Assembly (NCBI GenBank): GCA_036375715.1
Contig: DASVBS010000064.1
Location: 1-64,000 of the forward strand
DNA: 64,000 bases
Source of the DNA: Longimicrobiaceae bacterium
GTDB lineage: Bacteria > Gemmatimonadota > Gemmatimonadetes > Longimicrobiales > Longimicrobiaceae
Direction: 5' to 3'
A program made the position numbers and the translations under genes. Positions 1 through 64,000 of the stretch are shown in pieces. The notes beneath the pieces were generated by a model that had not been told where the DNA came from, did no database searches, and was given only the letters and a program-made list of their open reading frames with translations. Position 1 is the first letter of the stretch; each line of letters starts with the position of its first letter.

Positions 1-1019
1 AGGAGGGCGCGGTCGCGGCGGCAGGCCTCCTCCCAGCCGATGCGCGCGAGCTGGGCGGCGTAGGGGAAGGTCGCGTTGGTCAGTGCCAGGGTGGAGGTGC
101 GGGGCACTCCGCCCGGCATGTTGGCCACGCCGTAGTGAATCACCCCATCCACCTCGTAGATGGGATCCTCGTGCGTCGTCGGGCGGATGGTCTCCACGCA
201 GCCGCCCTGGTCGACCGCCACGTCGACGATGACCGCACCCTTCTTCATCAGCTTCAGGTCCTCGGCGCGGACCAGCTTGGGCGCCTTCGCGCCGGGCAGG
301 AGCACTGCGCCGATCAGCAGATCGGCGTGGGCGAGCTGCTCGAGGAGGTTGTGGCGGTTTGAGTAGATGAGATCGACGTTGGAGGGCATGACATCGGCGA
401 GATACCTCAGGCGCTCGAGCGAGATGTCCAGCAGGCGCACGTGCGCGCCGAAGCCGGCCGCGATGCGGGCCGCGTTCGCCCCCACCACGCCTCCGCCCAG
501 GATCACCACGTCGGCCGGCGGCACCCCGGGGACCCCGCCGAGGAGCAGCCCCCGCCCCCCGTGGAACCGCTCGAGGTACTTCGCCCCTGCCTGCACCGCC
601 ATCCGCCCGGCCACCTCGCTCATTGGCGTGAGCAGCGGGAGGTCGCCGGAATCGAGCTGGACCGTTTCGTAGGCGATCGCCACCGCGCCGGAATCCATGA
701 TGGCGCGGGTGAGGCGCTCGTCCGCGGCGAAGTGGAAGTAGGTGAAGATCAGCTGCCCCGGGCGGATGAAGGGCCATTCCTCGGGGGTGGGCTCCTTCAC
801 CTTCAGGATCATCTCCGACCGCGTCCAGACCTCCTCGGCGCTGTCCACGATCTCCGCGCCCGCGGCCCGGTACTGCTCGTCGTCGAAGCCGCTTCCCACA
901 CCGGCGCCGCGCTCGAGCAGCACCTCGCTCCCCCGCTGCACCAACACCTCGGCCCCGGCCGGCACCAGCGCCACCCGGTTCTCCGCGACCTTGACCTCTT
1001 TGGGAACGCCGATCTTCAT
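1..1019 (-). CDS. ald: Alanine dehydrogenase (C-terminus cut by window edge)
   Basis: NAD-dependent oxidative deamination of L-alanine to pyruvate and ammonia. The 339 visible residues start with [18 protein letters not shown], the family N-terminus. The substrate-binding region has KVKEP around residue 73 and FTYFHF around residue 92. The Rossmann fold has [17 protein letters not shown] around residues 171-187. The family is about 370 residues long, so roughly 30 C-terminal residues lie beyond the left edge. The ATG is at 1017-1019. A heptad-repeat element lies directly upstream, so any promoter is in or near that repeat. Confidence 0.95.
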
Positions 1020-1051
1020 GCTCGGGCGCGTGGTGGAAGAGAGGTTCTGGG

Positions 1052-1179
1052 AAATTACGAATTACGAATTACGAATTACGATTCCGGACCGCGTTTCCCA
1101 ATATCCTGTAGGGGCGCCCCTGCGGAGCCAACTCAAAATCAGGACGTTCCAGTAATTCGTAATTCATAATTCGTAATTC
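1052..1179. repeat. Heptad inverted-array element A (GAATTAC / GTAATTC)
   Basis: Four tandem 7-base units occupy 1052-1079 (AAATTAC then three GAATTAC). A 72-bp centre follows, then four units of the exact reverse complement at 1152-1179 (GTAATTC twice, ATAATTC, GTAATTC). The arms could pair over about 28 bp. The centre contains the palindrome AGGGGCGCCCCT near 1110-1121. The element lies between the pnp terminator and the ald start. See findings for the family of six. Confidence 0.9.
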
Positions 1180-1183
1180 GTGC

Positions 1184-1217
1184 AAAAAGCGGGCGGACCT
1201 ACTCGGCCCACCCGCCC
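1184..1217 (-). terminator. Rho-independent terminator of pnp
   Basis: On the minus strand, stem GGGCGGG (rc of 1211-1217) pairs with CCGCCC (rc of 1191-1196), then GC and five T residues (rc of 1184-1188). It sits about 30 bp after the pnp stop codon. Confidence 0.75.
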
Positions 1218-1245
1218 TTTTCATACCGCCTGCCGCCGCCCGGCC

Positions 1246-3342
1246 TCAGACCTCCGCGGCCATCTCCGCGAGCGCGGCCTTGCGGGAGAGGCGCAGCCGG
1301 CCCTTCTCGTCGATGGACAGCAGCTTGACGTGGGTGATGTCTCCCTTCTTGACGACATCCTCCGTCTTCTCCGTCCGACCCTCCTGGAGCTCCGAGATGT
1401 GGACCAGCCCCTCGGTTCCCGGCAGGATCTCCACGAAGGCGCCGAAGCTGGTGGTGCTCTTCACCACTCCCTCGTAGATCCGACCGACCTCCGGCTCCTC
1501 GGTGATCGCGGCGATCATCTTCCGCGCCCGCTCGCCGCCCTCGCCGCCCGGCGAGGAGATCGTCACCGTGCCGTCGTCCTCCACGTTGATGGTCGCGCCG
1601 GTGGCCTCCTGAATCCCGCGGATGGTCTTGCCCTTCGGACCGATCACCTCGCCGATCTTGGCGGGATTGATCTTGATGGTGATGATGCGAGGGGCGTACT
1701 TCGAGAGCTCCTGGCGCGCCTCCTTGATCGCCTTCTCCATCTCGTCGAGGATGTGCATGCGCGCGCGGTGGGCCCGCTCGAGCGCCTCACGCATGATCTC
1801 GACGGTGAGCCCTTCGATCTTGATGTCCATCTGGATCGAAGTGACTCCTTCGCGCGTGCCCGCCACCTTGAAGTCCATATCCCCGAGCGCATCCTCCAGC
1901 CCGAGGATGTCGGTGAGCACCGCCACCCGATCTCCCTCCTTGATGAGGCCCATCGCCACGCCGGCGCAGGCGGCCCGGATCGGCACCCCCGCGTCCATCA
2001 GGGCGAGGCTGCCCGAGCAGACGGTGGCCATGGAGGAGGAGCCATTCGACTCCAGGATGTCGGAGACCACCCGGATGGTGTACGGGAAGTCCTCGTAGGC
2101 GGGCAGAACGGCCGCCAGCGCACGCTCCGCCAGCGCGCCGTGCCCGATCTCCCGCCGGCTGGTTCCCCGCACCGGCTTCGCCTCCCCCGTCGAGAAGGGA
2201 GGGAAGTTGTAGTGGAGCATGAAGCTCTTCGTCTGCTCCGTGGGGTAGTCGATCGACTCCAGCCGCTGCTCGTCCTGCGGGGTACCGAGCGTCACCACAC
2301 CGAGCGACTGCGTCTGCCCGCGGGTGAAGAGCGCCGAGCCGTGCGCGCGCGGTAGGATACCGAGCTCGATGGAGATCGGCCGCACCTCGTCCAGCCCACG
2401 ACCGTCGGCGCGGATACCCTGGGAGAGGATCATCTCCCGCATCTCGCGCTTCTCGATCTCCTTCATCAGCGGCGCGACGGCGACCTCCTGTTCCGGCACC
2501 TCGAGCGCGACCTGCGCCGCGACCTCGGTGCGGATCACCTCCAGCAGCGCGTTCCGCTGCGCCTTGTCGCCCACCTGCATCGCGTCCTTCACGCGCGGCG
2601 AGGCGAGCCGCGTCACCAGCTCCCGCAGCGTCTCGTCGGCGGCTACCGGCGACCACTCCATCTCCGGCGGACGCTCCACCTGCTCGATCAGCTCGCGCTG
2701 AATGCGGACGAGCTCCCGAATCCCCTCGTGCGCCACCAGCAACCCTTCGGCGATCTCCTCCTCCGGCACCTCCAGCGCGCCACCCTCCACCATGGTGATG
2801 GCCTTCTCGGTGCCCGCCACCACGATGTCCACGTCGGAGTAGTCGAGCTGCTGAAAGGTCGGGTTCAGCACCCACTGCCCCTGGATCCGGCCCACGCGCA
2901 CCGCGGCGACCGGCTCATTGAAGGGGATGCGGCTCAGGTTCAGCGCCACCGAAGCACCGGTCAGCGCGATCACGTCCGCATCGTTCTCCTGGTCGGCAGA
3001 GATCACGTACGCAAAGATCTGCGTCTCGTGCAGGAAGCCGTCCGGGAAGAGCGGCCGCAGCGGCCGATCGATCAGGCGCGCGGACAGGATCTCCTTGTCC
3101 GAAGGCCGCCCCTCGCGCTTGATGTAGCCGCCGGGGATCTTCCCCGCGGCATACGTCTTCTCGCGATACTCCACCGTGAGGGGGAAGAAGGGAAGGTGCG
3201 TCGGCGTGTCCTGCGCCGTCGCGGTGCAGAGCACCATCGTCTCCCCGAACTGCACCACGCACGACCCGTCCGCCTGCCGCGCCATCTTCCCCGTCTCGAT
3301 GATCAGGGGCCGTCCTGCGAATTGCCGCTCGATCTTTGCCAT
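1246..3342 (-). CDS. pnp: Polyribonucleotide nucleotidyltransferase (PNPase)
   Basis: Phosphorolytic 3'-5' exoribonuclease, trimeric core of RNA turnover. At 698 residues it has family length. Two RNase PH-like domains flank an alpha-helical linker (first from residue 1, second from about 310 with 'GQTQSLGVVTLG'). A KH domain follows near 555-610 ('IGEVIGPKGKTIRGIQ') and an S1 domain near 620-690 ('GRIYEGVVKSTTSFGAFVEI'). The ATG is at 3340-3342. It follows rpsO, as in many bacteria, but is separated from it by a strong terminator, so it needs read-through or its own promoter in 3343-3430. Confidence 0.98.
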   Translation of the reverse strand: MAKIERQFAGRPLIIETGKMARQADGSCVVQFGETMVLCTATAQDTPTHLPFFPLTVEYREKTYAAGKIPGGYIKREGRPSDKEILSARLIDRPLRPLFPDGFLHETQIFAYVISADQENDADVIALTGASVALNLSRIPFNEPVAAVRVGRIQGQWVLNPTFQQLDYSDVDIVVAGTEKAITMVEGGALEVPEEEIAEGLLVAHEGIRELVRIQRELIEQVERPPEMEWSPVAADETLRELVTRLASPRVKDAMQVGDKAQRNALLEVIRTEVAAQVALEVPEQEVAVAPLMKEIEKREMREMILSQGIRADGRGLDEVRPISIELGILPRAHGSALFTRGQTQSLGVVTLGTPQDEQRLESIDYPTEQTKSFMLHYNFPPFSTGEAKPVRGTSRREIGHGALAERALAAVLPAYEDFPYTIRVVSDILESNGSSSMATVCSGSLALMDAGVPIRAACAGVAMGLIKEGDRVAVLTDILGLEDALGDMDFKVAGTREGVTSIQMDIKIEGLTVEIMREALERAHRARMHILDEMEKAIKEARQELSKYAPRIITIKINPAKIGEVIGPKGKTIRGIQEATGATINVEDDGTVTISSPGGEGGERARKMIAAITEEPEVGRIYEGVVKSTTSFGAFVEILPGTEGLVHISELQEGRTEKTEDVVKKGDITHVKLLSIDEKGRLRLSRKAALAEMAAEV

Positions 3343-3430
3343 TTCTCGTCCGCTTTTCCGCTTTGCAGGGTGGGGGATTCAGGATGTCTGCCGGGCGCGT
3401 CCCCCGAACACGGCCGCATACGTAAAAATG

Positions 3431-3464
3431 AAAAAATCGCCGCACAGCCCGTGCCGTGCGGCGA
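3431..3464 (-). terminator. Rho-independent terminator between rpsO and pnp
   Basis: Perfect 9-bp stem TCGCCGCAC (3437-3445) / GTGCGGCGA (3456-3464) with a 10-nt loop. On the minus strand it is followed by six T residues (3431-3436). It lies 15 bp after the rpsO stop and would separate rpsO from pnp expression. Confidence 0.88.
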
Positions 3465-3478
3465 CGTTTTCTGTCCGT

Positions 3479-3742
3479 CTAGTGCCGTAGCCCGAGCTCC
3501 GCAATCAGCGCACGATACTGCTCGAGGTCCGTCCTCTTCAGATACTCAAGAAGGCGCCGTCGCTGCCCCACCATCTTCAGCAGCCCTCGCCGCGAATGAT
3601 GATCCTTGTGATGGGTACGGAAATGATCGGTCAGGTAGTTGATCCGCTCGGTCAACAGGGCGATCTGCACCCGGGCCGAACCCCGATCCTTCTCGTGTAG
3701 CTGGTACTTCTTGATAATGGCTTCGCGGTCGATCTGCGCCAT
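3479..3742 (-). CDS. rpsO: 30S ribosomal protein S15
   Basis: The 87-residue product matches S15 end to end: [19 protein letters not shown] at the N-terminus, '[20 protein letters not shown]' in helix 1-2 and '[20 protein letters not shown]' in the 16S-binding helices. S15 binds the central domain of 16S rRNA early in 30S assembly. The ATG at 3740-3742 follows a GGAGG Shine-Dalgarno with 6-nt spacing. It has its own promoter and an 80-nt leader that can fold near 3763-3786, a plausible site for the autoregulation known for S15. Confidence 0.98.
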
Positions 3743-3829
3743 TCAATGCCTCCTCAAGAGTCTACGCTGCTTGCGAAGCAGACTACAGCCCCGGAATTGT
3801 GTTCCCGGTTGGACTGATGATAGCCGATA

Positions 3830-3858
3830 AGTATAGCTCTGGCACGGATCAGGCACAA
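3830..3858 (-). promoter_or_regulatory. Sigma70-type promoter of rpsO
   Basis: On the minus strand, TTGTGC (rc of 3853-3858), a 17-bp spacer and TATACT (rc of 3830-3835) match the -35/-10 consensus well. The -35 overlaps the last codons of ribF. Predicted start near 3823 gives an 80-nt rpsO leader. Confidence 0.65.
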
Positions 3859-4811
3859 GCGCTCTGAGAGCCTGCCCCGCTCAGCAGGGCGCGGCCCGCC
3901 TCGGCGTCGCGGTGCATCTGGTCGACCAGCGCCTCGACCGAGTCGAACGCCACGATCTCCCGCAGCCAGCCGCAGAACTCGACACGCAGATCGTGCCCGT
4001 AGAGGTCTCCGGACCAGTCGAGCAGGTGGATCTCGACGCTCGGACCGAGTCCGGCAAAGGTCGGTCGCGGACCGAGGTGAATGAGCCCCGGAAGCCGGAT
4101 CTCGCCCACGCTGCCGTAACCGGCGTAGATCCCCCCGCGCGGGAGCATCTTGTCCGCGCCCGCCACGCGTACGTTGGCGGTCGGAAAGCCGAGCCGGCGG
4201 CCCTGGTGCGCGCCTGCCTCGACGATGCCGTGCAGCGAATACGGCCGGGCCAGGAGCCGGCCCGCCTCCGCCACGCGCCCCTCCGATAAGAGCCCTCTCA
4301 CCCGTGAGGACGAGACGGGCTCCCCGTCGACCACTACCGCGTCGACCACATCCACCTCGAAACCGAGCTCCCCGCCGATCTCGCGCATGGTGTCCGGCGA
4401 GCCCTCCCGACCCCTGCCGAAGCCGTGGTCGTAGCCCATCACCAGCTCGCGCATTCCCACCAGCTCCAGGAGCACGTCCGTGGCGAAGCGTCGGGCGGAG
4501 TACGCCCGCAGCGTGGGCGTGAAGGGCAGCACGCAGAGGTAGTCGATGCCGGTTTGCTCGAGGAGGGGGATCTTCTCCTCGAGTGTGGTCAGCAGCGGCG
4601 GCGCCTGTTCCGGACGGATCACCTTGAGCGGATGCGGGTCGAAGGTGACCAGAACGCTGTTGCGCCCGCTGGACCGGGATCGCTGGACGATTTCCGCCAG
4701 GACCTTGCGATGCCCGAGGTGCACCCCGTCGAAGGTCCCCACCGTGACCACTGCACCCGCCGGCCCGAGCTCCAGGGGAGGACCTTCGAGCCGCATCTCC
4801 ACCACTTTCAC
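3849..4811 (-). CDS. ribF: Bifunctional riboflavin kinase / FAD synthetase
   Basis: Makes FMN from riboflavin and FAD from FMN. The N-terminal adenylyltransferase domain carries the nucleotidyltransferase motif 'VVTVGTFDGVHLGHRKVL' at residues 22-39. The C-terminal flavokinase domain carries 'GRRLGFPTANVRV' near 205. Its 320 residues are typical. The start is GTG at 4809-4811, overlapping the truB stop by 4 nt (GTGA). It closes the rbfA-truB-ribF part of the translation operon. Confidence 0.97.
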   Translation of the reverse strand: MKVVEMRLEGPPLELGPAGAVVTVGTFDGVHLGHRKVLAEIVQRSRSSGRNSVLVTFDPHPLKVIRPEQAPPLLTTLEEKIPLLEQTGIDYLCVLPFTPTLRAYSARRFATDVLLELVGMRELVMGYDHGFGRGREGSPDTMREIGGELGFEVDVVDAVVVDGEPVSSSRVRGLLSEGRVAEAGRLLARPYSLHGIVEAGAHQGRRLGFPTANVRVAGADKMLPRGGIYAGYGSVGEIRLPGLIHLGPRPTFAGLGPSVEIHLLDWSGDLYGHDLRVEFCGWLREIVAFDSVEALVDQMHRDAEAGRALLSGAGSQSACA

Positions 4812-5686
4812 GCGAACACCTTTCTCGGACGGATCTTCGCTCCGCTCCGCTCTGCCACCGCGACCAGCTCACGCTGGCCGGAGAGTAGCACCAGGGGGCC
4901 GGTGGACGGAACCGATTCGGGCGCTGCCACCGCGCGACCATGCAGCACGGCGCTCGTCTCCACTTCGTTCAGGGTCACCGCCGGCAGATGGGAGAGCGCT
5001 TCGGCGGGAGCGAGCAGTGCCGCGCGAACGGCCTGCTCGTCACCGAGCGCTTCCATTGCCAGGGCAGAACCCACCTCGAAGCGACCCACACGCGTGCGTC
5101 GTAGCGCGGTCAGATGCGCACCCACGCCCAGCGCTTCGCCGAGATCACGGGCGATCGCGCGAATGTATGTACCACTGCCACAATCGATCTCCAGGTCCAG
5201 CTCCGGCAGCTCGAAACGAGTAATGCGAATCGAGTGGATCGTCACCGACACAGGTGTACGCTCCACCACTTCACCCCTCCGCGCAGCTGCATACATTCGT
5301 TCGCCGGCCACCTTTTTGGCAGAGTACGCCGGCGGGGTCTGCAGGATCGTGCCGGTCTGCGCCTCCAGGGCTTCCCTCACCTGTCCTTCGGTGAGCTCGC
5401 GCCAACCTTCACTGACGCTCACCGGTTCGCCAGTGTGATCGTCCGTGTCGGTCGCGATCCCCAGGCGGACGGTGGCCGCGTAGCTCTTGTCCAGGGAGGT
5501 GAGGTACTCGGCGATACGGGTCGCCGGGCCGAGACAGAGTAGGAGCAACCCGGACGCGAACGGGTCGAGCGTTCCCGTGTGCCCGATCCTGCGCAGCTTC
5601 AGCGCGCGACGGGCAGTGGCCACCACGTCGTGCGACGTCGGGCCACTCGGCTTGTCGACCGGTAGAACCCCGTTCAGGCCACTCAT
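4808..5686 (-). CDS. truB: tRNA pseudouridine(55) synthase
   Basis: Isomerises U55 of the tRNA T-loop to pseudouridine. 'GVLPVDKPSGPTSHDVV' near residue 6 and the catalytic-Asp motif 'HTGTLDPFASGLLLLCLG' near residue 36 identify TruB. The 292 residues include a C-terminal PUA-like part. It overlaps rbfA upstream (ATGA) and ribF downstream (GTGA), both by 4 nt, which implies translational coupling. Confidence 0.97.
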   Translation of the reverse strand: MSGLNGVLPVDKPSGPTSHDVVATARRALKLRRIGHTGTLDPFASGLLLLCLGPATRIAEYLTSLDKSYAATVRLGIATDTDDHTGEPVSVSEGWRELTEGQVREALEAQTGTILQTPPAYSAKKVAGERMYAAARRGEVVERTPVSVTIHSIRITRFELPELDLEIDCGSGTYIRAIARDLGEALGVGAHLTALRRTRVGRFEVGSALAMEALGDEQAVRAALLAPAEALSHLPAVTLNEVETSAVLHGRAVAAPESVPSTGPLVLLSGQRELVAVAERSGAKIRPRKVFA

Positions 5687-6072
5687 TCCTCGGTCGAATC
5701 GGTGGCCTCGGTGTCGTCGCCTTCGTCGGCCGGCAGCGCCTCGCGCAGGAGCTGCTCGATTCGCGTGGCCTCCTCGAGCACCCGATCGTACTCGAAGTGA
5801 AGCTCCGGGACGCGGCGAATGTGGAGCCGTCGGCCGAGCTGCGTGCGCATGAACGCCGCCGCACTGTTCAATCCCTGCCGCACCTCCTCGCGCGCCTCCT
5901 CACCACCCAGGGTGGTGAAGTACACGCGGGCATGATCGAGCTCCGGTGAGGTCTCCACGGCCGTGATCGTGGCGAGTCCCACCCGGGGATCTCGAACCTC
6001 GGAGCGGAGCATCAGCGCGATCTCCTCCCGCAGGAGCTCGTTGATTCGATCCGTTCTGCGATAACGGGGCAT
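5683..6072 (-). CDS. rbfA: Ribosome-binding factor A
   Basis: Cold-adaptation and late 30S assembly factor with a KH-like fold. The 129 residues show family features: 'RTDRINELLREEIALML' at the N-terminus, 'VRDPRVGLATITAVETSPEL' near 26 and 'RRLHIRRVPELHFEYD' near 100. An acidic C-terminal tail rich in Glu, Asp and Thr is extra. It follows infB and DUF503, the usual order. Confidence 0.96.
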   Translation of the reverse strand: MPRYRRTDRINELLREEIALMLRSEVRDPRVGLATITAVETSPELDHARVYFTTLGGEEAREEVRQGLNSAAAFMRTQLGRRLHIRRVPELHFEYDRVLEEATRIEQLLREALPADEGDDTEATDSTEE

Positions 6073-6120
6073 GGTCTCGATTCAATCGCTGTCAGCCGCG
6101 CGCGGTTGCCGCAAATCGCA

Positions 6121-6158
6121 ATCCCGGACGCGCGAACGAACCGTCGCGCGCCCGGGAT
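6121..6158 (-). terminator. Strong intercistronic hairpin between DUF503 gene and rbfA
   Basis: A 15-bp stem with one mismatch (6121-6135 against 6144-6158) and an 8-nt loop lies in the 134-bp gap before rbfA. No T-tract follows on the minus strand, so it is more likely an RNA-stabilising or weak termination structure than a classical terminator. Confidence 0.4.
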
Positions 6159-6206
6159 CTTCGTTGCCACCGACGCACCTCCGCCAGCGGGCCGGGGGGC
6201 GGCGGC

Positions 6207-6488
6207 TCAATAGTAGGTCGTGTACGAATCGACGATCCTCGCCCGATACTCGCTCTCCACCAACCGATCGGCGGAGATCAGGACCGAATTGGCGTGCGGC
6301 TGGTCGGTTGCCACGACACAGGCGCACAGCTCACAACGCTGTATCTCGTCCTGCCGAGCCGTCTCCGCCACCGAGAGGTTGAACTCGTTGTGAAGCCTCT
6401 GCTTCAGGCTCTTCACCACGGACCTCTTCTCCTTCAGCGAAGAGCAGCCCGGCAGCACCAGCTGCCAGACTGCCAGGCCGATGATCAT
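6207..6488 (-). CDS. DUF503 family protein (YlxP-like)
   Basis: A 93-residue protein beginning 'MIIGLAVWQLVLPGCSSLKE' with 'KRSVVKSLKQRLHNEFNLSV', the DUF503/YlxP signature. The family is almost always encoded between infB and rbfA, as here, and is suspected to help ribosome assembly; its biochemistry is poorly defined. The ATG at 6486-6488 lies 13 nt after the infB stop. The C-terminal half is more divergent, ending in 'RIVDSYTTYY'. Confidence 0.88.
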   Translation of the reverse strand: MIIGLAVWQLVLPGCSSLKEKRSVVKSLKQRLHNEFNLSVAETARQDEIQRCELCACVVATDQPHANSVLISADRLVESEYRARIVDSYTTYY

Positions 6489-6501
6489 CTTGGTCGTGCG
6501 A

Positions 6502-9219
6502 CTACTCGCTCACTCCGGTCAGCGAGCGGGCGACTTCCTCCACGCGATAGCACTCGATGATGTCACCGACCTTGAGGTCGTTGAAGTTGGCGATGTTGAG
6601 GCCGCACTCGAAGCCCTCGCGCACTTCGCGCACATCGTCCTTGAACCGCTTCAGGCTACCCAGCTCGCCCTCGTAGACCTGCACCCCGTCGCGAATCACA
6701 CGGACCCGCCCGCGACGCTGGATCTCGCCCTGCGTGACCATGCAGCCGGCGACTGTGCCGACGCGTGGCACCTTGAAGAGCTGGCGCACCTCGGCCGTAC
6801 CGAGCATCACCTCGCGCTCCTCCGGCGAGAGCATGCCCTCCATGGCCGCCCGCACCTCTTCGACCGCCTCGTAAATGATGTTGTACAGGCGGATGTCGAC
6901 CCCTTCGCGCTCGGCCACCGCCCGCGCCTCGGCGGAGGGTCGCACGTGGAAGCCGATGACGATGGCGCCCGCAGTGGAGGCGAGGAGCACGTCGGACTCG
7001 TTGATCGCTCCCACGCCACGGTGGATCACCTCCACCCGCACCTCCGGGGTCGAGAGCTGCTCCAGCGAGTCCGAAAGGGCCTGCACGGACCCGTCCACGT
7101 CGCCCTTGATCACCAGGCTGAGCTGCTGCGTCTCGCCCTCGGCGAGGAGCTTCGAGATGTCGGTCAGCTTGACGCCGCGGCTCTTGATCCGCATCCGCTT
7201 CTCGCGCTCGAGGCGCTGCCGCGTCTGCGCGATCTCGGTCGCCCGCTCGGCATCCATGGCGAGCAGCTGGTCACCCGCCGCCGGCACCCCGGAGAGACCC
7301 AGCACCTGTACCGGCGTGGCCGGGCCCGCCTCGGTGACGGGGTTTCCACGCTCGTCCAGCATGGCACGGACGCGTCCGGCGTAGAGCCCGACCACCACGT
7401 GATCGCCGACGCGCAGCGTGCCGTTGGTGACCAGGATGGTGGCCACCGGCCCCTTCCCCACGTCGAGCTGCGCCTCGATGACGACACCGTGCGCCTCCCG
7501 GTTGGGATTGGCCTTCAGCTCCAGCACCTCCGCCTGCAGCAGCACCTTCTCCAGCAGGTCGTCCATGCCGATTCCGCGCTTCGCGGAGACCTCGGCCGAC
7601 ATCACGTCGCCACCGAACTCCTCGAGCACCACGCCGTGCTGCAGCAGGTCCTGCTTCACGCGCAGCGGGTTGGCGTCCGGAAGGTCGATCTTGTTGACCG
7701 CGACCACGATCGGCACGCCGGCGTTCTTGGCGTGGCTGATCGCCTCGATCGTCTGCGGCATCACCGAGTCGTCCGCGGCCACGACCAGGATCACCAGGTC
7801 GGTTACCTCCGCGCCGCGCGCACGCATGGCGGTGAAGGCCGCGTGCCCCGGCGTGTCGAGGAAAGTGATGGAACGGCCGTCATCCAGCTCGACGTGGTAG
7901 GCGCCGATGTGCTGGGTGATGCCGCCAGCCTCGCCCGCGATGACGTTGGTCTTGCGGATGTAGTCGAGCAGCGAGGTCTTGCCGTGGTCGACGTGGCCCA
8001 TGACGGTGACCACCGGCGGCCGCGGCTGGAGATCTTCGGGGCGATCCTCCTCGCTCACCTCCTCCATCTCGGCGCCGTACTCTTCCTCGCGCACCGCCTT
8101 GTACCCGAACTCGTCGAGCAGCAGCTCGATCTGGTCGAAGTCGAGCCGCTGGTTGATGGTCACCATCAAGCCCAGGTTCTTGAAGGCGGAGGAGATGATC
8201 TGCGTGGGCGTCACGTCGATCAGCTCCGCGAGCTCGGCGACGGTCAGGAACTCGTTGACCCGTACCGTGGTCGCTTCCTCCTGACGGATCCGCTCCTGCT
8301 CCTCCTCGCGTCGCTCCTGCGCCGAGGGACCATGATCGCGACCCTTGCGCCGCCGGCGGCCGCCGGCGCCCTCCATCGCGGCCATGGTCTTCCGGAACAT
8401 CTCGTCGACCGCCTCCTGGTCCACGCCACGGCGCTTCTTCCGATCCTTCTTGCGGCGCTTGCGACCGTCTGCCTCCGCGGCGGCAGGCCGCGCCCCGTGG
8501 CGAGCCGGCACCGGGGGTGCGGCAGCTCGCCGCACCGGGGTCGGCGGGCCGGCCACATCGGCGGCGCGAGCCGGACGCGGCGGGGTTTCGGCGCGAGCAG
8601 CAGGACGTGCGGCCTCCTCGCGTGACGGAGGAGGAGGCGCAGTGCGACGCTCCGGCGCGGGTGGCGGCGGCGCCGCGCGCTGTGCGGGCGCGGCGGGGGT
8701 TGGGGTGGCCGAAGCCGCGGGACGCTCCGGCTGCGCCGACGGCGGCGCCGCGGGGCGGGGCCCGGCCTCGGACACTGGCGCAGGCGTCGGGGCCTTCGGC
8801 TCGGCCGGTGCGGGCTTCTCCGCGGCAGGCTCAGCCTCGGCGACGACCGGCTTAGCTCGCTCCTCTGCAGCCTTTTCGGCCGCTTCCGCCGCGATGGCCT
8901 CGGCCGCATCGGCGGTCGGGGAGGCGGTGCTATCCGCGCTCGCCTCCACGGGTGCGCTGGCAGGCTCCTCTCGCTCCACGCGACGGCGGCGGCGCCGGCG
9001 CGCACCGGCGCCCGCGTCTTCGAGGGCGTGCTCGATCGCCTCCTCGGCGCTCTTGTGCCCGAGACGACGCTCGCGCTCCAGGACCGTCCGCAGCCTCGCG
9101 ACGTGCTCTTCGGCGAGCATCGTCATGTGACTCCGAACGGGAATGTCCATCTCCCGCAGGAGGTGCACCAAGGCCTCGGAGGAAACGTTGAACTCCTGGG
9201 CCACTTCGTACACTCGCAT
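6502..9219 (-). CDS. infB: Translation initiation factor IF-2
   Basis: GTPase that brings fMet-tRNA to the 30S subunit. The start was set at the ATG at 9217-9219, giving the canonical IF2N domain '[18 protein letters not shown]'; an upstream in-frame extension to 9312 lacks family similarity. A long Ala/Pro/Arg-rich linker covers roughly residues 65-270. The GTPase has G1 '[11 protein letters not shown]' near 408, G3 'DTPGHAAF' and G4 'NKIDLP'. The C-terminal domains end with '[20 protein letters not shown]'. Length 905 residues. AGGAGG lies 9-14 nt upstream. Confidence 0.97.
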
Positions 9220-9262
9220 CCGCCTTACATCCTCCTTGATCGAACCTGCAGAGATAGACGAC

Positions 9263-9625
9263 TCACGATCCTGCCCGCGGGCCTGAGCTCGTAAGCGCCG
9301 AGACCAACTCACCGAGACGGCGCGCCAGATTTCTGTCGGTAACCCCCAGAGCGGAAACCGGGCCCCGACCTACGGCGGAGCCCAGTTCTACCCGCGAGAA
9401 CAGAGTGTGAGAAGGCACCGCGCGGGCCTGGAGCAGCGGCAGAAGCTTCCGCCGCTGGCCGGGTGCCACATCCTCGGCGAGAATGACTCGGTGGACCCGC
9501 TCTTCGCGCACCGCCTGCCGGACTGCCTCCGTTCCCGTCACGAGCGCGCCTGCCCGGGCACAGAGGCCCAGTACTTCCAGCACGCGCCGGGCCGGCAGCC
9601 CCCCGGCGGGGGCGGCTAGAGTCAT
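9263..9625 (-). CDS. L7Ae-family RNA-binding protein (YlxQ-like)
   Basis: A 120-residue protein with the L7Ae/L30e/S12e fold signature: '[19 protein letters not shown]' near residue 13 and '[19 protein letters not shown]' near 44. It is encoded between nusA and infB, the normal site of YlxQ, a kink-turn RNA binder. The partner YlxR (DUF448) that usually precedes it is absent: the gap to nusA is only 9 nt. The C-terminal part (residues 85-120) is Ser/Arg/Ala-rich and less conserved. Confidence 0.82.
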
Positions 9626-9634
9626 ATACAGCGG

Positions 9635-11002
9635 TCAGGCTCGGAAGTTCTCCGCGTTCTCCTGAGCTGTCAACCCTCCTTCGGGGCTCTCGGCTTCGGC
9701 CTCCTCCTCCACCGTGAGTTCCTCGATCAGCGCCAGCACCTCCTCCGCCTCCTCCGGTCCGATGGCCGGAACTCGAAGCAGATCCTCGCGCTCCAGGTCG
9801 ATCACGTCGAAGAAAGTAGTATAGCCGGCGGCTTCCAGGGCCGCCAGTGTGGCCGGCCGGAGGTTGAGCTCGCGAAGCGGGAAGTCCGCGCTCTCGTACT
9901 CGTCGCCCCCCTCGCCCTCGCCTCCACCGAAGAGCGCGGCGTGCGCGCCCCGCTCCAGCCACTCACGCGACCCGAAGAGGTTGATCTCCCAACCGATCAG
10001 CTGCGAAGCCAAACGGACGTTCTGGCCATTGCGCCCGATCGCCAGCGAGAGCTGATCCTCGTCCACGATCGCGGTGATCACGCGCGCGTCGTAGTCCGAG
10101 ATCACCTTGGCCACCCGCGCCGGCGCAAGGGCGCGCTTGGCGAACACCTCGGGGTCCGGGTGCCAGGGCACGATGTCGATGCGCTCGCCGCCGAGCTCCT
10201 GCACCACGGCCCGCACGCGGGAGCCCTTGAGACCCACGCACGCGCCCACCGGGTCGATCGACTCGTCGCGCGACGACACCGCCAGCTTCGTGCGGCCGCC
10301 GACCTCGCGCGCCACCGCGCGGATCTCGACGATCCCCTGCTGGATTTCCGGAACCTCCAGCTTGAAGAGCGCGGCCACGAAGAGCGGGTCGGCGCGGGAC
10401 AGGATGATGCGCGGTCCCTTGGGCGTCTCCTCGACCTTCTTCAGCACCGCCCGGATGGACTCACCCTGGCGGAAACGCTCGCGCGGGTTCTGCTCCTTCC
10501 AGGGGATGATCGCGTCCGCCTCGCGGGTCCGGTTCAGCATCACCACCACCTTGCCCCGCTCCACTTGCTGAACCTCGCCGGACAGGAGCTCGCCCACTCG
10601 GCCGGCGTACTCCTCCATGATCTTCTGACGCTCGCCCTCGCGGACGCGCTGCAGCATTCGCTGCTTGGCCGCCATCACGGCGTTGCGCCCGAAGTCGGCA
10701 AACTCGACCGGCACCTCCTGCACGTCCCCGATCTCGAACTCCGGATCGTCCCACCGCGCCTCCTCGAGGGAGACCTCGCGGGAGGGATCCTCGACCTCAG
10801 CCACCACCTCCTTCAGCACGGTGATGTCGATCCGTCCGGTCTCCTCGTCGATCTCGATCTCGGCTTCGACGTTGGGGCCGAACCGGCGTGCGAGGGCAGC
10901 GAGGATCCCGTCCTTGATCAGGTCGTGGAGCTCCTCGCGCGAAATGTTCTTGTTGAGCGCGAGCTCCCGGAAAGCCGCGAGTATCTGGCTAGCGTTGTTC
11001 AT
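9635..11002 (-). CDS. nusA: Transcription termination/antitermination factor NusA
   Basis: Binds RNA polymerase and nascent RNA and modulates pausing. The 455 residues contain the N-terminal polymerase-binding domain (1-125), S1 (about 130-200, 'GEVQQVERGKVVVMLNRTRE') and two KH domains (about 225-345, with 'DPVGACVGLKGSRVRAVVQE' and 'AIGRNGQNVRLASQLIGWEI'). A helix-hairpin-helix repeat follows at the C-terminus ('LRVPAIGPEEAEEVLAL'), then an acidic tail. It is the second gene of the rimP operon. Confidence 0.97.
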   Translation of the reverse strand: MNNASQILAAFRELALNKNISREELHDLIKDGILAALARRFGPNVEAEIEIDEETGRIDITVLKEVVAEVEDPSREVSLEEARWDDPEFEIGDVQEVPVEFADFGRNAVMAAKQRMLQRVREGERQKIMEEYAGRVGELLSGEVQQVERGKVVVMLNRTREADAIIPWKEQNPRERFRQGESIRAVLKKVEETPKGPRIILSRADPLFVAALFKLEVPEIQQGIVEIRAVAREVGGRTKLAVSSRDESIDPVGACVGLKGSRVRAVVQELGGERIDIVPWHPDPEVFAKRALAPARVAKVISDYDARVITAIVDEDQLSLAIGRNGQNVRLASQLIGWEINLFGSREWLERGAHAALFGGGEGEGGDEYESADFPLRELNLRPATLAALEAAGYTTFFDVIDLEREDLLRVPAIGPEEAEEVLALIEELTVEEEAEAESPEGGLTAQENAENFRA

Positions 11003-11045
11003 GACTGTCGATCCTCGTGTGAATCCGGGGACTTCGCCGCGGCCC

Positions 11046-11552
11046 TCAGGTGCGGCGCCCCTCGCTACCCCAGCGAAACACCAAATTGGCCCGCGTCAGC
11101 TCCCGTCGCGGGATGTCGAGTTCCTCGCCATCCGGAAGCCGCAAGCGGATGGTTTCTGCATCTCCCTCGCCCTCGATCCCGAGCAGCTCGCCCTGCAGCT
11201 TGCGCGACCGGCCGGCGAGGGGCTGCTTACCCTGCAGCACCACCTCCCGGCCGGCAAAGCGCTCGAAATCCCTTCGGCGCACCAGCGGACGCTCCACTCC
11301 CGGCGACGACACCTCCAGCACATACGTCGCGGGCACCCGCTCGCTCGCTTCGAGCCGAGCCTCCAGAGCGCGGCTCACGCGGGCACAATCGTCCAGCGAG
11401 ACTCCGACGTCCTCCTCCCCCCCCGAGAGCCTGTCGATGCGAAGTCGGAGCACAGGCCGCCGGCTCGTTCCGCCCCGCTCGAGCTCCACCAGCTCGAACC
11501 CGAGCTCACCGAGACCAGCTTCGATCTCCTCCCTCAAATCCTGATCCGCCAC
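11046..11552 (-). CDS. rimP: Ribosome maturation factor RimP
   Basis: 30S maturation factor. The start chosen is GTG at 11550-11552 (VADQDLREEIEAGLGELGFE), preceded by a purine-rich GAGAGGGGGC, giving the usual N-terminus and 168 residues. The conserved 'YVLEVSSPGVERPLVRRRDF' lies near residue 75. The C-terminal SH3-like domain ends 'RANLVFRWGSEGRRT'. An in-frame ATG at 11642 would add 30 residues encoded by the leader hairpin and is probably not used. First gene of the nusA-infB operon. Confidence 0.93.
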   Translation of the reverse strand: MADQDLREEIEAGLGELGFELVELERGGTSRRPVLRLRIDRLSGGEEDVGVSLDDCARVSRALEARLEASERVPATYVLEVSSPGVERPLVRRRDFERFAGREVVLQGKQPLAGRSRKLQGELLGIEGEGDAETIRLRLPDGEELDIPRRELTRANLVFRWGSEGRRT

Positions 11553-11578
11553 GAGCCCCCTCTCAGCGGCACAACAAA

Positions 11579-11609
11579 TAAAAAAAGTGGGGCACCTGCT
11601 CCCCCACTT
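11579..11609 (-). terminator. Terminator-like hairpin in the rimP leader (candidate attenuator)
   Basis: An 8-bp stem AAGTGGGG (11585-11592) / CCCCACTT (11602-11609) is followed on the minus strand by a run of T residues (rc of 11580-11586). It lies between a good promoter and the rimP start, so it could attenuate the rimP-nusA-infB operon. It might instead simply terminate pgeF transcripts. Confidence 0.75.
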
Positions 11610-11661
11610 CCTGACGGCGGACTCCTTCAACGGTGCCCGCATTGCTCGCCGCTCACCCTTA

Positions 11662-11690
11662 AAGATACCAAAATTCGGTAAAATGGGCAA
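11662..11690 (-). promoter_or_regulatory. Sigma70-type promoter of the rimP-nusA-infB operon
   Basis: On the minus strand, TTGCCC (rc of 11685-11690), exactly 17 bp, then TATCTT (rc of 11662-11667). The predicted start near 11655 gives a leader of about 100 nt that carries the terminator hairpin. The surrounding sequence is locally AT-rich compared with its neighbours. Confidence 0.62.
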
Positions 11691-11767
11691 GCCGGCTGGG
11701 CACCGCCGAATACCTGGCCCCGAATACCAGGGCACAAGGCCAGGGAGCTTCCTCCAGCGCGATCACG

Positions 11768-12544
11768 CTAGGCGCGAACACCCAACACCGCCATCTGCCG
11801 ACCCGCGGAGCCACCTCGATGCGAGAAGAACGCCCCCGGGCCGCATCGTGTGCAGTGAGTGGATACACTCATCCGCCCCACGTCGATCCCCGCGGCAGCG
11901 GCGCGCTCGAGGACGACAGCCCGCAGATCGATCGGCTCCGGTCGGGACGGCGCCGGCTCGTTCGGGACGAGAGCCGCGTGTACTTCGGGCCCGACCTCGT
12001 AGCACTCGCCGCAGATGGATGGCCCGCAGTGCATCCAGAGCTCCGGCTCGCCCTCTCCCTGCCAGCGCCGCAACCGGTCGATCGCCCGCTCCACGACCCC
12101 CGCCGCAATCCCGCGCCACCCCGCGTGAACGAGTGCCACCGCCCGGATACGCACATCGACCAGGTAGACCGGCACACAATCGGCCACCGAGATGGTGAGC
12201 AGCACCCCGGGGGAACGGGTGAGGTGGCCGTCGTGTCCGTCGCCGATGAGCAGACCCGGCTCATCCGCTGGGCCGTGGGAACGTAGCTCCGCACCGTGCA
12301 CCTGACGGGAATGGACCACGCGCCGCATCCCGGTGGCGCGGCGGAGCCGTGACCATCGAGCCACCACCGCTCCCACCGGAGCCGCTCCGAAAAGGCCCAG
12401 GTCGAAGGGCTCCGCCTCGTCCCCGCGGCCGGTGATCCCCTGCACCAGCCACGGCATCCGCTCCAGCCATTCCGGATGCTGCCAGAGAGGGAGGTCACCG
12501 GCGGCACGGACCTCCTCCACCCGAGACACCGACAGCCGGCTCAC
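11768..12544 (-). CDS. pgeF: Peptidoglycan editing factor / purine nucleoside phosphorylase-like (YfiH, DUF152)
   Basis: Family members act on purine nucleosides and, in E. coli, guard peptidoglycan composition. The 258 residues show the family zinc-site motifs: 'VVHSRQVHGAEL' near 75, 'ISVADCVPVYLVD' near 118, 'ALVHAGWRGIAAGVVERAI' near 136 and 'CGPSICGECYEVGPEV' near 172. The start is GTG at 12542-12544, overlapping the stop of the phasin-like gene (GTGA). The rimP promoter follows it. Confidence 0.9.
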   Translation of the reverse strand: MSRLSVSRVEEVRAAGDLPLWQHPEWLERMPWLVQGITGRGDEAEPFDLGLFGAAPVGAVVARWSRLRRATGMRRVVHSRQVHGAELRSHGPADEPGLLIGDGHDGHLTRSPGVLLTISVADCVPVYLVDVRIRAVALVHAGWRGIAAGVVERAIDRLRRWQGEGEPELWMHCGPSICGECYEVGPEVHAALVPNEPAPSRPEPIDLRAVVLERAAAAGIDVGRMSVSTHCTRCGPGAFFSHRGGSAGRQMAVLGVRA

Positions 12545-12873
12545 TCCGTGACGATGATGTCACTCGGGCGATCGTCGGAGCCGGACGACGCCCCTTCCAG
12601 GCGGCTGACACGCTCCCGCAGCTCGGCCACTTCCTCGCGCAGCGCCTCGAGCTCGCGTCGGCTCACCACCTCGAGGCGCTCCCGCGCCTCCTCCAGCCCC
12701 GCCTGCAACCGCTCCGCGGCCCGCTGGACCGCCTGCTTCGCTCGATCCGCCGAGAGATCCCCCCGCTCGACCGCCTCCTCCAGCGTCTCCTCCACCGCCT
12801 CCTTGAAGGCCGTCAGGATCCCGATGCCGGTACGGATACCTTCGCCAATGCCGCCGCGACGCTCAGTGCTCAT
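12541..12873 (-). CDS. Phasin-like coiled-coil protein
   Basis: A 110-residue protein from the ATG at 12871-12873 (MSTERRGGIGEGIRTGIGIL); a TTG at 12897 would add eight residues. After a Gly-rich N-terminus it is nearly all charged helix with Glu/Arg/Ala/Leu heptads ('RAAERLQAGLEEARERLEVV', 'REEVAELRERVSRLEG'). It resembles the PhaF / poly(hydroxyalkanoate) granule-associated family. No PHA gene lies in this window, so a granule role is inferred weakly. It is translationally coupled to pgeF. Confidence 0.65.
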   Translation of the reverse strand: MSTERRGGIGEGIRTGIGILTAFKEAVEETLEEAVERGDLSADRAKQAVQRAAERLQAGLEEARERLEVVSRRELEALREEVAELRERVSRLEGASSGSDDRPSDIIVTE

Positions 12874-12914
12874 ATTCTCAGCCAAATTCTCCACCAAAGC
12901 GAAGGTCGTTTCGG

Positions 12915-13078
12915 GAATTACGAATTACGAATTACGAATTACTACCCTTTGTCATCCTGAGCGGAGCCCCGCAGGGGCGGAGCGAAGCATCGCACCAGGC
13001 ACCGTCGCCCGACGTGGTCCTTCTCCGGGCACAGGCGACAAGGCCGGCAGGTAATTCGTAATCCGTAATTCGTAATTC
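12915..13078. repeat. Heptad inverted-array element B (GAATTAC / GTAATTC)
   Basis: Four perfect GAATTAC units fill 12915-12942. After a 108-bp centre, four reverse-complement units fill 13051-13078 (GTAATTC, GTAATCC, GTAATTC, GTAATTC). The repeat word is the same as in element A at 1.05 kb. The centre holds CCGCAGGGGCG (12969-12979), the reverse complement of an 11-mer in the centre of element A. The right arm ends 3 bp from the murA stop codon; the left arm is about 40 bp from the phasin-like start. Confidence 0.92.
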
Positions 13079-13081
13079 GTA

Positions 13082-14377
13082 TCACTCTTCCCGCGAATCC
13101 TGCCTCTCGATCACCGCCCCCAGCGACCGCAGGCGCTCATCGATCCGCTCGTAGCCCCGCTCGATCTGGCCGATGTTGTAGATCTCGCTGGTCCCTTCGG
13201 CGCCGAGGGCCGCGATGAGCAGCCCCATGCCCGCGCGGATGTCGGGGGACTCGACGGTGGCGCCGTGGAGGCGTGACGGCCCGACGATCACCACGCGGTG
13301 CGGATCGCACAGGATGAGACGGGCCCCCATGGCGACCAGCTTGTCGGTGAAGAACATTCGCGACTCGAACATCTTCTCGTGGATCAGGATCGTGCCGTCG
13401 CACTGGGTCGCGGTGACCAGCGCGATGGAGGTCAGATCCGCGGGAAATGCCGGCCAGGGGCCATCGTCGATCTTCGGAATGTAGCCGCCCAGGTCGGTCT
13501 TTACCTTCCGCTCCTGGTCGGCGGGGATGAAGAGGTCCTTCCCCCGCTTCTCCGCCCGCACCCCCAACCGCTCGAAGCCGATCAGAGTCGAGTCCAGGTG
13601 CTGGATCGCGGCGTCCTCGATCAGGATCTCTCCCTGGGTCACCGCGGCCAGACCGATGAAGGAGCCCACCTCGATGTGATCGGAGGTGATGCGGAAGGTC
13701 CCCCCGCGCAGGCGCTCCACCCCCTGGATCTCCAGCGTATTGGTGCCGATCCCTGAGATCTCGCACCCCATCCCCACCAGCATGTGGCAGAGGTCCTGGA
13801 CGTGCGGCTCCGCGGCAGCGTTCCGCAGCCGCGTCGTCCCCTGCGCCAGCGCCGCCGCCATGATGGCGTTTTCGGTGCCGGTCACGCTCGGCTCGTCGAG
13901 GAAGATGTCCGCCCCCTTCAGTCGCCCGCGCGAACGCAGGCCAAACACCTGGCGTTCAAACCCCATTTCGGCGCCCAGGGCGCCGAGCGCCAGGAAGTGC
14001 GTGTCCATGCGACGGCGGCCGATCACGTCGCCGCCCGGCGGCGGCAGGTGCATCTGTCCGGTGCGCGCCACCATCGGACCGACCAGGAGGATCGACGCCC
14101 GGATGCGCGAGGCCTGGGCGGCCGCCAGCTGGGCCTGCCCCACGTTGCGGGCATGAATGCGCACCCGGTGATCGCCGATCCACTCCGTCTCCGCCCCGAG
14201 CGTCTGTATCAGCTCCAGCAGCGTCCGGACGTCGCGAATGTCCGGCACGTTCTCCAGGATCACCTCCTCCTCGGTCAGGAGGGCTGCGGCGATCATGGGT
14301 AGCGCGGCGTTCTTGTTACCCGCCGGGCGCACCGTTCCCCTCAATGGGCGTCCACCCTCCACAACGAACTTCGGCAC
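13082..14377 (-). CDS. murA: UDP-N-acetylglucosamine 1-carboxyvinyltransferase with Asp at the Cys115 position
   Basis: First committed step of peptidoglycan synthesis: enolpyruvyl transfer from PEP to UDP-GlcNAc. The start is GTG at 14375-14377 after AGGAGA, giving 431 residues beginning '[20 protein letters not shown]' with Lys in '[10 protein letters not shown]' near 22. The active-site loop reads '[14 protein letters not shown]': residue 117 is Asp where E. coli has Cys115. The C-terminal motifs '[16 protein letters not shown]' and '[16 protein letters not shown]' are present. Asp at this site is known to allow catalysis while preventing fosfomycin adduct formation. Confidence 0.96.
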
Positions 14378-14514
14378 CGGGTTCTCCTCTTCCTCGAATA
14401 CGGTCGCTGGGGCCGGCGGGCTGCACCTATGGCGCCCTCCGGGAGGTTCAGAATGAGTAGGCGACGGGAGCAAGGATCGTGCAAGCCTCCGGCGCGAATC
14501 GTCCGCACCGCGGC

Positions 14515-14544
14515 TTGACACTGTTTCCTCGCGCCGGGTAATTT
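14515..14544 (+). promoter_or_regulatory. Sigma70-type promoter of the P-II-like gene
   Basis: TTGACA (14515-14520), an 18-bp spacer and TAATTT (14539-14544) lie 57 bp before the GTG start of the P-II-like gene in the murA-divergent gap. The -35 is a perfect consensus match. Confidence 0.6.
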
Positions 14545-14600
14545 CGGGAGCATTCCCCGACCTCCTACCCGGGATTCGTGTACGACTTCGAGAGGCTCGC

Positions 14601-14987
14601 GTGCAACTCCTGATCGCCGTCATCAACCAGGAAGAGAAGCTCGACGAGATCCTCTCCGGACTGGTAGAGCTGGGCGTCACCGGTGCCACCATCATCAATA
14701 GCGAGGGCATGGGCCGGGTCCTCTCGCACGACATCCCGATATTCGCCGGCCTGGAAAACCTCGCCTCTTTCTCACGCCCGCAAAACCAGACGATTTTCAG
14801 CGTGATCCGCGAAGACGAGAAGGTCGACGCGGTCATCTCCCTGCTGCAGGAGATCTGCGGGAACCTCGAGGATCCCGCGACGGGTATCGTAGTGACGGTG
14901 CCAGTCAATCGGGTCGTTGGCCTGGCTCCGGAGCTCGGCCACGACGCCGCGGCGGAAGACCAGTCACGACTGCCCGCGGACGGCTGA
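14601..14987 (+). CDS. P-II-like regulatory protein
   Basis: A 128-residue protein starting at GTG 14601 ([20 protein letters not shown]) with the ferredoxin-like pattern of P-II relatives: '[20 protein letters not shown]' near residues 21-40 and a second half '[20 protein letters not shown]'. It lacks the Tyr-containing uridylylated T-loop motif of GlnB. The C-terminus adds a polar tail. Such proteins often sense nucleotides or small anions; the ligand is unknown here. It leads a plus-strand group with YtxH-like and phospholipase C-like genes. Confidence 0.62.
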
Positions 14988-15088
14988 AAAGCAGTGGTCA
15001 GCCGGGTCGCACCGGGCATGCGACATGCGCGACCAGGGGCGGACGAACGCACCCAGGGTGCACGGCAACCATCTTCGGAGGATGAAAC

Positions 15089-15460
15089 ATGGCGCGCCAG
15101 GACACGGTAGACTTTTTGACGGCTTTCGCGGTAGGAACCGTACTCGGAATCGGCGCCACCTTGCTTCTGACTCCGGAGCGCACGCCCAAGCAGAGGATCA
15201 TTCGCCAGCTCAAGCCGTACCGGAAGCAGATGCGCAAGAGCTACGTCCGGGCGCGCGACGCGGTGCGGGAGGGATCACAGGCGACAGGCGATCTGACCGC
15301 CGAGGTGGTGAGCGCCGGCAAGGAGCTTCTGGGTGAGTTCCGCCACGAGGTCGCCGGCATCCTCGACGATGCCCGGAAGGAACTGCGGGAGATGGTGCAG
15401 GAGCAGGTGAAGGAAATGTCACGCGGCCGCAAGCGCGCGCGGCGCAAGCTCGGGATGTAA
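15089..15460 (+). CDS. YtxH-domain envelope protein
   Basis: A 123-residue protein with a single Gly/Ala-rich hydrophobic segment '[16 protein letters not shown]' near residues 15-30, followed by a long basic amphipathic helix ('[20 protein letters not shown]') and the tail '[12 protein letters not shown]'. This is the YtxH (gas-vesicle-like/stress) architecture. The ATG at 15089 follows GGAGGATGAAAC, a clear Shine-Dalgarno. The gene ends 5 nt before the phospholipase C-like gene, so the two are probably co-transcribed. Confidence 0.7.
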
Positions 15461-15464
15461 CCCT

Positions 15465-16409
15465 GTGGCGCTGGCGATCGCGCTCACTTTCCTCGCTCTC
15501 ATCCTTCTCCCTGACGTGGCCTACGCCTGGGGGCCCGCCACGCACGTCTATCTCGGTCAGGGAGTACTCGAGTCGCTGCACCTGCTGCCGCAGGCGGTGC
15601 GAGCGCTGCTCGGGGCCTACCCCTACGACTTCCTCTACGGCTCCATGGCGGCGGACATCTCGCTCGCCAAGAAGTACGTTCCCGAGGGACGGCACTGCCA
15701 CCACTGGCACGTCGGCGAGGAAATCTACGAGACGGCGGATACCGACCGGCTGCGTGCCGTCGCGCTCGGCTACCTCGCCCACCTCGCCGGGGACACCATC
15801 GCCCACAACTTCTTCGTGCCGCGGCAGCTCCTGCTCACCTCCAGCAGCAAGGCGCTGGGGCATTCGTACTGGGAGCACCGCATGGACTACCAGTTGGGTG
15901 AGGGATACATGCGCCTCGCCCGCGAGGTGGTCATGGACCACGATCACTCGGCCGCGGACGCCCTCTTCGACCGGGTCCTATCGGCGACCCTCTTTTCCTT
16001 CCATACCAACCGGCGGATCTTCCGAGGGATGATCCGCTTCCAGGACAACGATCGCTGGCAGTCGGTCTTCTCCACCCTGCTGCAGAACTCGCGCTGGACC
16101 CTGACGCACGAGGAGATCGACGCCTACATCGTCCGCTCGTTCGACTACATCATCGACTACCTGACACGTCGGGGCGAGGCGGTGGCGGCGTCCCTCGATC
16201 CTATCGGCGACGAGAACCTCGCCCTCTCCAAGAAGATCCGCCGCATGGCGCTGAGGGAGAGAGCGACTCAGGATCGGGCGACCCTGCTCAGTATGGCGGA
16301 CGACTTCTTCCCTCTGCCCCCGGTGCTCTTTGGTCACTGGAAAAGCAGCGGGAAGCCGCTGCGCCCGCCGACCGAGGTCTACGAGCACCGCAACGGGGTC
16401 GAGGTGTAA
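15465..16409 (+). CDS. Zinc-dependent phospholipase C family secreted protein
   Basis: A 314-residue protein (GTG start at 15465). Residues 1-21 form a signal peptide ending 'DVAYA', so the mature chain would start 'WGPATHVYLG': the exposed N-terminal Trp plus His is the zinc ligand pattern of clostridial-type phospholipase C. Further candidate ligands are in 'HCHHWHVGEE' near 78, 'LAHLAGDTIAHNFF' near 105 and 'GHSYWEHRMDY' near 132. The substrate is not certain; many bacterial homologues are uncharacterised. Confidence 0.78.
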   Translation: MALAIALTFLALILLPDVAYAWGPATHVYLGQGVLESLHLLPQAVRALLGAYPYDFLYGSMAADISLAKKYVPEGRHCHHWHVGEEIYETADTDRLRAVALGYLAHLAGDTIAHNFFVPRQLLLTSSSKALGHSYWEHRMDYQLGEGYMRLAREVVMDHDHSAADALFDRVLSATLFSFHTNRRIFRGMIRFQDNDRWQSVFSTLLQNSRWTLTHEEIDAYIVRSFDYIIDYLTRRGEAVAASLDPIGDENLALSKKIRRMALRERATQDRATLLSMADDFFPLPPVLFGHWKSSGKPLRPPTEVYEHRNGVEV

Positions 16410-16424
16410 GCCGGGCGCAGCTCC

Positions 16425-18716
16425 TCAGTCCCAATCCGGCTGCAGGTTTGCGTAGCGCACCACCACCGTCTTACGGCCGGCCTCGTCGAAGTCGATGGTG
16501 GCCCGCACGTCGTTCCGGAATCCCGACAGCTCCACAACGGTCCCCCCTCCGAACTGCGGGTGGCGCACCCGCGCGCCCCGAATGAGCCGCGGCTGGTCCT
16601 GCGACTCGGAGTAGTCCACGGTGCGTCCTGCGGACTCGGCCTCCGCCGAGAGCCCGAGGCGCACCCGGCGACGCGGGCTCGCCTGCGGCACTCCCACTCG
16701 CCACGGCCGGCTGGGGGCGTACAGGTCCCGGGCGCGCCGCGACTGCCGGGTATCGAGCAGCTCCTTCGGGATGGCTTCCAGAAAGCGCGAAGGGATCGAG
16801 TCGATCCACTCCCCGCCGCGGCGTCGGCGCCGCGCGTAGGTCAGGTAGAGCTTCTCCTCGGCGCGGGTCATCCCCACGTAGAAGAGGCGCCGCTCCTCCT
16901 CCAGCTCGTCCGGCTCGGCGAGCACCCGGGACAGAGGGAAGAGCCCCTCCTCCATACCGGTCACGAAGACCACGGGGAACTCCAGCCCCTTCGCGTTGTG
17001 CAGCGTCATCAGGCTGATGGCGTCGGCGTTGGGGTCGTGCTGGTCGATGTCGGTCACCAGCGCCACGTGCGCGAGAAACAGATCGATCGGGCGCATCGAC
17101 TCGACGCTCTCCAGCTCCTGCAGCAGCGCCTCATCCCCTTCGTCGAGCCGCATCTGGAGGTCCGCGGCGCCCGCGATCAGCTCCTCCACGTTCGCCAGGC
17201 GATCTTCTCCCTCCGCGCCTTCGTTGAGCAGCGCATCGGCCAGGCCGGTCTCCGCGACCACCATACGCAGCAGCTCGTCGAGCCGGACCTGGCCGTCGGA
17301 GACGGCCGATAGCTTCTGGAGCAACCCCGCCATCTCCTGCAGGGAACCGGTGGCCCCGCCACGCAGCGAGTCGATCTCGTCGGCCCGGGCCGCGGCGAGC
17401 AGCAGCGGCACCTTCTGCTCGCGCGCCCACTCGGCCACACGCGCCAGAGTGACCTCGCCGATCCCGCGCCGCGGGACGTTGACGATGCGGAGGAACGCTT
17501 CGTCATCCGCCGGGTTGGCGACGAGCCGCAGGTAGGCGAGGGTGTCCTTGACCTCCCGCCGTTCGTAGAAGCGCTGCCCGCCCACGATCCGGTAGGGAAG
17601 CCCTTCCCTGCGCAGCGCCTCCTCCATGGCTCGAGACTGCGCGTTGGTGCGGTACAGGATCACGAAGTCCCTGGGTGAGCGCTCTGGCACGTCGGAAAGG
17701 GTGCGCCGGATCTCCTGGGTCACCCATTCCGCCTCGTCGGCCTCGTCCTGCATCTCCACCAACGTGAGGGGGTCCCCCTCGGAGTTGGCTGTGCGCAGGG
17801 TCTTGCCCTTTCTCCGCACGTTCTCCGCGATCACCCGGTTGGCCGCCGCCAGGATCCGTTGGGTGGAGCGGTAGTTCTGCTCCAGGCGGATGAGTCGGGC
17901 GTTGGGGAAATCCTGCTCGAAGTCGAGGATGTTGCGGATGTTGGCGCCCCGCCAACCGTAAATGGACTGGTCGTCGTCGCCCACCACGAAGAGATTCCCC
18001 TTCTCCCCCACCATCAGGCCCAGGAAGACGTACTGCGCCCGGTTCGTGTCCTGGTACTCGTCCACGAGCACGAAGTGGAAGCGATCCTGGTAGCGACGCA
18101 GGACGTCCGGGTGAGCCTTCAGCAGCTCCACCGGCTTGACCAGGAGGTCGTCGAAGTCGAAGGCGTTGGCGTCGCGGAGCGCGCGCTGGTAACGCTCGTA
18201 GACCTGCGCAACGGTGCGGGCGAAGAAGTCGCTGGCGAGCGCCGCGTACTCCTCCACCCCAAGCAGCTCGTTCTTGGCCGACGAGATCGCGCCGCGCACG
18301 GCGCGAGGGCTCCACTTCTTGGGGTCGAGGCGCAGCTCCTCTTTGAGGATGCGCTTGACCAGCCGCTCCGAGTCCTCCGCGTCGTAGATGAGGAAGTTCG
18401 GCGTCCACCCGAGCCGGCCGGCGTCCCGACGCAGCATGCGCGCGCCGATCGCGTGGAAGGTCCCGATCCACATGCCCGCGGGCTCGCGACCCAGCAGCGC
18501 GCGCACACGCTCGCGCATCTCCCCCGCCGCCTTGTTGGTGAAGGTGAGGGCGAGGATGGAGTCGGGGGCCACGCCGTACTCGTCGATGAGATGGGCGATG
18601 CGCGCGGTCAGCACGGACGTCTTTCCGGAGCCGGCGCCCGCTAGAACCAGCAAGGGCCCCTCGAAATGACGCGCCGCTTCCGCCTGCTCGGGATTCAGTC
18701 TATCCAGATACGACAA
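16425..18716 (-). CDS. pcrA: UvrD/PcrA-type ATP-dependent DNA helicase
   Basis: Superfamily 1A 3'-5' helicase for repair and replication restart. The start was set at TTG 18714-18716 ('LSYLDRLNPEQAEAARHFEG'), because upstream frame extension lies inside the kinase gene. The 763 residues contain Walker A 'VLAGAGSGKTSVL' near 26, motif II 'LVDEYQDTNRAQY' near 225, 'GDDDQSIYGWRGA' near 252 and motif VI 'LFYVGMTRAEEKLYL' near 620. The Tudor-like C-terminal domain 'VRHPQFGGGTVVELSG' is PcrA-like. It is the last gene of the serS operon. Confidence 0.95.
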   Translation of the reverse strand: MSYLDRLNPEQAEAARHFEGPLLVLAGAGSGKTSVLTARIAHLIDEYGVAPDSILALTFTNKAAGEMRERVRALLGREPAGMWIGTFHAIGARMLRRDAGRLGWTPNFLIYDAEDSERLVKRILKEELRLDPKKWSPRAVRGAISSAKNELLGVEEYAALASDFFARTVAQVYERYQRALRDANAFDFDDLLVKPVELLKAHPDVLRRYQDRFHFVLVDEYQDTNRAQYVFLGLMVGEKGNLFVVGDDDQSIYGWRGANIRNILDFEQDFPNARLIRLEQNYRSTQRILAAANRVIAENVRRKGKTLRTANSEGDPLTLVEMQDEADEAEWVTQEIRRTLSDVPERSPRDFVILYRTNAQSRAMEEALRREGLPYRIVGGQRFYERREVKDTLAYLRLVANPADDEAFLRIVNVPRRGIGEVTLARVAEWAREQKVPLLLAAARADEIDSLRGGATGSLQEMAGLLQKLSAVSDGQVRLDELLRMVVAETGLADALLNEGAEGEDRLANVEELIAGAADLQMRLDEGDEALLQELESVESMRPIDLFLAHVALVTDIDQHDPNADAISLMTLHNAKGLEFPVVFVTGMEEGLFPLSRVLAEPDELEEERRLFYVGMTRAEEKLYLTYARRRRRGGEWIDSIPSRFLEAIPKELLDTRQSRRARDLYAPSRPWRVGVPQASPRRRVRLGLSAEAESAGRTVDYSESQDQPRLIRGARVRHPQFGGGTVVELSGFRNDVRATIDFDEAGRKTVVVRYANLQPDWD

Positions 18717-18723
18717 CTTGCGT

Positions 18724-19959
18724 TCAGTTGGCTGTGGTGGTCGGCTGCGCGGCCGGTTTGGGACGCGCCGGAGTCTCGGCCTTCTCCAGCGCAGGGAGCG
18801 TAGCCACGAACAGCGCGCCCCGCTCCGTGGGCACCAGCTCGAGCTTGCCGTGGTGCACGTCCTCAACGATGCGACGAGTCAGTGACAACCCCACCCCCCA
18901 GCCACCTTTCTTGGTGGTCACCCCCGGATCGAAGAGACTCGTCCGCACCGACGGCGCGACACCCGGGCCGTCGTCGGCAACCTCGATCGCCACCCGTCGC
19001 GGCGAGACACGCTCTGCCCGGATCTGGATATTACCCCCGGAGCCGGCGAGCGCATCCAACGCGTTTTTGACCAGGTTCTCGAGCGCCCATTCCAGCAGGA
19101 CCGCGTTACCGTGGACTGGTGGCAGCCCCTCGGGCACCTCCAACTCCAGCTCTACCCCCTGCGAGAGCTGTGGCATGCGGACGCGCACGTAGCGCTCCAG
19201 AGTACGCAGCAGCGTCCGTACTTCCACCGCCTCGAAACGCACCGGGCGGCCGATCCACTCGAAGCGGTGGGCGACCTTCTCCAGCCGGTCGATGTCCGCT
19301 TCCATCTCGGCGGCCACGGCCTCCACCGTTGCCATCTCGTCGCGTTCCTCGGGCGGGAGGCGCAGGATCTCGACCCAGCCCGCCAGCGAGGATAGCGGCG
19401 TGGCCATCTGATGTGCCGATTCGCGAGCCATGGTGGCCCAGATTCGCTCACGCTCGACCCGCTGGTTGTGGCGCACCAGCAGCCAGGCCGCGAGCACGAG
19501 GCCTCCAAGCGCCCCCACCAGCAGCCAGGGGATCCATCGCATCCGCTCGAGCACCGGCGGGTTGCCGAAATAGAAGGTGCCGAGCTCGGTGTGCAACGGC
19601 TCGTGGATCTGCGCCAGGTGCCGCGCGTACGCGTAAAGCCGCGGGTGATCGCTCGGGTTGTTGGGATCGGCTTCAAAGGGGAGGTTACTGACGTGGGCGG
19701 GAATGCCGTCCGGATCCGTCATGATGATCGGGAAGTCCAGCGACCGGATATAGTCGCTGAGCTCCAACAGCGCACCCTCCGCGGCTCCCTCGGTCGGATC
19801 CGGATCTGTGAGCGCGCTGAAGATCCGGCTGTAGATCTGGTAGTGCACGAGGGCGTCGCGCTGCATCTCCCGCAGCAGGAGCTGCGAGTAGAGCAGATAC
19901 CAGCCGAGTACGACCGCGGCCAGCAGACCCAGGGCCGTCGGCCAGTAGCGACGTGGCAA
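18724..19959 (-). CDS. Membrane sensor histidine kinase, orphan
   Basis: A 411-residue kinase. Transmembrane segments lie near residues 9-27 and 148-165 and flank a periplasmic sensor of about 120 residues ending 'NPPVLERMRWIPW'. The H-box is unusual: 'ARESAHQMATPLSSLAGWVE' with His182. The ATPase has the N-box 'WALENLVKNALDAL', G1 'VADDGPGV' and G2 'KKGGWGVGLSLTRRI'. The tail is Pro/Ala-rich. No response regulator adjoins; it lies between serS and pcrA, 9 nt from serS. Signal unknown. Confidence 0.88.
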   Translation of the reverse strand: MPRRYWPTALGLLAAVVLGWYLLYSQLLLREMQRDALVHYQIYSRIFSALTDPDPTEGAAEGALLELSDYIRSLDFPIIMTDPDGIPAHVSNLPFEADPNNPSDHPRLYAYARHLAQIHEPLHTELGTFYFGNPPVLERMRWIPWLLVGALGGLVLAAWLLVRHNQRVERERIWATMARESAHQMATPLSSLAGWVEILRLPPEERDEMATVEAVAAEMEADIDRLEKVAHRFEWIGRPVRFEAVEVRTLLRTLERYVRVRMPQLSQGVELELEVPEGLPPVHGNAVLLEWALENLVKNALDALAGSGGNIQIRAERVSPRRVAIEVADDGPGVAPSVRTSLFDPGVTTKKGGWGVGLSLTRRIVEDVHHGKLELVPTERGALFVATLPALEKAETPARPKPAAQPTTTAN

Positions 19960-19968
19960 GGGACCTCC

Positions 19969-21255
19969 CTAGGGAATGAACCGATCCGTGCCGACGTAGG
20001 GGCGCAGGACTTCGGGGACGACGACGGATCCGTCGGGCTGCTGGTAGTTCTCGATGAGGGCGACGATGGTGCGCGGGAGGGCGACCCCTGATCCGTTGAG
20101 CGTGTGTACGTACTCGGGCTTTTCGCCCGGTGCCGGCCGGAAGCGGATCTCCGCTCGCCGCGCCTGGTAGTCGCCGCAGTTCGAGCAGCTCGACACCTCG
20201 AGCCACTTTCCTACGCCTGCAGCCCAGACCTCCAGATCGTAAGTACGCCGGGAGGAGAAGCCGAGGTCCCCGGCGGCGAGCAGCACCACCCGGTAGGGAA
20301 GCCCCAGGAGCTGGAGCACGCGCTCGGCGTGCGCCGTGAGCTTCTCCAGCGCCTCCGCCGAGTCCTCGGGCCGCTCGAAGCGGACGAGCTCCACCTTGTC
20401 GAACTGGTGGACTCGGAGCAGGCCGCGCGTGTCCTTGCCCGCGGCCCCCGCCTCGCGCCGGAAACAGGGAGAGTAGGCCACGTAGGAGAGGGGGAGTCGA
20501 CTACCGTCGAGCAGCTCCTCGCGGTGGAAGTTCGTGATCGGCACTTCGGCGGTCGGGATCAGGTAGAGACCGTCCGAGGGGATCTCGTAGGCGTCCCCGT
20601 CCTCCACGAACTTCGGGTACTGCCCCGTCCCCTGCATCGTCTGCTGGTTCACGAGGTACGGGGGCGAGGCCTCGGTGTACCCGTGCTCCTCGCGATGGAG
20701 GTCGAGCATCCAGTTGATGAGCGCTCGCTGCAGCCGCGCGCCGGCTCCGGTGTAGGCGACGAACCCGCTGCCGGTCACGCGGGCACCGGTGGACAGGTCG
20801 ATCAACCCCAGCGAGGCGCCCAGCTCCCAGTGGGGCTTGGGCTCGAAGTCAAGCTCGACCGGCCTGCCCCACTCGCGCACCACCTGGTTGCTTTCCTCGC
20901 CGCCGAGCGGCAGATCCGGATCGGGTACGTTGGGGAGGCGCAGGAGCGTATGTTCCACCTCCTGCTCCACCTCGCGCAGACGCCCGTCGATCTCGCGGAT
21001 GCGGTCGGCCACGGCGCGCATCTCCGCGATCACGTCCTCCGACGGGTCACCCGCCCGCTTGCGCTCGCTGATCTCGCGCGTAACGACGTTGCGCCGCGCC
21101 TTCAGCGCCTCGCCCTCGGCGATCAACGCCCGCCGCTCCTCGTCGAGCCTCACCAGCCCGTCCACCGCCGCGTCCGTGCGCTCCGGCGCGCCGCGCATCG
21201 CCAACCGCGCCCGGACCTCCTCCGCGTCGCGCCGGATCCACTTGAGGTCGAGCAT
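19969..21255 (-). CDS. serS: Serine-tRNA ligase
   Basis: Charges tRNA-Ser (and tRNA-Sec). The 428 residues begin 'MLDLKWIRRDAEEVRARLAM' followed by the long N-terminal coiled-coil tRNA-binding arm (about 25-100). Class II motif 2 is 'PCFRREAGAAGKDTRGLLRV' near 260 and motif 3 is 'NGSGVALPRTIVALIENYQ' near 390. Its start codon shares one base with the stop of the upstream lipoprotein gene, an unusual operon pairing. Confidence 0.97.
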   Translation of the reverse strand: MLDLKWIRRDAEEVRARLAMRGAPERTDAAVDGLVRLDEERRALIAEGEALKARRNVVTREISERKRAGDPSEDVIAEMRAVADRIREIDGRLREVEQEVEHTLLRLPNVPDPDLPLGGEESNQVVREWGRPVELDFEPKPHWELGASLGLIDLSTGARVTGSGFVAYTGAGARLQRALINWMLDLHREEHGYTEASPPYLVNQQTMQGTGQYPKFVEDGDAYEIPSDGLYLIPTAEVPITNFHREELLDGSRLPLSYVAYSPCFRREAGAAGKDTRGLLRVHQFDKVELVRFERPEDSAEALEKLTAHAERVLQLLGLPYRVVLLAAGDLGFSSRRTYDLEVWAAGVGKWLEVSSCSNCGDYQARRAEIRFRPAPGEKPEYVHTLNGSGVALPRTIVALIENYQQPDGSVVVPEVLRPYVGTDRFIP

Positions 21256-21833
21256 CAGTCGTCCTCGACCAGGCGCGGGTCGTTGCAGCGGGCGTTGCCG
21301 GCTACGCGGAGCTTCACCGTGCCGGCCACCGGATCCACGCTGAGTGGCTGCACCTTTGCGTAATTCTCACAGCCTCCGAACGACACCGGAGTGCGGCGCG
21401 AGCGGACCACGTAAACCCGACCGGTGAGGATCGCGATCGTCGTGTCCGAGCGGAAAGCCCCGGCGGTCGGCGCCTCGATGACCTCCTCGAAGGCTCGCTC
21501 CATCGGCAGGGTGAGGGCCGCTCGCGACGTCCCCCCCGTGGGATTCTGGAAGCCGAAGGTGGCGGCCGGGACAAAGACAAGGGTTCCGTCTTCCGCGCGA
21601 ATCGCCAGGTCCCACTGCTCCGCGTCGACGACCAGCTCCGGGAACCGCCCCCGGATCGGGCTCACCGCGTAAGCGACATCCAGGGCACTGGGAAGCTCGA
21701 GCTCCGTCGTCGGGAGCCCGAGGTCCACCGTGTCTTCACGGATGATGGGATCGAAGAAGCCATCGTTCGGATCGTCGCACGCCGCCAGAGCCAGCGCGAG
21801 CAGCGCAACACCACCCAGGGCCTGTATTCGCAA
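21255..21833 (-). CDS. Putative lipoprotein upstream of serS
   Basis: Starts at TTG 21831-21833 preceded by AAAGGAG at 8-nt spacing, which is better supported than longer in-frame starts. The 192 residues begin with a signal peptide ending in the lipobox 'LALAAC' (Cys19). The mature part is beta-rich with an odd Cys pair ('SFGGCENYA' and 'GNARCNDPR'). No known domain recognised. It has a good promoter and shares one base with serS, so serS appears to be expressed from a lipoprotein-led operon. Confidence 0.75.
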   Translation of the reverse strand: MRIQALGGVALLALALAACDDPNDGFFDPIIREDTVDLGLPTTELELPSALDVAYAVSPIRGRFPELVVDAEQWDLAIRAEDGTLVFVPAATFGFQNPTGGTSRAALTLPMERAFEEVIEAPTAGAFRSDTTIAILTGRVYVVRSRRTPVSFGGCENYAKVQPLSVDPVAGTVKLRVAGNARCNDPRLVEDD

Positions 21834-21874
21834 GCGGAAAACTCCTTTGGAGCCGGAAGTCTCAGAGAGGCATA

Positions 21875-21904
21875 ACCATAGAACCCACAAGCCGATGGCG
21901 TCAA
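21875..21904 (-). promoter_or_regulatory. Promoter of the lipoprotein-serS-kinase-pcrA operon
   Basis: On the minus strand, TTGACG (rc of 21899-21904), an 18-bp spacer and TATGGT (rc of 21875-21880). About 40 bp separate it from the TTG start of the lipoprotein gene. Confidence 0.55.
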
Positions 21905-21923
21905 GGCGAGAGAGAGCCCGGCC

Positions 21924-21953
21924 TTGACGCATTCGACAGGGCAGGTCTAGCTT
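21924..21953 (+). promoter_or_regulatory. Candidate promoter of the roadblock-regulator-manC operon
   Basis: TTGACG (21924-21929), an 18-bp spacer and TAGCTT (21948-21953), 42 bp before the ATG of the roadblock gene. It is back-to-back with the divergent promoter at 21875-21904. The -10 match is moderate. Confidence 0.42.
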
Positions 21954-21995
21954 GCGGCCGTTCGCAGGGAGCACCTGTTTTCACCGCCATTGCCC

Positions 21996-22352
21996 ATGAA
22001 CCAGCTCGACGAAGCCCTGCTCAACCTGAGAACGCACGAAGGCGTCGAGCACGTGCTTCTCGTCGGCGTGGACGGATTGCTCGTGCGTCATTCCGGTGAG
22101 GAATCGGATCTCGATCCCGATCGAGTCTCCGCGATGGTGCCAGGGCTGATTTCAGCGGTTGACGCGCTGGGCGAGGCGGTGGGTGGCGGAGCCTGCGCTA
22201 CCGCGGTGCTGGAGCTCGAGCGGGGCGTGGCCATCGTGATGCCACTGTCCCCGGAGCTGCTCCTCGCGGTCGTCCTTCGGTCGGGAGTGCCCTTCTCTAA
22301 GCTCCTGCGCGAGGTGCGCCGCGATCGCAGCCATATCGCCGCGCTGGTCTGA
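21996..22352 (+). CDS. Roadblock/LC7 domain protein
   Basis: A 118-residue single-domain protein with the longin-like roadblock pattern: 'LRTHEGVEHVLLVGVDGLLV' near residues 11-30, 'VSAMVPGLISAVDALGEAV' in the helix and 'VAIVMPLSPELLLAVVLRSG' in the last strands. Bacterial members often act as non-catalytic partners or activators of Ras-like GTPases, but none is encoded nearby. A TTG six bases upstream could add two residues. It lies 3 nt from the response regulator gene. Confidence 0.78.
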   Translation: MNQLDEALLNLRTHEGVEHVLLVGVDGLLVRHSGEESDLDPDRVSAMVPGLISAVDALGEAVGGGACATAVLELERGVAIVMPLSPELLLAVVLRSGVPFSKLLREVRRDRSHIAALV

Positions 22353-22355
22353 AGC

Positions 22356-22781
22356 GTGTCCGCAGACGAACTGCCGATGACGGAGAACGAAGCGACCCCC
22401 ACGGAGCGACACATCCTGGTGGTCGACGACGAGCCGCACATCGGGCGCATCATTCAGATGAAGCTCGAGCGAGGGCCATACCGGGTCTCTCTCGCCTCCG
22501 ACGGGCGCCGCGCGCTCGAGGTGCTCCGCAGCGACGAACCGGTGGACCTGGTTCTCCTGGACATCATGATGCCGTACGTGAGCGGCTTCGACGTGCTGCA
22601 GGAGATTCGCTCCTATCCGCATCGCGAGAACACGCCGGTGATCATGCTCACCGCCAAGGGTCAGGTAACCGACCGCACGCGGGCCTATGAGCTGGGGGCC
22701 ACGGACTTCCTGACCAAGCCCTTCAGCCCCAACAAGCTCCTGGGACGTATCGATGAGCTCTTTGCCGGCCGGGATGGTTGA
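22356..22781 (+). CDS. Single-domain response regulator
   Basis: A 141-residue receiver domain with no output domain. It has the acidic pair 'VVDDEPHIGR' near 23, phospho-acceptor Asp69 in 'LVLLDIMMPYVSGFDV', conserved Thr/Lys in 'IMLTAKGQVTD' and Lys121 in 'FLTKPFSPNKLL'. The GTG start at 22356 may be replaced by ATG 22377. It overlaps manC by 8 nt. A stand-alone receiver beside a roadblock protein suggests polarity or motility-type signalling, which is speculative. Confidence 0.88.
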   Translation: MSADELPMTENEATPTERHILVVDDEPHIGRIIQMKLERGPYRVSLASDGRRALEVLRSDEPVDLVLLDIMMPYVSGFDVLQEIRSYPHRENTPVIMLTAKGQVTDRTRAYELGATDFLTKPFSPNKLLGRIDELFAGRDG

Positions 22782-23847
22782 GACCGAGATCGACCGCCAC
22801 CTCTGGACCGTCATCCTGGCAGGCGGAGTCGGGTCCAGGTTCTGGCCTGCCAGCACTCCTTCGCACCCCAAGCAGCTCCTCCCGCTCGCTGGGCCTCGCC
22901 CGCTGATCCGGGAGACCGTCGAGCGGATCCTGCCGCTGGTTCCGCAGGAGCGCCTCCGCATCCTTACCGGGCGACACCTGGCCGACCCGATCTGCGCGGC
23001 CCTTCCCGAGCTCGAGCCGGGGAACCTCTTCCTCGAGCCGCGCGCAGCGGGAACCGCTCCGGTGCTCGCCTGGGCGGCCGCGGAGATCGAGCGGCGCGAC
23101 CCCGACGCGGTGATGATCTCGCTCCACGCGGATCACGTGATCGACCCCGCGGACGCCTTCCGCGACCGACTGCGCCTGGCGGCCGAGCTGGCCGTGCGGG
23201 ACCGCCGCCTCTTCACCCTGGGGGCGCAGCCGGACCGCCCCGAGATCGGGTACGGTTACATTCGCGTGGGCGAAGTGATCGAGACTGGCGGCCCGGAGAA
23301 TGCCGCGCACATTGTCGAGGCGTTCGTGGAGAAGCCCGACCGCGCCACCGCTACCCGCTACCTGGAAGAGGGCGGCTACCTGTGGAACACCGGCCTCTTC
23401 GTGTGGCGGGTGGCCGACCTTCTCGATCAGCTCGAGCGCTTCACGCCCGAGCTCTCATCGCTGATCCCGATCCTGCGCGAAGGGGGAACCGAGGAGTTCT
23501 TCCGACAGGCGCCCACCCTGTCCATCGACAACGGGCTGCTCGAGCGCTCGGATCGAGTGGGCGTGGTCACGGCAAACTTCCACTGGGACGACGTTGGTGC
23601 CTGGGACGCCGTCTATCGAACCCACCCGCGGGACGAGAACGGCAACGTGTCCATCGGCGAGGTCTACTCGCTCGACGCACGCGGGTGCGCCCTCTACGCC
23701 GATGATGGTCCGCTCGTCGCCTTCGGGGTCGAGGACCTGGTGATCGTGCGGGCCTCCGGGGTCACCTTCGTCGCCCACAGGGACCGGGTCTCGGAGCTCA
23801 AGGACCTGCTCGCCACCCTGCCAGAAGAGCTGCGCACCCTCGGCTGA
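22774..23847 (+). CDS. manC: Mannose-1-phosphate guanylyltransferase
   Basis: Makes GDP-mannose from GTP and mannose-1-phosphate for polysaccharide synthesis. 'VILAGGVGSRFWPASTPSHP' followed by KQ near residue 13 is the nucleotidyltransferase signature. 'EAFVEKPDRATA' near 180, 'GYLWNTGLFVWRV' near 200 and 'NFHWDDVGAWDAV' near 263 are family motifs. The 357 residues match the short form without the phosphomannose isomerase domain. The ATG at 22774 is preferred over 22753 because the overlap with the regulator is shorter. Confidence 0.92.
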   Translation: MVETEIDRHLWTVILAGGVGSRFWPASTPSHPKQLLPLAGPRPLIRETVERILPLVPQERLRILTGRHLADPICAALPELEPGNLFLEPRAAGTAPVLAWAAAEIERRDPDAVMISLHADHVIDPADAFRDRLRLAAELAVRDRRLFTLGAQPDRPEIGYGYIRVGEVIETGGPENAAHIVEAFVEKPDRATATRYLEEGGYLWNTGLFVWRVADLLDQLERFTPELSSLIPILREGGTEEFFRQAPTLSIDNGLLERSDRVGVVTANFHWDDVGAWDAVYRTHPRDENGNVSIGEVYSLDARGCALYADDGPLVAFGVEDLVIVRASGVTFVAHRDRVSELKDLLATLPEELRTLG

Positions 23848-23852
23848 GCCCG

Positions 23853-25115
23853 ATGGACAGCCTCGCCATCATCCTCTTCGACGACCGCGTCGCGCGGGAT
23901 TGGGAACCGTTCGCGCTCACGCGGCCGGCCGGGGAGCTGCTCTTTGGTGCGCTCACCTTTCGCGAGCGCGCGGAACGGATCTTCGGAGGCCGCTGCACGG
24001 CTCACGTCGCGGCGGAGCACCTGCTCGGTTTCGAGGAGGAGGGCGCACCACCCGTCCAGGTGACCCCGGAGACGGACGTCAACCTGCCGCGGCTCTACCT
24101 GCTCTCTCGGGCGGTGCCGGCCTGGTCGGTGCGCGCGACCTGGAGTCTGCCACCGCGTTCGGGACCTGTTCTGATCGGTGAGGAGCCGGCCGGCTGGTAC
24201 GCCGCGGCCGGGGATCCGCCGCCACCGGAGGAGCTCATCCTGGACCCGGGTGGATCTGCGTCCGGAGACGAGCCGGTTGCGAGCCTTCCGGGTACGGTGA
24301 TCCAGCGGGTCTGGGACCTGATTCCGCGGAGCCACGAACAGGCAGCTCGGGACATCGAGGCGCTGCACCCCTCCGCGGAGAGCTCCTCACTCCCGCCGGG
24401 CGTCTTTCACTGGGGCGACCACCCGGTTTTACTCGGCGAGGGCGCCCGCCTGGAGCCGGGATGCGCGCTGGACACCACCGAGGGCCCGATCTGGCTCGAC
24501 CGGGGCGTCACCGTCCGAGCCTTCACCCGTCTGGCCGGTCCGAGCTACATCGGCCCCGGCTCCGCCGTGCTGGGCGGAGCGGTGGGGCCGGTCAGCGTCG
24601 GGCCTGTCTGCCGCATCCGCGGCGAGATCGCCGAGAGCGTGTGCCTCGGGTACACCAACAAGCAGCACGACGGGCACATCGGTCACGCCTACCTGGGTCG
24701 ATGGGTCAACCTCGGCGCGGAAACCACGAACAGCGACCTCAAGAACAACTACGGGACGGTCCGGCTCTGGACCCCGTCAGGCGAGCTGGACACGGGGCAC
24801 ATCAAGATGGGCTGTCTCCTCGGTGACCACGTGAAGACGGGCATCGACCTGCTGCTGAACACGGGAACCGTGGTCGGCGCGGGGAGCAACCTCTGGGGAG
24901 CGGTGCTGCCGCCGCGCTTCGTGCCTCCGTTCAGCTGGGGCAGCGGCTCCGACCTGACGGAATACCGCCTGGACCGCTTCCTCGAGACTGTGGAGCGAGC
25001 AATGGCCCGCCGCCAGGTTGCCCTGTCCGAGTCCATGCGCGCGCAGCTGCGCCGCGCCTGGGAGCGAAGCGCCATCTGGCGCCAGAACGTGGTCCGGCCC
25101 GGGAGCGCCGCGTGA
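23853..25115 (+). CDS. GlmU-like protein with left-handed beta-helix (putative sugar nucleotidyltransferase)
   Basis: A 420-residue protein. The N-terminus 'LAIILFDDRVARDWEPFALT' with 'RPAGELLFGALTFRER' is the variant pattern of GlmU-like NTP transferases that lack the classical GGxGTR loop. Residues about 205-370 contain hexapeptide repeats of a left-handed beta-helix ('PSYIGPGSAVLGGAVG', 'NTGTVVGAGSNLWGAVLP'). 'KQHDGHIGHAYLGRWVNLGA' resembles acetyltransferase sites. It follows manC by 5 nt, suggesting a role in activated-sugar formation; the exact reaction is unknown. Confidence 0.75.
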   Translation: MDSLAIILFDDRVARDWEPFALTRPAGELLFGALTFRERAERIFGGRCTAHVAAEHLLGFEEEGAPPVQVTPETDVNLPRLYLLSRAVPAWSVRATWSLPPRSGPVLIGEEPAGWYAAAGDPPPPEELILDPGGSASGDEPVASLPGTVIQRVWDLIPRSHEQAARDIEALHPSAESSSLPPGVFHWGDHPVLLGEGARLEPGCALDTTEGPIWLDRGVTVRAFTRLAGPSYIGPGSAVLGGAVGPVSVGPVCRIRGEIAESVCLGYTNKQHDGHIGHAYLGRWVNLGAETTNSDLKNNYGTVRLWTPSGELDTGHIKMGCLLGDHVKTGIDLLLNTGTVVGAGSNLWGAVLPPRFVPPFSWGSGSDLTEYRLDRFLETVERAMARRQVALSESMRAQLRRAWERSAIWRQNVVRPGSAA

Positions 25116-25933
25116 GAGTCACCGTCCTCGGCAGCGGCAGCTCGGGGAACGCCATCCTCGTCGAGTCCGGGACCACCCGGCTTCTGGTTGACGCGGGCTT
25201 CAGCGGCGTCGACCTCGAGCGCCGCCTGGCCGCGGTCGAGGTGCACCCGGAATCCATCGACGCGCTGCTCATCACCCACGACCACACCGATCACACCCGG
25301 GGCATGGGGGTAATGGCCCGCCGCTGGGGGATTCCGCTCTACCTGACCGAGGCTACCCGCTTCGCCTGCCGAGGACTGCTGCGGGGAGACGAGCGCCTGA
25401 CCGCGTACTCCTCGACGCAGCCGGTTCAGATCGGAGCACTCCAGGTCACCCCCTTCCTCACCGTTCACGACGCCGTCGACCCGGTCGCGGTGACCGTCAC
25501 CGAAAGCCATACGGGTCAGAAGCTCGGCATCGCCACCGACCTCGGCCGTCCGACTGCCACCGTGCGCGCCGCGCTTCGCGGTTGCGACCTGCTCGTGCTG
25601 GAGTCGAATTACGACGACGTGCTCCTCCGCCGCTCGATCTATCCCTGGTCGGTGAAGGCGCGCATCGCCAGCAGCCACGGACACCTGTCGAATCGCGCCG
25701 CCGCGGAGCTCGCCACCGAGCTGTGCCACCCGGGGCTCGCCTGCGTGGTTCTGGCGCACCTGAGCGAGCGGGCCAACGACCCGCGCCTGGCGGAGGAGGT
25801 GGTGGGCGAGGCGCTGGAGCGGGCCCGCTTCCGCGGGACTACGCTCACCGGCCGCCAGGAGGCGCCGCTCGCCCCCATTGACGTGGACCGGTTGAAGCGC
25901 CGGCTGATGCCCGAGCAGTTGCCGCTGCTGTAG
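25112..25933 (+). CDS. Metallo-beta-lactamase fold hydrolase (WalJ/YycJ-like)
   Basis: A 273-residue protein beginning 'VRVTVLGSGSSGNAILVESG', typical of the YycJ/WalJ branch. The metal site motif is 'LLITHDHTDHTRGMGVMARR' near residue 53. Further ligands are in 'FLTVHDAVDP' near 119, 'GIATDLGRPT' and 'SSHGHLSN' near 189. Family members are 5'-3' exonucleases or act with WalK/R systems. The GTG start overlaps the previous stop (GTGA). Confidence 0.85.
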   Translation: MRVTVLGSGSSGNAILVESGTTRLLVDAGFSGVDLERRLAAVEVHPESIDALLITHDHTDHTRGMGVMARRWGIPLYLTEATRFACRGLLRGDERLTAYSSTQPVQIGALQVTPFLTVHDAVDPVAVTVTESHTGQKLGIATDLGRPTATVRAALRGCDLLVLESNYDDVLLRRSIYPWSVKARIASSHGHLSNRAAAELATELCHPGLACVVLAHLSERANDPRLAEEVVGEALERARFRGTTLTGRQEAPLAPIDVDRLKRRLMPEQLPLL

Positions 25934-25940
25934 CGGCGGG

Positions 25941-25969
25941 AAAAAAAAGGGCCCGCCAACTGGCGGGCC
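25941..25969. terminator. Bidirectional-position hairpin terminator between convergent genes
   Basis: Perfect 8-bp stem GGCCCGCC (25950-25957) / GGCGGGCC (25962-25969) with a 4-nt loop. Eight A residues at 25941-25948 give a T-tract only for minus-strand transcripts, so it mainly terminates the dksA-like gene. The plus-strand MBL gene ends 8 bp upstream. Confidence 0.82.
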
Positions 25970-25993
25970 AGAACTCGGGCAGGGAGCCGCGAC

Positions 25994-26377
25994 TCAGGCA
26001 GCGGCCTCTTCTTCCTCCCGGAGCTTGCAGTCCAGGCAATAGCGCGCGTGCGGCAGCGCGTCCAGGCGCTCGAAGGGGATTTCCTTCTTGCAGTTGTGAC
26101 AGATGCCGAAGTTCTCCGGTTCGGAATACAGTCGGCGCAGCGCGTCCTCGATGCGGTACAGGTACCGGCCTTCCTTGCTCGCGAAAAGGAAGGCCTTTTC
26201 GCGCTCCATGGCGTCCGTTCCCTGATCAGCCATGTGGAAGGAGTAGCTCGACAGATCCGAATCCGCCGAATCACGGGACAACTTGGACTGCTCCTGAAAT
26301 CGCCCGAGCGACCTCAGGGCGCGCTCCCGCTCCCGCAAGAGGCGCTGCTCGATGTGTTCAATCTGGCTCCGGTCCAT
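25994..26377 (-). CDS. DksA/TraR-family zinc-finger protein
   Basis: A 127-residue protein (ATG 26375-26377, AGGAG 10 nt upstream). An N-terminal helical region ('IEQRLLRERERALRSLGRFQ') precedes a C4 zinc finger of DksA/TraR type: 'GICHNCKKEIPFERLDALPH' near residue 92, then 'ARYCLDCKLREEEEAAA'. Family members bind the RNA polymerase secondary channel and modulate ppGpp responses. The coiled-coil tip lacks the obvious DxxDxA of E. coli DksA, so it may be a general paralogue. Confidence 0.85.
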   Translation of the reverse strand: MDRSQIEHIEQRLLRERERALRSLGRFQEQSKLSRDSADSDLSSYSFHMADQGTDAMEREKAFLFASKEGRYLYRIEDALRRLYSEPENFGICHNCKKEIPFERLDALPHARYCLDCKLREEEEAAA

Positions 26378-26460
26378 CAGCAATCTGCTCCTGGCTGGAA
26401 CTGAACGCGGGGCACCACGGGCGCCCCAACCGGTGAGGCCGAAACCCCCGAGAAACTATC

Positions 26461-26489
26461 AACTTAGGCCAATCTCACGAGAAAAACAA
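26461..26489 (-). promoter_or_regulatory. Candidate promoter of the dksA-like gene
   Basis: On the minus strand, TTGTTT (rc of 26484-26489), a 17-bp spacer and TAAGTT (rc of 26461-26466). It lies 12 bp after the rseP stop and 84 bp before the dksA-like start, the only gap able to hold a promoter. Confidence 0.4.
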
Positions 26490-26501
26490 GCTCCGACCCG
26501 T

Positions 26502-27848
26502 TCAGATCCCGAAGAGACGGAGGAAATCGTTGGTGATGGCCCAGACCATGATGCCCACCACGATGATCAGCCCCACGTGCGAGAGGCGCAGTCGCTGTTC
26601 GACGGAGAGCGGTCTTCCCCGCACCGCCTCGACGAACAGGAAGAGCAGCTGCCCGCCGTCCAGCACCGGGATCGGCAGGAGGTTCAGCACCGCGAGGTTC
26701 ACGGAGAGGAGCGCCATCCACTGCAGCATCACCTCGAGCCCCGCCCGGGCCGTCTCGCCGGAGATCTGCCCGATGGTGAGCGGTCCCCCCAGGCTGCGAG
26801 GAGAGGCGTCTCCGGTAAACAGGTCACCCACCAGACGCACGATGGCCGTGCTGGTGCCCCAAGTCGTCTCCCAACCCTGCCGCAGCGCCTCCCCCAGCCC
26901 TACCCTCCGGTGGTCCAGCTCGAGCTGCTGGGAGACACCCAGCCGCCCGATCTCCAGTCGCTCACCCTCGGGAAGCTGCTCCTGCACCGGCTCCGGCGTG
27001 ACCGTGATGGGGATCTCTTCCCCTCCCCGCTGGACGACCAGCGCGACCTCCTCGCCCGGGTGGGCGCGGATCACGTCGACGAACTCCGTCCAGGAGCGGA
27101 TGGGCCGCCCATCCGCCTCGATCACCCGGTCTCCCTCCTCGATCCCTGCCACATCGGCAGGAGATCCGGTGTTCACGCCACCAATCAACGGCTCGGCAAA
27201 GGGCTGGATGCGTTGTAGCACCGAGACCCTGACCCTCTCCTCTTGGGGTAGGTCCAGAGTCACCGTCTGGCCGTCGGAAAAGCCGAGGGTGAGGGGACCC
27301 GGCCCCGCGTCCGCGAAGAGCTCCAGGACGTCGTTCCAGTTCTCCACCGGAACCTGGTTGATCGACTCCAGCTCCGCCCCGGTGGGGATCATCCCCAGAG
27401 GTGCTGCCGCGCCGGGGAGGCTGTCCTGCCGGGCGATGGCGACCCGCGTGGTGGGGTTGATCGACTCCCCGTAGACGAGCGCCACACCCGTCACCACGAC
27501 GATGGCGAAGAGGAAGTTCATCAGCACACCGGCCGAGACGACCCAGATCCGCGCCCAGAGAGGCTTGGCGTCGAAGTCCCGGTCGGACGGCTCCTGGGCG
27601 AGCTCCTCCCCGCCTTCCAGCGCCGCGGTATCCTCCATCCCCGCCATGCGCACATAACCGCCCAGCGGCAGCGCCGAGATCACGTACTCCGTCTCTCCCC
27701 AGCGGAAGCCCGTTACACGGGGCCCGAAGCCGATGGAGAATCGGGGCACGGCGATGTCCACCGACTTGGCCGCGATCAGGTGCCCCAACTCGTGAACGAA
27801 GACCAGCACCCCGATGACGATCAGGAAGGCGATCAGTGTCGTCAGCAA
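26502..27848 (-). CDS. rseP: Site-2 intramembrane protease RseP
   Basis: Zinc metalloprotease that cleaves anti-sigma factors and signal-peptide remnants in the membrane. The start at TTG 27846-27848 (LLTTLIAFLIVIGVLVFVHE) overlaps the dxr stop; earlier in-frame starts would run far into dxr. The active site 'HELGHLIAAK' is at residues 19-28, with 'WVVSAGVLMNFLFAI' near 100. One PDZ domain is clear near 200-270 ('NTGSPADVAGIEEGDRVIEA'). The third motif 'LNLLPIPVLDGGQLLFL' is near 388. 448 residues. Confidence 0.94.
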   Translation of the reverse strand: MLTTLIAFLIVIGVLVFVHELGHLIAAKSVDIAVPRFSIGFGPRVTGFRWGETEYVISALPLGGYVRMAGMEDTAALEGGEELAQEPSDRDFDAKPLWARIWVVSAGVLMNFLFAIVVVTGVALVYGESINPTTRVAIARQDSLPGAAAPLGMIPTGAELESINQVPVENWNDVLELFADAGPGPLTLGFSDGQTVTLDLPQEERVRVSVLQRIQPFAEPLIGGVNTGSPADVAGIEEGDRVIEADGRPIRSWTEFVDVIRAHPGEEVALVVQRGGEEIPITVTPEPVQEQLPEGERLEIGRLGVSQQLELDHRRVGLGEALRQGWETTWGTSTAIVRLVGDLFTGDASPRSLGGPLTIGQISGETARAGLEVMLQWMALLSVNLAVLNLLPIPVLDGGQLLFLFVEAVRGRPLSVEQRLRLSHVGLIIVVGIMVWAITNDFLRLFGI

Positions 27849-28993
27849 TGCACGTGTCCGTCGATGAAGGTTTCTGCCGTCCCTCTCGCCCACCGATCGG
27901 CGGCGATTACGTCTTCCACCGTGCGGATGTCCGCGCCCTGCCAGCGATCGAGGGTCTCCCCAATGGTCGCGGCAATGGCCGGATAGGAGATCCGTCCATT
28001 CAGAAAGGCCGCCACTGCCACCTCGTTCGCCGCGTTATAGACAACCGGGGCGCCGCGACCCGCTCGCCCCGCCTGCACTCCCAGCCCGAAGGCGGGGAAG
28101 AGCGTCTCATCCACCGGTTCGAAGGTGAGCGTTCCCGCCGCGACCGGATCGAAACGGCGCGTCCGGTACTCGATCCGCTCGGGATAGCCGAACGCGTGAG
28201 CGATCGGCAGCTCCATGGTCGGAAAGCCCATCTGCGCCATCACCGAGCCGTCGATGAACTCCACCATGGAGTGGATGATCGACTGCGGGTGGACCACCGC
28301 ACCGATCCGCTCGTACCCGATCGAGAAGAGAAAGTGCGCTTCGATCACCTCCAGCGCCTTGTTCGCCAGAGTCGCTGAGTCGATGGTGACCTTCGCCCCC
28401 ATGTCCCAGGTGGGATGGCGCAGCGCATCCACCGGCTTGACCCGCTCCAGCTCGGAGCGGCTGAAGCCCCGAAAAGGACCACCCGAGGCAGTCAGGATCA
28501 GCCGCGCCACTTCCTCTCGGCGACCGCAACGGAGGCACTGGTGGATGGCGCTGTGCTCGCTGTCGACGGGGATCAGCTCGCCTCCTCCGCTGGCCGCGGC
28601 CTCGAGCACCAGCTCCCCGCCGCATACCAGCGACTCCTTGTTGGCGAGCGCTACCCGCTTCCCGGCTCGCAAGGCCGCCAGCGTCGGCTCCAGCCCCGCG
28701 GCGCCCACCAGGGCGTTCAGCACGATGTCGTTGCGCGGGTCGGCCGCCACCTCCAGCAGCGCCTTGCGGCCGTACATCCAGGTCGTCCCCCCCTCGTGCC
28801 GGGGGGGCTGCTCCGCAGCGTCCGCCACCACGGCCAGCTCCGGCTTCCACTGGCGCACGAGCGCTTCCAGCGCTTCCACGTTGCTGTGGGCCGTCAGCAC
28901 AGACGGGCGATAGCGATCAGGGTGCTGTGCAAGCACGGCCAGAGCGCTGGCTCCGATGGAGCCGGTCGCGCCGAGGATGGCGACCTTCTTCAT
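27842..28993 (-). CDS. dxr: 1-deoxy-D-xylulose 5-phosphate reductoisomerase
   Basis: Second step of the MEP isoprenoid pathway, NADPH dependent. The 383 residues start 'MKKVAILGATGSIGASALAV', the NADPH-binding motif, with 'VALANKESLVCGGELV' near 113, 'PVDSEHSAIHQCL' near 140 and 'LTASGGPFRGFSR' near 166. It overlaps cdsA by 4 nt (ATGA), so isoprenoid and phospholipid precursor synthesis are coupled with undecaprenyl synthesis in one operon. Confidence 0.97.
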   Translation of the reverse strand: MKKVAILGATGSIGASALAVLAQHPDRYRPSVLTAHSNVEALEALVRQWKPELAVVADAAEQPPRHEGGTTWMYGRKALLEVAADPRNDIVLNALVGAAGLEPTLAALRAGKRVALANKESLVCGGELVLEAAASGGGELIPVDSEHSAIHQCLRCGRREEVARLILTASGGPFRGFSRSELERVKPVDALRHPTWDMGAKVTIDSATLANKALEVIEAHFLFSIGYERIGAVVHPQSIIHSMVEFIDGSVMAQMGFPTMELPIAHAFGYPERIEYRTRRFDPVAAGTLTFEPVDETLFPAFGLGVQAGRAGRGAPVVYNAANEVAVAAFLNGRISYPAIAATIGETLDRWQGADIRTVEDVIAADRWARGTAETFIDGHVHC

Positions 28994-29847
28994 CCCGCTA
29001 CTCCCGTTCCAACCCAGAAGCGGAAGAAGAGATAGGCGAGGGGCAGCGTGAACAGCAGCGAGTCGAAGCGGTCCAGCGCGCCTCCGTGCCCGGGCAGGAG
29101 CTTCCCGGAGTCCTTGACCCCCGCATCTCGCTTGAGCAGTGACTCCACCAGGTCACCGATCTGCGCCACGATGGAGATCGCCAGGCCGAAGATCGCCCCC
29201 TCGAACATGGTCGGTCGGTAGGTGGGGAAAGCCTCGAGCACCCGGGTGTAGGCGATCGCCACCAGCACGCTCCCCACCACCGCGCCGATGGCTCCCTGTA
29301 CGGTTTTGCCGGGGCTCACCCGCGGGATGAGCTTGGTGCGCCCCCAGCGGCGCCCGACGAAAAAGGCGAAGGTATCGCTCGTCCAGGTCAGCAGGACTGG
29401 CGCGAACACCAGGGCAGTGCCGTGAATGGCCCCCTCGACTCCGGGGAGGTGTCGCAAAAACAGACCGAAGCTCAGCAGGCCTCCGGTGTAGACGGCACCG
29501 GTGAGGGTGGTGGAGATGGAGAGAAGTGGTTGGCCCTCGACGCCTCGGGTCCAGATCGCCAGCGCGGTGACGACGAGAGTGGCGATGGTGATGACGAGGC
29601 CGAAGCTCACCGGTCCGGCCTGCGGGTTCGCCGCGGCCACCAACACGAAGGCGACGGCGAGCGGCAAACCGGCCGCGATGAGCGGGCGCGCCTGCCGATG
29701 CTCCGCCATGCGGTAGAACTCCAGGGACCCCGCCACCACGATCGCCGCGATCAGCAGTGCCAGAATCCAGCCCCCAGCGTATACCACCGCTACGGCAAGG
29801 GGGATTCCCACCGCGGCAACGGCTACCCGCTGGGTGGTCTCGGTCAC
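28990..29847 (-). CDS. cdsA: Phosphatidate cytidylyltransferase
   Basis: Forms CDP-diacylglycerol for phospholipid synthesis. The start is GTG 29845-29847 (VTETTQRVAVAAVGIPLAVA), 10 nt after the uppS stop; the longer frame to 30315 is within uppS. The 285 residues contain about seven to eight membrane segments. The signature is 'VSPGKTVQGAIGAVVGS' near 178 and 'KRDAGVKDSGKLLPGHGGAL' with 'DRFDSLLF' near 239-266. Confidence 0.95.
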   Translation of the reverse strand: MTETTQRVAVAAVGIPLAVAVVYAGGWILALLIAAIVVAGSLEFYRMAEHRQARPLIAAGLPLAVAFVLVAAANPQAGPVSFGLVITIATLVVTALAIWTRGVEGQPLLSISTTLTGAVYTGGLLSFGLFLRHLPGVEGAIHGTALVFAPVLLTWTSDTFAFFVGRRWGRTKLIPRVSPGKTVQGAIGAVVGSVLVAIAYTRVLEAFPTYRPTMFEGAIFGLAISIVAQIGDLVESLLKRDAGVKDSGKLLPGHGGALDRFDSLLFTLPLAYLFFRFWVGTGVAG

Positions 29848-29857
29848 GTGCCGCCCC

Positions 29858-30601
29858 TCAGCCGGCGACGACGCCGCCGAACCGACGCTCGCGACGCTGG
29901 TAGTCCAGCACCGCCGCGAACAGGTCCTCCCGCTTGAAATCGGGCCAGAGAATGGGGCTGATGTGCAGCTCCGTATAGGCGAGCTGCCACAGCATGAAAT
30001 TCGAGATGCGCTGCTCGCCGGAAGTGCGGATGAGCAGGTCGGGATCGGGCGTTCCCGCGGTATAGAGGTGGTCGCCAACCAGCGCCTCGTCGATCTCCTC
30101 GGGCACCAGGGTGCCGCGAGCGACGCGCTCCGCCAGTGCCCGGGCAGCGTCAGCGATCTCCGCCCGCCCGCCGTAGCTGATGGCGAGGTTGAGCTGCAGG
30201 TTCGGACCGCCAGCCGTGCTCTCGATGATTCCCGCCAGCGCGGCGCGCGTGCGCGGACTGAGTCGCTCCAGGCGCCCCAACGCTCGCACCTCCACCCCTC
30301 GCGCCCGCAGCTCACGTGCTTCCTTCCGCACGTACAGCTCCAGCAGGCTCATCAGTGCCCGAACCTCTCCTCGGGGTCGCTTCCAGTTCTCCTGGGAGAA
30401 AGCGTAGAGGGTAAGCACGGGGATCCCAGCCTCGATGCACCCTTCCACCACCTCCCGCACGGCGACCATTCCTGCGCGGTGACCGAACTCGCGAGGCCGG
30501 CCGCGGGCCTTCGCCCAGCGGCCGTTGCCGTCCATGATGATCGCGACGTGCCGGGGTACGTCGCCGCTGATCCTGATCTGCGCGAGCCGGTCGGAGGGCA
30601 T
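29858..30601 (-). CDS. uppS: Isoprenyl (undecaprenyl) diphosphate synthase
   Basis: Cis-prenyltransferase making the C55 lipid carrier for cell-wall polymers. The 247 residues contain the signature 'HVAIIMDGNGRWAKARGRPR' with catalytic Asp24, 'REFGHRAGMVAVREVVEGC' near 37, 'LTLYAFSQENWKRP' near 68 and 'DLLIRTSGEQRISNFMLWQL' near 195. It lies 2 nt from frr and 10 nt from cdsA. Confidence 0.97.
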   Translation of the reverse strand: MPSDRLAQIRISGDVPRHVAIIMDGNGRWAKARGRPREFGHRAGMVAVREVVEGCIEAGIPVLTLYAFSQENWKRPRGEVRALMSLLELYVRKEARELRARGVEVRALGRLERLSPRTRAALAGIIESTAGGPNLQLNLAISYGGRAEIADAARALAERVARGTLVPEEIDEALVGDHLYTAGTPDPDLLIRTSGEQRISNFMLWQLAYTELHISPILWPDFKREDLFAAVLDYQRRERRFGGVVAG

Positions 30602-30603
30602 CC

Positions 30604-31155
30604 TCAGACCTCCATGACCTCGGCTTCCTTGTGCTTCAGGATCTCCTCCAACTGGTGGATGTAGCGATCCGTCAACTTCTGCACCTCGTCCTGCTCGCGG
30701 CGAGCGTCGTCTTCCGAGAGCTCGCCGTCCTTCTGCCGCCGCTTGATGTCGTCGTTGGCATCCTTGCGCGCCTGCCGTACGGCGACGCGTCCCTCTTCCG
30801 TCATCTTGTGGAGGAGCCGCACGTACTCCTTACGCCGCTCTTCGGTGAGGGGCGGAATGGGCACCCGGATGACCTTACCGTCGTTGGACGGATTGAGTCC
30901 CAGATCGGAGGTCTGAATCGCCTTTTCGATCGGCCCGATCATCCCGCGGTCCCACGGCTGGATGACCAGCAGCCGCGGCTCGGGTGCGCTCACGGTCGCC
31001 ACCTGATTCAGTGGCACGTGCGAGCCGTACGCTTCCACGCGCACCGTATCGAGCAGCGCAGGCGTGGCTTTGCCGGTTCGGACGGACGCGAACTCGCGCC
31101 GCACCGCTTCGACGGCGCTCTCCATTCGACGCTTGGCTTCTTGCAGGCTGGGCAT
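30604..31155 (-). CDS. frr: Ribosome recycling factor
   Basis: Works with EF-G to split post-termination ribosomes. The 183 residues match RRF throughout: 'RMESAVEAVRREFASVRTGK' near 10, 'PLNQVATVSAPEPRLLVIQP' near 52, 'NDGKVIRVPIPPLTEERRKE' near 92 and 'DRYIHQLEEILKHKEAEVME' at the end. It follows pyrH by 14 nt, the classical tsf-pyrH-frr order. Confidence 0.98.
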   Translation of the reverse strand: MPSLQEAKRRMESAVEAVRREFASVRTGKATPALLDTVRVEAYGSHVPLNQVATVSAPEPRLLVIQPWDRGMIGPIEKAIQTSDLGLNPSNDGKVIRVPIPPLTEERRKEYVRLLHKMTEEGRVAVRQARKDANDDIKRRQKDGELSEDDARREQDEVQKLTDRYIHQLEEILKHKEAEVMEV

Positions 31156-31169
31156 GGGGGATCGAGAGT

Positions 31170-31901
31170 TCAGGGACGAATCAGCGTCCCGACCCGCTCG
31201 CCGCTGATCGCGCGGGCCACCAGGCCGGGCTCCATCAAGTTCAGGATGATGATCGGGATCTCGTTCTCCTTACACAATGAGATCGCGGAAGCATCCATCA
31301 CCTGGAGGTCGCGAGCCATGACATCTCTGAAGGAGATCTCCGGGATGAACTCAGCCGATGGGTCCTTCACCGGGTCGGCGGTATAGACCCCCTCCACCTT
31401 GGTCGCCTTGATGATGACGTCGGCCTCCATCTCGATCCCGCGCAGCACGGCGGCGGTATCGGTAGAGAAGTAGGGGTTGCCGGTTCCGCCGGCGAAGATC
31501 ACCACCCGTCCCTTTTCCAGGTGACGCAGCGCTCGGCGACGAATATAGGGCTCGGCGAGCTGCTCCATGCGGATGGCGGTGAGCACCCGCGTCTCCACCC
31601 CTTTGCGCTCCAGGACGTCCTGTATCGCGAGGGCGTTGATGATCGTCGCCAGCATCCCCATGTAGTCGGCCGAGACGCGATCCATCCCCTGCTGGCTCGC
31701 GATGGTGCCGCGGACGATATTCCCACCCCCGATCACCAGCCCCAGGGCCACCCCCATCTCGTGGAGTTGCTTGATCTCTTCGGTGATCTTGTCGATGACG
31801 GGAGGTGAAATGCCAAACCCCTGCTCTCCGGCGAGCGCCTCGCCGGAGAGCTTCAGCAGGAGGCGGCGATAGACGAGATCCCGTCCGGGCTCGGCAGCCA
31901 T
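31170..31901 (-). CDS. pyrH: Uridylate kinase
   Basis: Hexameric amino-acid-kinase-fold enzyme converting UMP to UDP. The 243 residues show '[20 protein letters not shown]' near 13, '[20 protein letters not shown]' near 56, '[20 protein letters not shown]' near 134 and '[20 protein letters not shown]' near 166. The ATG overlaps the tsf stop by one base. Confidence 0.98.
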
Positions 31902-32494
31902 TACTCGCCGAGAGCGAAGCGGGCGAACCGGCGGACGACGATGTTCTCCCCGGTCCGCGCGGAGGCCTGCGTGACCAGCTCGCCCACGGTGATGTCAGGG
32001 TTCTTGACGAAGGGCTGCTCCAGCAGAGCCGACTCCTGGAAGAACTTGTCGAGCTTCCCTTCGATGATCTTGTCCCAGATGTGCTCGGGCTTTCCCGACT
32101 CCTTCATCTGCTCGCGATAGACCGCCCGCTCCCGCTCGACGATCTCGGGGGAGATGTCCTCGCGCCGCACCGCCACCGGGTTGCTGGCGGCAATGTGCAT
32201 GGCCACGTCGCGGACCAGCTGCTGGAACTCATCATTGCGAGCGACGAAGTCGGTCTCGCAGTTGACCTCCACCAGGACGCCGATCTTGCCGCCCATGTGG
32301 ATGTAGCTGCCGACGGCACCCTCGGTCGCCTCTCGGGCGGAGCGCTTGGCCGCCTTGGCCGCGCCCTTGGCGCGCAGGATGTCGATCGCCTTCTCCATGT
32401 CGCCGCCGGCCTCCGTGAGCGCCGCCTTGCACTCCATCATCCCGGCGCCGGTGCGCTCGCGAAGTTCCTTGACGTCCTGTGCAGTAATGGCCAT
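31901..32494 (-). CDS. tsf: Translation elongation factor Ts (short form)
   Basis: Nucleotide exchange factor for EF-Tu. From the ATG at 32492-32494 it has 197 residues: N-terminal UBA domain '[20 protein letters not shown]' near 5, the '[20 protein letters not shown]' core near 81, then '[20 protein letters not shown]' near 155. It is about 90 residues shorter than E. coli EF-Ts, like the single-core-domain forms of Thermus and others. Upstream extensions of the frame lie in the rpsB-tsf hairpin. Confidence 0.96.
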
Positions 32495-32575
32495 TGGCTG
32501 ATCCCGGTATGAGTGATCTATTGAATCACCGCGCCACCCGCGCGGTCGTGATTGCAGCTCCGAGGTCCATGCACA

Positions 32576-32612
32576 CGATGGGGCCACGCACGGTTTCCCG
32601 GTGGCCCCATCG
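32576..32612 (-). terminator. 12-bp perfect hairpin between rpsB and tsf
   Basis: Stem CGATGGGGCCAC (32576-32587) / GTGGCCCCATCG (32601-32612) with a 13-nt loop. No T-tract follows on the minus strand. In many bacteria an intercistronic structure sets the rpsB:tsf ratio by partial termination or processing; this one fits that position. Confidence 0.6.
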
Positions 32613-32638
32613 CGCGGCTCCTGAACTCCGGCGCGGAA

Positions 32639-33514
32639 CTACTCCTCTTCGCCCTCTTCCTCCGTTCCGCCACGCAGGTTGGCGATGACCTCCGGCTTCG
32701 GCCGACGCTTGCGGCGGGGCCGGCGCCGCTGGCCGCGACGATCGTCGTCCACGGGAGCGGTCTCGCCGGTCTCGGTGGAGTACGAGGTCGCTTCGACCTC
32801 CTCCGCCCGGCGACGCTCCTCCGCGGGCAGCGCGGCGCGCGCCTCGATGATCGCGTCAGCGATCGCCTTGCTGATCACGCTGACGGAGCGGATGGCGTCG
32901 TCGTTGCCGGCGATCGGCACCGTGATCAGATCCGGGTCGGCATTGGTGTCCGCGATGGCGATGACCGGAATTCCCAGCTTGTTCGCCTCGCTGACGGCGA
33001 TGCGCTCCTTTTTGGCGTCAACGACGAAGATCGCGCCGGGGAGGCGCGCCATATCCTTCACCCCCGAGAGGTACTTGTCCAGCTTCTCCCGCTCGCGGTC
33101 GAGCATGAGGCGCTCCTTCTTCGTGTAGAAGTCGAAGGCGCCCTCCTCCTGACCGCGCTCGAGCTCGCGCAGCCGGCGGATCTGCTTCTTGATGGTGGAG
33201 AAGTTGGTCAGCATCCCCCCGAGCCAGCGCTCGGTGACGTGGAACGAGTTCGAGCGCTCGGCCTCGCTCTGGATCACCGGGCGAAGCTGCTTCTTGGTGC
33301 AGACGAAGAGAATCCGCTCCCCACGGGAGATGACCTGCCGGGCGAGCTCCTGGGCCAGCTCGATCTGCCGCTGGGTCTTGCGCAGGTCGATGATGTAGAT
33401 GCCGTTGCGCTCCGCGAAGATGAATTTGCGCATCTTCGGGTTCCAGCGGCTGGTCTGGTGGCCGAAATGGACACCGGCTTCCAGGAGCTCCTGGATCTCG
33501 GGGACAGTCGACAT
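32639..33514 (-). CDS. rpsB: 30S ribosomal protein S2 with basic/acidic C-terminal extension
   Basis: From ATG 33512-33514 the product has 291 residues. The S2 core is clear: 'IQELLEAGVHFGHQTSRWNP' near 6, 'IIDLRKTQRQIELAQELARQ' near 40, 'RWLGGMLTNFSTIKKQIRRL' near 96 and 'LGIPVIAIADTNADPDLITV' near 178. Residues after about 250 form an extra tail with an Arg/Lys cluster ('RRGQRRRPRRKRRPKPEVIA') and a Glu-rich end. Such tails vary between phyla. The frame-extended start at 33556 has no family similarity. Confidence 0.97.
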   Translation of the reverse strand: MSTVPEIQELLEAGVHFGHQTSRWNPKMRKFIFAERNGIYIIDLRKTQRQIELAQELARQVISRGERILFVCTKKQLRPVIQSEAERSNSFHVTERWLGGMLTNFSTIKKQIRRLRELERGQEEGAFDFYTKKERLMLDREREKLDKYLSGVKDMARLPGAIFVVDAKKERIAVSEANKLGIPVIAIADTNADPDLITVPIAGNDDAIRSVSVISKAIADAIIEARAALPAEERRRAEEVEATSYSTETGETAPVDDDRRGQRRRPRRKRRPKPEVIANLRGGTEEEGEEE

Positions 33515-33649
33515 GAAGGGAACTGCTCCTGTGGTGCGGGTCGCCGGGCGACCCATTGGGTTGATTCTTCCACCGCCGTCATCCGTTGCGCCGACCGCCC
33601 GCAGGCGGCACCCGACGCAGCGTCAGGCGAGTGTGATTGGTTGAAGGAC

Positions 33650-33733
33650 GTTATCCGTTATCCGCTATCCGTTCGCTGAGGCTACTTCGCGGCAGACCGC
33701 GAAACGGATAACGTAAAACGGATAACGGATAAC
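33650..33733. repeat. Heptad inverted-array element C (GTTATCC / GGATAAC)
   Basis: Left arm: GTTATCC, GTTATCC, GCTATCC (33650-33670) then GTT. Right arm: GGATAAC, GTAAAAC, GGATAAC, GGATAAC (33706-33733). The 35-bp centre contains its own hairpin TTCGCGG-CAGA-CCGCGAA near 33686-33703. The element lies inside the rplM-rpsI-rpsB operon, 4 bp from the rpsI stop and 135 bp before rpsB. Orientation of the arms is opposite to elements A, B, D and E. Confidence 0.9.
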
Positions 33734-33737
33734 CCTC

Positions 33738-34331
33738 TTACCGCTTCGAGAACTGGAACCGCTTGCGCGCCTTGGGGCGGCCCGGCTTCTTGCGCTCCAC
33801 CTCGCGCGGGTCGCGGGTGAGGAGCTCCTGGCTGCGCAGGCGCGAGCGGAAGTCCTCGTCGACCTTCAGCAGGGCCCGGGCGAGGCCGAGGCGAACCGCG
33901 TCCGCCTGTCCGCGCTGCCCACCGCCGCGCACGTTCACCTTCACGTCGAAGCGGTCCTGCGTCTCGGTAACGGTAAGGGGGAGCACGATGGACTGCCGGA
34001 GCACTGCGCGCGGGAAATACTCCTCCAGGCTGCGACCATTGACCGTCCAGCGCCCCTCGCCTGGACGCAGGAAGACGCGCGCGACCGAGCTCTTACGACG
34101 GCCGAGGCCGTGGTACTGCTCGCCCTGCGCGCCCGCGCCATCGGCGCTGCGACGACGCGCCACCGGCGTCGGCACGACCGGCGCCTCCGCGGCAGGAGCC
34201 GGCGCTGCCGCGGCCGGAGCGGGAGCAGCAGCGGCGGGAGCCGGCGGCACCGGCTGCGGCGCCGGGGTGGCCGTCTCGTTCGTCTCCTGCGGCTCCTCAG
34301 GGGAGACCACGTCCGAATTCTCGTTCGCCAT
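33738..34331 (-). CDS. rpsI: 30S ribosomal protein S9 with long Ala/Pro N-terminal extension
   Basis: The conserved S9 body begins at '[20 protein letters not shown]' near residue 73 and ends with the universal '[13 protein letters not shown]', whose last Arg reaches the P-site tRNA. Residues 1-70 are a low-complexity extension with repeated APAPAA units and an acidic start ([20 protein letters not shown]). The ATG 34329-34331 is 9 nt after the rplM stop and no nearer start is obvious, so the extension is probably translated. Total 197 residues; S9 is usually about 130. Confidence 0.94.
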
Positions 34332-34340
34332 ACCGAAGAA

Positions 34341-34769
34341 TCAGAAAGTGAGAGGTTCGGGGTTCTGCCCCTGATGCGGATGCTCCGAGCCCGCGTAGAC
34401 GCGCAGCTTGCGCCGCATCTGCCGGCCCAGCGCGTTCTTCGGAAGCATTCCCTTCACCGCGAGCTCGATGACACGCTCCGGATGCTTCTCGTGCATCTGG
34501 CGGTAGGGGATGTGCTTCTCGCCGCCCATGTACCCGGAGTGGCGGAAGTACGTCTTCTGGTCCGCCTTGCGGCCCGTGACCTCGATCGCCTCGGCGTTGA
34601 TCACCACCACGAAGTCACCCGTGTCCAGGTGCGGCGAGTAGATCGGCTTGTGCTTCCCCCGGAGAATGCGGGCCACCTCCGAGGCGAGGCGCCCGAGAAC
34701 CTTCCCCCGGGCATCCACCACGTACCACTTCCGCTCGATTTCCCCGGCCTTCACGGAGTAAGTCTTCAT
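34341..34769 (-). CDS. rplM: 50S ribosomal protein L13
   Basis: From ATG 34767-34769 the product has 142 residues, standard for L13: '[20 protein letters not shown]' near 15, '[20 protein letters not shown]' near 49, '[20 protein letters not shown]' near 104 and '[16 protein letters not shown]' at the end. It is the first gene of the rplM-rpsI-rpsB-tsf-pyrH operon and is preceded by a structured leader with a terminator. Confidence 0.97.
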
Positions 34770-34849
34770 CGGGATCTGAGGTCGTAAAGCCGCGCGCTGC
34801 TCGGAGATGCCCTCCGCGCCTGGCTCTCGCGCGTCGGTCCGAATGACAC

Positions 34850-34895
34850 AAAAAAACGCCAATCCGCCCCCGAGCGGGAACAGATCTTCTGGCGA
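34850..34895 (-). terminator. Leader terminator upstream of rplM (candidate ribosomal-protein attenuator)
   Basis: In the minus-strand transcript, an outer stem pairs sequence near 34890-34894 with 34857-34861 and encloses a C/G-rich inner hairpin near 34865-34875. Seven T residues follow directly (rc of 34850-34856). It lies between the promoter at 34909-34937 and the rplM ATG at 34769. L13 leaders are known regulatory RNAs in other bacteria; homology to those is not claimed. Confidence 0.68.
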
Positions 34896-34908
34896 GAGAC
34901 AGACGGGA

Positions 34909-34937
34909 ATGATAGGGAAACGGCTGGAGAGTGTCAA
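34909..34937 (-). promoter_or_regulatory. Strong sigma70-type promoter of the rplM operon
   Basis: On the minus strand, TTGACA (rc of 34932-34937, perfect), exactly 17 bp, then TATCAT (rc of 34909-34914). Predicted transcription start is near 34902, giving a leader of about 130 nt. Confidence 0.75.
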
Positions 34938-34959
34938 GGCAACGGGGGAGGCGAGCGGC

Positions 34960-34983
34960 GGGCGGTGGGGGGTGGGGGCGGGG
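34960..34983 (+). other. Potential G-quadruplex upstream of the rplM promoter
   Basis: Four G-runs on the plus strand: GGG (34960-34962), GGGGGG (34967-34972), GGGGG (34974-34978), GGGG (34980-34983) with loops of 4, 1 and 1 nt. It is about 23 bp upstream of the -35 box, on the non-transcribed side, between the promoter and element D. Confidence 0.6.
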
Positions 34984-35003
34984 CGGTCAGGGAGACGAGG
35001 AGG

Positions 35004-35189
35004 GGTGACAAGGTGACAAGGTGAACGGGTGAGGAGCCATCCCGAGGCAAAGCAAAGGATCCGCACTTTCGCTCAGATGCCATGAAACGTGCGAATCCCT
35101 CTCGCTGATGCTCTGGCCGGATTGTCGGGCTGTCGGGACCGGGCGGTTTGACAACGGCGACGGCCTCACCTTGTCACCTTGTCACCTTG
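35004..35189. repeat. Octad inverted-array element D (GGTGACAA / TTGTCACC)
   Basis: The left arm has two perfect GGTGACAA units, then GGTGAACG and GGTGAGGA (35004-35035). The right arm has a partial unit, then TTGTCACC twice (35171-35186) and TTG. The period is 8, unlike the other elements. The centre of about 130 bp contains GGATCC and CTTTCGCTCAG near 35059-35075. The right arm ends 4 bp from the rpoD stop codon. This element, the G-quadruplex motif and the rplM leader account for the 424 bp between rpoD and rplM. Confidence 0.88.
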
Positions 35190-35193
35190 CGGC

Positions 35194-36054
35194 CTACTGG
35201 AGGAAAGTCTCGAGGAACCTCGCTCGCGACTGATGCCGCAGCCTCGCCAGCGCCCGCTCCTTGATCTGGCGCACGCGCTCGCGGGTGATGCCGAAGCGCT
35301 CGCCGATCTGCTCGAGCGTGAGCGGCTCGGTGTCGCCCAGGCCGAAGTAGAGCCGCAGGACCTTGGCTTCCCGCTCGCTGAGGGTGTTCAGGGCATCCTC
35401 GATGGAGCGCTGCAGCGCCTCGGTGTACAGCTCCTCGTCGGGGCCGGGGGAGAACTGGTCGGATACGTAGTCGAGGAGCTGCCCATCCTCGCCCGGAACC
35501 AGCGGCGCATCCAGCGACAGGTGCGTCTGCGCCATCGCCAGGGTGTGCTTGATCTCCTCCTCGGAGAGGTCGAGCTCCTCGGCAATCTCCTCCAGTGTCG
35601 GCTCGCGACCGAGCTCCTGGGTGAGCGAGGAGGAGCGCTTGCCGATCCGGTGCAGCGTTCCGGCCCGGCTCAGGGGCACCCGCACGATGCGCGACTGCTC
35701 CGCGAGGGCCTGCAGGATCGCCTGGCGGATCCACCACACCGCGTAGGAGATGAACTTGATCCCCTTGGTCTCGTCGAACTTCTGCGCGGCCCGCATCAAC
35801 CCGATGTTCCCCTCGTTGATGAGGTCCGCCAGCGAGACACCCTGGTTCTGATACCGCTTCGCCACCGACACGACGAAGCGGAGGTTGGAGCGGACCAGCC
35901 GTTCCAGCGCGCCGGCCTCGTTGCGCCTGATACGGCGAGCAAGGTCGGCTTCTTGTTCGCGATCGATGAGGGGATAGGCACTGATCTCTCGGAGGTACTG
36001 GTCCAGCGACTCGGACTCGACGGAAATCTTCCGCATGGAGGGGATGGCACTCAT
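35194..36054 (-). CDS. rpoD: RpoD/SigA-family RNA polymerase sigma factor (short form)
   Basis: From ATG 36052-36054 the product has 286 residues. Region 1.2 'ESLDQYLREISAYPLIDREQ' is near 14, region 2 'RLVRSNLRFVVSVAKRYQNQ' near 51 with 'FISYAVWWIRQAILQALAEQ' near 105, region 3 near 130-200, and region 4 'TLSEREAKVLRLYFGLGD' with 'LEQIGERFGITRERVRQIKE' near 250. Region 1.1 and the non-conserved insert of proteobacterial RpoD are absent. It could be the primary sigma of this phylum or a group 2 paralogue. Confidence 0.94.
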   Translation of the reverse strand: MSAIPSMRKISVESESLDQYLREISAYPLIDREQEADLARRIRRNEAGALERLVRSNLRFVVSVAKRYQNQGVSLADLINEGNIGLMRAAQKFDETKGIKFISYAVWWIRQAILQALAEQSRIVRVPLSRAGTLHRIGKRSSSLTQELGREPTLEEIAEELDLSEEEIKHTLAMAQTHLSLDAPLVPGEDGQLLDYVSDQFSPGPDEELYTEALQRSIEDALNTLSEREAKVLRLYFGLGDTEPLTLEQIGERFGITRERVRQIKERALARLRHQSRARFLETFLQ

Positions 36055-36196
36055 GAAGACACCGTGCAGCCGTACGGAGAGGAGCGGGAGACTTTCACCG
36101 TCGGCGACTCCGCGGTTCGCCGATCGGCTCGCGCTTCCGCGGAGAGCGGAAGCTTGAGGATGGTACAATGGTCAGCGGTGCCGCTAACCCAAAGTG

Positions 36197-36226
36197 ATTA
36201 TGGAAAGGCGTCACAGGCACCGTCAA
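36197..36226 (-). promoter_or_regulatory. Sigma70-type promoter of rpoD
   Basis: On the minus strand, TTGACG (rc of 36221-36226), an 18-bp spacer, CATAAT (rc of 36197-36202). Predicted start near 36190 gives a leader of about 135 nt with a perfect 8-bp hairpin (36133-36140 / 36146-36153). Confidence 0.62.
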
Positions 36227-36242
36227 GCCCCCCTGGCGAGGG

Positions 36243-37079
36243 TCAATGGATCGGCTCCCCGATGCGGGCCCAGCGGATGTCCGTGAGCCACGACAACGGA
36301 TGCAGAGGGTCACGCGCAAACGAGTAGTAGACGAACATCGGGCGGCCCCGGATCGACTCCGCGCTCAGGAACCCCCAGTAGCGGGAATCCTCCGAGTGAT
36401 CCCGGTTGTCCCCCAGGGCGAAGTACTTCCCCGGAGGGACCACGATCGGTCCCCAGTTGTCTCGCGTGGGCCGATAGTCCTTACGACGAACCTTGCCCTC
36501 GACGAGGTAGTCGGCCTGCCAGCGCATCCGCGCGTCCGCCGGGTCCGTGAAGGGATCGCGATGACGCACGTACGGCTCGATCAGCGGCTCCCCGTTCACG
36601 AACAGGACCTTGTCCCGCATCTCCAGCGTGTCTCCCGGCAGCCCCACGATTCGCTTGACGTAGTTCTTGGTCGGATCGTGAGGGGGCAGGAAAACCACCA
36701 CGTCCTGCCGCTTCGGCTCGGTGTACCCTGGAATTCGCGTGCCGGTGATCGGGATCTCCGCCCCGTAGGCCGCCTTGTTGACCAGCAGGAAATCACCCAC
36801 CAGAAGGGTGTTCTCCATGGAGCCAGTGGGGATCTTGAACGCCTCGACGATGAAGGTGCGGATGATGAGGAACAGCAGAATCGCGGTGCTGACCGCCTTT
36901 ATGCCCTCCCACATCCAGCGCCCACGCGACATCGTTCCCCGGCTCTCCCGGGCGGTGCGCAACCGCTCGCGCTGGTAGAGTTCGGCGGGAATGCGGCGGG
37001 CAGGAACCTCATCAACTTCGCCACCCGACTCCGGATCGTACTGGGGCCCCTCGGAGGAGAGACGGTCGTCACGGCTCAT
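36243..37079 (-). CDS. lepB: Signal peptidase I
   Basis: Cleaves signal peptides of exported proteins. From ATG 37077-37079 it has 278 residues. A charged cytoplasmic N-terminus of about 55 residues precedes one membrane segment ('AVSTAILLFLIIRTFIVEAF' near 62-81). Catalytic Ser87 is in 'IPTGSMENTLLVGDFLLVNK', Lys142 in 'NYVKRIVGLPGDTLEM', and box E is 'YFALGDNRDHSEDSRYWGFL' near 228. Upstream 37080-37290 has no gene. Confidence 0.96.
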   Translation of the reverse strand: MSRDDRLSSEGPQYDPESGGEVDEVPARRIPAELYQRERLRTARESRGTMSRGRWMWEGIKAVSTAILLFLIIRTFIVEAFKIPTGSMENTLLVGDFLLVNKAAYGAEIPITGTRIPGYTEPKRQDVVVFLPPHDPTKNYVKRIVGLPGDTLEMRDKVLFVNGEPLIEPYVRHRDPFTDPADARMRWQADYLVEGKVRRKDYRPTRDNWGPIVVPPGKYFALGDNRDHSEDSRYWGFLSAESIRGRPMFVYYSFARDPLHPLSWLTDIRWARIGEPIH

Positions 37080-37290
37080 ACAGACCTTCGATTCAAGAAG
37101 CAGGCCGAAACGGGCAGGAGGGTGCCGCGGGCACACCCAACGTGCTTACCCGCCGTCCACAACGAGCGTTCCGACCCGCGACTGCGGGGCCTCGACTTCG
37201 GGCCGCGGGTGCGGAGAATCGGCTCGGGGGGGTGGCGTCGCCTCCCTTCGCCCTAGCGAAGACCACGCCATACGGCGCGGGCAAGGCCGA

Positions 37291-38826
37291 TCAGTACGGG
37301 GAGGAGGCGTAGTTGTCGATTTGCGCCCGCTGCAGCTTCCCGGAGAAATCGACGTAGCAGACCTTGGTCTCCGAGTAGAATTCGTAGACCTCCCACCCGC
37401 CTTCGCGGTGGCCGTTGCCGGTCTCCTTCACGCCACCAAAGGGAAGATGGGCCTCCGCCCCGATCGTGGGCGCGTTCACGTAGGTGATCCCGTTGTCGAG
37501 CTCCTCCAGCGCCCGGAAAGCGGAGCGCACGTCCCGTGTGTAGATCGAGCTCGACAATCCGTAGCGAACTTCGTTGTTCACCCGGATGGCCTCGTCCAGG
37601 TCACGCACGCGGATCACCGACAGCACGGGCCCGAAGATCTCTTCCGTGGCCAGCCTCGATCCGGGGCGCACATCCACGAAGATCGTGGGCTGGAAGAACC
37701 AACCATCATCCAGCCCGTCGCCGCTCGCCCGCTCACCACCCATCACCAATTCGGCCTCCTCCCGACCGATCTCCACGTAGCGTTCGACCTTCCGCAGCGC
37801 CTCTTCGTGGATCAGCGGGCCCACCTCCACTTCCGGCAGGAGACCGTCTCCCAACCGCAGCGTCCGGGCACGGTCGATGAGCCGCTCCAGGAACGAATCG
37901 TGGATCTCGTCCTGCAGGATCAGCCGCGACGTCGCCGTGCAGCGTTGCCCCGTGGTGCCGAAGGCTCCCCAGAGCACGCCGTCCAGGGCGAGATCCATGT
38001 CGGCGTCCGCCAGGACGATCTGCGCGTTCTTGCCGCCCATCTCGAGCGAGAGGCGTTTGTGCATCTCTCCGCAGACCCGTCCGATCGCTCGACCGGTCTC
38101 GGTCGAGCCGGTGAACGAGATCACCGGGATTCCGGGGTGGCTCACGATCGCGGCGCCGACCTCCTCGCCGAACCCGTGCACCAGGTTGACCACGCCCGGC
38201 GGGATGCCCGCCTCCTCCAGGATCTGCACGAGCAGGGTGCAGGTGTGGGGCACGTCCTCGGCGGGCTTCAGAATGACGGCGTTCCCGCAGAGGAGCGCCG
38301 GGAACATCTTCCAGGTGGGGATGGCGAGGGGAAAGTTGAAGGGGGTGATGAGCCCCGCGACCCCGATCGGCCGCCGATAACTCAGTGCCCACTTGTCACG
38401 TAGCTCCGACGGCACGGTACGCCCGAAGAGACGGCGCCCCTCCGTGCTCGCATAGTATGCTGTGTCGATCCCCTCCTGCACGTCGCCGCGCGTCTCCAGG
38501 AGCACCTTACCCATCTCCCGGGTGGCGGCGCGAGCGATCTCCTCCTTGCGCTCCACCAGCAGGTCCCCGACCCGCTTGAGCACCGCGCCCCGCTCCGGCG
38601 CCGGGGTGCGGCTCCACCTCTCGAAGCCCTCCCGCGCCGCCTCCACCGCCCGCTCCACATCCTCCGCCCCCGAGCGAGGCCAGAGTCCAATCACCTCGCT
38701 CCAGCGCGCCGGGTTGCGGTTCTCGAAGTACTCACCCGTGGCGGGCTCGACCCAGGAGCCGGCGATGAAATTTTTGAAGGTCGGTGGAGAATTGGTCGGG
38801 GCGGTCGGTTGCGCTTGGAGCATCAT
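37291..38826 (-). CDS. NAD(P)-dependent aldehyde dehydrogenase
   Basis: A 511-residue member of the aldehyde dehydrogenase superfamily. Catalytic residues are visible: Asn164 in 'LITPFNFPLAIPTWKM', Lys187 in 'VILKPAEDVPHT', Glu262 in 'LSLEMGGKNAQIVLADAD' and Cys296 in 'GTTGQRCTATSRLIL'. 'EEIFGPVLSVIRV' near 396 is the family box. The general pattern resembles the ALDH7/piperideine-6-carboxylate or succinate-semialdehyde groups; the substrate cannot be fixed. ATG 38824-38826, with a second Met next to it. Heptad element E lies directly upstream. Confidence 0.93.
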   Translation of the reverse strand: MMLQAQPTAPTNSPPTFKNFIAGSWVEPATGEYFENRNPARWSEVIGLWPRSGAEDVERAVEAAREGFERWSRTPAPERGAVLKRVGDLLVERKEEIARAATREMGKVLLETRGDVQEGIDTAYYASTEGRRLFGRTVPSELRDKWALSYRRPIGVAGLITPFNFPLAIPTWKMFPALLCGNAVILKPAEDVPHTCTLLVQILEEAGIPPGVVNLVHGFGEEVGAAIVSHPGIPVISFTGSTETGRAIGRVCGEMHKRLSLEMGGKNAQIVLADADMDLALDGVLWGAFGTTGQRCTATSRLILQDEIHDSFLERLIDRARTLRLGDGLLPEVEVGPLIHEEALRKVERYVEIGREEAELVMGGERASGDGLDDGWFFQPTIFVDVRPGSRLATEEIFGPVLSVIRVRDLDEAIRVNNEVRYGLSSSIYTRDVRSAFRALEELDNGITYVNAPTIGAEAHLPFGGVKETGNGHREGGWEVYEFYSETKVCYVDFSGKLQRAQIDNYASSPY

Positions 38827-38852
38827 GCAGAATACGGACGAAGAGTAGTGAG

Positions 38853-38971
38853 GAAGCTAGAAGCTAGAAGGCTTAGAGCGCCGGGCTGTCGCGGCATAGC
38901 TGGGGATCCTTCCGAAAGTCGGAGAGCAGGAAGCCGAGAATTCTAGCTTCTCGCTCCTAGCTTCTAACTTC
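38853..38971. repeat. Heptad inverted-array element E (GAAGCTA / TAGCTTC)
   Basis: The left arm has two GAAGCTA units at 38853-38866 then GAAGGCTTA. The right arm has TAGCTTC, TCGCTCC, TAGCTTC, TAACTTC (38944-38971). The centre of about 70 bp carries GGATCCTTCCGAAAGTCGG (38904-38922). It fills nearly all of the gap between the regulator stop (38979) and the aldehyde dehydrogenase start (38826). Confidence 0.85.
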
Positions 38972-38978
38972 TCCCGTC

Positions 38979-40340
38979 TCACTCCTCCCTCACCAGCTCG
39001 TACTTCTCGATCTTCTTGTAGAGGTTCGAGCGAGGCATGTCGAGGATGCGCGCGGTCTCGGAGACGTTCCAGTCGTTCTCCCGCAGCCGATGCAGGATGA
39101 AGGCCTTCTCCGCCGCTTCCTTGAACTCACCGAAAGTGGTACAGGAGAGGAGGTCGGCGGACAGCCCGGAGTTCGACGAGCGCCCTCCCACGTAGAGATC
39201 CACCTCCCGCTCGGTCACGGTGGGGCCGGCGGTCAGGATCAGCAGGCGCTCCACGCTGTTGCGCAGCTCGCGCACGTTGCCCGACCATTCCATCTGCTGG
39301 AGCCGGGCAATCGCCTCGGGCGTGAACTGCTTCTGGCCCACCGCGGCCTCGCGCACGGCGAGCTCGGCGAAGTGCTGCACCAGCATGGGGATGTCTTCGC
39401 GACGCTCGCGCAGCGGCGGAACGTGCAGGGGGATCACGTTGAGGCGGTGGAAGAGATCCTCCCGGAAGCGCCCCTCCTTGATCTCGTTCGCCAGATCCTT
39501 GTTGGTGGCGGCCAGGACGCGCACGTCCACCTTCACCGGTCTCGCCCCACCCACCCGGGTGATCACTCCCTCCTGGAGCGCCCGCAAGACCTTCGCCTGC
39601 GCGGCGAGGCTCATGTCGCCCACCTCATCCAGGAAGAGCGTCCCACCGTCGGCGAGCTCGAACTTGCCGGTTCGATCCTCGTGGGCACCGGTGAAGGAGC
39701 CCTTCACGTGCCCGAACAGCTCCGACTCGATCAGTTCGGTGGGGATGGCGGCGCAGTTCACCTCCACGAAGGGCTTCGCGGCGCGGGAGGAAAGCCGATG
39801 GATTGCCCGGGCGACCAGTTCCTTGCCGGTACCGTTCTCCCCCGTGATCAGCACGCGAGCATCGGTGGGAGCCACCCGCTCTACTCGCTCCAGTACCTGC
39901 CGGATAGCGAAGCTCTTCCCCACGATCTCGTAGCGGCTCTCCACCTCGCCGCGCAGACGAGCGTTCTCCTCGAGCAGACCCCGTTGCTGCAGGGCATTAC
40001 GCAGGAGAACCAGGATCCTGTCGGTGTCCAGCGGCTTCTCGAGGAAGTCGTAGGCGCCTCTGCGGGTGGCCTCCACCGCGGTCTCGATCGTCCCGTGACC
40101 GCTGATCATCACCACCAGCGCACCAGGATCGAGCTCTCGCAGCCGGGTGAGCGTCTCCAACCCGTCCATCCGCGCCATCTTCACGTCCAGAAAGGTGAGA
40201 TGAGGACGGAATTCCGGGTACGCAGCGAGGCATTCGGCGGCGCCAGCGGCCGAACGCACCTCGTGCCCTTCGTACTCCAGCAACTGGCTGAGAACGCGAC
40301 GGATTCCCTCTTCGTCGTCGACGACCAGAATTCGAGCCAT
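38979..40340 (-). CDS. NtrC-family sigma54-dependent response regulator
   Basis: A 453-residue bacterial enhancer-binding protein. Receiver: Asp8/Asp9, phospho-acceptor Asp52 in 'FLDVKMARMDGL' and Lys102 in 'YDFLEKPLD'. AAA+: Walker A 'GENGTGKE' at 167-174, the sigma54 loop as GSFTGA at 214-219 (usual consensus GAFTGA), Walker B 'GGTLFLDEVGDM' near 231. A Fis-type helix-turn-helix is at the end ('SETARILDMPRSNLYKKIEK'). It resembles NtrX, whose partner NtrY-like kinase may be the large kinase at 50.6-54.8 kb. Confidence 0.94.
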   Translation of the reverse strand: MARILVVDDEEGIRRVLSQLLEYEGHEVRSAAGAAECLAAYPEFRPHLTFLDVKMARMDGLETLTRLRELDPGALVVMISGHGTIETAVEATRRGAYDFLEKPLDTDRILVLLRNALQQRGLLEENARLRGEVESRYEIVGKSFAIRQVLERVERVAPTDARVLITGENGTGKELVARAIHRLSSRAAKPFVEVNCAAIPTELIESELFGHVKGSFTGAHEDRTGKFELADGGTLFLDEVGDMSLAAQAKVLRALQEGVITRVGGARPVKVDVRVLAATNKDLANEIKEGRFREDLFHRLNVIPLHVPPLRERREDIPMLVQHFAELAVREAAVGQKQFTPEAIARLQQMEWSGNVRELRNSVERLLILTAGPTVTEREVDLYVGGRSSNSGLSADLLSCTTFGEFKEAAEKAFILHRLRENDWNVSETARILDMPRSNLYKKIEKYELVREE

Positions 40341-40346
40341 TCCGCG

Positions 40347-40943
40347 TCAGGGTACCAGAATCAGATAACCTTCTTCGACCCGCACCTCGGACACTCCTTC
40401 GGGCAGCGTGAGCGCCATCTCGTCGGGTGCGAGACCCGGCTCGTCGCTGCGCCCCAGCCGCTCGAGCATGGGTGCGTAGTATCGCTCCGGGATCGGGATT
40501 CCCGCGAACTCCACCTGCTCCACGGCGAGCGCCACCCGGCCGTCGTCCAGCATGCGAAGGCTTCCCTCCAGCTCCACCCGACCGCTGTCCGGTAGTAGGC
40601 CACGGACCCGATCCAGGTCGGGATGCGAGGGGATACGCTCCGTCGGGATGGTCGCGGCGACCACCAGGGTGTCGCCGCTCATGCGGACATCGGGATCACG
40701 GATCACCGTCGGCGTCCATTCCGAGCCGCGGTAGCGCAACAGGCTGCTCACCTCGACGGAGTTGAGGCGGATCTCTTCGCCTTCGGAGCGGAGGCGTTCC
40801 AGCTTCTCAGCCGCCTGCTCGGCCGCCTCGGGGGAAACCTCGACGGGCTCGGAGTCGCCCAGGAACGGGAGGGAGTCGCGGTACAACCACGCCGCCCCGC
40901 CCACGAGCAGGAGCAGCACCAGCAGTGCGCCGACAAATCTCAT
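40347..40943 (-). CDS. Membrane-anchored protein of unknown function
   Basis: A 198-residue protein. The N-terminus 'MRFVGALLVLLLLVGGAAWL' is a membrane anchor or uncleaved signal. An acidic linker and the helix 'SPEAAEQAAEKLERLRSEGE' precede a beta-rich domain ('RMSGDTLVVAATIPTERI', 'GRVELEGSLRMLDDGRVALA') that looks like a lipid- or peptide-binding sheet, but no family is recognised. It is 6 nt upstream of the regulator gene and 13 nt after the cysteine desulfurase gene, so probably in one operon with both. Confidence 0.72.
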   Translation of the reverse strand: MRFVGALLVLLLLVGGAAWLYRDSLPFLGDSEPVEVSPEAAEQAAEKLERLRSEGEEIRLNSVEVSSLLRYRGSEWTPTVIRDPDVRMSGDTLVVAATIPTERIPSHPDLDRVRGLLPDSGRVELEGSLRMLDDGRVALAVEQVEFAGIPIPERYYAPMLERLGRSDEPGLAPDEMALTLPEGVSEVRVEEGYLILVP

Positions 40944-40956
40944 ATCGACTGTGCCG

Positions 40957-42114
40957 TTACAGGGGTTCGTGCAGTCGGGCTACGGCGGCGATCGCCCGCT
41001 CCACATCCTCTTGGGTGCTCGCCCACCCCAGGGAGAAGCGAACGGCACCCTCTTCCAGCGTGCCGAGCACCCGGTGCGCTTCGGGAGCGCAGTGCAATCC
41101 GGCACGACACTGGACCCCGTGCTCCCGCTCCAGGCGAGCGGCGAGGTCCGCGGCGGCCATCCGCTCGGAGGTGAAGGTCACGATGCCCACGCCCTCGGGA
41201 TCCAGCGGCGATCGTACCCTGATCCCCGGAATTCGTGCGAGTCCGGCGTGGAGCCGTTGCTTCAGCGCCTGCTCCGACCGGTGGAGCGCCTCGATCCCTC
41301 GCCGCGAGAGCCACTCTACCCCCGCGAGCAGCCCGGCGATCCCCGGACCGTTGCCGCTCCCAGCTTCCAGGTGGTCGGGGTACGCCTCGGGCATCTCCTC
41401 CAGGAGCGAGTCCCCCCCGGTGCCTCCTCGCAGCAAGGGTCGAACGTCGATCCCTTCGCGGACCCAGAGCCCCCCGATCCCCTGCGGGCCGAGCAGGCCC
41501 TTGTGGCCGGTGAAGGCGAGTAGATCCACGCCCTCCCGCTCCACGTTCACCGGGAGGTGTCCCGCGCTCTGCGCCGCGTCGAGCACGACCACGGCGCCCA
41601 CCTCGTGCGCCAGGTCCGCCAGCGCGCGAACCGGCAGCCGCTGGCCGAGCACGTTCGAGACGTGCGGAAGCGCCACCACGCGGGCGGGACGCGATCCGGC
41701 AATCAGGGCGCGGGCCTCGTCGAGATCGATCCGCCCATCCTCGTAACCGGCGAGCACCACCACCTCGACCCCGAATCGCGCGAGCGCTACAGCGGGCCGA
41801 CGCACCGAGTTGTGGTCGTAGTGGGTGCGCACCAGGCGGTCGCCCGGAGAGAGGAGCCCGTGCAGGGCGGTGTTCAGGGCGTGGGTGGCGTTGAACTGGA
41901 AGGCGATCCGCCCGGGGTCGCCGGAAATGCCGAACAGCTCGGCGAGCGCCATGCGACAGCGCAGGGCGATGCGACCCGCCTCCACGGCGCGCGCGTGCCC
42001 TGAGCGTCCCGGAGTGGCCCCGACGTCGTGGAGGTAGCGCGTGACCGCCTCCACCACCTCGACGGGGCGGACGGCCGCGGTAGCCGCGAAGTCGAGGTAG
42101 ACAGGCTCGCTCAT
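40957..42114 (-). CDS. Cysteine desulfurase family (class V aminotransferase)
   Basis: A 385-residue PLP enzyme. 'MSEPVYLDFAATAAVRPVEV' starts the chain. PLP Lys205 is in 'LLAFTGHKGLLGPQG' and the PLP Asp179 in 'AVVVLDAAQSAGHLPV'. The catalytic-loop motif 'QCRAGLHCAPEAHRVLG' (Cys342) matches the persulfide-forming SufS/EF2568-like branch. It could provide sulfur for Fe-S clusters or thio-modification; no scaffold gene is adjacent. Confidence 0.9.
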   Translation of the reverse strand: MSEPVYLDFAATAAVRPVEVVEAVTRYLHDVGATPGRSGHARAVEAGRIALRCRMALAELFGISGDPGRIAFQFNATHALNTALHGLLSPGDRLVRTHYDHNSVRRPAVALARFGVEVVVLAGYEDGRIDLDEARALIAGSRPARVVALPHVSNVLGQRLPVRALADLAHEVGAVVVLDAAQSAGHLPVNVEREGVDLLAFTGHKGLLGPQGIGGLWVREGIDVRPLLRGGTGGDSLLEEMPEAYPDHLEAGSGNGPGIAGLLAGVEWLSRRGIEALHRSEQALKQRLHAGLARIPGIRVRSPLDPEGVGIVTFTSERMAAADLAARLEREHGVQCRAGLHCAPEAHRVLGTLEEGAVRFSLGWASTQEDVERAIAAVARLHEPL

Positions 42115-42213
42115 GCGACGAAACCGCGCTCGGCCTGCAACCGCATCATCCTGCTCCTATCAGAATTGGGAGCAGCAAGATACGGCCGCCGGGCAGCGGA
42201 TCGCCAGCGCGCT

Positions 42214-42876
42214 TCAGGTTTCGAGCGGAGCAGCGCGGGGAGCGCTCCCACCCCGCTCCTCGGTCTCACCGCACACGGCGACCGAGCGCCGCAGCGCGCG
42301 AGCCTCGAGCTCGAAGAACAGCACACCGAGCGCAAGAGGCAGGGAGAGCACGATGGCGAGGTCGGCGACGTTGCCGGGGGGGAGCCAGAGATCACCCCAG
42401 CGGAAGGAGAGAAAATCCGTCACCCGCCAGTGGAGCACCCGCTCTCCCAGGTTGCCCATCATTCCCCCGGCCACCATCCCCAGGAAGAGCCACGCCCACT
42501 TGCGGCGATGTGGCAACAATCGATGCCCTCGCGCAAGCACGCCGATGAGGAGGATGGCCGCGATGCTGGCGTAGATCGACAGCATCACCTTGCGGGCCCC
42601 CAGCGGAAGATCGCCGTGCAGACCGAGGATCAGCGCGGGGTTCTGAACGTGCCAGAGGGCCACCCGGTCGGACACGACGCGCAGCTGATCCAGGGGGACA
42701 GTCTCGGCCACCACCCACTTCATCGCCCAGTCGAGCAACGCGATCGGAAATGCGATCGCCATCACCCGCGCCCAACCCAGGTTCGGCTCGTAGTCGGTGC
42801 GGCGACGGCCGCCCCGACGCCTCCAGCGCCGCTCCCCGGTGACCGCCGCGACGAATTGTCTCACCAATCGAATCAT
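42214..42876 (-). CDS. lspA: Signal peptidase II-like membrane protein
   Basis: A 220-residue protein with a basic N-terminal extension ('RRWRRRGGRRRTDYEP') and four membrane segments. The two LspA aspartates appear in 'GNLGERVLHWRVTDFLSFRW' (Asp in VTDF) and 'PPGNVADLAIVLSLPLALGV' (Asp in NVAD), near residues 145 and 163. LspA cleaves prolipoprotein signal peptides, and several lipoproteins are encoded in this window. The N- and C-terminal extensions of about 35 and 30 residues are longer than usual, so a paralogue is possible. Confidence 0.78.
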   Translation of the reverse strand: MIRLVRQFVAAVTGERRWRRRGGRRRTDYEPNLGWARVMAIAFPIALLDWAMKWVVAETVPLDQLRVVSDRVALWHVQNPALILGLHGDLPLGARKVMLSIYASIAAILLIGVLARGHRLLPHRRKWAWLFLGMVAGGMMGNLGERVLHWRVTDFLSFRWGDLWLPPGNVADLAIVLSLPLALGVLFFELEARALRRSVAVCGETEERGGSAPRAAPLET

Positions 42877-43287
42877 GCGACCTCGTTCGGAACAGGCGCC
42901 CCCACCCCTGCGGGACTCCTGGTGTCGAGCGCAGCCTCAAGATGCGCGCCGGAGCCCGCGGACGCACCACCTCCGACCGCGGGAAGCATACCCCTCCTGT
43001 CGGATCCGTGCCACGGCATCGACGCCACAGAACGGCCCCCGCGCGTAGGCAAAGCGGCACAAGCGCGGAGATAGTTCGCAAACTTCCGTTCAGAGGGCGC
43101 TGAGGTGGGAGGGTATGCGACCTGCTTGAGCAGCGCGCTGGCTCAGCCGCCGCGGGTCGGCCGCGGGGCGAGCAGCTGCTACCTACCTCGCAGTACCCAT
43201 TCGGCTCCAGGTCCACACGGCTCCAGGCCCTTCGACCGACTCGGCTCGAGTCGACGATTCCCTACCCCGATCGCTCCGAGGACTGCT
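42877..43287. other. 411-bp divergent intergenic region without recognised gene
   Basis: Separates lspA-like (minus) from the CsgG/TPR lipoprotein gene (plus). Open frames here have no family similarity. Two small perfect hairpins are visible: CCGCGG (43150-43155) / CCGCGG (43161-43166) and CGACTC (43237-43242) / GAGTCG (43248-43253). I found no good -35/-10 pair for either gene. Confidence 0.6.
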
Positions 43288-44646
43288 TTGGCCGATCTCT
43301 CAAGGTTTCGACAGCGACCTACCTCCGCATTACTCCCGCTGGCCACCTGCCATTTCCTGATCGTCGTCCTTCTCTGCACCGGGTGCAGCGGGGCCCAGAG
43401 CGGGGTTCCCTCCCCCTCGCCCGAAGAGATTCCCTCGCTCGAGGCGGAGCTGGCGCGGAGACAGAACGAGGTTGCGACGAAGGTGCGGCTGGGCGCGGCG
43501 TACCGGGCGGCCGGTCGGCCCGATCGCGCGCTCGCGCTGCTGCAGGAGGCACAGAAGCAGGATCCGCAGAACGGCGGGGCGGTGCTCTTCCTCGGCCTGA
43601 CCCTGGAAGACCTCGGCGAGTTTGCGCGGGCCCGCGAGCTCTACCAGGCGTACCTGGCGCTGGGCGATCCCTCGCCCCTTCGCGCCCGCGTGGAGCGACG
43701 CCTCCCGCTGCTGGCGCGGCGAGAGCTGCAGGCGGCGGTCGCGCGCGCGATCGCGGGTGAGGTAGCGCTCGCGGAGGCCCCTCCCCGGCCGGGAACCGTA
43801 GCGGTCTTCCCCTTCTACCTGGCGAGCTCCGACACGGCGCTGAGCCCGCTCTCCCTCGCCATGGCGGAGATGCTCATCACCGACCTCTCCCAGACGGAGC
43901 GGCTCATCGTGCTGGAGCGCACCAGGGTGCAGTTCCTCCTCGACGAGCTGGGTCTCGAGGGCGCCGGGCTGGTCGCCCCGGAGACCGCGGCTCGCGGCGG
44001 TCGCCTGCTCGGGGCGGAGCGGCTCGTTCAGGGGACGCTGGGGGGTGGCGGTGAAGCGGAGATCCGCTTCGACGCCGCCCTGGTGAGCGCAACGTCGGGG
44101 GAGGCTGGGATGGAGCAGGGACAGGGGCCGGCCTACGCGGCATCCGCGCCCGGCAATGTCGTGCACATCACCGAGGAGGACGCTCTCCCGCGCCTGTTCG
44201 ACCTCGAGAAGCGGCTCGCCCTGCGGATCTTCGACGCCATGGGCATCGAGCTCACCCCGGCCGAGCGGGAGCGGGTGAACCGCCGTCCCACCGAGAACCT
44301 GCAGGCGCTGCTCGCCTACGGCCGGGGTCTGCGTGCGGCCGACGCCGGCGACTTCAGGGCCGCCGCCCTCCAATTCCGGGAGGCGCTGAGGCTGGACCCC
44401 AACTTCACAGCCGCCCGGATGCGGGCCGAGGAGGCGGAAAGACTCGCCATCGCCAGCCTGGAGACCACCAACGACCTGGCCGAAGCAGGCGCTTTCGAGA
44501 CCCGGCTGCCGGTGGCCTTTGGACCTCTCGACCTGTTCGTCCCCGGCGTGGGTCCGCGCGACCCCGCCCAGGAGATCATGGGCACGGAAGGCTTCGAGCC
44601 CGCCACTGTCGTCGAGGTGATCATCAATCGGCCGGGAGGTCTCTGA
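43288..44646 (+). CDS. Lipoprotein with TPR and CsgG/FlgO-like domain
   Basis: Started at TTG 43288 (GAGGA five bases upstream); the frame continues to 43105 but only this start gives a signal peptide with lipobox 'VVLLCTGC' (Cys33). The 452 residues contain TPR-like repeats near 45-115 ('VRLGAAYRAAGRPDRALALL'), a CsgG/FlgO-type domain near 165-285 ('LAMAEMLITDLSQTERLIVL', then 'RTRVQFLLDELGL') and another TPR near 355-400. CsgG-like domains form or gate outer-membrane assemblies. First gene of a three-gene envelope operon. Confidence 0.85.
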   Translation: MADLSRFRQRPTSALLPLATCHFLIVVLLCTGCSGAQSGVPSPSPEEIPSLEAELARRQNEVATKVRLGAAYRAAGRPDRALALLQEAQKQDPQNGGAVLFLGLTLEDLGEFARARELYQAYLALGDPSPLRARVERRLPLLARRELQAAVARAIAGEVALAEAPPRPGTVAVFPFYLASSDTALSPLSLAMAEMLITDLSQTERLIVLERTRVQFLLDELGLEGAGLVAPETAARGGRLLGAERLVQGTLGGGGEAEIRFDAALVSATSGEAGMEQGQGPAYAASAPGNVVHITEEDALPRLFDLEKRLALRIFDAMGIELTPAERERVNRRPTENLQALLAYGRGLRAADAGDFRAAALQFREALRLDPNFTAARMRAEEAERLAIASLETTNDLAEAGAFETRLPVAFGPLDLFVPGVGPRDPAQEIMGTEGFEPATVVEVIINRPGGL

Positions 44647-45860
44647 TGAGCAAGTTCGCGATCCGGCGGATCGGGACGCTTCTCAGCGCTGTCACGATAG
44701 TTGTCACGGCAGGGCTTCCGGGCGGGAACGTGGCCGCAGCTCAGCTCCCCTCGGCTGGAATCGACGCCGGGATCGGCGCGGGGATCAATTTCGAGAGCTA
44801 CGACTTCTCCAGCGCCGAAGCGGTGGGCATGGAGCGGCTCTCGCTGCGCACCATCCCGCTCACTGCCGGGCTCCGTCCGGCCCGCTGGCTGACCCTGGAG
44901 GTAGCCGGCGCCCACGCGACCGGCGTGCTGCGCCGTGCGGATGGTAGCGACTCGGAGATCAGTGGCTTCACCGACACCGAGGTGCGCGCCACGGTGCCGT
45001 TCGGCTCGGGAAAGACCACCTTTTCGCTCACCGGGCTCGTGGTGCTCCCGACCGGAGTGGAGTCGCAGAGCCCGGACGAGGTGGCGGTCGCAGGGGTCGT
45101 CGCGGCCGACCTGCTCCCCCTGCGTATCTCCAGCTGGGGGGGCGGCGCGGGTTACGCCTTGAGCGCCGCAGCCGCGCGTTCGATCGGCGACTTCAACGTG
45201 GGGCTGAGCGCCGGCTACCGCGTCGCCAGCGAGTACGACCCGCTGGACGAAGGCTCGTTCACCTTCCGCCCCGGCAATGAGCTGCGCCTGCGCGCGGCGA
45301 TCGATCGGAACGTCCGTGGCCAGTCCAAGGCTTCGCTCTACGCCACCCTGTTCACCTATGATCGCGATCGGCTGAACGGGGCGAACCTGTATGACTCCGG
45401 CAATCGCATTCAGGTCGTCGGATCGTACGCCTTCCCGCTGGGGATGGCCGGCTCCGCGATCGCCTATGCGGGGGTGATGCACCGCGCTCGGGGGAATGTC
45501 GTGGATCCCCTGCGCGTGGGAGCGATCACCACCACCGCCGATCTCCCCTCTCAGCAGCTCTACCTGCTTGGAGGCGGCAGCCGCCTTCCTCTCGGCCGGC
45601 ACCGCCTTCTTCCATCCGTTGATATCCGGGTGTTCCGCCGCGAGGACGGCATCGGCCAGGGCTACGTCCTGGGTCTCGGGACTGCCGCCGAGCTGCGCCT
45701 GAGCGGGTTCAACTCCGAGGTGACGGCTTCGGTGGACCGGGGTGTCGTGCTGGTGCCGTCGATCACCTTTCGCTTCGGAGAGCTGATGCTGAGCGACGAT
45801 CGGGACAGCCGTCTCACCGGGCTGCAGATCGGCATGGCGATCCGCGGAGGTGCCCGATGA
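44646..45860 (+). CDS. Predicted outer-membrane beta-barrel protein
   Basis: A 404-residue protein with a signal peptide ending 'GGNVAAAQ' near 33. The rest is alternating short beta strands with Gly/Ser turns ('VGLSAGYRVASEYDPLDEGS', 'IDRNVRGQSKASLYATLFTY', 'NSEVTASVDRGVVLVPSITF'), consistent with a 12-16 stranded barrel, though no named family is recognised. Its ATG shares one base with the previous stop (TGATG) and its stop overlaps the next gene by 4 nt, so it is coupled with both neighbours. Confidence 0.72.
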   Translation: MSKFAIRRIGTLLSAVTIVVTAGLPGGNVAAAQLPSAGIDAGIGAGINFESYDFSSAEAVGMERLSLRTIPLTAGLRPARWLTLEVAGAHATGVLRRADGSDSEISGFTDTEVRATVPFGSGKTTFSLTGLVVLPTGVESQSPDEVAVAGVVAADLLPLRISSWGGGAGYALSAAAARSIGDFNVGLSAGYRVASEYDPLDEGSFTFRPGNELRLRAAIDRNVRGQSKASLYATLFTYDRDRLNGANLYDSGNRIQVVGSYAFPLGMAGSAIAYAGVMHRARGNVVDPLRVGAITTTADLPSQQLYLLGGGSRLPLGRHRLLPSVDIRVFRREDGIGQGYVLGLGTAAELRLSGFNSEVTASVDRGVVLVPSITFRFGELMLSDDRDSRLTGLQIGMAIRGGAR

Positions 45861-47752
45861 GTCTCGGTTCTCGCCGGTGGTTGGTCACGGCGACGCTCTG
45901 CTTCGCGGCAATGGCCTGCGATTCCGGTCTGTTCGTCGAACCGGCCGAGGACGCACCCGCCATCCGGATCTCCTACTCGCTCTCCGAAGCAGCGCGCATC
46001 ATTGCCGGGGGAGGAGCGGCGGCGTTCGAGGCAGCGGATGGCGTACGCATCCGTGTGCTGCGCGAGGAGGCGGCGGTGCTCGATACGCTGGTCTCCTTCA
46101 CTCCGGCCGAGGAGACACGCATCGGGCTCCAGCTCCCCTCCTCGGCCGCAGGCCCAGCCGTCGTGGAGGTCGGGATCCTCAACGGGGAGGATCTTCTGTT
46201 TCACGGGACCGCTTCGGCGGATCTCGCCCGGGGAGCAACGACCCCGATCGAGATCAGCCTGGGGCCCGTGCCGCATCACGTCGAGATCGATCGCGCCGTC
46301 CAGCGGATCGAGCTCGGAGATACCCTGTTCCTCACGGGCTCTCCGGCCTTCGCCACCGGGCACGCGATCGCGGGCGAGCTGTCGTGGTCGGCGAATCCGG
46401 ACGGCCTCGTGGAGCTCGACCGCACCTCCGGACGGCTGATCGCAAAGCAGGAGGGCGCGACCCGCATCACCGGCACCTTCGGGGGCCTCAGCGACACGAT
46501 GACGATCACCATCCGGTCCGAGGTGGCGAGCGTGTCGCTGTCGGTCGCCCAAGAGATCGAGGTCGGCGAGACGACTCAGGCTGAGGTGGAGGTCTTCGAC
46601 AAGCGCGGCAACCTACTTGACCGAACCGTCGAGTGGAGCAGCTCCAACACCGGGGTGGCCACCGTGGACGCAGCCGGCCTGGTTCGCGGGCTCTCCGCGG
46701 GCGAGACACGCCTCTCGGTGAGTGCCGAGGGCAAGAGCGACAGCGCGCCGCTTCGCGTGGTGGAGCCGTGCGTGCCCGCCCCTCCGCCGCTGGAAGAGAA
46801 TGGATTCCGGGTCTCCGGCGTGGTCGCGCGGGCGGCGGGATTGCTGGTGGATGTCGTCCTGAACCCAATCCTGGTCGATGGCCGACCGGTGAGAGGGCTG
46901 ACCGCGGAGAACTTCCAGGTATATGAGGACGAGTGCGTGCGGCCCTTCACGGTGACGACGTCGGAGGGTGCGGTGGGCGTGGACCTGGTTTTCATCCAGG
47001 ACCTCTCCGGTTCGATGGGCGGGGCGATCACCGGTGTGCGCAACAGCGTGATCTCCTTCGCCGAGCAACTGGTCGAGCGGGGGCTGGATATCCGGATCGG
47101 GTCGGTGGGCTACTCCGGACCCTCCACCATCCCCAGCACGCCCGCGGGAAGTCCCGATGAGTTCCTCGGGCCGGTTCAGGACCTCACCACCCCCGAGGTC
47201 TTCCGCAAGCACGTCGAGGCCGAATGGGTGGCCACGGGCGGTGGAGATGCGCCGGAGAATGGGCTGGAGGCGATCGAGTACGCCCACCGGATGCTCTCCT
47301 GGAGGCCTGGCGCCACCCGGGTGATGATCCTGATCACGGACATCAGCCTTCACTGGAGCGGGTCGTTCTGCGGCTGTTCCGACCAGACCATCGAGAGCAT
47401 CGCCGAGTTGATCGGAGAGAGCACCGTGGTGCACTCGGTTGCGCCCGCGATCGAGGAGATTCGTACTGCCGACGGAGGGGTCGATCCATGGGTGCTCGCC
47501 GACGCGACCGGCGGCGTGCGGCTCGTTCTCAACCCCAACGGCACGGTCGACCTGAACGCCCTCGACATCGAGTCGGTGCTGGCCGAGACGATCCGCCTGA
47601 CCTTCGAGTCGGCCAGCGAGGCGAACGTGCCGCACGACTTGCGGGTGCGGGTGACGCTACCGGGCGGGGTTCAGTCCGAGTTCGTCGCGGACGGGGTGCG
47701 GTACGATCCGCTTGCGCCGGAACTGAAGACGGCACGGATACCGCGGCGGTAG
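45857..47752 (+). CDS. Surface lipoprotein with Ig-like (BIG2) and von Willebrand A domains
   Basis: A 631-residue lipoprotein: lipobox 'LCFAAMAC' (Cys21). A beta-sandwich region spans about 30-155. Two BIG2-like domains span about 155-310 ('GELSWSANPDGLVELDRTSG', 'VEWSSSNTGVATVDAAGLVR'). A von Willebrand A domain spans about 375-560 with MIDAS 'DLVFIQDLSGSMGG'. A Cys pair in 'SGSFCGCSDQ' may be a disulfide. VWA domains usually bind metal and partner proteins. With the barrel and CsgG lipoprotein it suggests a cell-surface complex. Confidence 0.85.
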   Translation: MSLGSRRWLVTATLCFAAMACDSGLFVEPAEDAPAIRISYSLSEAARIIAGGGAAAFEAADGVRIRVLREEAAVLDTLVSFTPAEETRIGLQLPSSAAGPAVVEVGILNGEDLLFHGTASADLARGATTPIEISLGPVPHHVEIDRAVQRIELGDTLFLTGSPAFATGHAIAGELSWSANPDGLVELDRTSGRLIAKQEGATRITGTFGGLSDTMTITIRSEVASVSLSVAQEIEVGETTQAEVEVFDKRGNLLDRTVEWSSSNTGVATVDAAGLVRGLSAGETRLSVSAEGKSDSAPLRVVEPCVPAPPPLEENGFRVSGVVARAAGLLVDVVLNPILVDGRPVRGLTAENFQVYEDECVRPFTVTTSEGAVGVDLVFIQDLSGSMGGAITGVRNSVISFAEQLVERGLDIRIGSVGYSGPSTIPSTPAGSPDEFLGPVQDLTTPEVFRKHVEAEWVATGGGDAPENGLEAIEYAHRMLSWRPGATRVMILITDISLHWSGSFCGCSDQTIESIAELIGESTVVHSVAPAIEEIRTADGGVDPWVLADATGGVRLVLNPNGTVDLNALDIESVLAETIRLTFESASEANVPHDLRVRVTLPGGVQSEFVADGVRYDPLAPELKTARIPRR

Positions 47753-47768
47753 GGTTGGAGTACCCGCC

Positions 47769-49304
47769 TCAACTTCGCATCAGCCGATCCAACGACCGGT
47801 ACTGAATCGCCTCCGCCACATGATGGGGCCGGATGTCCGGCGTGCCCTCGAGATCAGCAATGGTCCGAGCGATCTTCAGGATCCGATGGTAGGCCCGCGC
47901 CGAGAAGCCTAGCCGGTTGATGGCGCCTCTCAGAAGCCTCTCACTCGCCTCACCGATGGGGCAGAACTCGCGGATCTCCCGCGGCCGCATGTGGGCATTC
48001 GCGAAGAGGCCCCGCCGGCCATTGAACCTCTGCCGCTGGATCTCCCGCGCGGCGGTCACCCGCGCCCGGACCGCCTCCGACGGCTCTCCCAGGCGCTGAT
48101 CCGATAGATCCCGGTAGCGCACCGCCGGAACCTCGACGTGCAGGTCGATGCGGTCGAGCAGCGGCCCGGAGATGCGGGAGAGGTAGCGCTGCACCACCGG
48201 AGGAGGACACTTGCACGCCCGTGTCGCGTCGCCGTGAAAACCGCAGGGACAGGGATTCATCGCGGCGGCCAGCATGAAGCGCGCGGGATAGGTGAGGCTG
48301 AAGTTCGCCCGCACGATGGTCACCTCCGACTCCTCCAGCGGCTGCCGGAGCACCTCCAGCACGTTGCGGCGGAACTCCGGCAGTTCGTCCATGAACAGGA
48401 CGCCGTGGTGCGCGAGCGACACCTCCCCGGGCTTGGGAATGGTCCCACCGCCGATCAGCCCCGCGTCGGAGATGGTGTGGTGCGGCGCGCGGAAGGGGCG
48501 GAGCTGGACCAGCGGACAGGCGGGCTCGAGCAGGCCGGCGACGGAGTGGATCTTGGTGGTCTCGAGCGCCTCCTCCAGCGTCAGCGGCGGGAGGATCGTC
48601 GGGATGCGGCGCGCGAGCAGGGTCTTGCCCGACCCGGGCGGCCCGACCATCAGGACATTGTGCCCTCCAGCCGCCGCCATCTCCAGCGCCCGCTTGACGT
48701 GCTCTTGCCCCTTCACGTCCGCGAAGTCCACCGGGAAGACCGGAGGTGCGCTCGTGTACCGCGCGGCGGAGCCCGCCACGGTGGCAAGGTCTCCGCTACC
48801 GTCCAGGAAGCGGGCTACCTCGAGCAGGGTTCCGGCGCTCCGCACCTCGATCCCGTCCACCACCGCCGCCTCGGCCACGTTCTCCGCGGGCAGGACCAGC
48901 CCGCGCAACCCGGCCTCGCGCGTGGCCACCGCCACCGGCAGCGCACCGCGCACCGGTCTCAGCCGCCCGTCGAGCCCCAACTCTCCCAGGAGCACATACT
49001 CCCGCAGACGTAAACCGGAGATCTGGCGCGTCCCCGCCACGATGCCGATGGCGATCGGCAGGTCGAAGGCGCTCCCCTCCTTGCGCACGTCCGCGGGCGC
49101 CAGGTTGACCGTGATCCGCCGCGGGGGCAGGAGGAAACCGCTGTTCTTGATGGCCGCCACCACCCGGTCCTTTCCCTCTCGCACCGCCCCCTGCGCCAGG
49201 CCGACGGTGGCAAAGTTCGGCAGCCCGTTGGCCACATCGGCCTCGACGCTGACGATGTAAGCGTCGATCCCCAGAACGGCGCCGGACAGAGCGCGTGCAA
49301 GCAC
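47769..49304 (-). CDS. comM: YifB/ComM-family Mg chelatase-like AAA ATPase
   Basis: ComM is a hexameric helicase for branch migration in natural transformation. From GTG 49302-49304 (VLARALSGAVLGIDAYIVSV) the 511 residues match the family. The N-terminal lon-like domain is at 1-165 ('NGLPNFATVGLAQGAVREGK'). AAA+ Walker A is 'VLMVGPPGSGKTLLARRIPT' near 215, Walker B 'LAHHGVLFMDELPEF' near 297. The Cys-rich 'AMNPCPCGFHGDATRACKCP' near 350 is diagnostic. An earlier start at 49439 is unlikely. Confidence 0.94.
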   Translation of the reverse strand: MLARALSGAVLGIDAYIVSVEADVANGLPNFATVGLAQGAVREGKDRVVAAIKNSGFLLPPRRITVNLAPADVRKEGSAFDLPIAIGIVAGTRQISGLRLREYVLLGELGLDGRLRPVRGALPVAVATREAGLRGLVLPAENVAEAAVVDGIEVRSAGTLLEVARFLDGSGDLATVAGSAARYTSAPPVFPVDFADVKGQEHVKRALEMAAAGGHNVLMVGPPGSGKTLLARRIPTILPPLTLEEALETTKIHSVAGLLEPACPLVQLRPFRAPHHTISDAGLIGGGTIPKPGEVSLAHHGVLFMDELPEFRRNVLEVLRQPLEESEVTIVRANFSLTYPARFMLAAAMNPCPCGFHGDATRACKCPPPVVQRYLSRISGPLLDRIDLHVEVPAVRYRDLSDQRLGEPSEAVRARVTAAREIQRQRFNGRRGLFANAHMRPREIREFCPIGEASERLLRGAINRLGFSARAYHRILKIARTIADLEGTPDIRPHHVAEAIQYRSLDRLMRS

Positions 49305-49421
49305 AACCGGGCGGGTGCGAGACTGGACTTCGATGCCCCGAACGGAGCGGTGGTCGAACCTTATACCACCATACCGACCCCGAATGGAGCGATGGAAGCC
49401 GTCGTTTCCCGCCCAACGAAT

Positions 49422-49456
49422 CAGGGGGCGCGATGACACAAACGTCGCGCCCCCTG
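49422..49456 (-). terminator. 12-bp perfect hairpin after the cupredoxin-like lipoprotein gene
   Basis: Stem CAGGGGGCGCGA (49422-49433) / TCGCGCCCCCTG (49445-49456) with an 11-nt loop, 22 bp after the gene's stop codon. It lacks a T-tract on either side, so it is a structural terminator candidate only. Confidence 0.5.
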
Positions 49457-49478
49457 AAAGCAGCTTCGCCGCACCCCC

Positions 49479-50354
49479 CTACATCACCGTGAACTGCAGC
49501 ATCATCCCCTTGTAGGTGTGGGGCTCGCCGTCCGCCCCGGGAACGGGACAGAGGATCGCGTACTCTCCGGGCGTGAAGTCGACGGTGAAGGTGCCACTCT
49601 GCCCCGGCGCGATCGCCGAAATGCCGCCCAGGAACTCAGCCGGCGGCGGCCCCTGCATGTTGTGGATCCAATTGTTGACGTCCTGCACCGTTTTCCCGGG
49701 AGCGAGGCGAGCGACCACCACCTCGTGCGGTTCCGTGGACGTGGTCTCGTTGACCGCCCGGATGGTATGCTTGCCGGCAGTGACCTCCCGATTCATCTGG
49801 AAGGCATAGTCGCGCAGCGTGACTTCGACGTCGGCGGCAGGCTCGGCTCCGGCGCTGGGACCGTCGCGCACCGTGATCTCTTTCACCATCCCCTTGAACA
49901 CGTGCGGAACGCCGTCCGGCGAGGGCACGAGGCAGATCAGCGCATACTCACCCGGAGTGAGCTGCACGGTCGCGTTCGACGACGCTCCGGGCATGGGGGC
50001 ATTCGGGCCTCCGGCCCACGTGGCAATGCCGTCGATCGGCCGCCCATCACGCAGTGCGGCCACCAGCTCCGTCACCGTCCTTCCCTCCTCCAGCCGGAGC
50101 AGGGTCAGGTGATGCGCTTCCGCCCCGTGGTTCGCAAGGTGGAAGGTGACCCAGCCGGGATCCAGCTCATCGGGCGATTCGAAGGAGTAGTCGACGGCGC
50201 CGACCTCTACTACCTGCGGCTCGGATGCGGACGCGGAGCTGGCGCTCGCGGCGGATGTATCTTCCGCGGAGCCACCCGCGGAGTCGGCCTGGCCACAAGC
50301 ACAGACGAGCACCGGCACGGCCAGCAGAACGGCGAAGCGGGAGGTTCGGGACAT
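49479..50354 (-). CDS. Lipoprotein with two tandem cupredoxin-like domains
   Basis: From ATG 50352-50354 (291 residues). Lipobox 'PVLVCAC' with Cys20, then a Ser/Ala-rich linker. Two homologous halves follow: residues about 45-160 and 175-291, each ending in a block of similar form ('PGEYALICLVPSPDGVPHVF', 'PGEYAILCPVPGADGEPHTY') with Cys and His spaced as in mononuclear copper proteins. 'HLTLLRLEEGRTV' and 'HEVVVARLAPGKTV' align too. A Met that would complete a type 1 site is uncertain ('KGMVKEI', 'KGMMLQF'). It may bind copper or be a redox-inactive sensor. Confidence 0.78.
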   Translation of the reverse strand: MSRTSRFAVLLAVPVLVCACGQADSAGGSAEDTSAASASSASASEPQVVEVGAVDYSFESPDELDPGWVTFHLANHGAEAHHLTLLRLEEGRTVTELVAALRDGRPIDGIATWAGGPNAPMPGASSNATVQLTPGEYALICLVPSPDGVPHVFKGMVKEITVRDGPSAGAEPAADVEVTLRDYAFQMNREVTAGKHTIRAVNETTSTEPHEVVVARLAPGKTVQDVNNWIHNMQGPPPAEFLGGISAIAPGQSGTFTVDFTPGEYAILCPVPGADGEPHTYKGMMLQFTVM

Positions 50355-50569
50355 GGCGGGATCGCGGAGAGAGGTGATGGAATTGGCCAGCGCAGGCCAG
50401 CGAGAGCAGTAGCAGCCTCCCCGGAGCGGCCTGCACGCGCAGGCGAGCGGCCTCGCCTGCGCGGTCAGGGAGTGCCGCCGTGGGGCCCGGAGCACAACAC
50501 CTTCGACGTGGCCAATAGTGGCCGGCTACACGCCCATCAGGCAAGAACTTCGATTGCCCCGGGCCACCC

Positions 50570-53500
50570 TCACTCTATCGTATCTTCTCGCTCGCTCGTA
50601 TCCCCCTCCACACCCGCGGCATCCTCTTCACCTCCGACATCCACCGCCTCACCCAGGGCATCCTCCGCCTTCAAGGCCTCCTCCGCACCCACTGCATCCT
50701 CCTCACCCCCCACGTCCCTGGGAATCAACACGCGCACCCGCGTCCCCCGCCCCGCGACAGACTCCGCCACCACTTCCCCACCCCACGACTCCACCATCCG
50801 CCGAACGATCGCCAGGCCCAGGCCGGTTCCGCTGGTGCGGGTAGAGAAATGCGGCTCGAAGACCCGGGTGAGCAGCTCGGGAGGAATCCCCTCGCCGGTA
50901 TCGGCCACGGCGATCTCCACCCGATCGTGCTCCGCCCCGTTGACGGAAACGCGGATCTCGCCGCTCTCCCCCACCGCCTCGCGGGCATTCTCCAGCAGGT
51001 TGACGAGCACCTCCTTCAGCTCGCCCCGGCGGGCGATCCCCCGCACCCTGTGCGAGGCATCCACCTCCAGGGAGTACTGGATCCCCTCCCCCGCCCCGCG
51101 ATAGAGGGTGAGCGTTTCCTCCACCACGCTCGCCACGTCGATCGACTCCAGCCGATCCGCCGTGCTGTCCGGTGTCCCGAAGCGCGAGAAGGCGCGGGCG
51201 ATCTCCCCCAGTCGATCGATCTCCATCAGGATCGATTCGACGTTGCGATCCAGGATCTCGTCGTAGTCCGGGCGCCGGTCGCGGTACGCGCGACGCAGGT
51301 GCTGCACCGCCAGCTTGATCGGCGTCAGCGGGTTCTTGATCTCGTGCGCCACCTGCCGCGCCATCTCTCCCCAGGCCAGCACGCGCGCGCTGCGGATCTC
51401 CCCGGTCACGTCCTCGAGCGCCACCACCGCGCCGCCCGGTCCGTCTCCGGAGGTCAGCCGCCGCATACGCAGCCGCAGGATGCGCCCCTCGACCTCGAGC
51501 TCCACCGCCTCCTCCGTCTCCTGCGAGCGCCAGAAGCGGTCGAGCGCCTCCCCCACCGCCCGCAGAGGAGCCGAGGTGCGCGGCAGAGGCTGGCCGACTT
51601 CGAGCGGTGCGCCCAGGATCTCGGCCGCCCTCGGGTTGACCATCTCCACATCGGCATCGGCGTCCAGCGCGAGCACACCTGTCGCCGCTTCGGCGACGAT
51701 CGTCTCGGTTCGCCGCGTCTCGCGAATCAGAGCCGCTCGAGCGCTGCGGAGACGCGTCGCCATGCGGTTGAACGAGCGGTAGACGCTGCCGAACTCGTCG
51801 GGGCGGCTCTCCGGCAGCTGCACTTGGAGGTTGCCCGAACCGATGGTGGCCGCCGCCTGACTGAGCTCGTCGATGGGTCGGGTGAGCGCCCGCCCCACGA
51901 GCAGGGAGAGGAACACTGAGAGCGCCGCGCCCACCAGCGACAGCAGCAGCGCGATGTCGCGGAACTGGGTCTGGCGCCGCGCGATGTCATCACGCGCAAG
52001 CGCGATGGGCGCCGCCAGCACGACGTCACCTTCCAGGCGACGGTAGCCCACCAGGTACTCGTTCTGACCCAGCCGGCGGCGGTCGACCTCCTCGAGGTCG
52101 TCGCCTCCCGCGAACGCCAGGTAGACCGAGGGCGGCAGCCAGGTGTCGAAGAGCCCCAGCTCGAGGATCTCCGGCGCCGGGGCCACCTCCAGCGTGCCGC
52201 GACGATACAGAAGGAGGTCCGCACCCACCTCCTCCACCACGTTCCACAGCGGAGTCCCCGGGGAGATCTCGTCGACCGTCTGCTCCAGGGTGCTGCGCGC
52301 GAACGCTTCGGCGGAGAGGATCACCTCCCGCGCCACCGCGCTGTACGCCACAGCGCTGAAGATTCCCGCGGGAAGCAGGAAGAAGGCGAACAGCGTGAGC
52401 GTGAGACGGCTGCGGAAGGAGCGCAGCCGCTCGGGCCGCAGAACGGGAAGGTCTCCCAGGTCGCGGGATATCAGGCGCGCGGTCAGCCACATCAGGAAGA
52501 GCACGCCGAGCAGCGCGGTGGTCAGGAGCACACCGCGGATCAGGAGCATCGGCAGGGAGGAGGTCCGCACTACCAGGTGCGCGTGCATCCAGCCCGACGG
52601 GTACCGCGCGGGGGCCTCGCTCCGCCACCCGTTCTCGGTCGGATGCCACTCGACCCGCCTTCGCGAAGCATCCTCGGCCACGAGGCTGTCGGCGGCAGGG
52701 GTGTCGCTCGGGACCAGATACAGCGACGAAACCGCCGCGCCGGGCTCGCTGCCTCCCTCCTGGTGGAGGAACCGCGCAAGCGCCGTCGCCCCGGCAAGCC
52801 GGCTGCGCGGGGGCACCGCCACGGACAGCGTCCGCCCGCCGGGGAGCGGAACGAGGAGGAGGTAATGCAGCCCCTCCACGCGGGTGTGCAGCTGAACGAC
52901 GGGGGCATCCAACCCACGGTGGCGCTCCACCATCATGCGCACCACGGAGGGCAGGGTGTCGGTGAGTTGCGTCAGCCGCAGCTCGTTCAGGGCCGTCCCA
53001 TTCTGCCAGATGGTGAGGCGCGCCTCGTACCCCTCTTCCGCCAGCCGGCTTTCGATCCAGCTGTGATAGAGAAGATTGACCCCCGTTTCTCCTTCCGCCG
53101 CGAAGTCCTGTGCCTTCTCCGCGAAAACGCGGAGCCGGAAATCGAGATACGGGTTGGCCTCGGTGCCGAGTCGGGAGAGCTCGCGCTCCTCCGCGTTGCG
53201 GAGCTTGGCCTCCACGTGCCAGGTCCAGAGCGTCGGCAGCACGCAACTCGACGCGACCAGTCCAGCCACAAGCCACGCCCTGAGAGGGCGATAGCGCGCA
53301 GACAGGTGTGGCAGAGCGAGGGCGAACGCGACGTAGGGTAGTGCCCAGAGCGAGCTCCACAGGGCGGATGGGCTCTGCGGCCCTGCCCGGAGCGCCAGCA
53401 CGACCGCGAGTGCCGCGCATGCAGCAACTCCAGCGATCAGCAGCGTCGCGGGACGCACCCTGGAGAGATGTCGCCTGCGTGAATGCAGGAGCAGCAGGAA

Positions 53501-54814
53501 GAGCGGCAGGGAGGTCAGCAGGACCCCGGCGAGCTGCAGATAGAAACCGCCGGCGGGTCGCGCGGCGAGGATCGCGCCGGTCGAAACGCGCAGAAGCCGA
53601 AGCACGGCGGGCAGGAGGATCGCTACCGCAATGGCCTGACCCCACCAGGGGATCCGGAAGCGCCTGAAGCGGCCTCCGCCCGCGCGTGTCAGCAACCAGA
53701 TCGAGCCGCTCGTGAGGACCAGCAGCAGCACTCCCAGGCTGACGTCCCAGGGGAGCCGCGGCAGCACGAACTGGGAGGGAGAGAAAAGCGTCTCCGTCCG
53801 CGACATCGGCCCCAGCGGCATCATCAGCAGCGCCACCGTGATCAGGCCTACCGGCAGGCCGGGATACGGCATGCGCCGACGGTACCAGCGCAGCGCGAGC
53901 AGGCCCATGGCGAGCAGGAGGAAACCCGCAACCTCCCAGCGCCCCCGCTCCTGCACTCTGCTCCACCAGTAGGACTGCGAGAGGGCGGTGAAGCAGGCGC
54001 TGAGGATGGCCCGATCGAGCGACCAGTCCCAGATGGACGGACACACCGCCCGGTTCGGGTAGGTGAACACGGGCAGGACGCCGTGGCGTTCCTCGAAGCG
54101 AGCAGCGAAGGGGGTCTCGCCCCCCTCGGTCTCGAGGCTCGCCTCGAGCAGCACCGCGGCCACCGCCGTTCCACCGTCCCGGAGCGGGTAGACGAAGTAG
54201 AGGTAGCTGAACAGCGGCCCCTCGTAGAAGACGTAGGGGCTGCTGCCGCGCTGCACGGCGACGGGAATCTGTCCGCGGTGTTCTCCCGCCCAGGCGACCG
54301 ATACCCCGCGACGATCGAAGATGGCCAGTGCCGAGAGGTTCTCCGCGCGCCGGATCAGCTCCAGGCGGCTGAACAGCCGGGTAGAGTCCGCGATCTCTCC
54401 AGCCTGGAGCTCGCGCGACAGTGCGGCCACCGCCCGGTCGCCGTGGGTGACGAGCCCGTCCAGCTCCATGTTGAGCGCCCGCGCGGCGCGGGCCTCGATC
54501 TCCCGCTGCAGCTCTGGCCAGCGTGTGGCTACCTCGCGCAGGCGCAGGTGCACCGAGAAGCCGACCACGGTTGCGAGCCACAGCGCCGCCACGATGATCC
54601 AGCGGCGACGCCCTTCGCCGCGCACCGACCAGGTCCAGGCCGCCGCCCCGAGCGCACCTGCCAGCAGGGCGAACAGCGATAGCTGCGAAAGCCAGAAGGA
54701 AACCGCGAGGACACACCCCCACCCGCCGATCCAGCCGAGAATCTCACGTGGATTCGGATGGCCCGTAGCTTGCGCCCGGGCGGCTGCGTCTCCTCCACCC
54801 AGACGGGTCGTCAT
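50570..54814 (-). CDS. Giant NtrY-like membrane sensor histidine kinase
   Basis: A 1414-residue kinase, about twice the usual NtrY length. It has two membrane segments in the first 90 residues and an extracytoplasmic domain (95-285). A polytopic block of about seven segments (285-525) is followed by a second sensor domain (530-780). After another membrane segment come an extracytoplasmic stretch and HAMP near 960-1015 ('LVGRALTRPIDELSQAAATI'). PAS is near 1040-1130. The H-box is 'EMARQVAHEIKNPLTPIKLA' (His near 1155). The HATPase has 'LVNLLENAREAVGE' and 'STRTSGTGLGLAIVRRMVES'. A tail of about 50 acidic residues repeats GGEEDA. Partner may be the regulator at 39-40 kb. Confidence 0.9.
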   Translation of the reverse strand: MTTRLGGGDAAARAQATGHPNPREILGWIGGWGCVLAVSFWLSQLSLFALLAGALGAAAWTWSVRGEGRRRWIIVAALWLATVVGFSVHLRLREVATRWPELQREIEARAARALNMELDGLVTHGDRAVAALSRELQAGEIADSTRLFSRLELIRRAENLSALAIFDRRGVSVAWAGEHRGQIPVAVQRGSSPYVFYEGPLFSYLYFVYPLRDGGTAVAAVLLEASLETEGGETPFAARFEERHGVLPVFTYPNRAVCPSIWDWSLDRAILSACFTALSQSYWWSRVQERGRWEVAGFLLLAMGLLALRWYRRRMPYPGLPVGLITVALLMMPLGPMSRTETLFSPSQFVLPRLPWDVSLGVLLLVLTSGSIWLLTRAGGGRFRRFRIPWWGQAIAVAILLPAVLRLLRVSTGAILAARPAGGFYLQLAGVLLTSLPLFLLLLHSRRRHLSRVRPATLLIAGVAACAALAVVLALRAGPQSPSALWSSLWALPYVAFALALPHLSARYRPLRAWLVAGLVASSCVLPTLWTWHVEAKLRNAEERELSRLGTEANPYLDFRLRVFAEKAQDFAAEGETGVNLLYHSWIESRLAEEGYEARLTIWQNGTALNELRLTQLTDTLPSVVRMMVERHRGLDAPVVQLHTRVEGLHYLLLVPLPGGRTLSVAVPPRSRLAGATALARFLHQEGGSEPGAAVSSLYLVPSDTPAADSLVAEDASRRRVEWHPTENGWRSEAPARYPSGWMHAHLVVRTSSLPMLLIRGVLLTTALLGVLFLMWLTARLISRDLGDLPVLRPERLRSFRSRLTLTLFAFFLLPAGIFSAVAYSAVAREVILSAEAFARSTLEQTVDEISPGTPLWNVVEEVGADLLLYRRGTLEVAPAPEILELGLFDTWLPPSVYLAFAGGDDLEEVDRRRLGQNEYLVGYRRLEGDVVLAAPIALARDDIARRQTQFRDIALLLSLVGAALSVFLSLLVGRALTRPIDELSQAAATIGSGNLQVQLPESRPDEFGSVYRSFNRMATRLRSARAALIRETRRTETIVAEAATGVLALDADADVEMVNPRAAEILGAPLEVGQPLPRTSAPLRAVGEALDRFWRSQETEEAVELEVEGRILRLRMRRLTSGDGPGGAVVALEDVTGEIRSARVLAWGEMARQVAHEIKNPLTPIKLAVQHLRRAYRDRRPDYDEILDRNVESILMEIDRLGEIARAFSRFGTPDSTADRLESIDVASVVEETLTLYRGAGEGIQYSLEVDASHRVRGIARRGELKEVLVNLLENAREAVGESGEIRVSVNGAEHDRVEIAVADTGEGIPPELLTRVFEPHFSTRTSGTGLGLAIVRRMVESWGGEVVAESVAGRGTRVRVLIPRDVGGEEDAVGAEEALKAEDALGEAVDVGGEEDAAGVEGDTSEREDTIE

Positions 54815-55547
54815 GGTTCGCTCACCAAATCCATTCCTGCTGACGGAGCTCTCGTGGAAGGAGGTGGAGAGGCACCTCCAGCGCGACCGCCGTCTGCTGG
54901 TACCGATCGGCGTGTGCGACCAGTATGGACCTCACCTCCCCATCGGCGCGAGCACGATCGTCGCCGAGGCCGTCACCGGCGAGCTGTCCCGCGAATTCGG
55001 CATCCTCCTGGCTCCCACCTTCCCCGTGGGCGTGAACCTCGCCGCCGACCGCCCCTTCCCGGGCACTGCCGGAGCGCAGGAAAAGACCCTGCACCGCCTC
55101 CTGAACGACGTGCTGGCCGCGTGGGAAGACAGCGGATTCGAAGAATTCATCCTGGTCACCGCGCACGATTACGATCCCCATATCGAAGCGCTGGCCAGCG
55201 TGTCGGGAACGCGCGCCCGCGTTCGCGTGATCGAAGTCCTGGGAATCGACTTTTCGGAGTTCCTGGATGGGCGCGTGGAACCACAGCACGGCGGGGAAGT
55301 GCTCACTTCTCTGATGCTCTACCTTCGTCCCGACAAAGTCAACCTCGCGCAGGCACAGGACTTCGATCCCCCGAATCCGCACGGCGAGCCGTGGCGGATC
55401 GACCATCTCCCCCCGAGCAGCTCCGGCTCGGTCGGTTATCCCTCGCGCGCCACGGCGGAAAAGGGCCGGCTGATCTTCGAGCACATTCTCTCCCGGATCC
55501 GGACCAAGGTCCTCCTCGGCGAAACGATTTCCGAGTCCGGGCGCTGA
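54813..55547 (+). CDS. Creatininase-family protein lacking usual metal ligands
   Basis: A 244-residue protein with the creatininase (MftE/ArfB-like) fold pattern: 'LTELSWKEVERHLQRDRRLL' near 10, 'VPIGVCDQYGPHLPIGASTI' near 30 and 'AAWEDSGFEEFILVTAHDYD' near 102. Active family members have EQHG with a following TD; here these read DQYG and AST, so Glu, His and Asp metal ligands appear replaced. The usual GHGGN loop is AHDYD (His118). It is probably non-catalytic or altered. The ATG interlocks with the divergent kinase ATG. Confidence 0.72.
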   Translation: MVRSPNPFLLTELSWKEVERHLQRDRRLLVPIGVCDQYGPHLPIGASTIVAEAVTGELSREFGILLAPTFPVGVNLAADRPFPGTAGAQEKTLHRLLNDVLAAWEDSGFEEFILVTAHDYDPHIEALASVSGTRARVRVIEVLGIDFSEFLDGRVEPQHGGEVLTSLMLYLRPDKVNLAQAQDFDPPNPHGEPWRIDHLPPSSSGSVGYPSRATAEKGRLIFEHILSRIRTKVLLGETISESGR

Positions 55548-55604
55548 AACCCCGCCCCTGGAGCGGGGTACCCTGACCGCACGAACCATCAAGCGGAAAG
55601 GACC

Positions 55605-56306
55605 ATGCAGCTCGGCGCGAAGCTCTGTGCGCTGCTCGTCGCGGGCTCGACGCTCGCGGCATCGACAGCGTCTGCCCAGGTCGGGGCGAACGACTCCGGC
55701 TCCTTCGAAGTCCAGGTCGGCGGTCGCACGGTAGGAACGGAGGAGTTCGAAATCCGGCAATCCGGCGCGGGCAGCGGTGCCGAGATCATTGCGACCGGTC
55801 GCGTGAACCTCACCCTGCCCACCGGGACCCTCGATCTCACGACCCGCCTGGAGACCTCGGGGTTCCAGGCGCAGCCCGTCTCTTACGAAGTCACCGTCGG
55901 CGGAAGCTCTCCTCGCAAGGTCGTCGGCACCATCGGCGGCGGCCGGGTCAGCGCTCGCATCGCCACCCCCTCGGGGGAGCAGATGAGAGAATATGTGGCC
56001 AGCTCGGGCGCGATCGTGCTCGATGACGCGGTGGCGCATCACTATTACTTCCTCGCTCGACGCGTGCGTAGCGGGAAGGTCCCCATCATCGTCCCGCGTG
56101 ATAACCGCCAGGTGATGGCGACGGTGCAGGATGTCGGCGCGGAGAGCGTCGAGATCAACGGGGTCACCGTTCCCCTCTATCATCTCGAGATCCAGCCGGA
56201 CGGCGCAGAGGTGAGACACGTCTGGGTCGATGACCTGGGCAGGGTGATCCGGGTGGAGATTCCTTCCACCGGCTACGTCGCCGTTCGGACGGAGCTACCG
56301 GCGTGA
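55605..56306 (+). CDS. Secreted/periplasmic protein of unknown function
   Basis: A 233-residue protein. The signal peptide 'MQLGAKLCALLVAGSTLAAS' ends near 'ASTASAQ' (cleavage around 24-25). The mature part is beta-rich and soluble with repeated VGG and GG turns. It resembles putative DUF6134-like / beta-sandwich periplasmic proteins. 'DDAVAHHYYFLARRVR' near 140 is a His-rich helix that could bind metal. AAAGGA precedes the ATG by 5 bases. It overlaps the following YIP1-like gene by 4 nt (GTGA). Confidence 0.72.
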   Translation: MQLGAKLCALLVAGSTLAASTASAQVGANDSGSFEVQVGGRTVGTEEFEIRQSGAGSGAEIIATGRVNLTLPTGTLDLTTRLETSGFQAQPVSYEVTVGGSSPRKVVGTIGGGRVSARIATPSGEQMREYVASSGAIVLDDAVAHHYYFLARRVRSGKVPIIVPRDNRQVMATVQDVGAESVEINGVTVPLYHLEIQPDGAEVRHVWVDDLGRVIRVEIPSTGYVAVRTELPA

Positions 56307-57010
56307 GCGAGCTCATGGCCTCCGTTCCTCCAGAGGAGGCAACCGCCTCGGCTCCCCTTCTGGCGCGCGTCCGCGCTACGTTCGTCGCTCCGCGGCGTCT
56401 CTTCAGCACCTTCTCCGACCGGCCTCCGTGGGTGGATGCGCTCGGCCTGGCAACCTTCGTGGCGGCGGTGGCGGCCGCCGCGGAGCCGGCCGAGTACTAT
56501 CTCGGTCAGATGGAGAACCCCGTCGACCGCCGCGGGGTCCCGGTCGAGATCACCTCCTCGCCGCAGCAGATCGTCCTGTGGGGCCGCGTGATGGCGATGC
56601 TGAGCGCGATTGCCGGTCACCCGATGCTGGCCCTCGCGGGCGGCGGGGTGCTGCTCCTGCTCTTCGGGGTTCTCGCCCGGGGAGGGGGATCGTTCCGCCA
56701 GTACCTGGCCGTGGCATCACATGCGCTGCTCATCCTTTCGGCGGGCATGCTCGTCACGAATGTGGTGCGTCTCGCCCTCGACGCACCCACCTTGCTTCCC
56801 AATGTCGGCGTGCTGCTCGGTCTTCCGGCTTCCGGGCTCGCCGGGGCAACCCTGCAGGGAGTCAATCTCTTCACGTTGTGGATGTTCGGAGTCATGGGCG
56901 CGGGCGCCGCGGCGATCGGCGGCCGGGTCACGACTCTCAGCGCCACGGCGTTGTTGTGGGCGGCCTATCTGCTCCTGAACGTGATCAGAGCGCTCGTCTT
57001 CGGCGCCTGA
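56303..57010 (+). CDS. YIP1-family integral membrane protein
   Basis: A 235-residue protein (GTG start at 56303). After a polar N-terminus ('RVRATFVAPRRLFSTFSDRP', typical of Yip1 domain onset) there are five hydrophobic segments near 47-62, 102-125, 138-160, 165-185 and 195-230. Yip1-domain proteins in bacteria are uncharacterised membrane proteins. It is coupled to the secreted protein upstream. The gap to the TolC gene is 171 bp. Confidence 0.75.
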   Translation: MSELMASVPPEEATASAPLLARVRATFVAPRRLFSTFSDRPPWVDALGLATFVAAVAAAAEPAEYYLGQMENPVDRRGVPVEITSSPQQIVLWGRVMAMLSAIAGHPMLALAGGGVLLLLFGVLARGGGSFRQYLAVASHALLILSAGMLVTNVVRLALDAPTLLPNVGVLLGLPASGLAGATLQGVNLFTLWMFGVMGAGAAAIGGRVTTLSATALLWAAYLLLNVIRALVFGA

Positions 57011-57181
57011 AGGCGATACCGCAGACGACTATTGCAGGGCAATCCGATAATTGTGAGATTGGACTGTTTCGCCCGCGCGGTCGCGCCCGCCTGAAACCTT
57101 TGTCCGGCGGTACCCGTAGTCGGTGCCGACACCGGAGCCCTTCTCTTCCTCGCAGTCCCGTTGCACACATAGGAGCGAACC

Positions 57182-58699
57182 GTGAACGGATCCCTGGCCC
57201 GCCGGCCTCTGTCGGCGTCCCTCTTGGTCGTTCTCGCAGCGATGGCCTGGCTCGGCCTTCCCGCAGAAGGCGCCGCGCAACAGCCCGCGCCTACCGAGCT
57301 ATCGCTGGATCAGGCGATCCGGATCGCTCGTGAGAACAACCCGACCTTCCTGCAGCAGACGAACGACGTCGCGGTGGCGCGCTCCTCGGTTCGAGCCGCC
57401 TACGGAGAGCTGCTCCCCAGCCTCACCGCCAGCAACAGTTACGGCTACACCGCCGCCGGCGAGGCGCGCTACAATACGATCGAGTTCGGGCGGCAGCCGG
57501 AGAGCTATTCGTCGAGCTACTCTCTGAACATGGGGTTGAACCTCAGTGGCTCGACCCTCTTGCAGCCGTCCGTCCAGCGCGCTCAGAAGCGGGCGACCGA
57601 GCGACAGGTAGAAGGTGCCGCCGCCTCGCTGGATGCGCAGGTCACACAGCAGTACCTGACCGTGCTGCAGGCGAGGGAGCTGGTGGCCCAGGCCGAGCAG
57701 GAGGTGGCCCGCACGGCCGAGCACGTCCGTCTGGCCGAAGCCAGGCTGGAGGTGGGCGCGGGCACTCCGCTCGACGTTCAGCGAGCGCAGGTCCAGCACG
57801 GCCAGGCAGAGGTGAACCTCGTCCAGGCGCGCAATACCGCCGACGTCGAAGCGATCACGCTGGGGCGGCTGCTTGGAACGCCGCTCGACCCCGAGGTGCA
57901 GCTCACCACCAACTTCTCCGTCTTCGAGCCCAACTGGTCGGCGGAGGAGCTGGTTCAGATCGCCCTGCAGAGCAATCCCTCGCTCCTTGCCGCCGAGGCC
58001 AGTGCCGCGGCTGCCCGCACGAGCGTACGGGCGGCTCGTACGGCGTACCTGCCGAGCCTGAACTTCAACGTAGGCCTTTCCGGCTTCGTCTACGAAGCGG
58101 GCAACGTCAACGCGCTGGTGGGGCAGCAGATAGCCGGGCTCGAACAGCAGTTCAACAACTGCCAGATCAACAACGATCTGATGGCGCTGATCGGCCGACC
58201 CGGGCAGAACTGCGACATCTTCAATCCGAACGATCCGGCAGTGGTGGCTGGCATCCGCCGGAACCTCGAGGCCCAGAACCGCGGCTGGCCGTTCGACTAC
58301 CAGCGCCAGCCGTTGAACGCCTCCGTGTCGATTTCGATTCCGATCTTCACGGGTTTCAGCCGCCAGCTTCAGGTCGACCAGGCCAAGGCAGCAGCGGCGG
58401 ACGCGCGTCATAGCGTGCGCGAAGAGAGCCTGCGCCTCCGACAGGAGGTCGCGGCGGCGGTGCGGAACCTCGAGACCGCCTATGAGACCGCGCGGCTGCA
58501 GGAACAGGTAGTGGCAAGCGCCACCGAGGAGCTGCGGTTGGCACAGGAGCGGTTCCGCTTCGGAGCGGCGAACTCCATCGAGGTCACAGACGCGCAGGCG
58601 AACCTGGCGCAGGCGGAACAGGCTCGCATCGACGCGATCTACAACTTCCACAAGACCCTGGCGGCGCTCGAGGCGCTGATCGGGCGACCTCTCAGGTAA
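57182..58699 (+). CDS. TolC-family outer membrane efflux channel
   Basis: A 505-residue protein (GTG 57182) with a signal peptide ending 'LPAEGAAQQ' near 36. Two repeats of the TolC domain: 'ELSLDQAIRIARENNPTFLQ' near 38 and 'EELVQIALQSNPSLLAAEAS' near 258. Long helices include 'LVAQAEQEVARTAEHVRLAE' near 165 and 'QERFRFGAANSIEVTDAQAN' near 456. A loop insertion near 305-365 has two Cys residues. It forms the outer-membrane part of the exporter encoded by the next four genes. An inverted repeat (57040-57044 / 57057-57061) upstream is a weak operator candidate. Confidence 0.93.
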   Translation: MNGSLARRPLSASLLVVLAAMAWLGLPAEGAAQQPAPTELSLDQAIRIARENNPTFLQQTNDVAVARSSVRAAYGELLPSLTASNSYGYTAAGEARYNTIEFGRQPESYSSSYSLNMGLNLSGSTLLQPSVQRAQKRATERQVEGAAASLDAQVTQQYLTVLQARELVAQAEQEVARTAEHVRLAEARLEVGAGTPLDVQRAQVQHGQAEVNLVQARNTADVEAITLGRLLGTPLDPEVQLTTNFSVFEPNWSAEELVQIALQSNPSLLAAEASAAAARTSVRAARTAYLPSLNFNVGLSGFVYEAGNVNALVGQQIAGLEQQFNNCQINNDLMALIGRPGQNCDIFNPNDPAVVAGIRRNLEAQNRGWPFDYQRQPLNASVSISIPIFTGFSRQLQVDQAKAAAADARHSVREESLRLRQEVAAAVRNLETAYETARLQEQVVASATEELRLAQERFRFGAANSIEVTDAQANLAQAEQARIDAIYNFHKTLAALEALIGRPLR

Positions 58700-58701
58700 A
58701 G

Positions 58702-60006
58702 ATGAACAAACGCGGCAAGATGATCGGGGCCACGATCGCAGCTCTGGCGATCGTCGGCCTCGCCGGAGTGGGGATCGCGTCGCAGCGCGAATCGGCCATC
58801 GAGGTCCGTACCGAAACGGTGCAGCGACGCGACCTGGTCTCGGTGGTCACCGCCAGCGGAGTGATCCAGCCCAAGCGCAAGGTGGACATCTCCGCCGACG
58901 TGTCGGGCCGCGTTGTCGAGCTTGCGGTGGTGGAAGGACAGGTGGTGGAGCGGGGCGACCTCCTGCTCCGGATCGATCCCACGACTTTCGAGGCGGCGGT
59001 ACGGAGGGCGGAGGCGATGGTCGCCCAGGCGCGGGCACAGGAGGCCCAGGCGCGCGCGAACCTGCTGCAGGCCACCAGCGCGGCGGAGCGGGCGGAGCGG
59101 CTTGCCAGTGGCGATCGACTGATCTCGGAGCAGGAACTGGAGCAGGCCCGAACGCAGCAGCGAGTGGCCGAAGCCCAGTACGAGGCGGCTCGCTACGGGG
59201 TCCTGCAGGCCACCGCCTCGCTGAACGAGGCACAGGAGGCGTTGCGGAAGACGACCATCGTCTCGCCCATGACCGGTCGGGTCACGCGCCTGAACATCGA
59301 GGAGGGTGAGACGGCCATCGTCGGCACCATGAACAACCCGGGCTCGCTGCTCCTGACCGTGGCCGACCTGGGAGAGATGGAGGCCTCGGTAAAGGTGGAC
59401 GAGACCGATGTGCCGCACATCTCCATCGGAGATAGCGCCGTCGTCCGCATCGATGCCTTCCCGAACAAGACCTTCTCCGGGAAAGTGACCCAGATCGCCA
59501 ACAGCGCCATTCAGGGGCAGGGTGCGATGTCGGGTGCGGCGACGACCCAGCAGAATCAGTCGGTCGACTTCGAGGTGGTGATCACACTCGACAATCCTCC
59601 CGAGTCGCTCCGACCGGATCTCTCGGCCACCGCGGAGATCATCACTGAAACCCGCCAGATGGCGCTTTCGGTGCCGATCATCTCCGTGACCGTACGGGAT
59701 CCTGACGGCAAGAAGTTCAACGTCGCCGAGGACGCTGCCGCGGCCCCGAGCGGCGCCGCCGCTGGGCCCGCCCAGCGCGAGAGAGAGGTCGAGGGAGTAT
59801 TCGTTCTCGACGGCGGCACCGCCAAGTGGGTGCCCATCGAGATCGGAATCGCGGGGAACCAATACTTCGAGGTCCTGGACGGGCTGACAGGCGGCGAGGT
59901 GGTGATCGCCGGGCCCTATGCGGCGGTGCGCGACCTCGAGGCCGGCGCGGCGGTGCGGACCACCACTCCCCCGCCGCCCGCCAAGACCACGCAGGAGGAA
60001 ACGTGA
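58702..60006 (+). CDS. MacA-like periplasmic adaptor (membrane fusion protein)
   Basis: A 434-residue HlyD/MacA-type protein, 2 nt after the TolC gene. N-terminal anchor '[18 protein letters not shown]' is near 10-27. The lipoyl half-motif '[20 protein letters not shown]' is near 55. A helical hairpin spans about 90-180 ('[20 protein letters not shown]'). The beta-barrel '[20 protein letters not shown]' is near 225. A Pro/Ala-rich loop lies near 340-355 and the tail is Pro/Thr-rich. It joins the ABC permeases to the TolC channel. Confidence 0.93.
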
Positions 60007-60767
60007 ACGGTCGCAGTGTGACGAACTCGCCTCGCGGGTCGACCGACGCAGTCATCGTAACCCGCAACCTGCAGAAGAACTACGTGCTCGGTGCCGAAAC
60101 GGTCCGCGCGCTACGCGGCGTGGATCTGACCATCAATCGGAACGAGTACGTGGCGATCATGGGGCCGTCGGGATCGGGCAAATCCACGCTGATGAACCTG
60201 ATCGGCTGTCTCGACACCCCGACCGCCGGTGAGTACATCCTGAACGGACATGCGGTGAGCGGGTTGTCGGACGATGAGCTGGCGCGCATCCGAAACCGCG
60301 AGATCGGCTTCGTCTTCCAGACCTTCAACCTGCTCCCTCGCTCCTCCGCGCTCGAGAACGTGGAGCTACCGCTGGTCTATGCGGGCGTGCCGAAGAGCGA
60401 GCGTAAGGAGCGGGCGGCCGAGGCGCTCAGGGCGGTGGAGCTGTCCGATCGCATGGGCCATCGTCCCAACGAGTTGTCCGGTGGTCAGAGGCAGCGGGTG
60501 GCGATTGCACGGGCGCTCGTGACGCGGCCGTCGATCATCCTGGCGGACGAGCCCACCGGAAACCTGGACAGCCACACGTCTGAGGAGATCATGACGCTGT
60601 TCGGCCGCCTCCACGCGGAAGGGCAGACGATCATCATGGTCACTCACGAGATGGACATCGCCGCGCATGCCGAGCGGCTGGTGACGCTGCGGGACGGCGT
60701 GATCGAGAGCGACACCCCACAGGAGCCCCGTGGAAGCGTAGGCAATCTGGCACTCTCCGAGGCCTGA
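60003..60767 (+). CDS. MacB-like ABC transporter ATP-binding protein
   Basis: Starts at GTG 60003 overlapping the adaptor stop (GTGA), 254 residues. Walker A '[20 protein letters not shown]' is near 52, Q-loop '[20 protein letters not shown]' near 100, signature '[20 protein letters not shown]' near 157, Walker B '[15 protein letters not shown]' near 178. It belongs to the LolD/MacB branch that powers tripartite export of lipopeptides, antibiotics or peptides; the substrate is not evident. Confidence 0.95.
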
Positions 60768-60770
60768 TCG

Positions 60771-62012
60771 ATGAACCTGCTGGAGGCCGTCGGAACGGCG
60801 CTGACGATGATTCGCGCGCACAAGCTGCGCGCCTTCTTCACCGTACTGGGCACGATGATGGGCGTCACCTTCCTCATTGCGGTGGTGACGCTCATCACCG
60901 GCATGGACGCCTACATGAAGGAGGACTTCGCCGGGAAGGTCTACGGCTTCAACAGCGTCATGCTGCGGCAACGCCCCTCCGTCGTCATGAACGTCGACGA
61001 GGAGACCTGGCGCGCCTGGCAGCGGCGGCCTCGGCTGACCTTCGACGACGCGGAGTGGCTGGAAGAACGGATCCAGACCCCGGGAATTCTCTCCGTGAGC
61101 TCGGAGGGAGGCGGGCAGATCGAGGGCCCGGATGGAAGGCTGCTCGAGAACGTGCGGATCGTCGGCGTGTCCGCCAGCTACTTCCGCGCGCGGGACATGG
61201 ACGTCGAGCTGGGACGCGTCTTCTCCGAGAACGAAGCGGATCGCGGGGTCCCGCTGGTGGTGATCGGACAGGACGTCGCGGACAAGCTCTTCGAGGGTCT
61301 GAACCCTCTTGACCGAACCATCCGGATCTACGGCTTCCCCTATCGAATCATCGGGGTGCTGGAGAAACAGGGCTCCCTCTTCGGGTTCTCGCTCGACAAC
61401 GTGGTGATGGCGCCGGCCAAGTCCCGCGTGAACGGCTACCTGAACGGAGTAAACGAGGTCGACGAGATCAGCCTGAAGGTGCCCGAGGCCCGCCTGGTGG
61501 CGCCCGCCACCGCCGAGTTGGAAGGGCTGATGCGCCAGCGCCACCGGCTTCGTCCCGGCGAGCCGAACACCTTCGAGGTGGAGACCGCCGAACAGAGCCT
61601 CGCCTTCTGGACCCGAATCTCGCAGTACATGATGATCGCCCTCCCGGGACTGGTAGGGATTTCGTTGGTGGTGGGGGCGGTGGTGATCATGAACATCATG
61701 CTGGTCGTGGTCACCGAGCGGACGAGGGAGATCGGCCTGCGCAAGTCTCTGGGAGCGCGGCGTCGCGACATCCTCGCCCAGTTCATGGTCGAAGCGGGGA
61801 CCCTCTCCGGGATGGGCGGAGCGATCGGTATCGGCATCGGCATCGGGCTCGCGGCGCTGGTCGAGATGATGTCACCCGTGCCCGCGCGCGTCTCGCCCCT
61901 CTCCATCGTGCTGGGAATCCTGCTGGGCGTAGGGGTCGGTCTGGTCGCCGGCGTCTACCCCGCCTACCGCGCGTCGCGTCTGGATCCGATCGTGGCGCTC
62001 AGGCATGAGTGA
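60771..62012 (+). CDS. MacB/FtsX-type ABC permease 1
   Basis: A 413-residue permease with one N-terminal membrane helix ('LRAFFTVLGTMMGVTFLIAV' near 18), a MacB periplasmic domain (about 45-280) and three C-terminal helices. 'VTERTREIGLRKSLGARRRD' near 316 is the FtsX-permease cytosolic motif. It starts 3 nt after the ATPase. A paralogous permease follows; element F lies between them. Confidence 0.94.
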   Translation: MNLLEAVGTALTMIRAHKLRAFFTVLGTMMGVTFLIAVVTLITGMDAYMKEDFAGKVYGFNSVMLRQRPSVVMNVDEETWRAWQRRPRLTFDDAEWLEERIQTPGILSVSSEGGGQIEGPDGRLLENVRIVGVSASYFRARDMDVELGRVFSENEADRGVPLVVIGQDVADKLFEGLNPLDRTIRIYGFPYRIIGVLEKQGSLFGFSLDNVVMAPAKSRVNGYLNGVNEVDEISLKVPEARLVAPATAELEGLMRQRHRLRPGEPNTFEVETAEQSLAFWTRISQYMMIALPGLVGISLVVGAVVIMNIMLVVVTERTREIGLRKSLGARRRDILAQFMVEAGTLSGMGGAIGIGIGIGLAALVEMMSPVPARVSPLSIVLGILLGVGVGLVAGVYPAYRASRLDPIVALRHE

Positions 62013-62040
62013 GACGGCGGGGGAGGATGAGCAGCCTGAC

Positions 62041-62136
62041 GGATAACTGATAACGGATAACGGACAACGGATAACCGATAACTGACAACCGCCAGCTGAT
62101 AGCACCAGCCGGGCCGATAGCCGACAGCCAATAGCC
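62041..62136 (+). repeat. Heptad direct-array element F (GGATAAC, GATAGCC)
   Basis: Tandem 7-base units run from 62041: GGATAAC, TGATAAC, GGATAAC, GGACAAC, GGATAAC, CGATAAC, TGACAAC, CGCCAGC, TGATAGC, ACCAGCC, then GATAGCC, GACAGCC, AATAGCC (62116-62136). Positions differ mainly by T/C and A/G transitions (consensus nGAYARC). Unlike elements A-E no inverted arm is present. It starts 28 bp after the first permease stop and ends 10 bp before the ATG of the second. Confidence 0.85.
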
Positions 62137-62146
62137 ATCTACCAAC

Positions 62147-63385
62147 ATGAACTTCGAAGCCGTCCGGGAAGGAGTGGGAATCGCCCTCGACGCCTTGCGA
62201 TCCAACAAGGTGCGGGCGTTCCTCACCATTCTCGGGATCGTGATCGGCGTTGCGACGGTGATGGCTATGGCGGCCGTGGTGACCGGTCTTCGCTCGGGGA
62301 TCATGAGCGAGATCGAGGCGCTGGGGCCGAACAACTTCATCGTCGACCGCTACGACGGCACGGTGATCCAGGTGAACGACGGCTCCCAGCCGCCACCCTG
62401 GCAGGGAAAGCCGCCGATCACCCTCGAGGAGCAGCGCTTGATCGCCGCCCTCCCGTCGGTCCAGACGGTGGCGGCGGCGGTGAGCGCCTCCGCCGATCTG
62501 CGCTGGCGAACAGAAAACGTCCCCGGGGTGAACATTCGTGGACAGAGCAGCGAGTGGCCCGATTACACCCAGGGGGAGTTCATCGCCGGGCGCAACTTCA
62601 CCCCCACCGAGGAGGATCGGGCCAGCTCGGTCGTGGTGCTCACCGAAGACCTCGCGGAATCACTCTTTGAGGGAATCAATCCGATCGGCCAGGACGTGCG
62701 GCTGAGCGGCGAGCTGTTCCGCGTCGTCGGAGTCTACCGGCCGCGCCCCAACATCTTCTCCGGCAACGCCGAGGTCTGGGCTGTCGTACCGCCCACGGTC
62801 GCGGTCAAACGGCTCAATGCGAACGACGAGTGGCTCAGCTTGCTGGTGGTGCCGAAGGCCGGGTACACCCAGGAGCAGGCGATGGACGAGGTGACCGTCG
62901 CTCTGCGAACCGCGCGCGGCCTCCGGCCGGCGGACGAGAACAACTTCGCTCTGATCCGCCAGGAAGCGATCAGCAACATGGTGGGCCGCTTCACCGGGAT
63001 CTTCGCCCTGGTGATGCTCGTCCTCTCCTCTATCGGATTGATGGTGGGAGGGGTGGGGGTGGTGGCCATCATGATGATCTCCGTGACCGAGCGGACACGG
63101 GAGATCGGCGTGCGCAAGGCGCTGGGCGCGACCCGAACGGAGATCCTCTGGCAGTTCCTGGTGGAGGCGATGACGGTGACCGTGATCGGCGGTCTTATCG
63201 GGATGATGATCGGCGGCGGTGGCGCGTTGCTGCTGTCGGCGCTGACCCCGCTCCCCGCCTCGGTGCCGCTCTGGTCCATCGCCGCGGCGCTCGCGGTGTC
63301 GGCAGTGACGGGCATCGGCTTCGGGCTTTACCCGGCGAACAAGGCAGCACGGCTCGACCCGGTGGACGCCCTCCGCTACGAGTAA
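62147..63385 (+). CDS. MacB/FtsX-type ABC permease 2
   Basis: A 412-residue paralogue of the preceding permease: N-terminal helix 'VRAFLTILGIVIGVATVMAM' near 23, MacB periplasmic domain about 50-275, three C-terminal helices with 'VTERTREIGVRKALGATRTE' near 315. Two different permeases with one ATPase suggest a heterodimeric transporter. The gene is separated from its partner by repeat element F rather than the short gaps seen elsewhere in the operon. Confidence 0.94.
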   Translation: MNFEAVREGVGIALDALRSNKVRAFLTILGIVIGVATVMAMAAVVTGLRSGIMSEIEALGPNNFIVDRYDGTVIQVNDGSQPPPWQGKPPITLEEQRLIAALPSVQTVAAAVSASADLRWRTENVPGVNIRGQSSEWPDYTQGEFIAGRNFTPTEEDRASSVVVLTEDLAESLFEGINPIGQDVRLSGELFRVVGVYRPRPNIFSGNAEVWAVVPPTVAVKRLNANDEWLSLLVVPKAGYTQEQAMDEVTVALRTARGLRPADENNFALIRQEAISNMVGRFTGIFALVMLVLSSIGLMVGGVGVVAIMMISVTERTREIGVRKALGATRTEILWQFLVEAMTVTVIGGLIGMMIGGGGALLLSALTPLPASVPLWSIAAALAVSAVTGIGFGLYPANKAARLDPVDALRYE

Positions 63386-63408
63386 GGTCTGCCCGCAGGG
63401 TGCGCGAG

Positions 63409-63448
63409 CGCGAGACCTCGTTTATCTTCGCGGTCTCGCGTTCTTTTG
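63409..63448 (+). terminator. Rho-independent terminator of the exporter operon
   Basis: Perfect 9-bp stem CGCGAGACC (63409-63417) / GGTCTCGCG (63432-63440) with a 14-nt loop, followed by TTCTTTT (63441-63447). It lies 24 bp after the second permease gene and 22 bp before bshB1. Confidence 0.82.
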
Positions 63449-63469
63449 TGTACCCGGAGCAGAGCCCAG

Positions 63470-64000
63470 ATGACGGAAACCACCGGTGAGCCGCTGGCGC
63501 CTGAAGTAGACTTGCTGGCGATCGCCGCCCATCGCGACGACATAGAGTTGCTGTGCGGAGGCACGCTCGCGCGCGCCGCCGCCCAGGGATACCGAACCGG
63601 CATTCTCGATCTCACCCGCGGAGAGATGGGGACGGCTGGTGACGCCGACCTTCGCGGCCAGGAGGCAGAGGCTGCCGCGCGGGTGCTGGGCCTGACGGCT
63701 CGCCGCAACGCGGGCTTCCCCGACGCCGCGCTGGAGAACACCCCCGAGACCCGGCTTCACGTGGCGCGCTTCATCCGCAGCTTTCGGCCGCGCGTGGTGA
63801 TCATCCCGTTCATGAACGGGCGTCATCCCGACCACCGCGTTGCCTCCCAGCTCGCGTACGACGCCTGTTTTCTCGCCGGGCTGGGGAAGCTGCCTGTCCC
63901 CGAGCCGGTTCACCGCCCCACCAAAATCCTGTACACGCTCACCTACCGCGAGGAGGCGATCAAACCCACGTTCGTCGTGGACATCAGCGACCACATCGAG
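63470..64000 (+). CDS. bshB1: BshB1-like N-acetylglucosaminyl-malate deacetylase (C-terminus cut by window edge)
   Basis: PIG-L/LmbE-family zinc deacetylase; the family makes bacillithiol from GlcNAc-malate. The 177 visible residues include the N-terminal metal motif 'LLAIAAHRDDIELLCGGTLA' (usual AHPDD; here Pro is Arg), 'LDLTRGEMGTAGDADLRGQE' near 48 and 'IIPFMNGRHPDHRVASQLAY' near 110, typical of BshB1. About 55-60 residues are missing beyond the right edge. No other bsh gene is in the window. Confidence 0.9.
   Translation, partial: MTETTGEPLAPEVDLLAIAAHRDDIELLCGGTLARAAAQGYRTGILDLTRGEMGTAGDADLRGQEAEAAARVLGLTARRNAGFPDAALENTPETRLHVARFIRSFRPRVVIIPFMNGRHPDHRVASQLAYDACFLAGLGKLPVPEPVHRPTKILYTLTYREEAIKPTFVVDISDHIE

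Follow-up and report, generated by a model that had tools for sequence, protein, structure and literature searches.

What kind of element is the palindrome that stands directly behind murA in this Longimicrobiaceae genome, and how did it get there? From the sequence-only reading of the window (the whole stretch of 64,000 nucleotides analysed), this palindrome, element B, and a second one, element A, had been taken for copies of one mobile or gene-converted unit sharing an arm word and a core. Element B proved to be real and occupies positions 12915-13081 of the window sequence. The features of both elements and of the surrounding genes are:

1053-1181, no strand assigned: element A, with the same arms as B and a centre containing the AGGGGCGCCCCT palindrome (GTAG-like head)
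12541-12897, minus strand: phasin-like gene (PF05597, just under the Pfam cut-off), next gene downstream of murA and in the same direction
12915-12942, plus strand: left arm of B, four perfect GAATTAC units; the AATTACG strand begins at AATT (12916)
12950-12993, plus strand: left REP-like core copy, TGTC head, ATCCTGAGCG ... GCGAAGCATCGC, GAGCCCCGCAGGGGCGGAGCG insertion form
12969-12979, minus strand: 11-mer CGCCCCTGCGG, common to the A and B centres and part of the B core; near background genome-wide
13014-13041, minus strand: decayed inverted core copy (GTGGTCCTTCTCCGGGCACAGGCGACA), weakly supported by alignment with other cores
13051-13081, minus strand: right arm of B, inverted copy with 4.4 GTAATTC units and one mismatch; its final base adjoins the murA stop codon
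13082-14296, minus strand: 3' part of murA (PF00275), stop codon at 13082-13084; the true start lies slightly upstream of 14296

Element B and the family of AATTACG elements

The arms of B pair with a single mismatch across the best 28 pairs and enclose a centre of 108 bp. That B adjoins the murA stop codon was correctly recognized, although its earlier end at 13078 fell 3 bases short. In the window 12 arm matches were found vs 0.04 expected, which places the arms beyond chance. In our reading, B is probably a composite, lineage-specific intergenic repeat in which inverted arrays of about four AATTACG units surround a half-decayed, TGTC-tagged REP-like dimer.

The arm word is highly amplified in this genome. 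The double word AATTACGAATTACG occurs 392 times exactly in 4.37 Mb (195 on the plus and 197 on the minus strand), and the reversed word on neither strand. An unbiased sample of 464 kb, made up of the window and 20 spread stretches of 20 kb each, contained ten AATTACG elements, corresponding to about 94 per genome; pattern counts and roughly 0.5 Mb of sampled sequence thus underlie the genome-wide statements. Polarity was invariant in 41 paired elements, some of them taken from places in contig order, others through centre matches or from the unbiased sample: all 41 have AATTACG as the left and CGTAATT as the right arm word, and the opposite order was not seen. Both arms most often comprise four units, their copy numbers are uncorrelated (r = -0.20), and the array start is fixed at AATT in 78 of 83 arms. 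Whole elements fold far beyond shuffled sequences (mean z -6.4) and centres alone hardly do (-1.0). Hence, the arms make the structure. The centres, 13-229 bp long, are mostly unrelated: 60 of 820 centre pairs matched, and these matches go back to the REP-like core, to AATTTTG words or to residual arm units. Since the centres differ, whole units have not been copied.

AATTACG is one of several such words. Every tandem array in the 464-kb sample has a period of 7 or 8, and inverted pairs are formed by AATTACG, GGTGACAA, GAAGCTA and GTTATCC; shuffles gave none. Inverted GTTATCC/GGATAAC arms lie at 33648-33735, behind the stop of a minus-strand gene at 33738, and the related ACGGATA forms an array at 62039-62091 that stands alone, without an inverted partner. 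The element at 35003-35190, 4 nt from a stop codon, has arms of the octamer GGTGACAA around a relic of the REP-like core of B (35034 onwards) and so repeats the architecture of B with another word and another period. A short GAAGCTA array is located at 38853-38870; this word forms an inverted pair in another sampled locus (L211, 16255-16413). Four centres (L011, L015, L018 and L207) carry CAGAGG/CCTCTGCG-like words in inverted order, so that several word layers appear to be nested in one element.

Cores inside the arms

The centre of B, which contains GTCATCCTGAGCG exactly at 12951-12963, matches nine other places in the genome. The core has the consensus TGTCATCCTGAGCG-(AAGCG or GAGCCCCGCAGGGGCGGAGCG)-AAGGATCGC, followed by a loop of about 20 nt and an inverted copy. 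It was found within AATTACG arms, within AATTTTG/CAAAATT arms (L057, L194), within the GGTGACAA arms of the window, and naked (L054, L060). The question whether cores form a family independent of arm words can therefore be answered positively for the B core, which occurs in three arm types and without arms.

According to sections of PMC3733652, CGTC-tagged REPs have a head that varies to TGTC and a stem that begins with AT, lack a dedicated transposase, and as dimers can be nested in longer palindromes. In B and several aligned cores the TGTC head is likewise followed by AT. Further features shared with the CGTC/TGTC-tagged and GTAG-tagged REPs of those sections are the oppositely oriented dimers and the position downstream of ORFs. 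In contrast to CGTC-tagged REPs, with stems of 8-9 bp, loops of 4-5 nt and a CCA tail, the stem of the B core is irregular, only the ATCCT/AGGAT pairs being regular, and its tail is CGC. The core fits REPs in head, dimer and placement and departs from them in stem and tail, and is therefore called REP-like only. Wrapping arms of tandem words, as found here, are absent from the REP description in the same sections.

A string in the B centre had been considered recurrent in several phyla. Enrichment was confirmed for some genomes of the same family: TCATCCTGAGCG is commonest in G014 (136 copies), G007 (60) and G013 (43), with 0 in the reversed control. The wider claim did not hold, since the string is near background in most of the tested genomes from other phyla, which were chosen for the arm word and not at random.

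Element A has a 72-bp centre; it follows pnp and an inverted repeat accompanied by a T run. Its centre (TGTAGGGGCGCCCC) looks like the GTAG-headed REP type, which would be another type than the B core. The 11 bases reported as shared by A and B in opposite orientation are exact at both positions (1115-1125, plus strand; 12969-12979, minus strand). Background frequency of this 11-mer had been named in advance as speaking against a shared core, and with 18 copies in the genome vs 10 of its reversal it is indeed near background. Four of the 18 copies lie within AATTACG elements, which cover well under 1% of the genome, and the probability of its presence in both centres is about 0.005 (dinucleotide shuffle, post hoc). 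The A centre gave no BLAST match to any other sampled centre; its only tie to the core family is the 11-mer, which is also present in two core-family centres. The shared core was consequently dropped as main evidence for common origin. What remains of the claim that A and B are copies of one unit is that both belong to the same large family in this genome, recognizable by arm word, by polarity and by a place at gene ends.

Gene ends and the murA-phasin spacer

Genes were called with a simple codon-usage gene finder, by which 92% of the window is coding. In the unbiased sample 34 of 36 arrays are intergenic. The median distance of AATTACG elements from a stop codon is 10 nt, and 41 of 61 stop-facing ends are within 20 nt. 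The position of B beside the murA stop thus follows a rule and is no peculiarity of B. Convergent gaps are enriched for AATTACG elements (17/47 vs 22/207 of all gaps of at least 60 bp) and divergent gaps are poor in them (3/47 vs 41/207); the bias is milder in the unbiased sample alone, where arrays of any word occupy 4 of 42 convergent, 23 of 313 tandem and 1 of 43 divergent gaps. Among arrays of other words, GGGGAAT and AAGTGCT of relatives as well as GTTATCC and GGTGACAA of this genome clearly stand within about 16 nt of stops. At some loci the array apparently supplies, with its first two bases, the end of a stop codon, a T being followed by AATTACG. This was seen at L018 and L043 and at loci in other phyla (e.g. 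L084, L090, L108, L110, L114, L150, L153 and L164); the distances show a peak at -2. There are four array-completed stops in the present genome, two of which are TGA codons formed from a GA start.

Relatives keep the gene order murA, phasin-like gene, yfiH-type gene. The distance between the first two genes is 184 bp here vs -22 to 30 bp in many relatives. Seven genomes of the same family (G008, G013-G016, G018 and G020) have spacers of 145-365 bp with palindromes unrelated in sequence to B and folding z values of -2.3 to -12.5. The spacers of G013 and G014 contain two GTAG-headed hairpins each, inside long outer stems; these stems (L249 and L246, z -10.7 and -12.5) are very long and near-perfect. 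Both genomes do have Y1_Tnp transposases. Such patchiness points to repeated gain at a single gene end, or to hairpin turnover, rather than to descent of the B sequence. The gain of B at this site is deduced from the spacer length across genera.

That sister genera repeatedly hold unrelated palindromes at this position could alternatively mean that a hairpin is useful there. B would then be a functional 3'-end RNA device under selection, whose sequence turns over and whose pairing behind murA is kept. The folding of the seven spacers and of whole elements agrees with this, as does a proximity to the stop codon like that of REPs located no more than 15 nt from stops, for which a reduction of translation is reported. 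Against it, the many relatives with short or overlapping spacers have no room for a hairpin, the AATTACG word family is found in our sample behind genes of every kind, and variants are not concordant between left and right arms (5 shared vs 3.8 expected, P 0.32). We regard such a device as rather unlikely. As some relatives leave the murA-phasin spacer empty and others fill it with unrelated palindromes, it provides a ready comparative test bed.

Distribution of the word and origin of the arrays

In evenly drawn samples of two phyla the word is sporadic. In the own phylum the double word was found in 2 of 298 genomes, the one other genome having a single match, and in Bacteroidota in 36 of 297, with 1-8 copies apart from the chosen centre, the sole explosive one. 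A uniform spread within phyla was rejected on these counts. A scan of named genomes with a 21-mer array hit, among the matches listed, Cyanobacteria, Bacteroidota (including Chitinophaga), Acidobacteria, Planctomycetes, Ignavibacteria, Akkermansia and others. Several of the matched genomes from other phyla hold 100-844 double words, the highest number belonging to Chitinophaga solisilvae, and the reversed control was 0 in all but one genome. At loci from other phyla, selected by the word itself, the AATTACG strand begins at AATT in 154 of 163 arms, preceded by at most one chance base, and the opposite array end varies; many of these arrays are single. Sharing of the word across phyla may partly reflect convergence among very many genomes, each with its own words. 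Relatives of the same family use inverted pairs of their own 7-8 bp words (GGGGAAT, AAGTGCT, GACGCACT and ACGCGGAG), and no inverted word pairs were found in 200 kb of relatives of the same order.

A literature search for the literal words yielded nothing relevant, but systems of similar architecture have been described. The GGGAATC heptamers of Xanthomonas are tandem, mostly four units long, intergenic and close to the 3' ends of ORFs (on average 28 nt); each genome has 70-75 convergent inverted pairs, which are rare between divergent genes and for which no function was found (PMC4692102). AATTACG elements resemble them in having own tandem 7-bp units, typically four, and convergent inverted intergenic arrays near ORF 3' ends. 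In contrast to the Xanthomonas word, AATTACG is AT-rich with a single G and does not form quadruplexes, although relatives do use the G-rich GGGGAAT. Moreover, several words share one architecture here, AATTACG arrays almost always come in pairs, and these can enclose a REP-like core. The TAACTGA direct repeats of marine Beggiatoaceae are, like AATTACG, one tandem heptamer at many intergenic sites with a patchy presence in distant phyla, and have no known mechanism (PMC4679880). They differ from AATTACG in being mostly upstream of start codons and almost never in inverted pairs (one in 170 sets). B combines these closest precedents with the tagged REPs and varies a known but unexplained kind.

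From the observed family, architecture, polarity and gene-end placement we infer, with a probability of roughly 0.6, that B is a selfish or near-neutral gene-end palindrome that forms a strong RNA hairpin and has a REP-like effect on transcript ends. AATTACG elements would have been amplified here as selfish or near-neutral DNA, B having been gained in the murA-phasin spacer in the present lineage. They would have survived mainly just behind stops, above all between convergent genes, where promoters and reading frames remain uncut. The arms are predicted to form, in the murA transcript, a stem of about 28 bp immediately behind the stop codon. B may then act like a gene-end REP by shielding or trimming the 3' end or by slowing translation termination. 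It is not predicted to be an intrinsic terminator; a search for a GC-rich stem followed by a T run gave 0 terminator-like sites in 12500-13400. No sigma-70 promoter pattern was found at B, and 4227 Rfam models gave 0 matches up to E = 1 in 12850-13150.

Searches for machinery bear on the spread of the elements. Y1_Tnp (PF01797, IS200/IS605-type tyrosine transposase) had 0 matches in the own genome G000, an assembly of 95.2% completeness, and 0 in the word-rich genomes G330, G332, G338, G340 and G343. RAYT mobilization (REPtron) was rejected because Y1_Tnp is missing from the own genome. RVT_1 likewise had no match in the own genome, 95% complete, or in G330, G338 and G343, so templating by a canonical RVT_1 reverse transcriptase was rejected as well; non-canonical enzymes may be involved. 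Target-site duplications were sought in the 41 elements, and no flank repeat of at least 4 bp was found (2.6 expected by chance). Gene conversion between arms was rejected, as the non-concordant variants give no sign of arm-to-arm correction. For the supposed mobility, presence and absence in relatives fits insertion, but target duplication, a RAYT-type transposase and copying of whole units are all lacking. From the missing Y1_Tnp and RVT_1 matches, target duplications and arm concordance we conclude that the elements are probably near-neutral or selfish and that gene ends tolerate them. Against this preferred reading, a purely neutral element needs copying machinery, and the Y1_Tnp and RVT_1 profiles revealed none.

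A non-autonomous MITE, with the heptamer arrays as terminal inverted repeats moved in trans by a putative transposase, would account for the dispersal, the inverted ends, the patchy distribution and the outer boundary at AATT in both the own and the other-phylum arms. It is improbable given the lack of target duplications, centres that are not copies of each other and mostly lack common internal sequence, independently varying arm copy numbers, the many single arrays without an inverted partner in other phyla, and a genome without matches to Y1_Tnp, the transposase type surveyed.

The asymmetry between fixed start and free end, which a transposon end would show as well, is our most intriguing finding. 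It led us to consider, as a quite speculative idea, a templated, directional process that extends 3' DNA ends or hairpins at gene ends by tandem words of 7-8 nt. This process would begin each array at AATT and end it more freely, and would give the two inverted arms their polarity and independent copy numbers, the same word being used by unrelated phyla. If true, templated addition would represent a separate class of activity shaping genomes, next to transposons, RAYT/REP systems and slippage. Replication slippage acting in place on chance heptamers, without spread, is very improbable as sole cause: it fits variable and uncorrelated copy numbers and the report that, in most prokaryotic genomes surveyed, heptamers are the most frequent of the long simple repeats (Mrazek 2007, as cited in PMC4679880), but it can only adjust copy number and cannot place the same word, in inverted pairs with a fixed start phase, at dozens of unrelated sites, and is contradicted by the word counts and by the polarity and placement of the pairs.

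The genome studied here constrains any mechanism by which one heptamer word reaches hundreds of sites. Such a mechanism has to produce periods of 7 or 8 only, inward polarity, a fixed 5' start with a freer 3' end, about four units and independent arm lengths; it has to act at gene ends without target duplication and without a Y1_Tnp or RVT_1 match, and to employ other words at gene ends in sister genera. Viral sequences contain the word, too: 40 stretches of IMG/VR contigs (L279-L318) carry at least three perfect AATTACG units, which possibly indicates a route between hosts or host DNA in these contigs.
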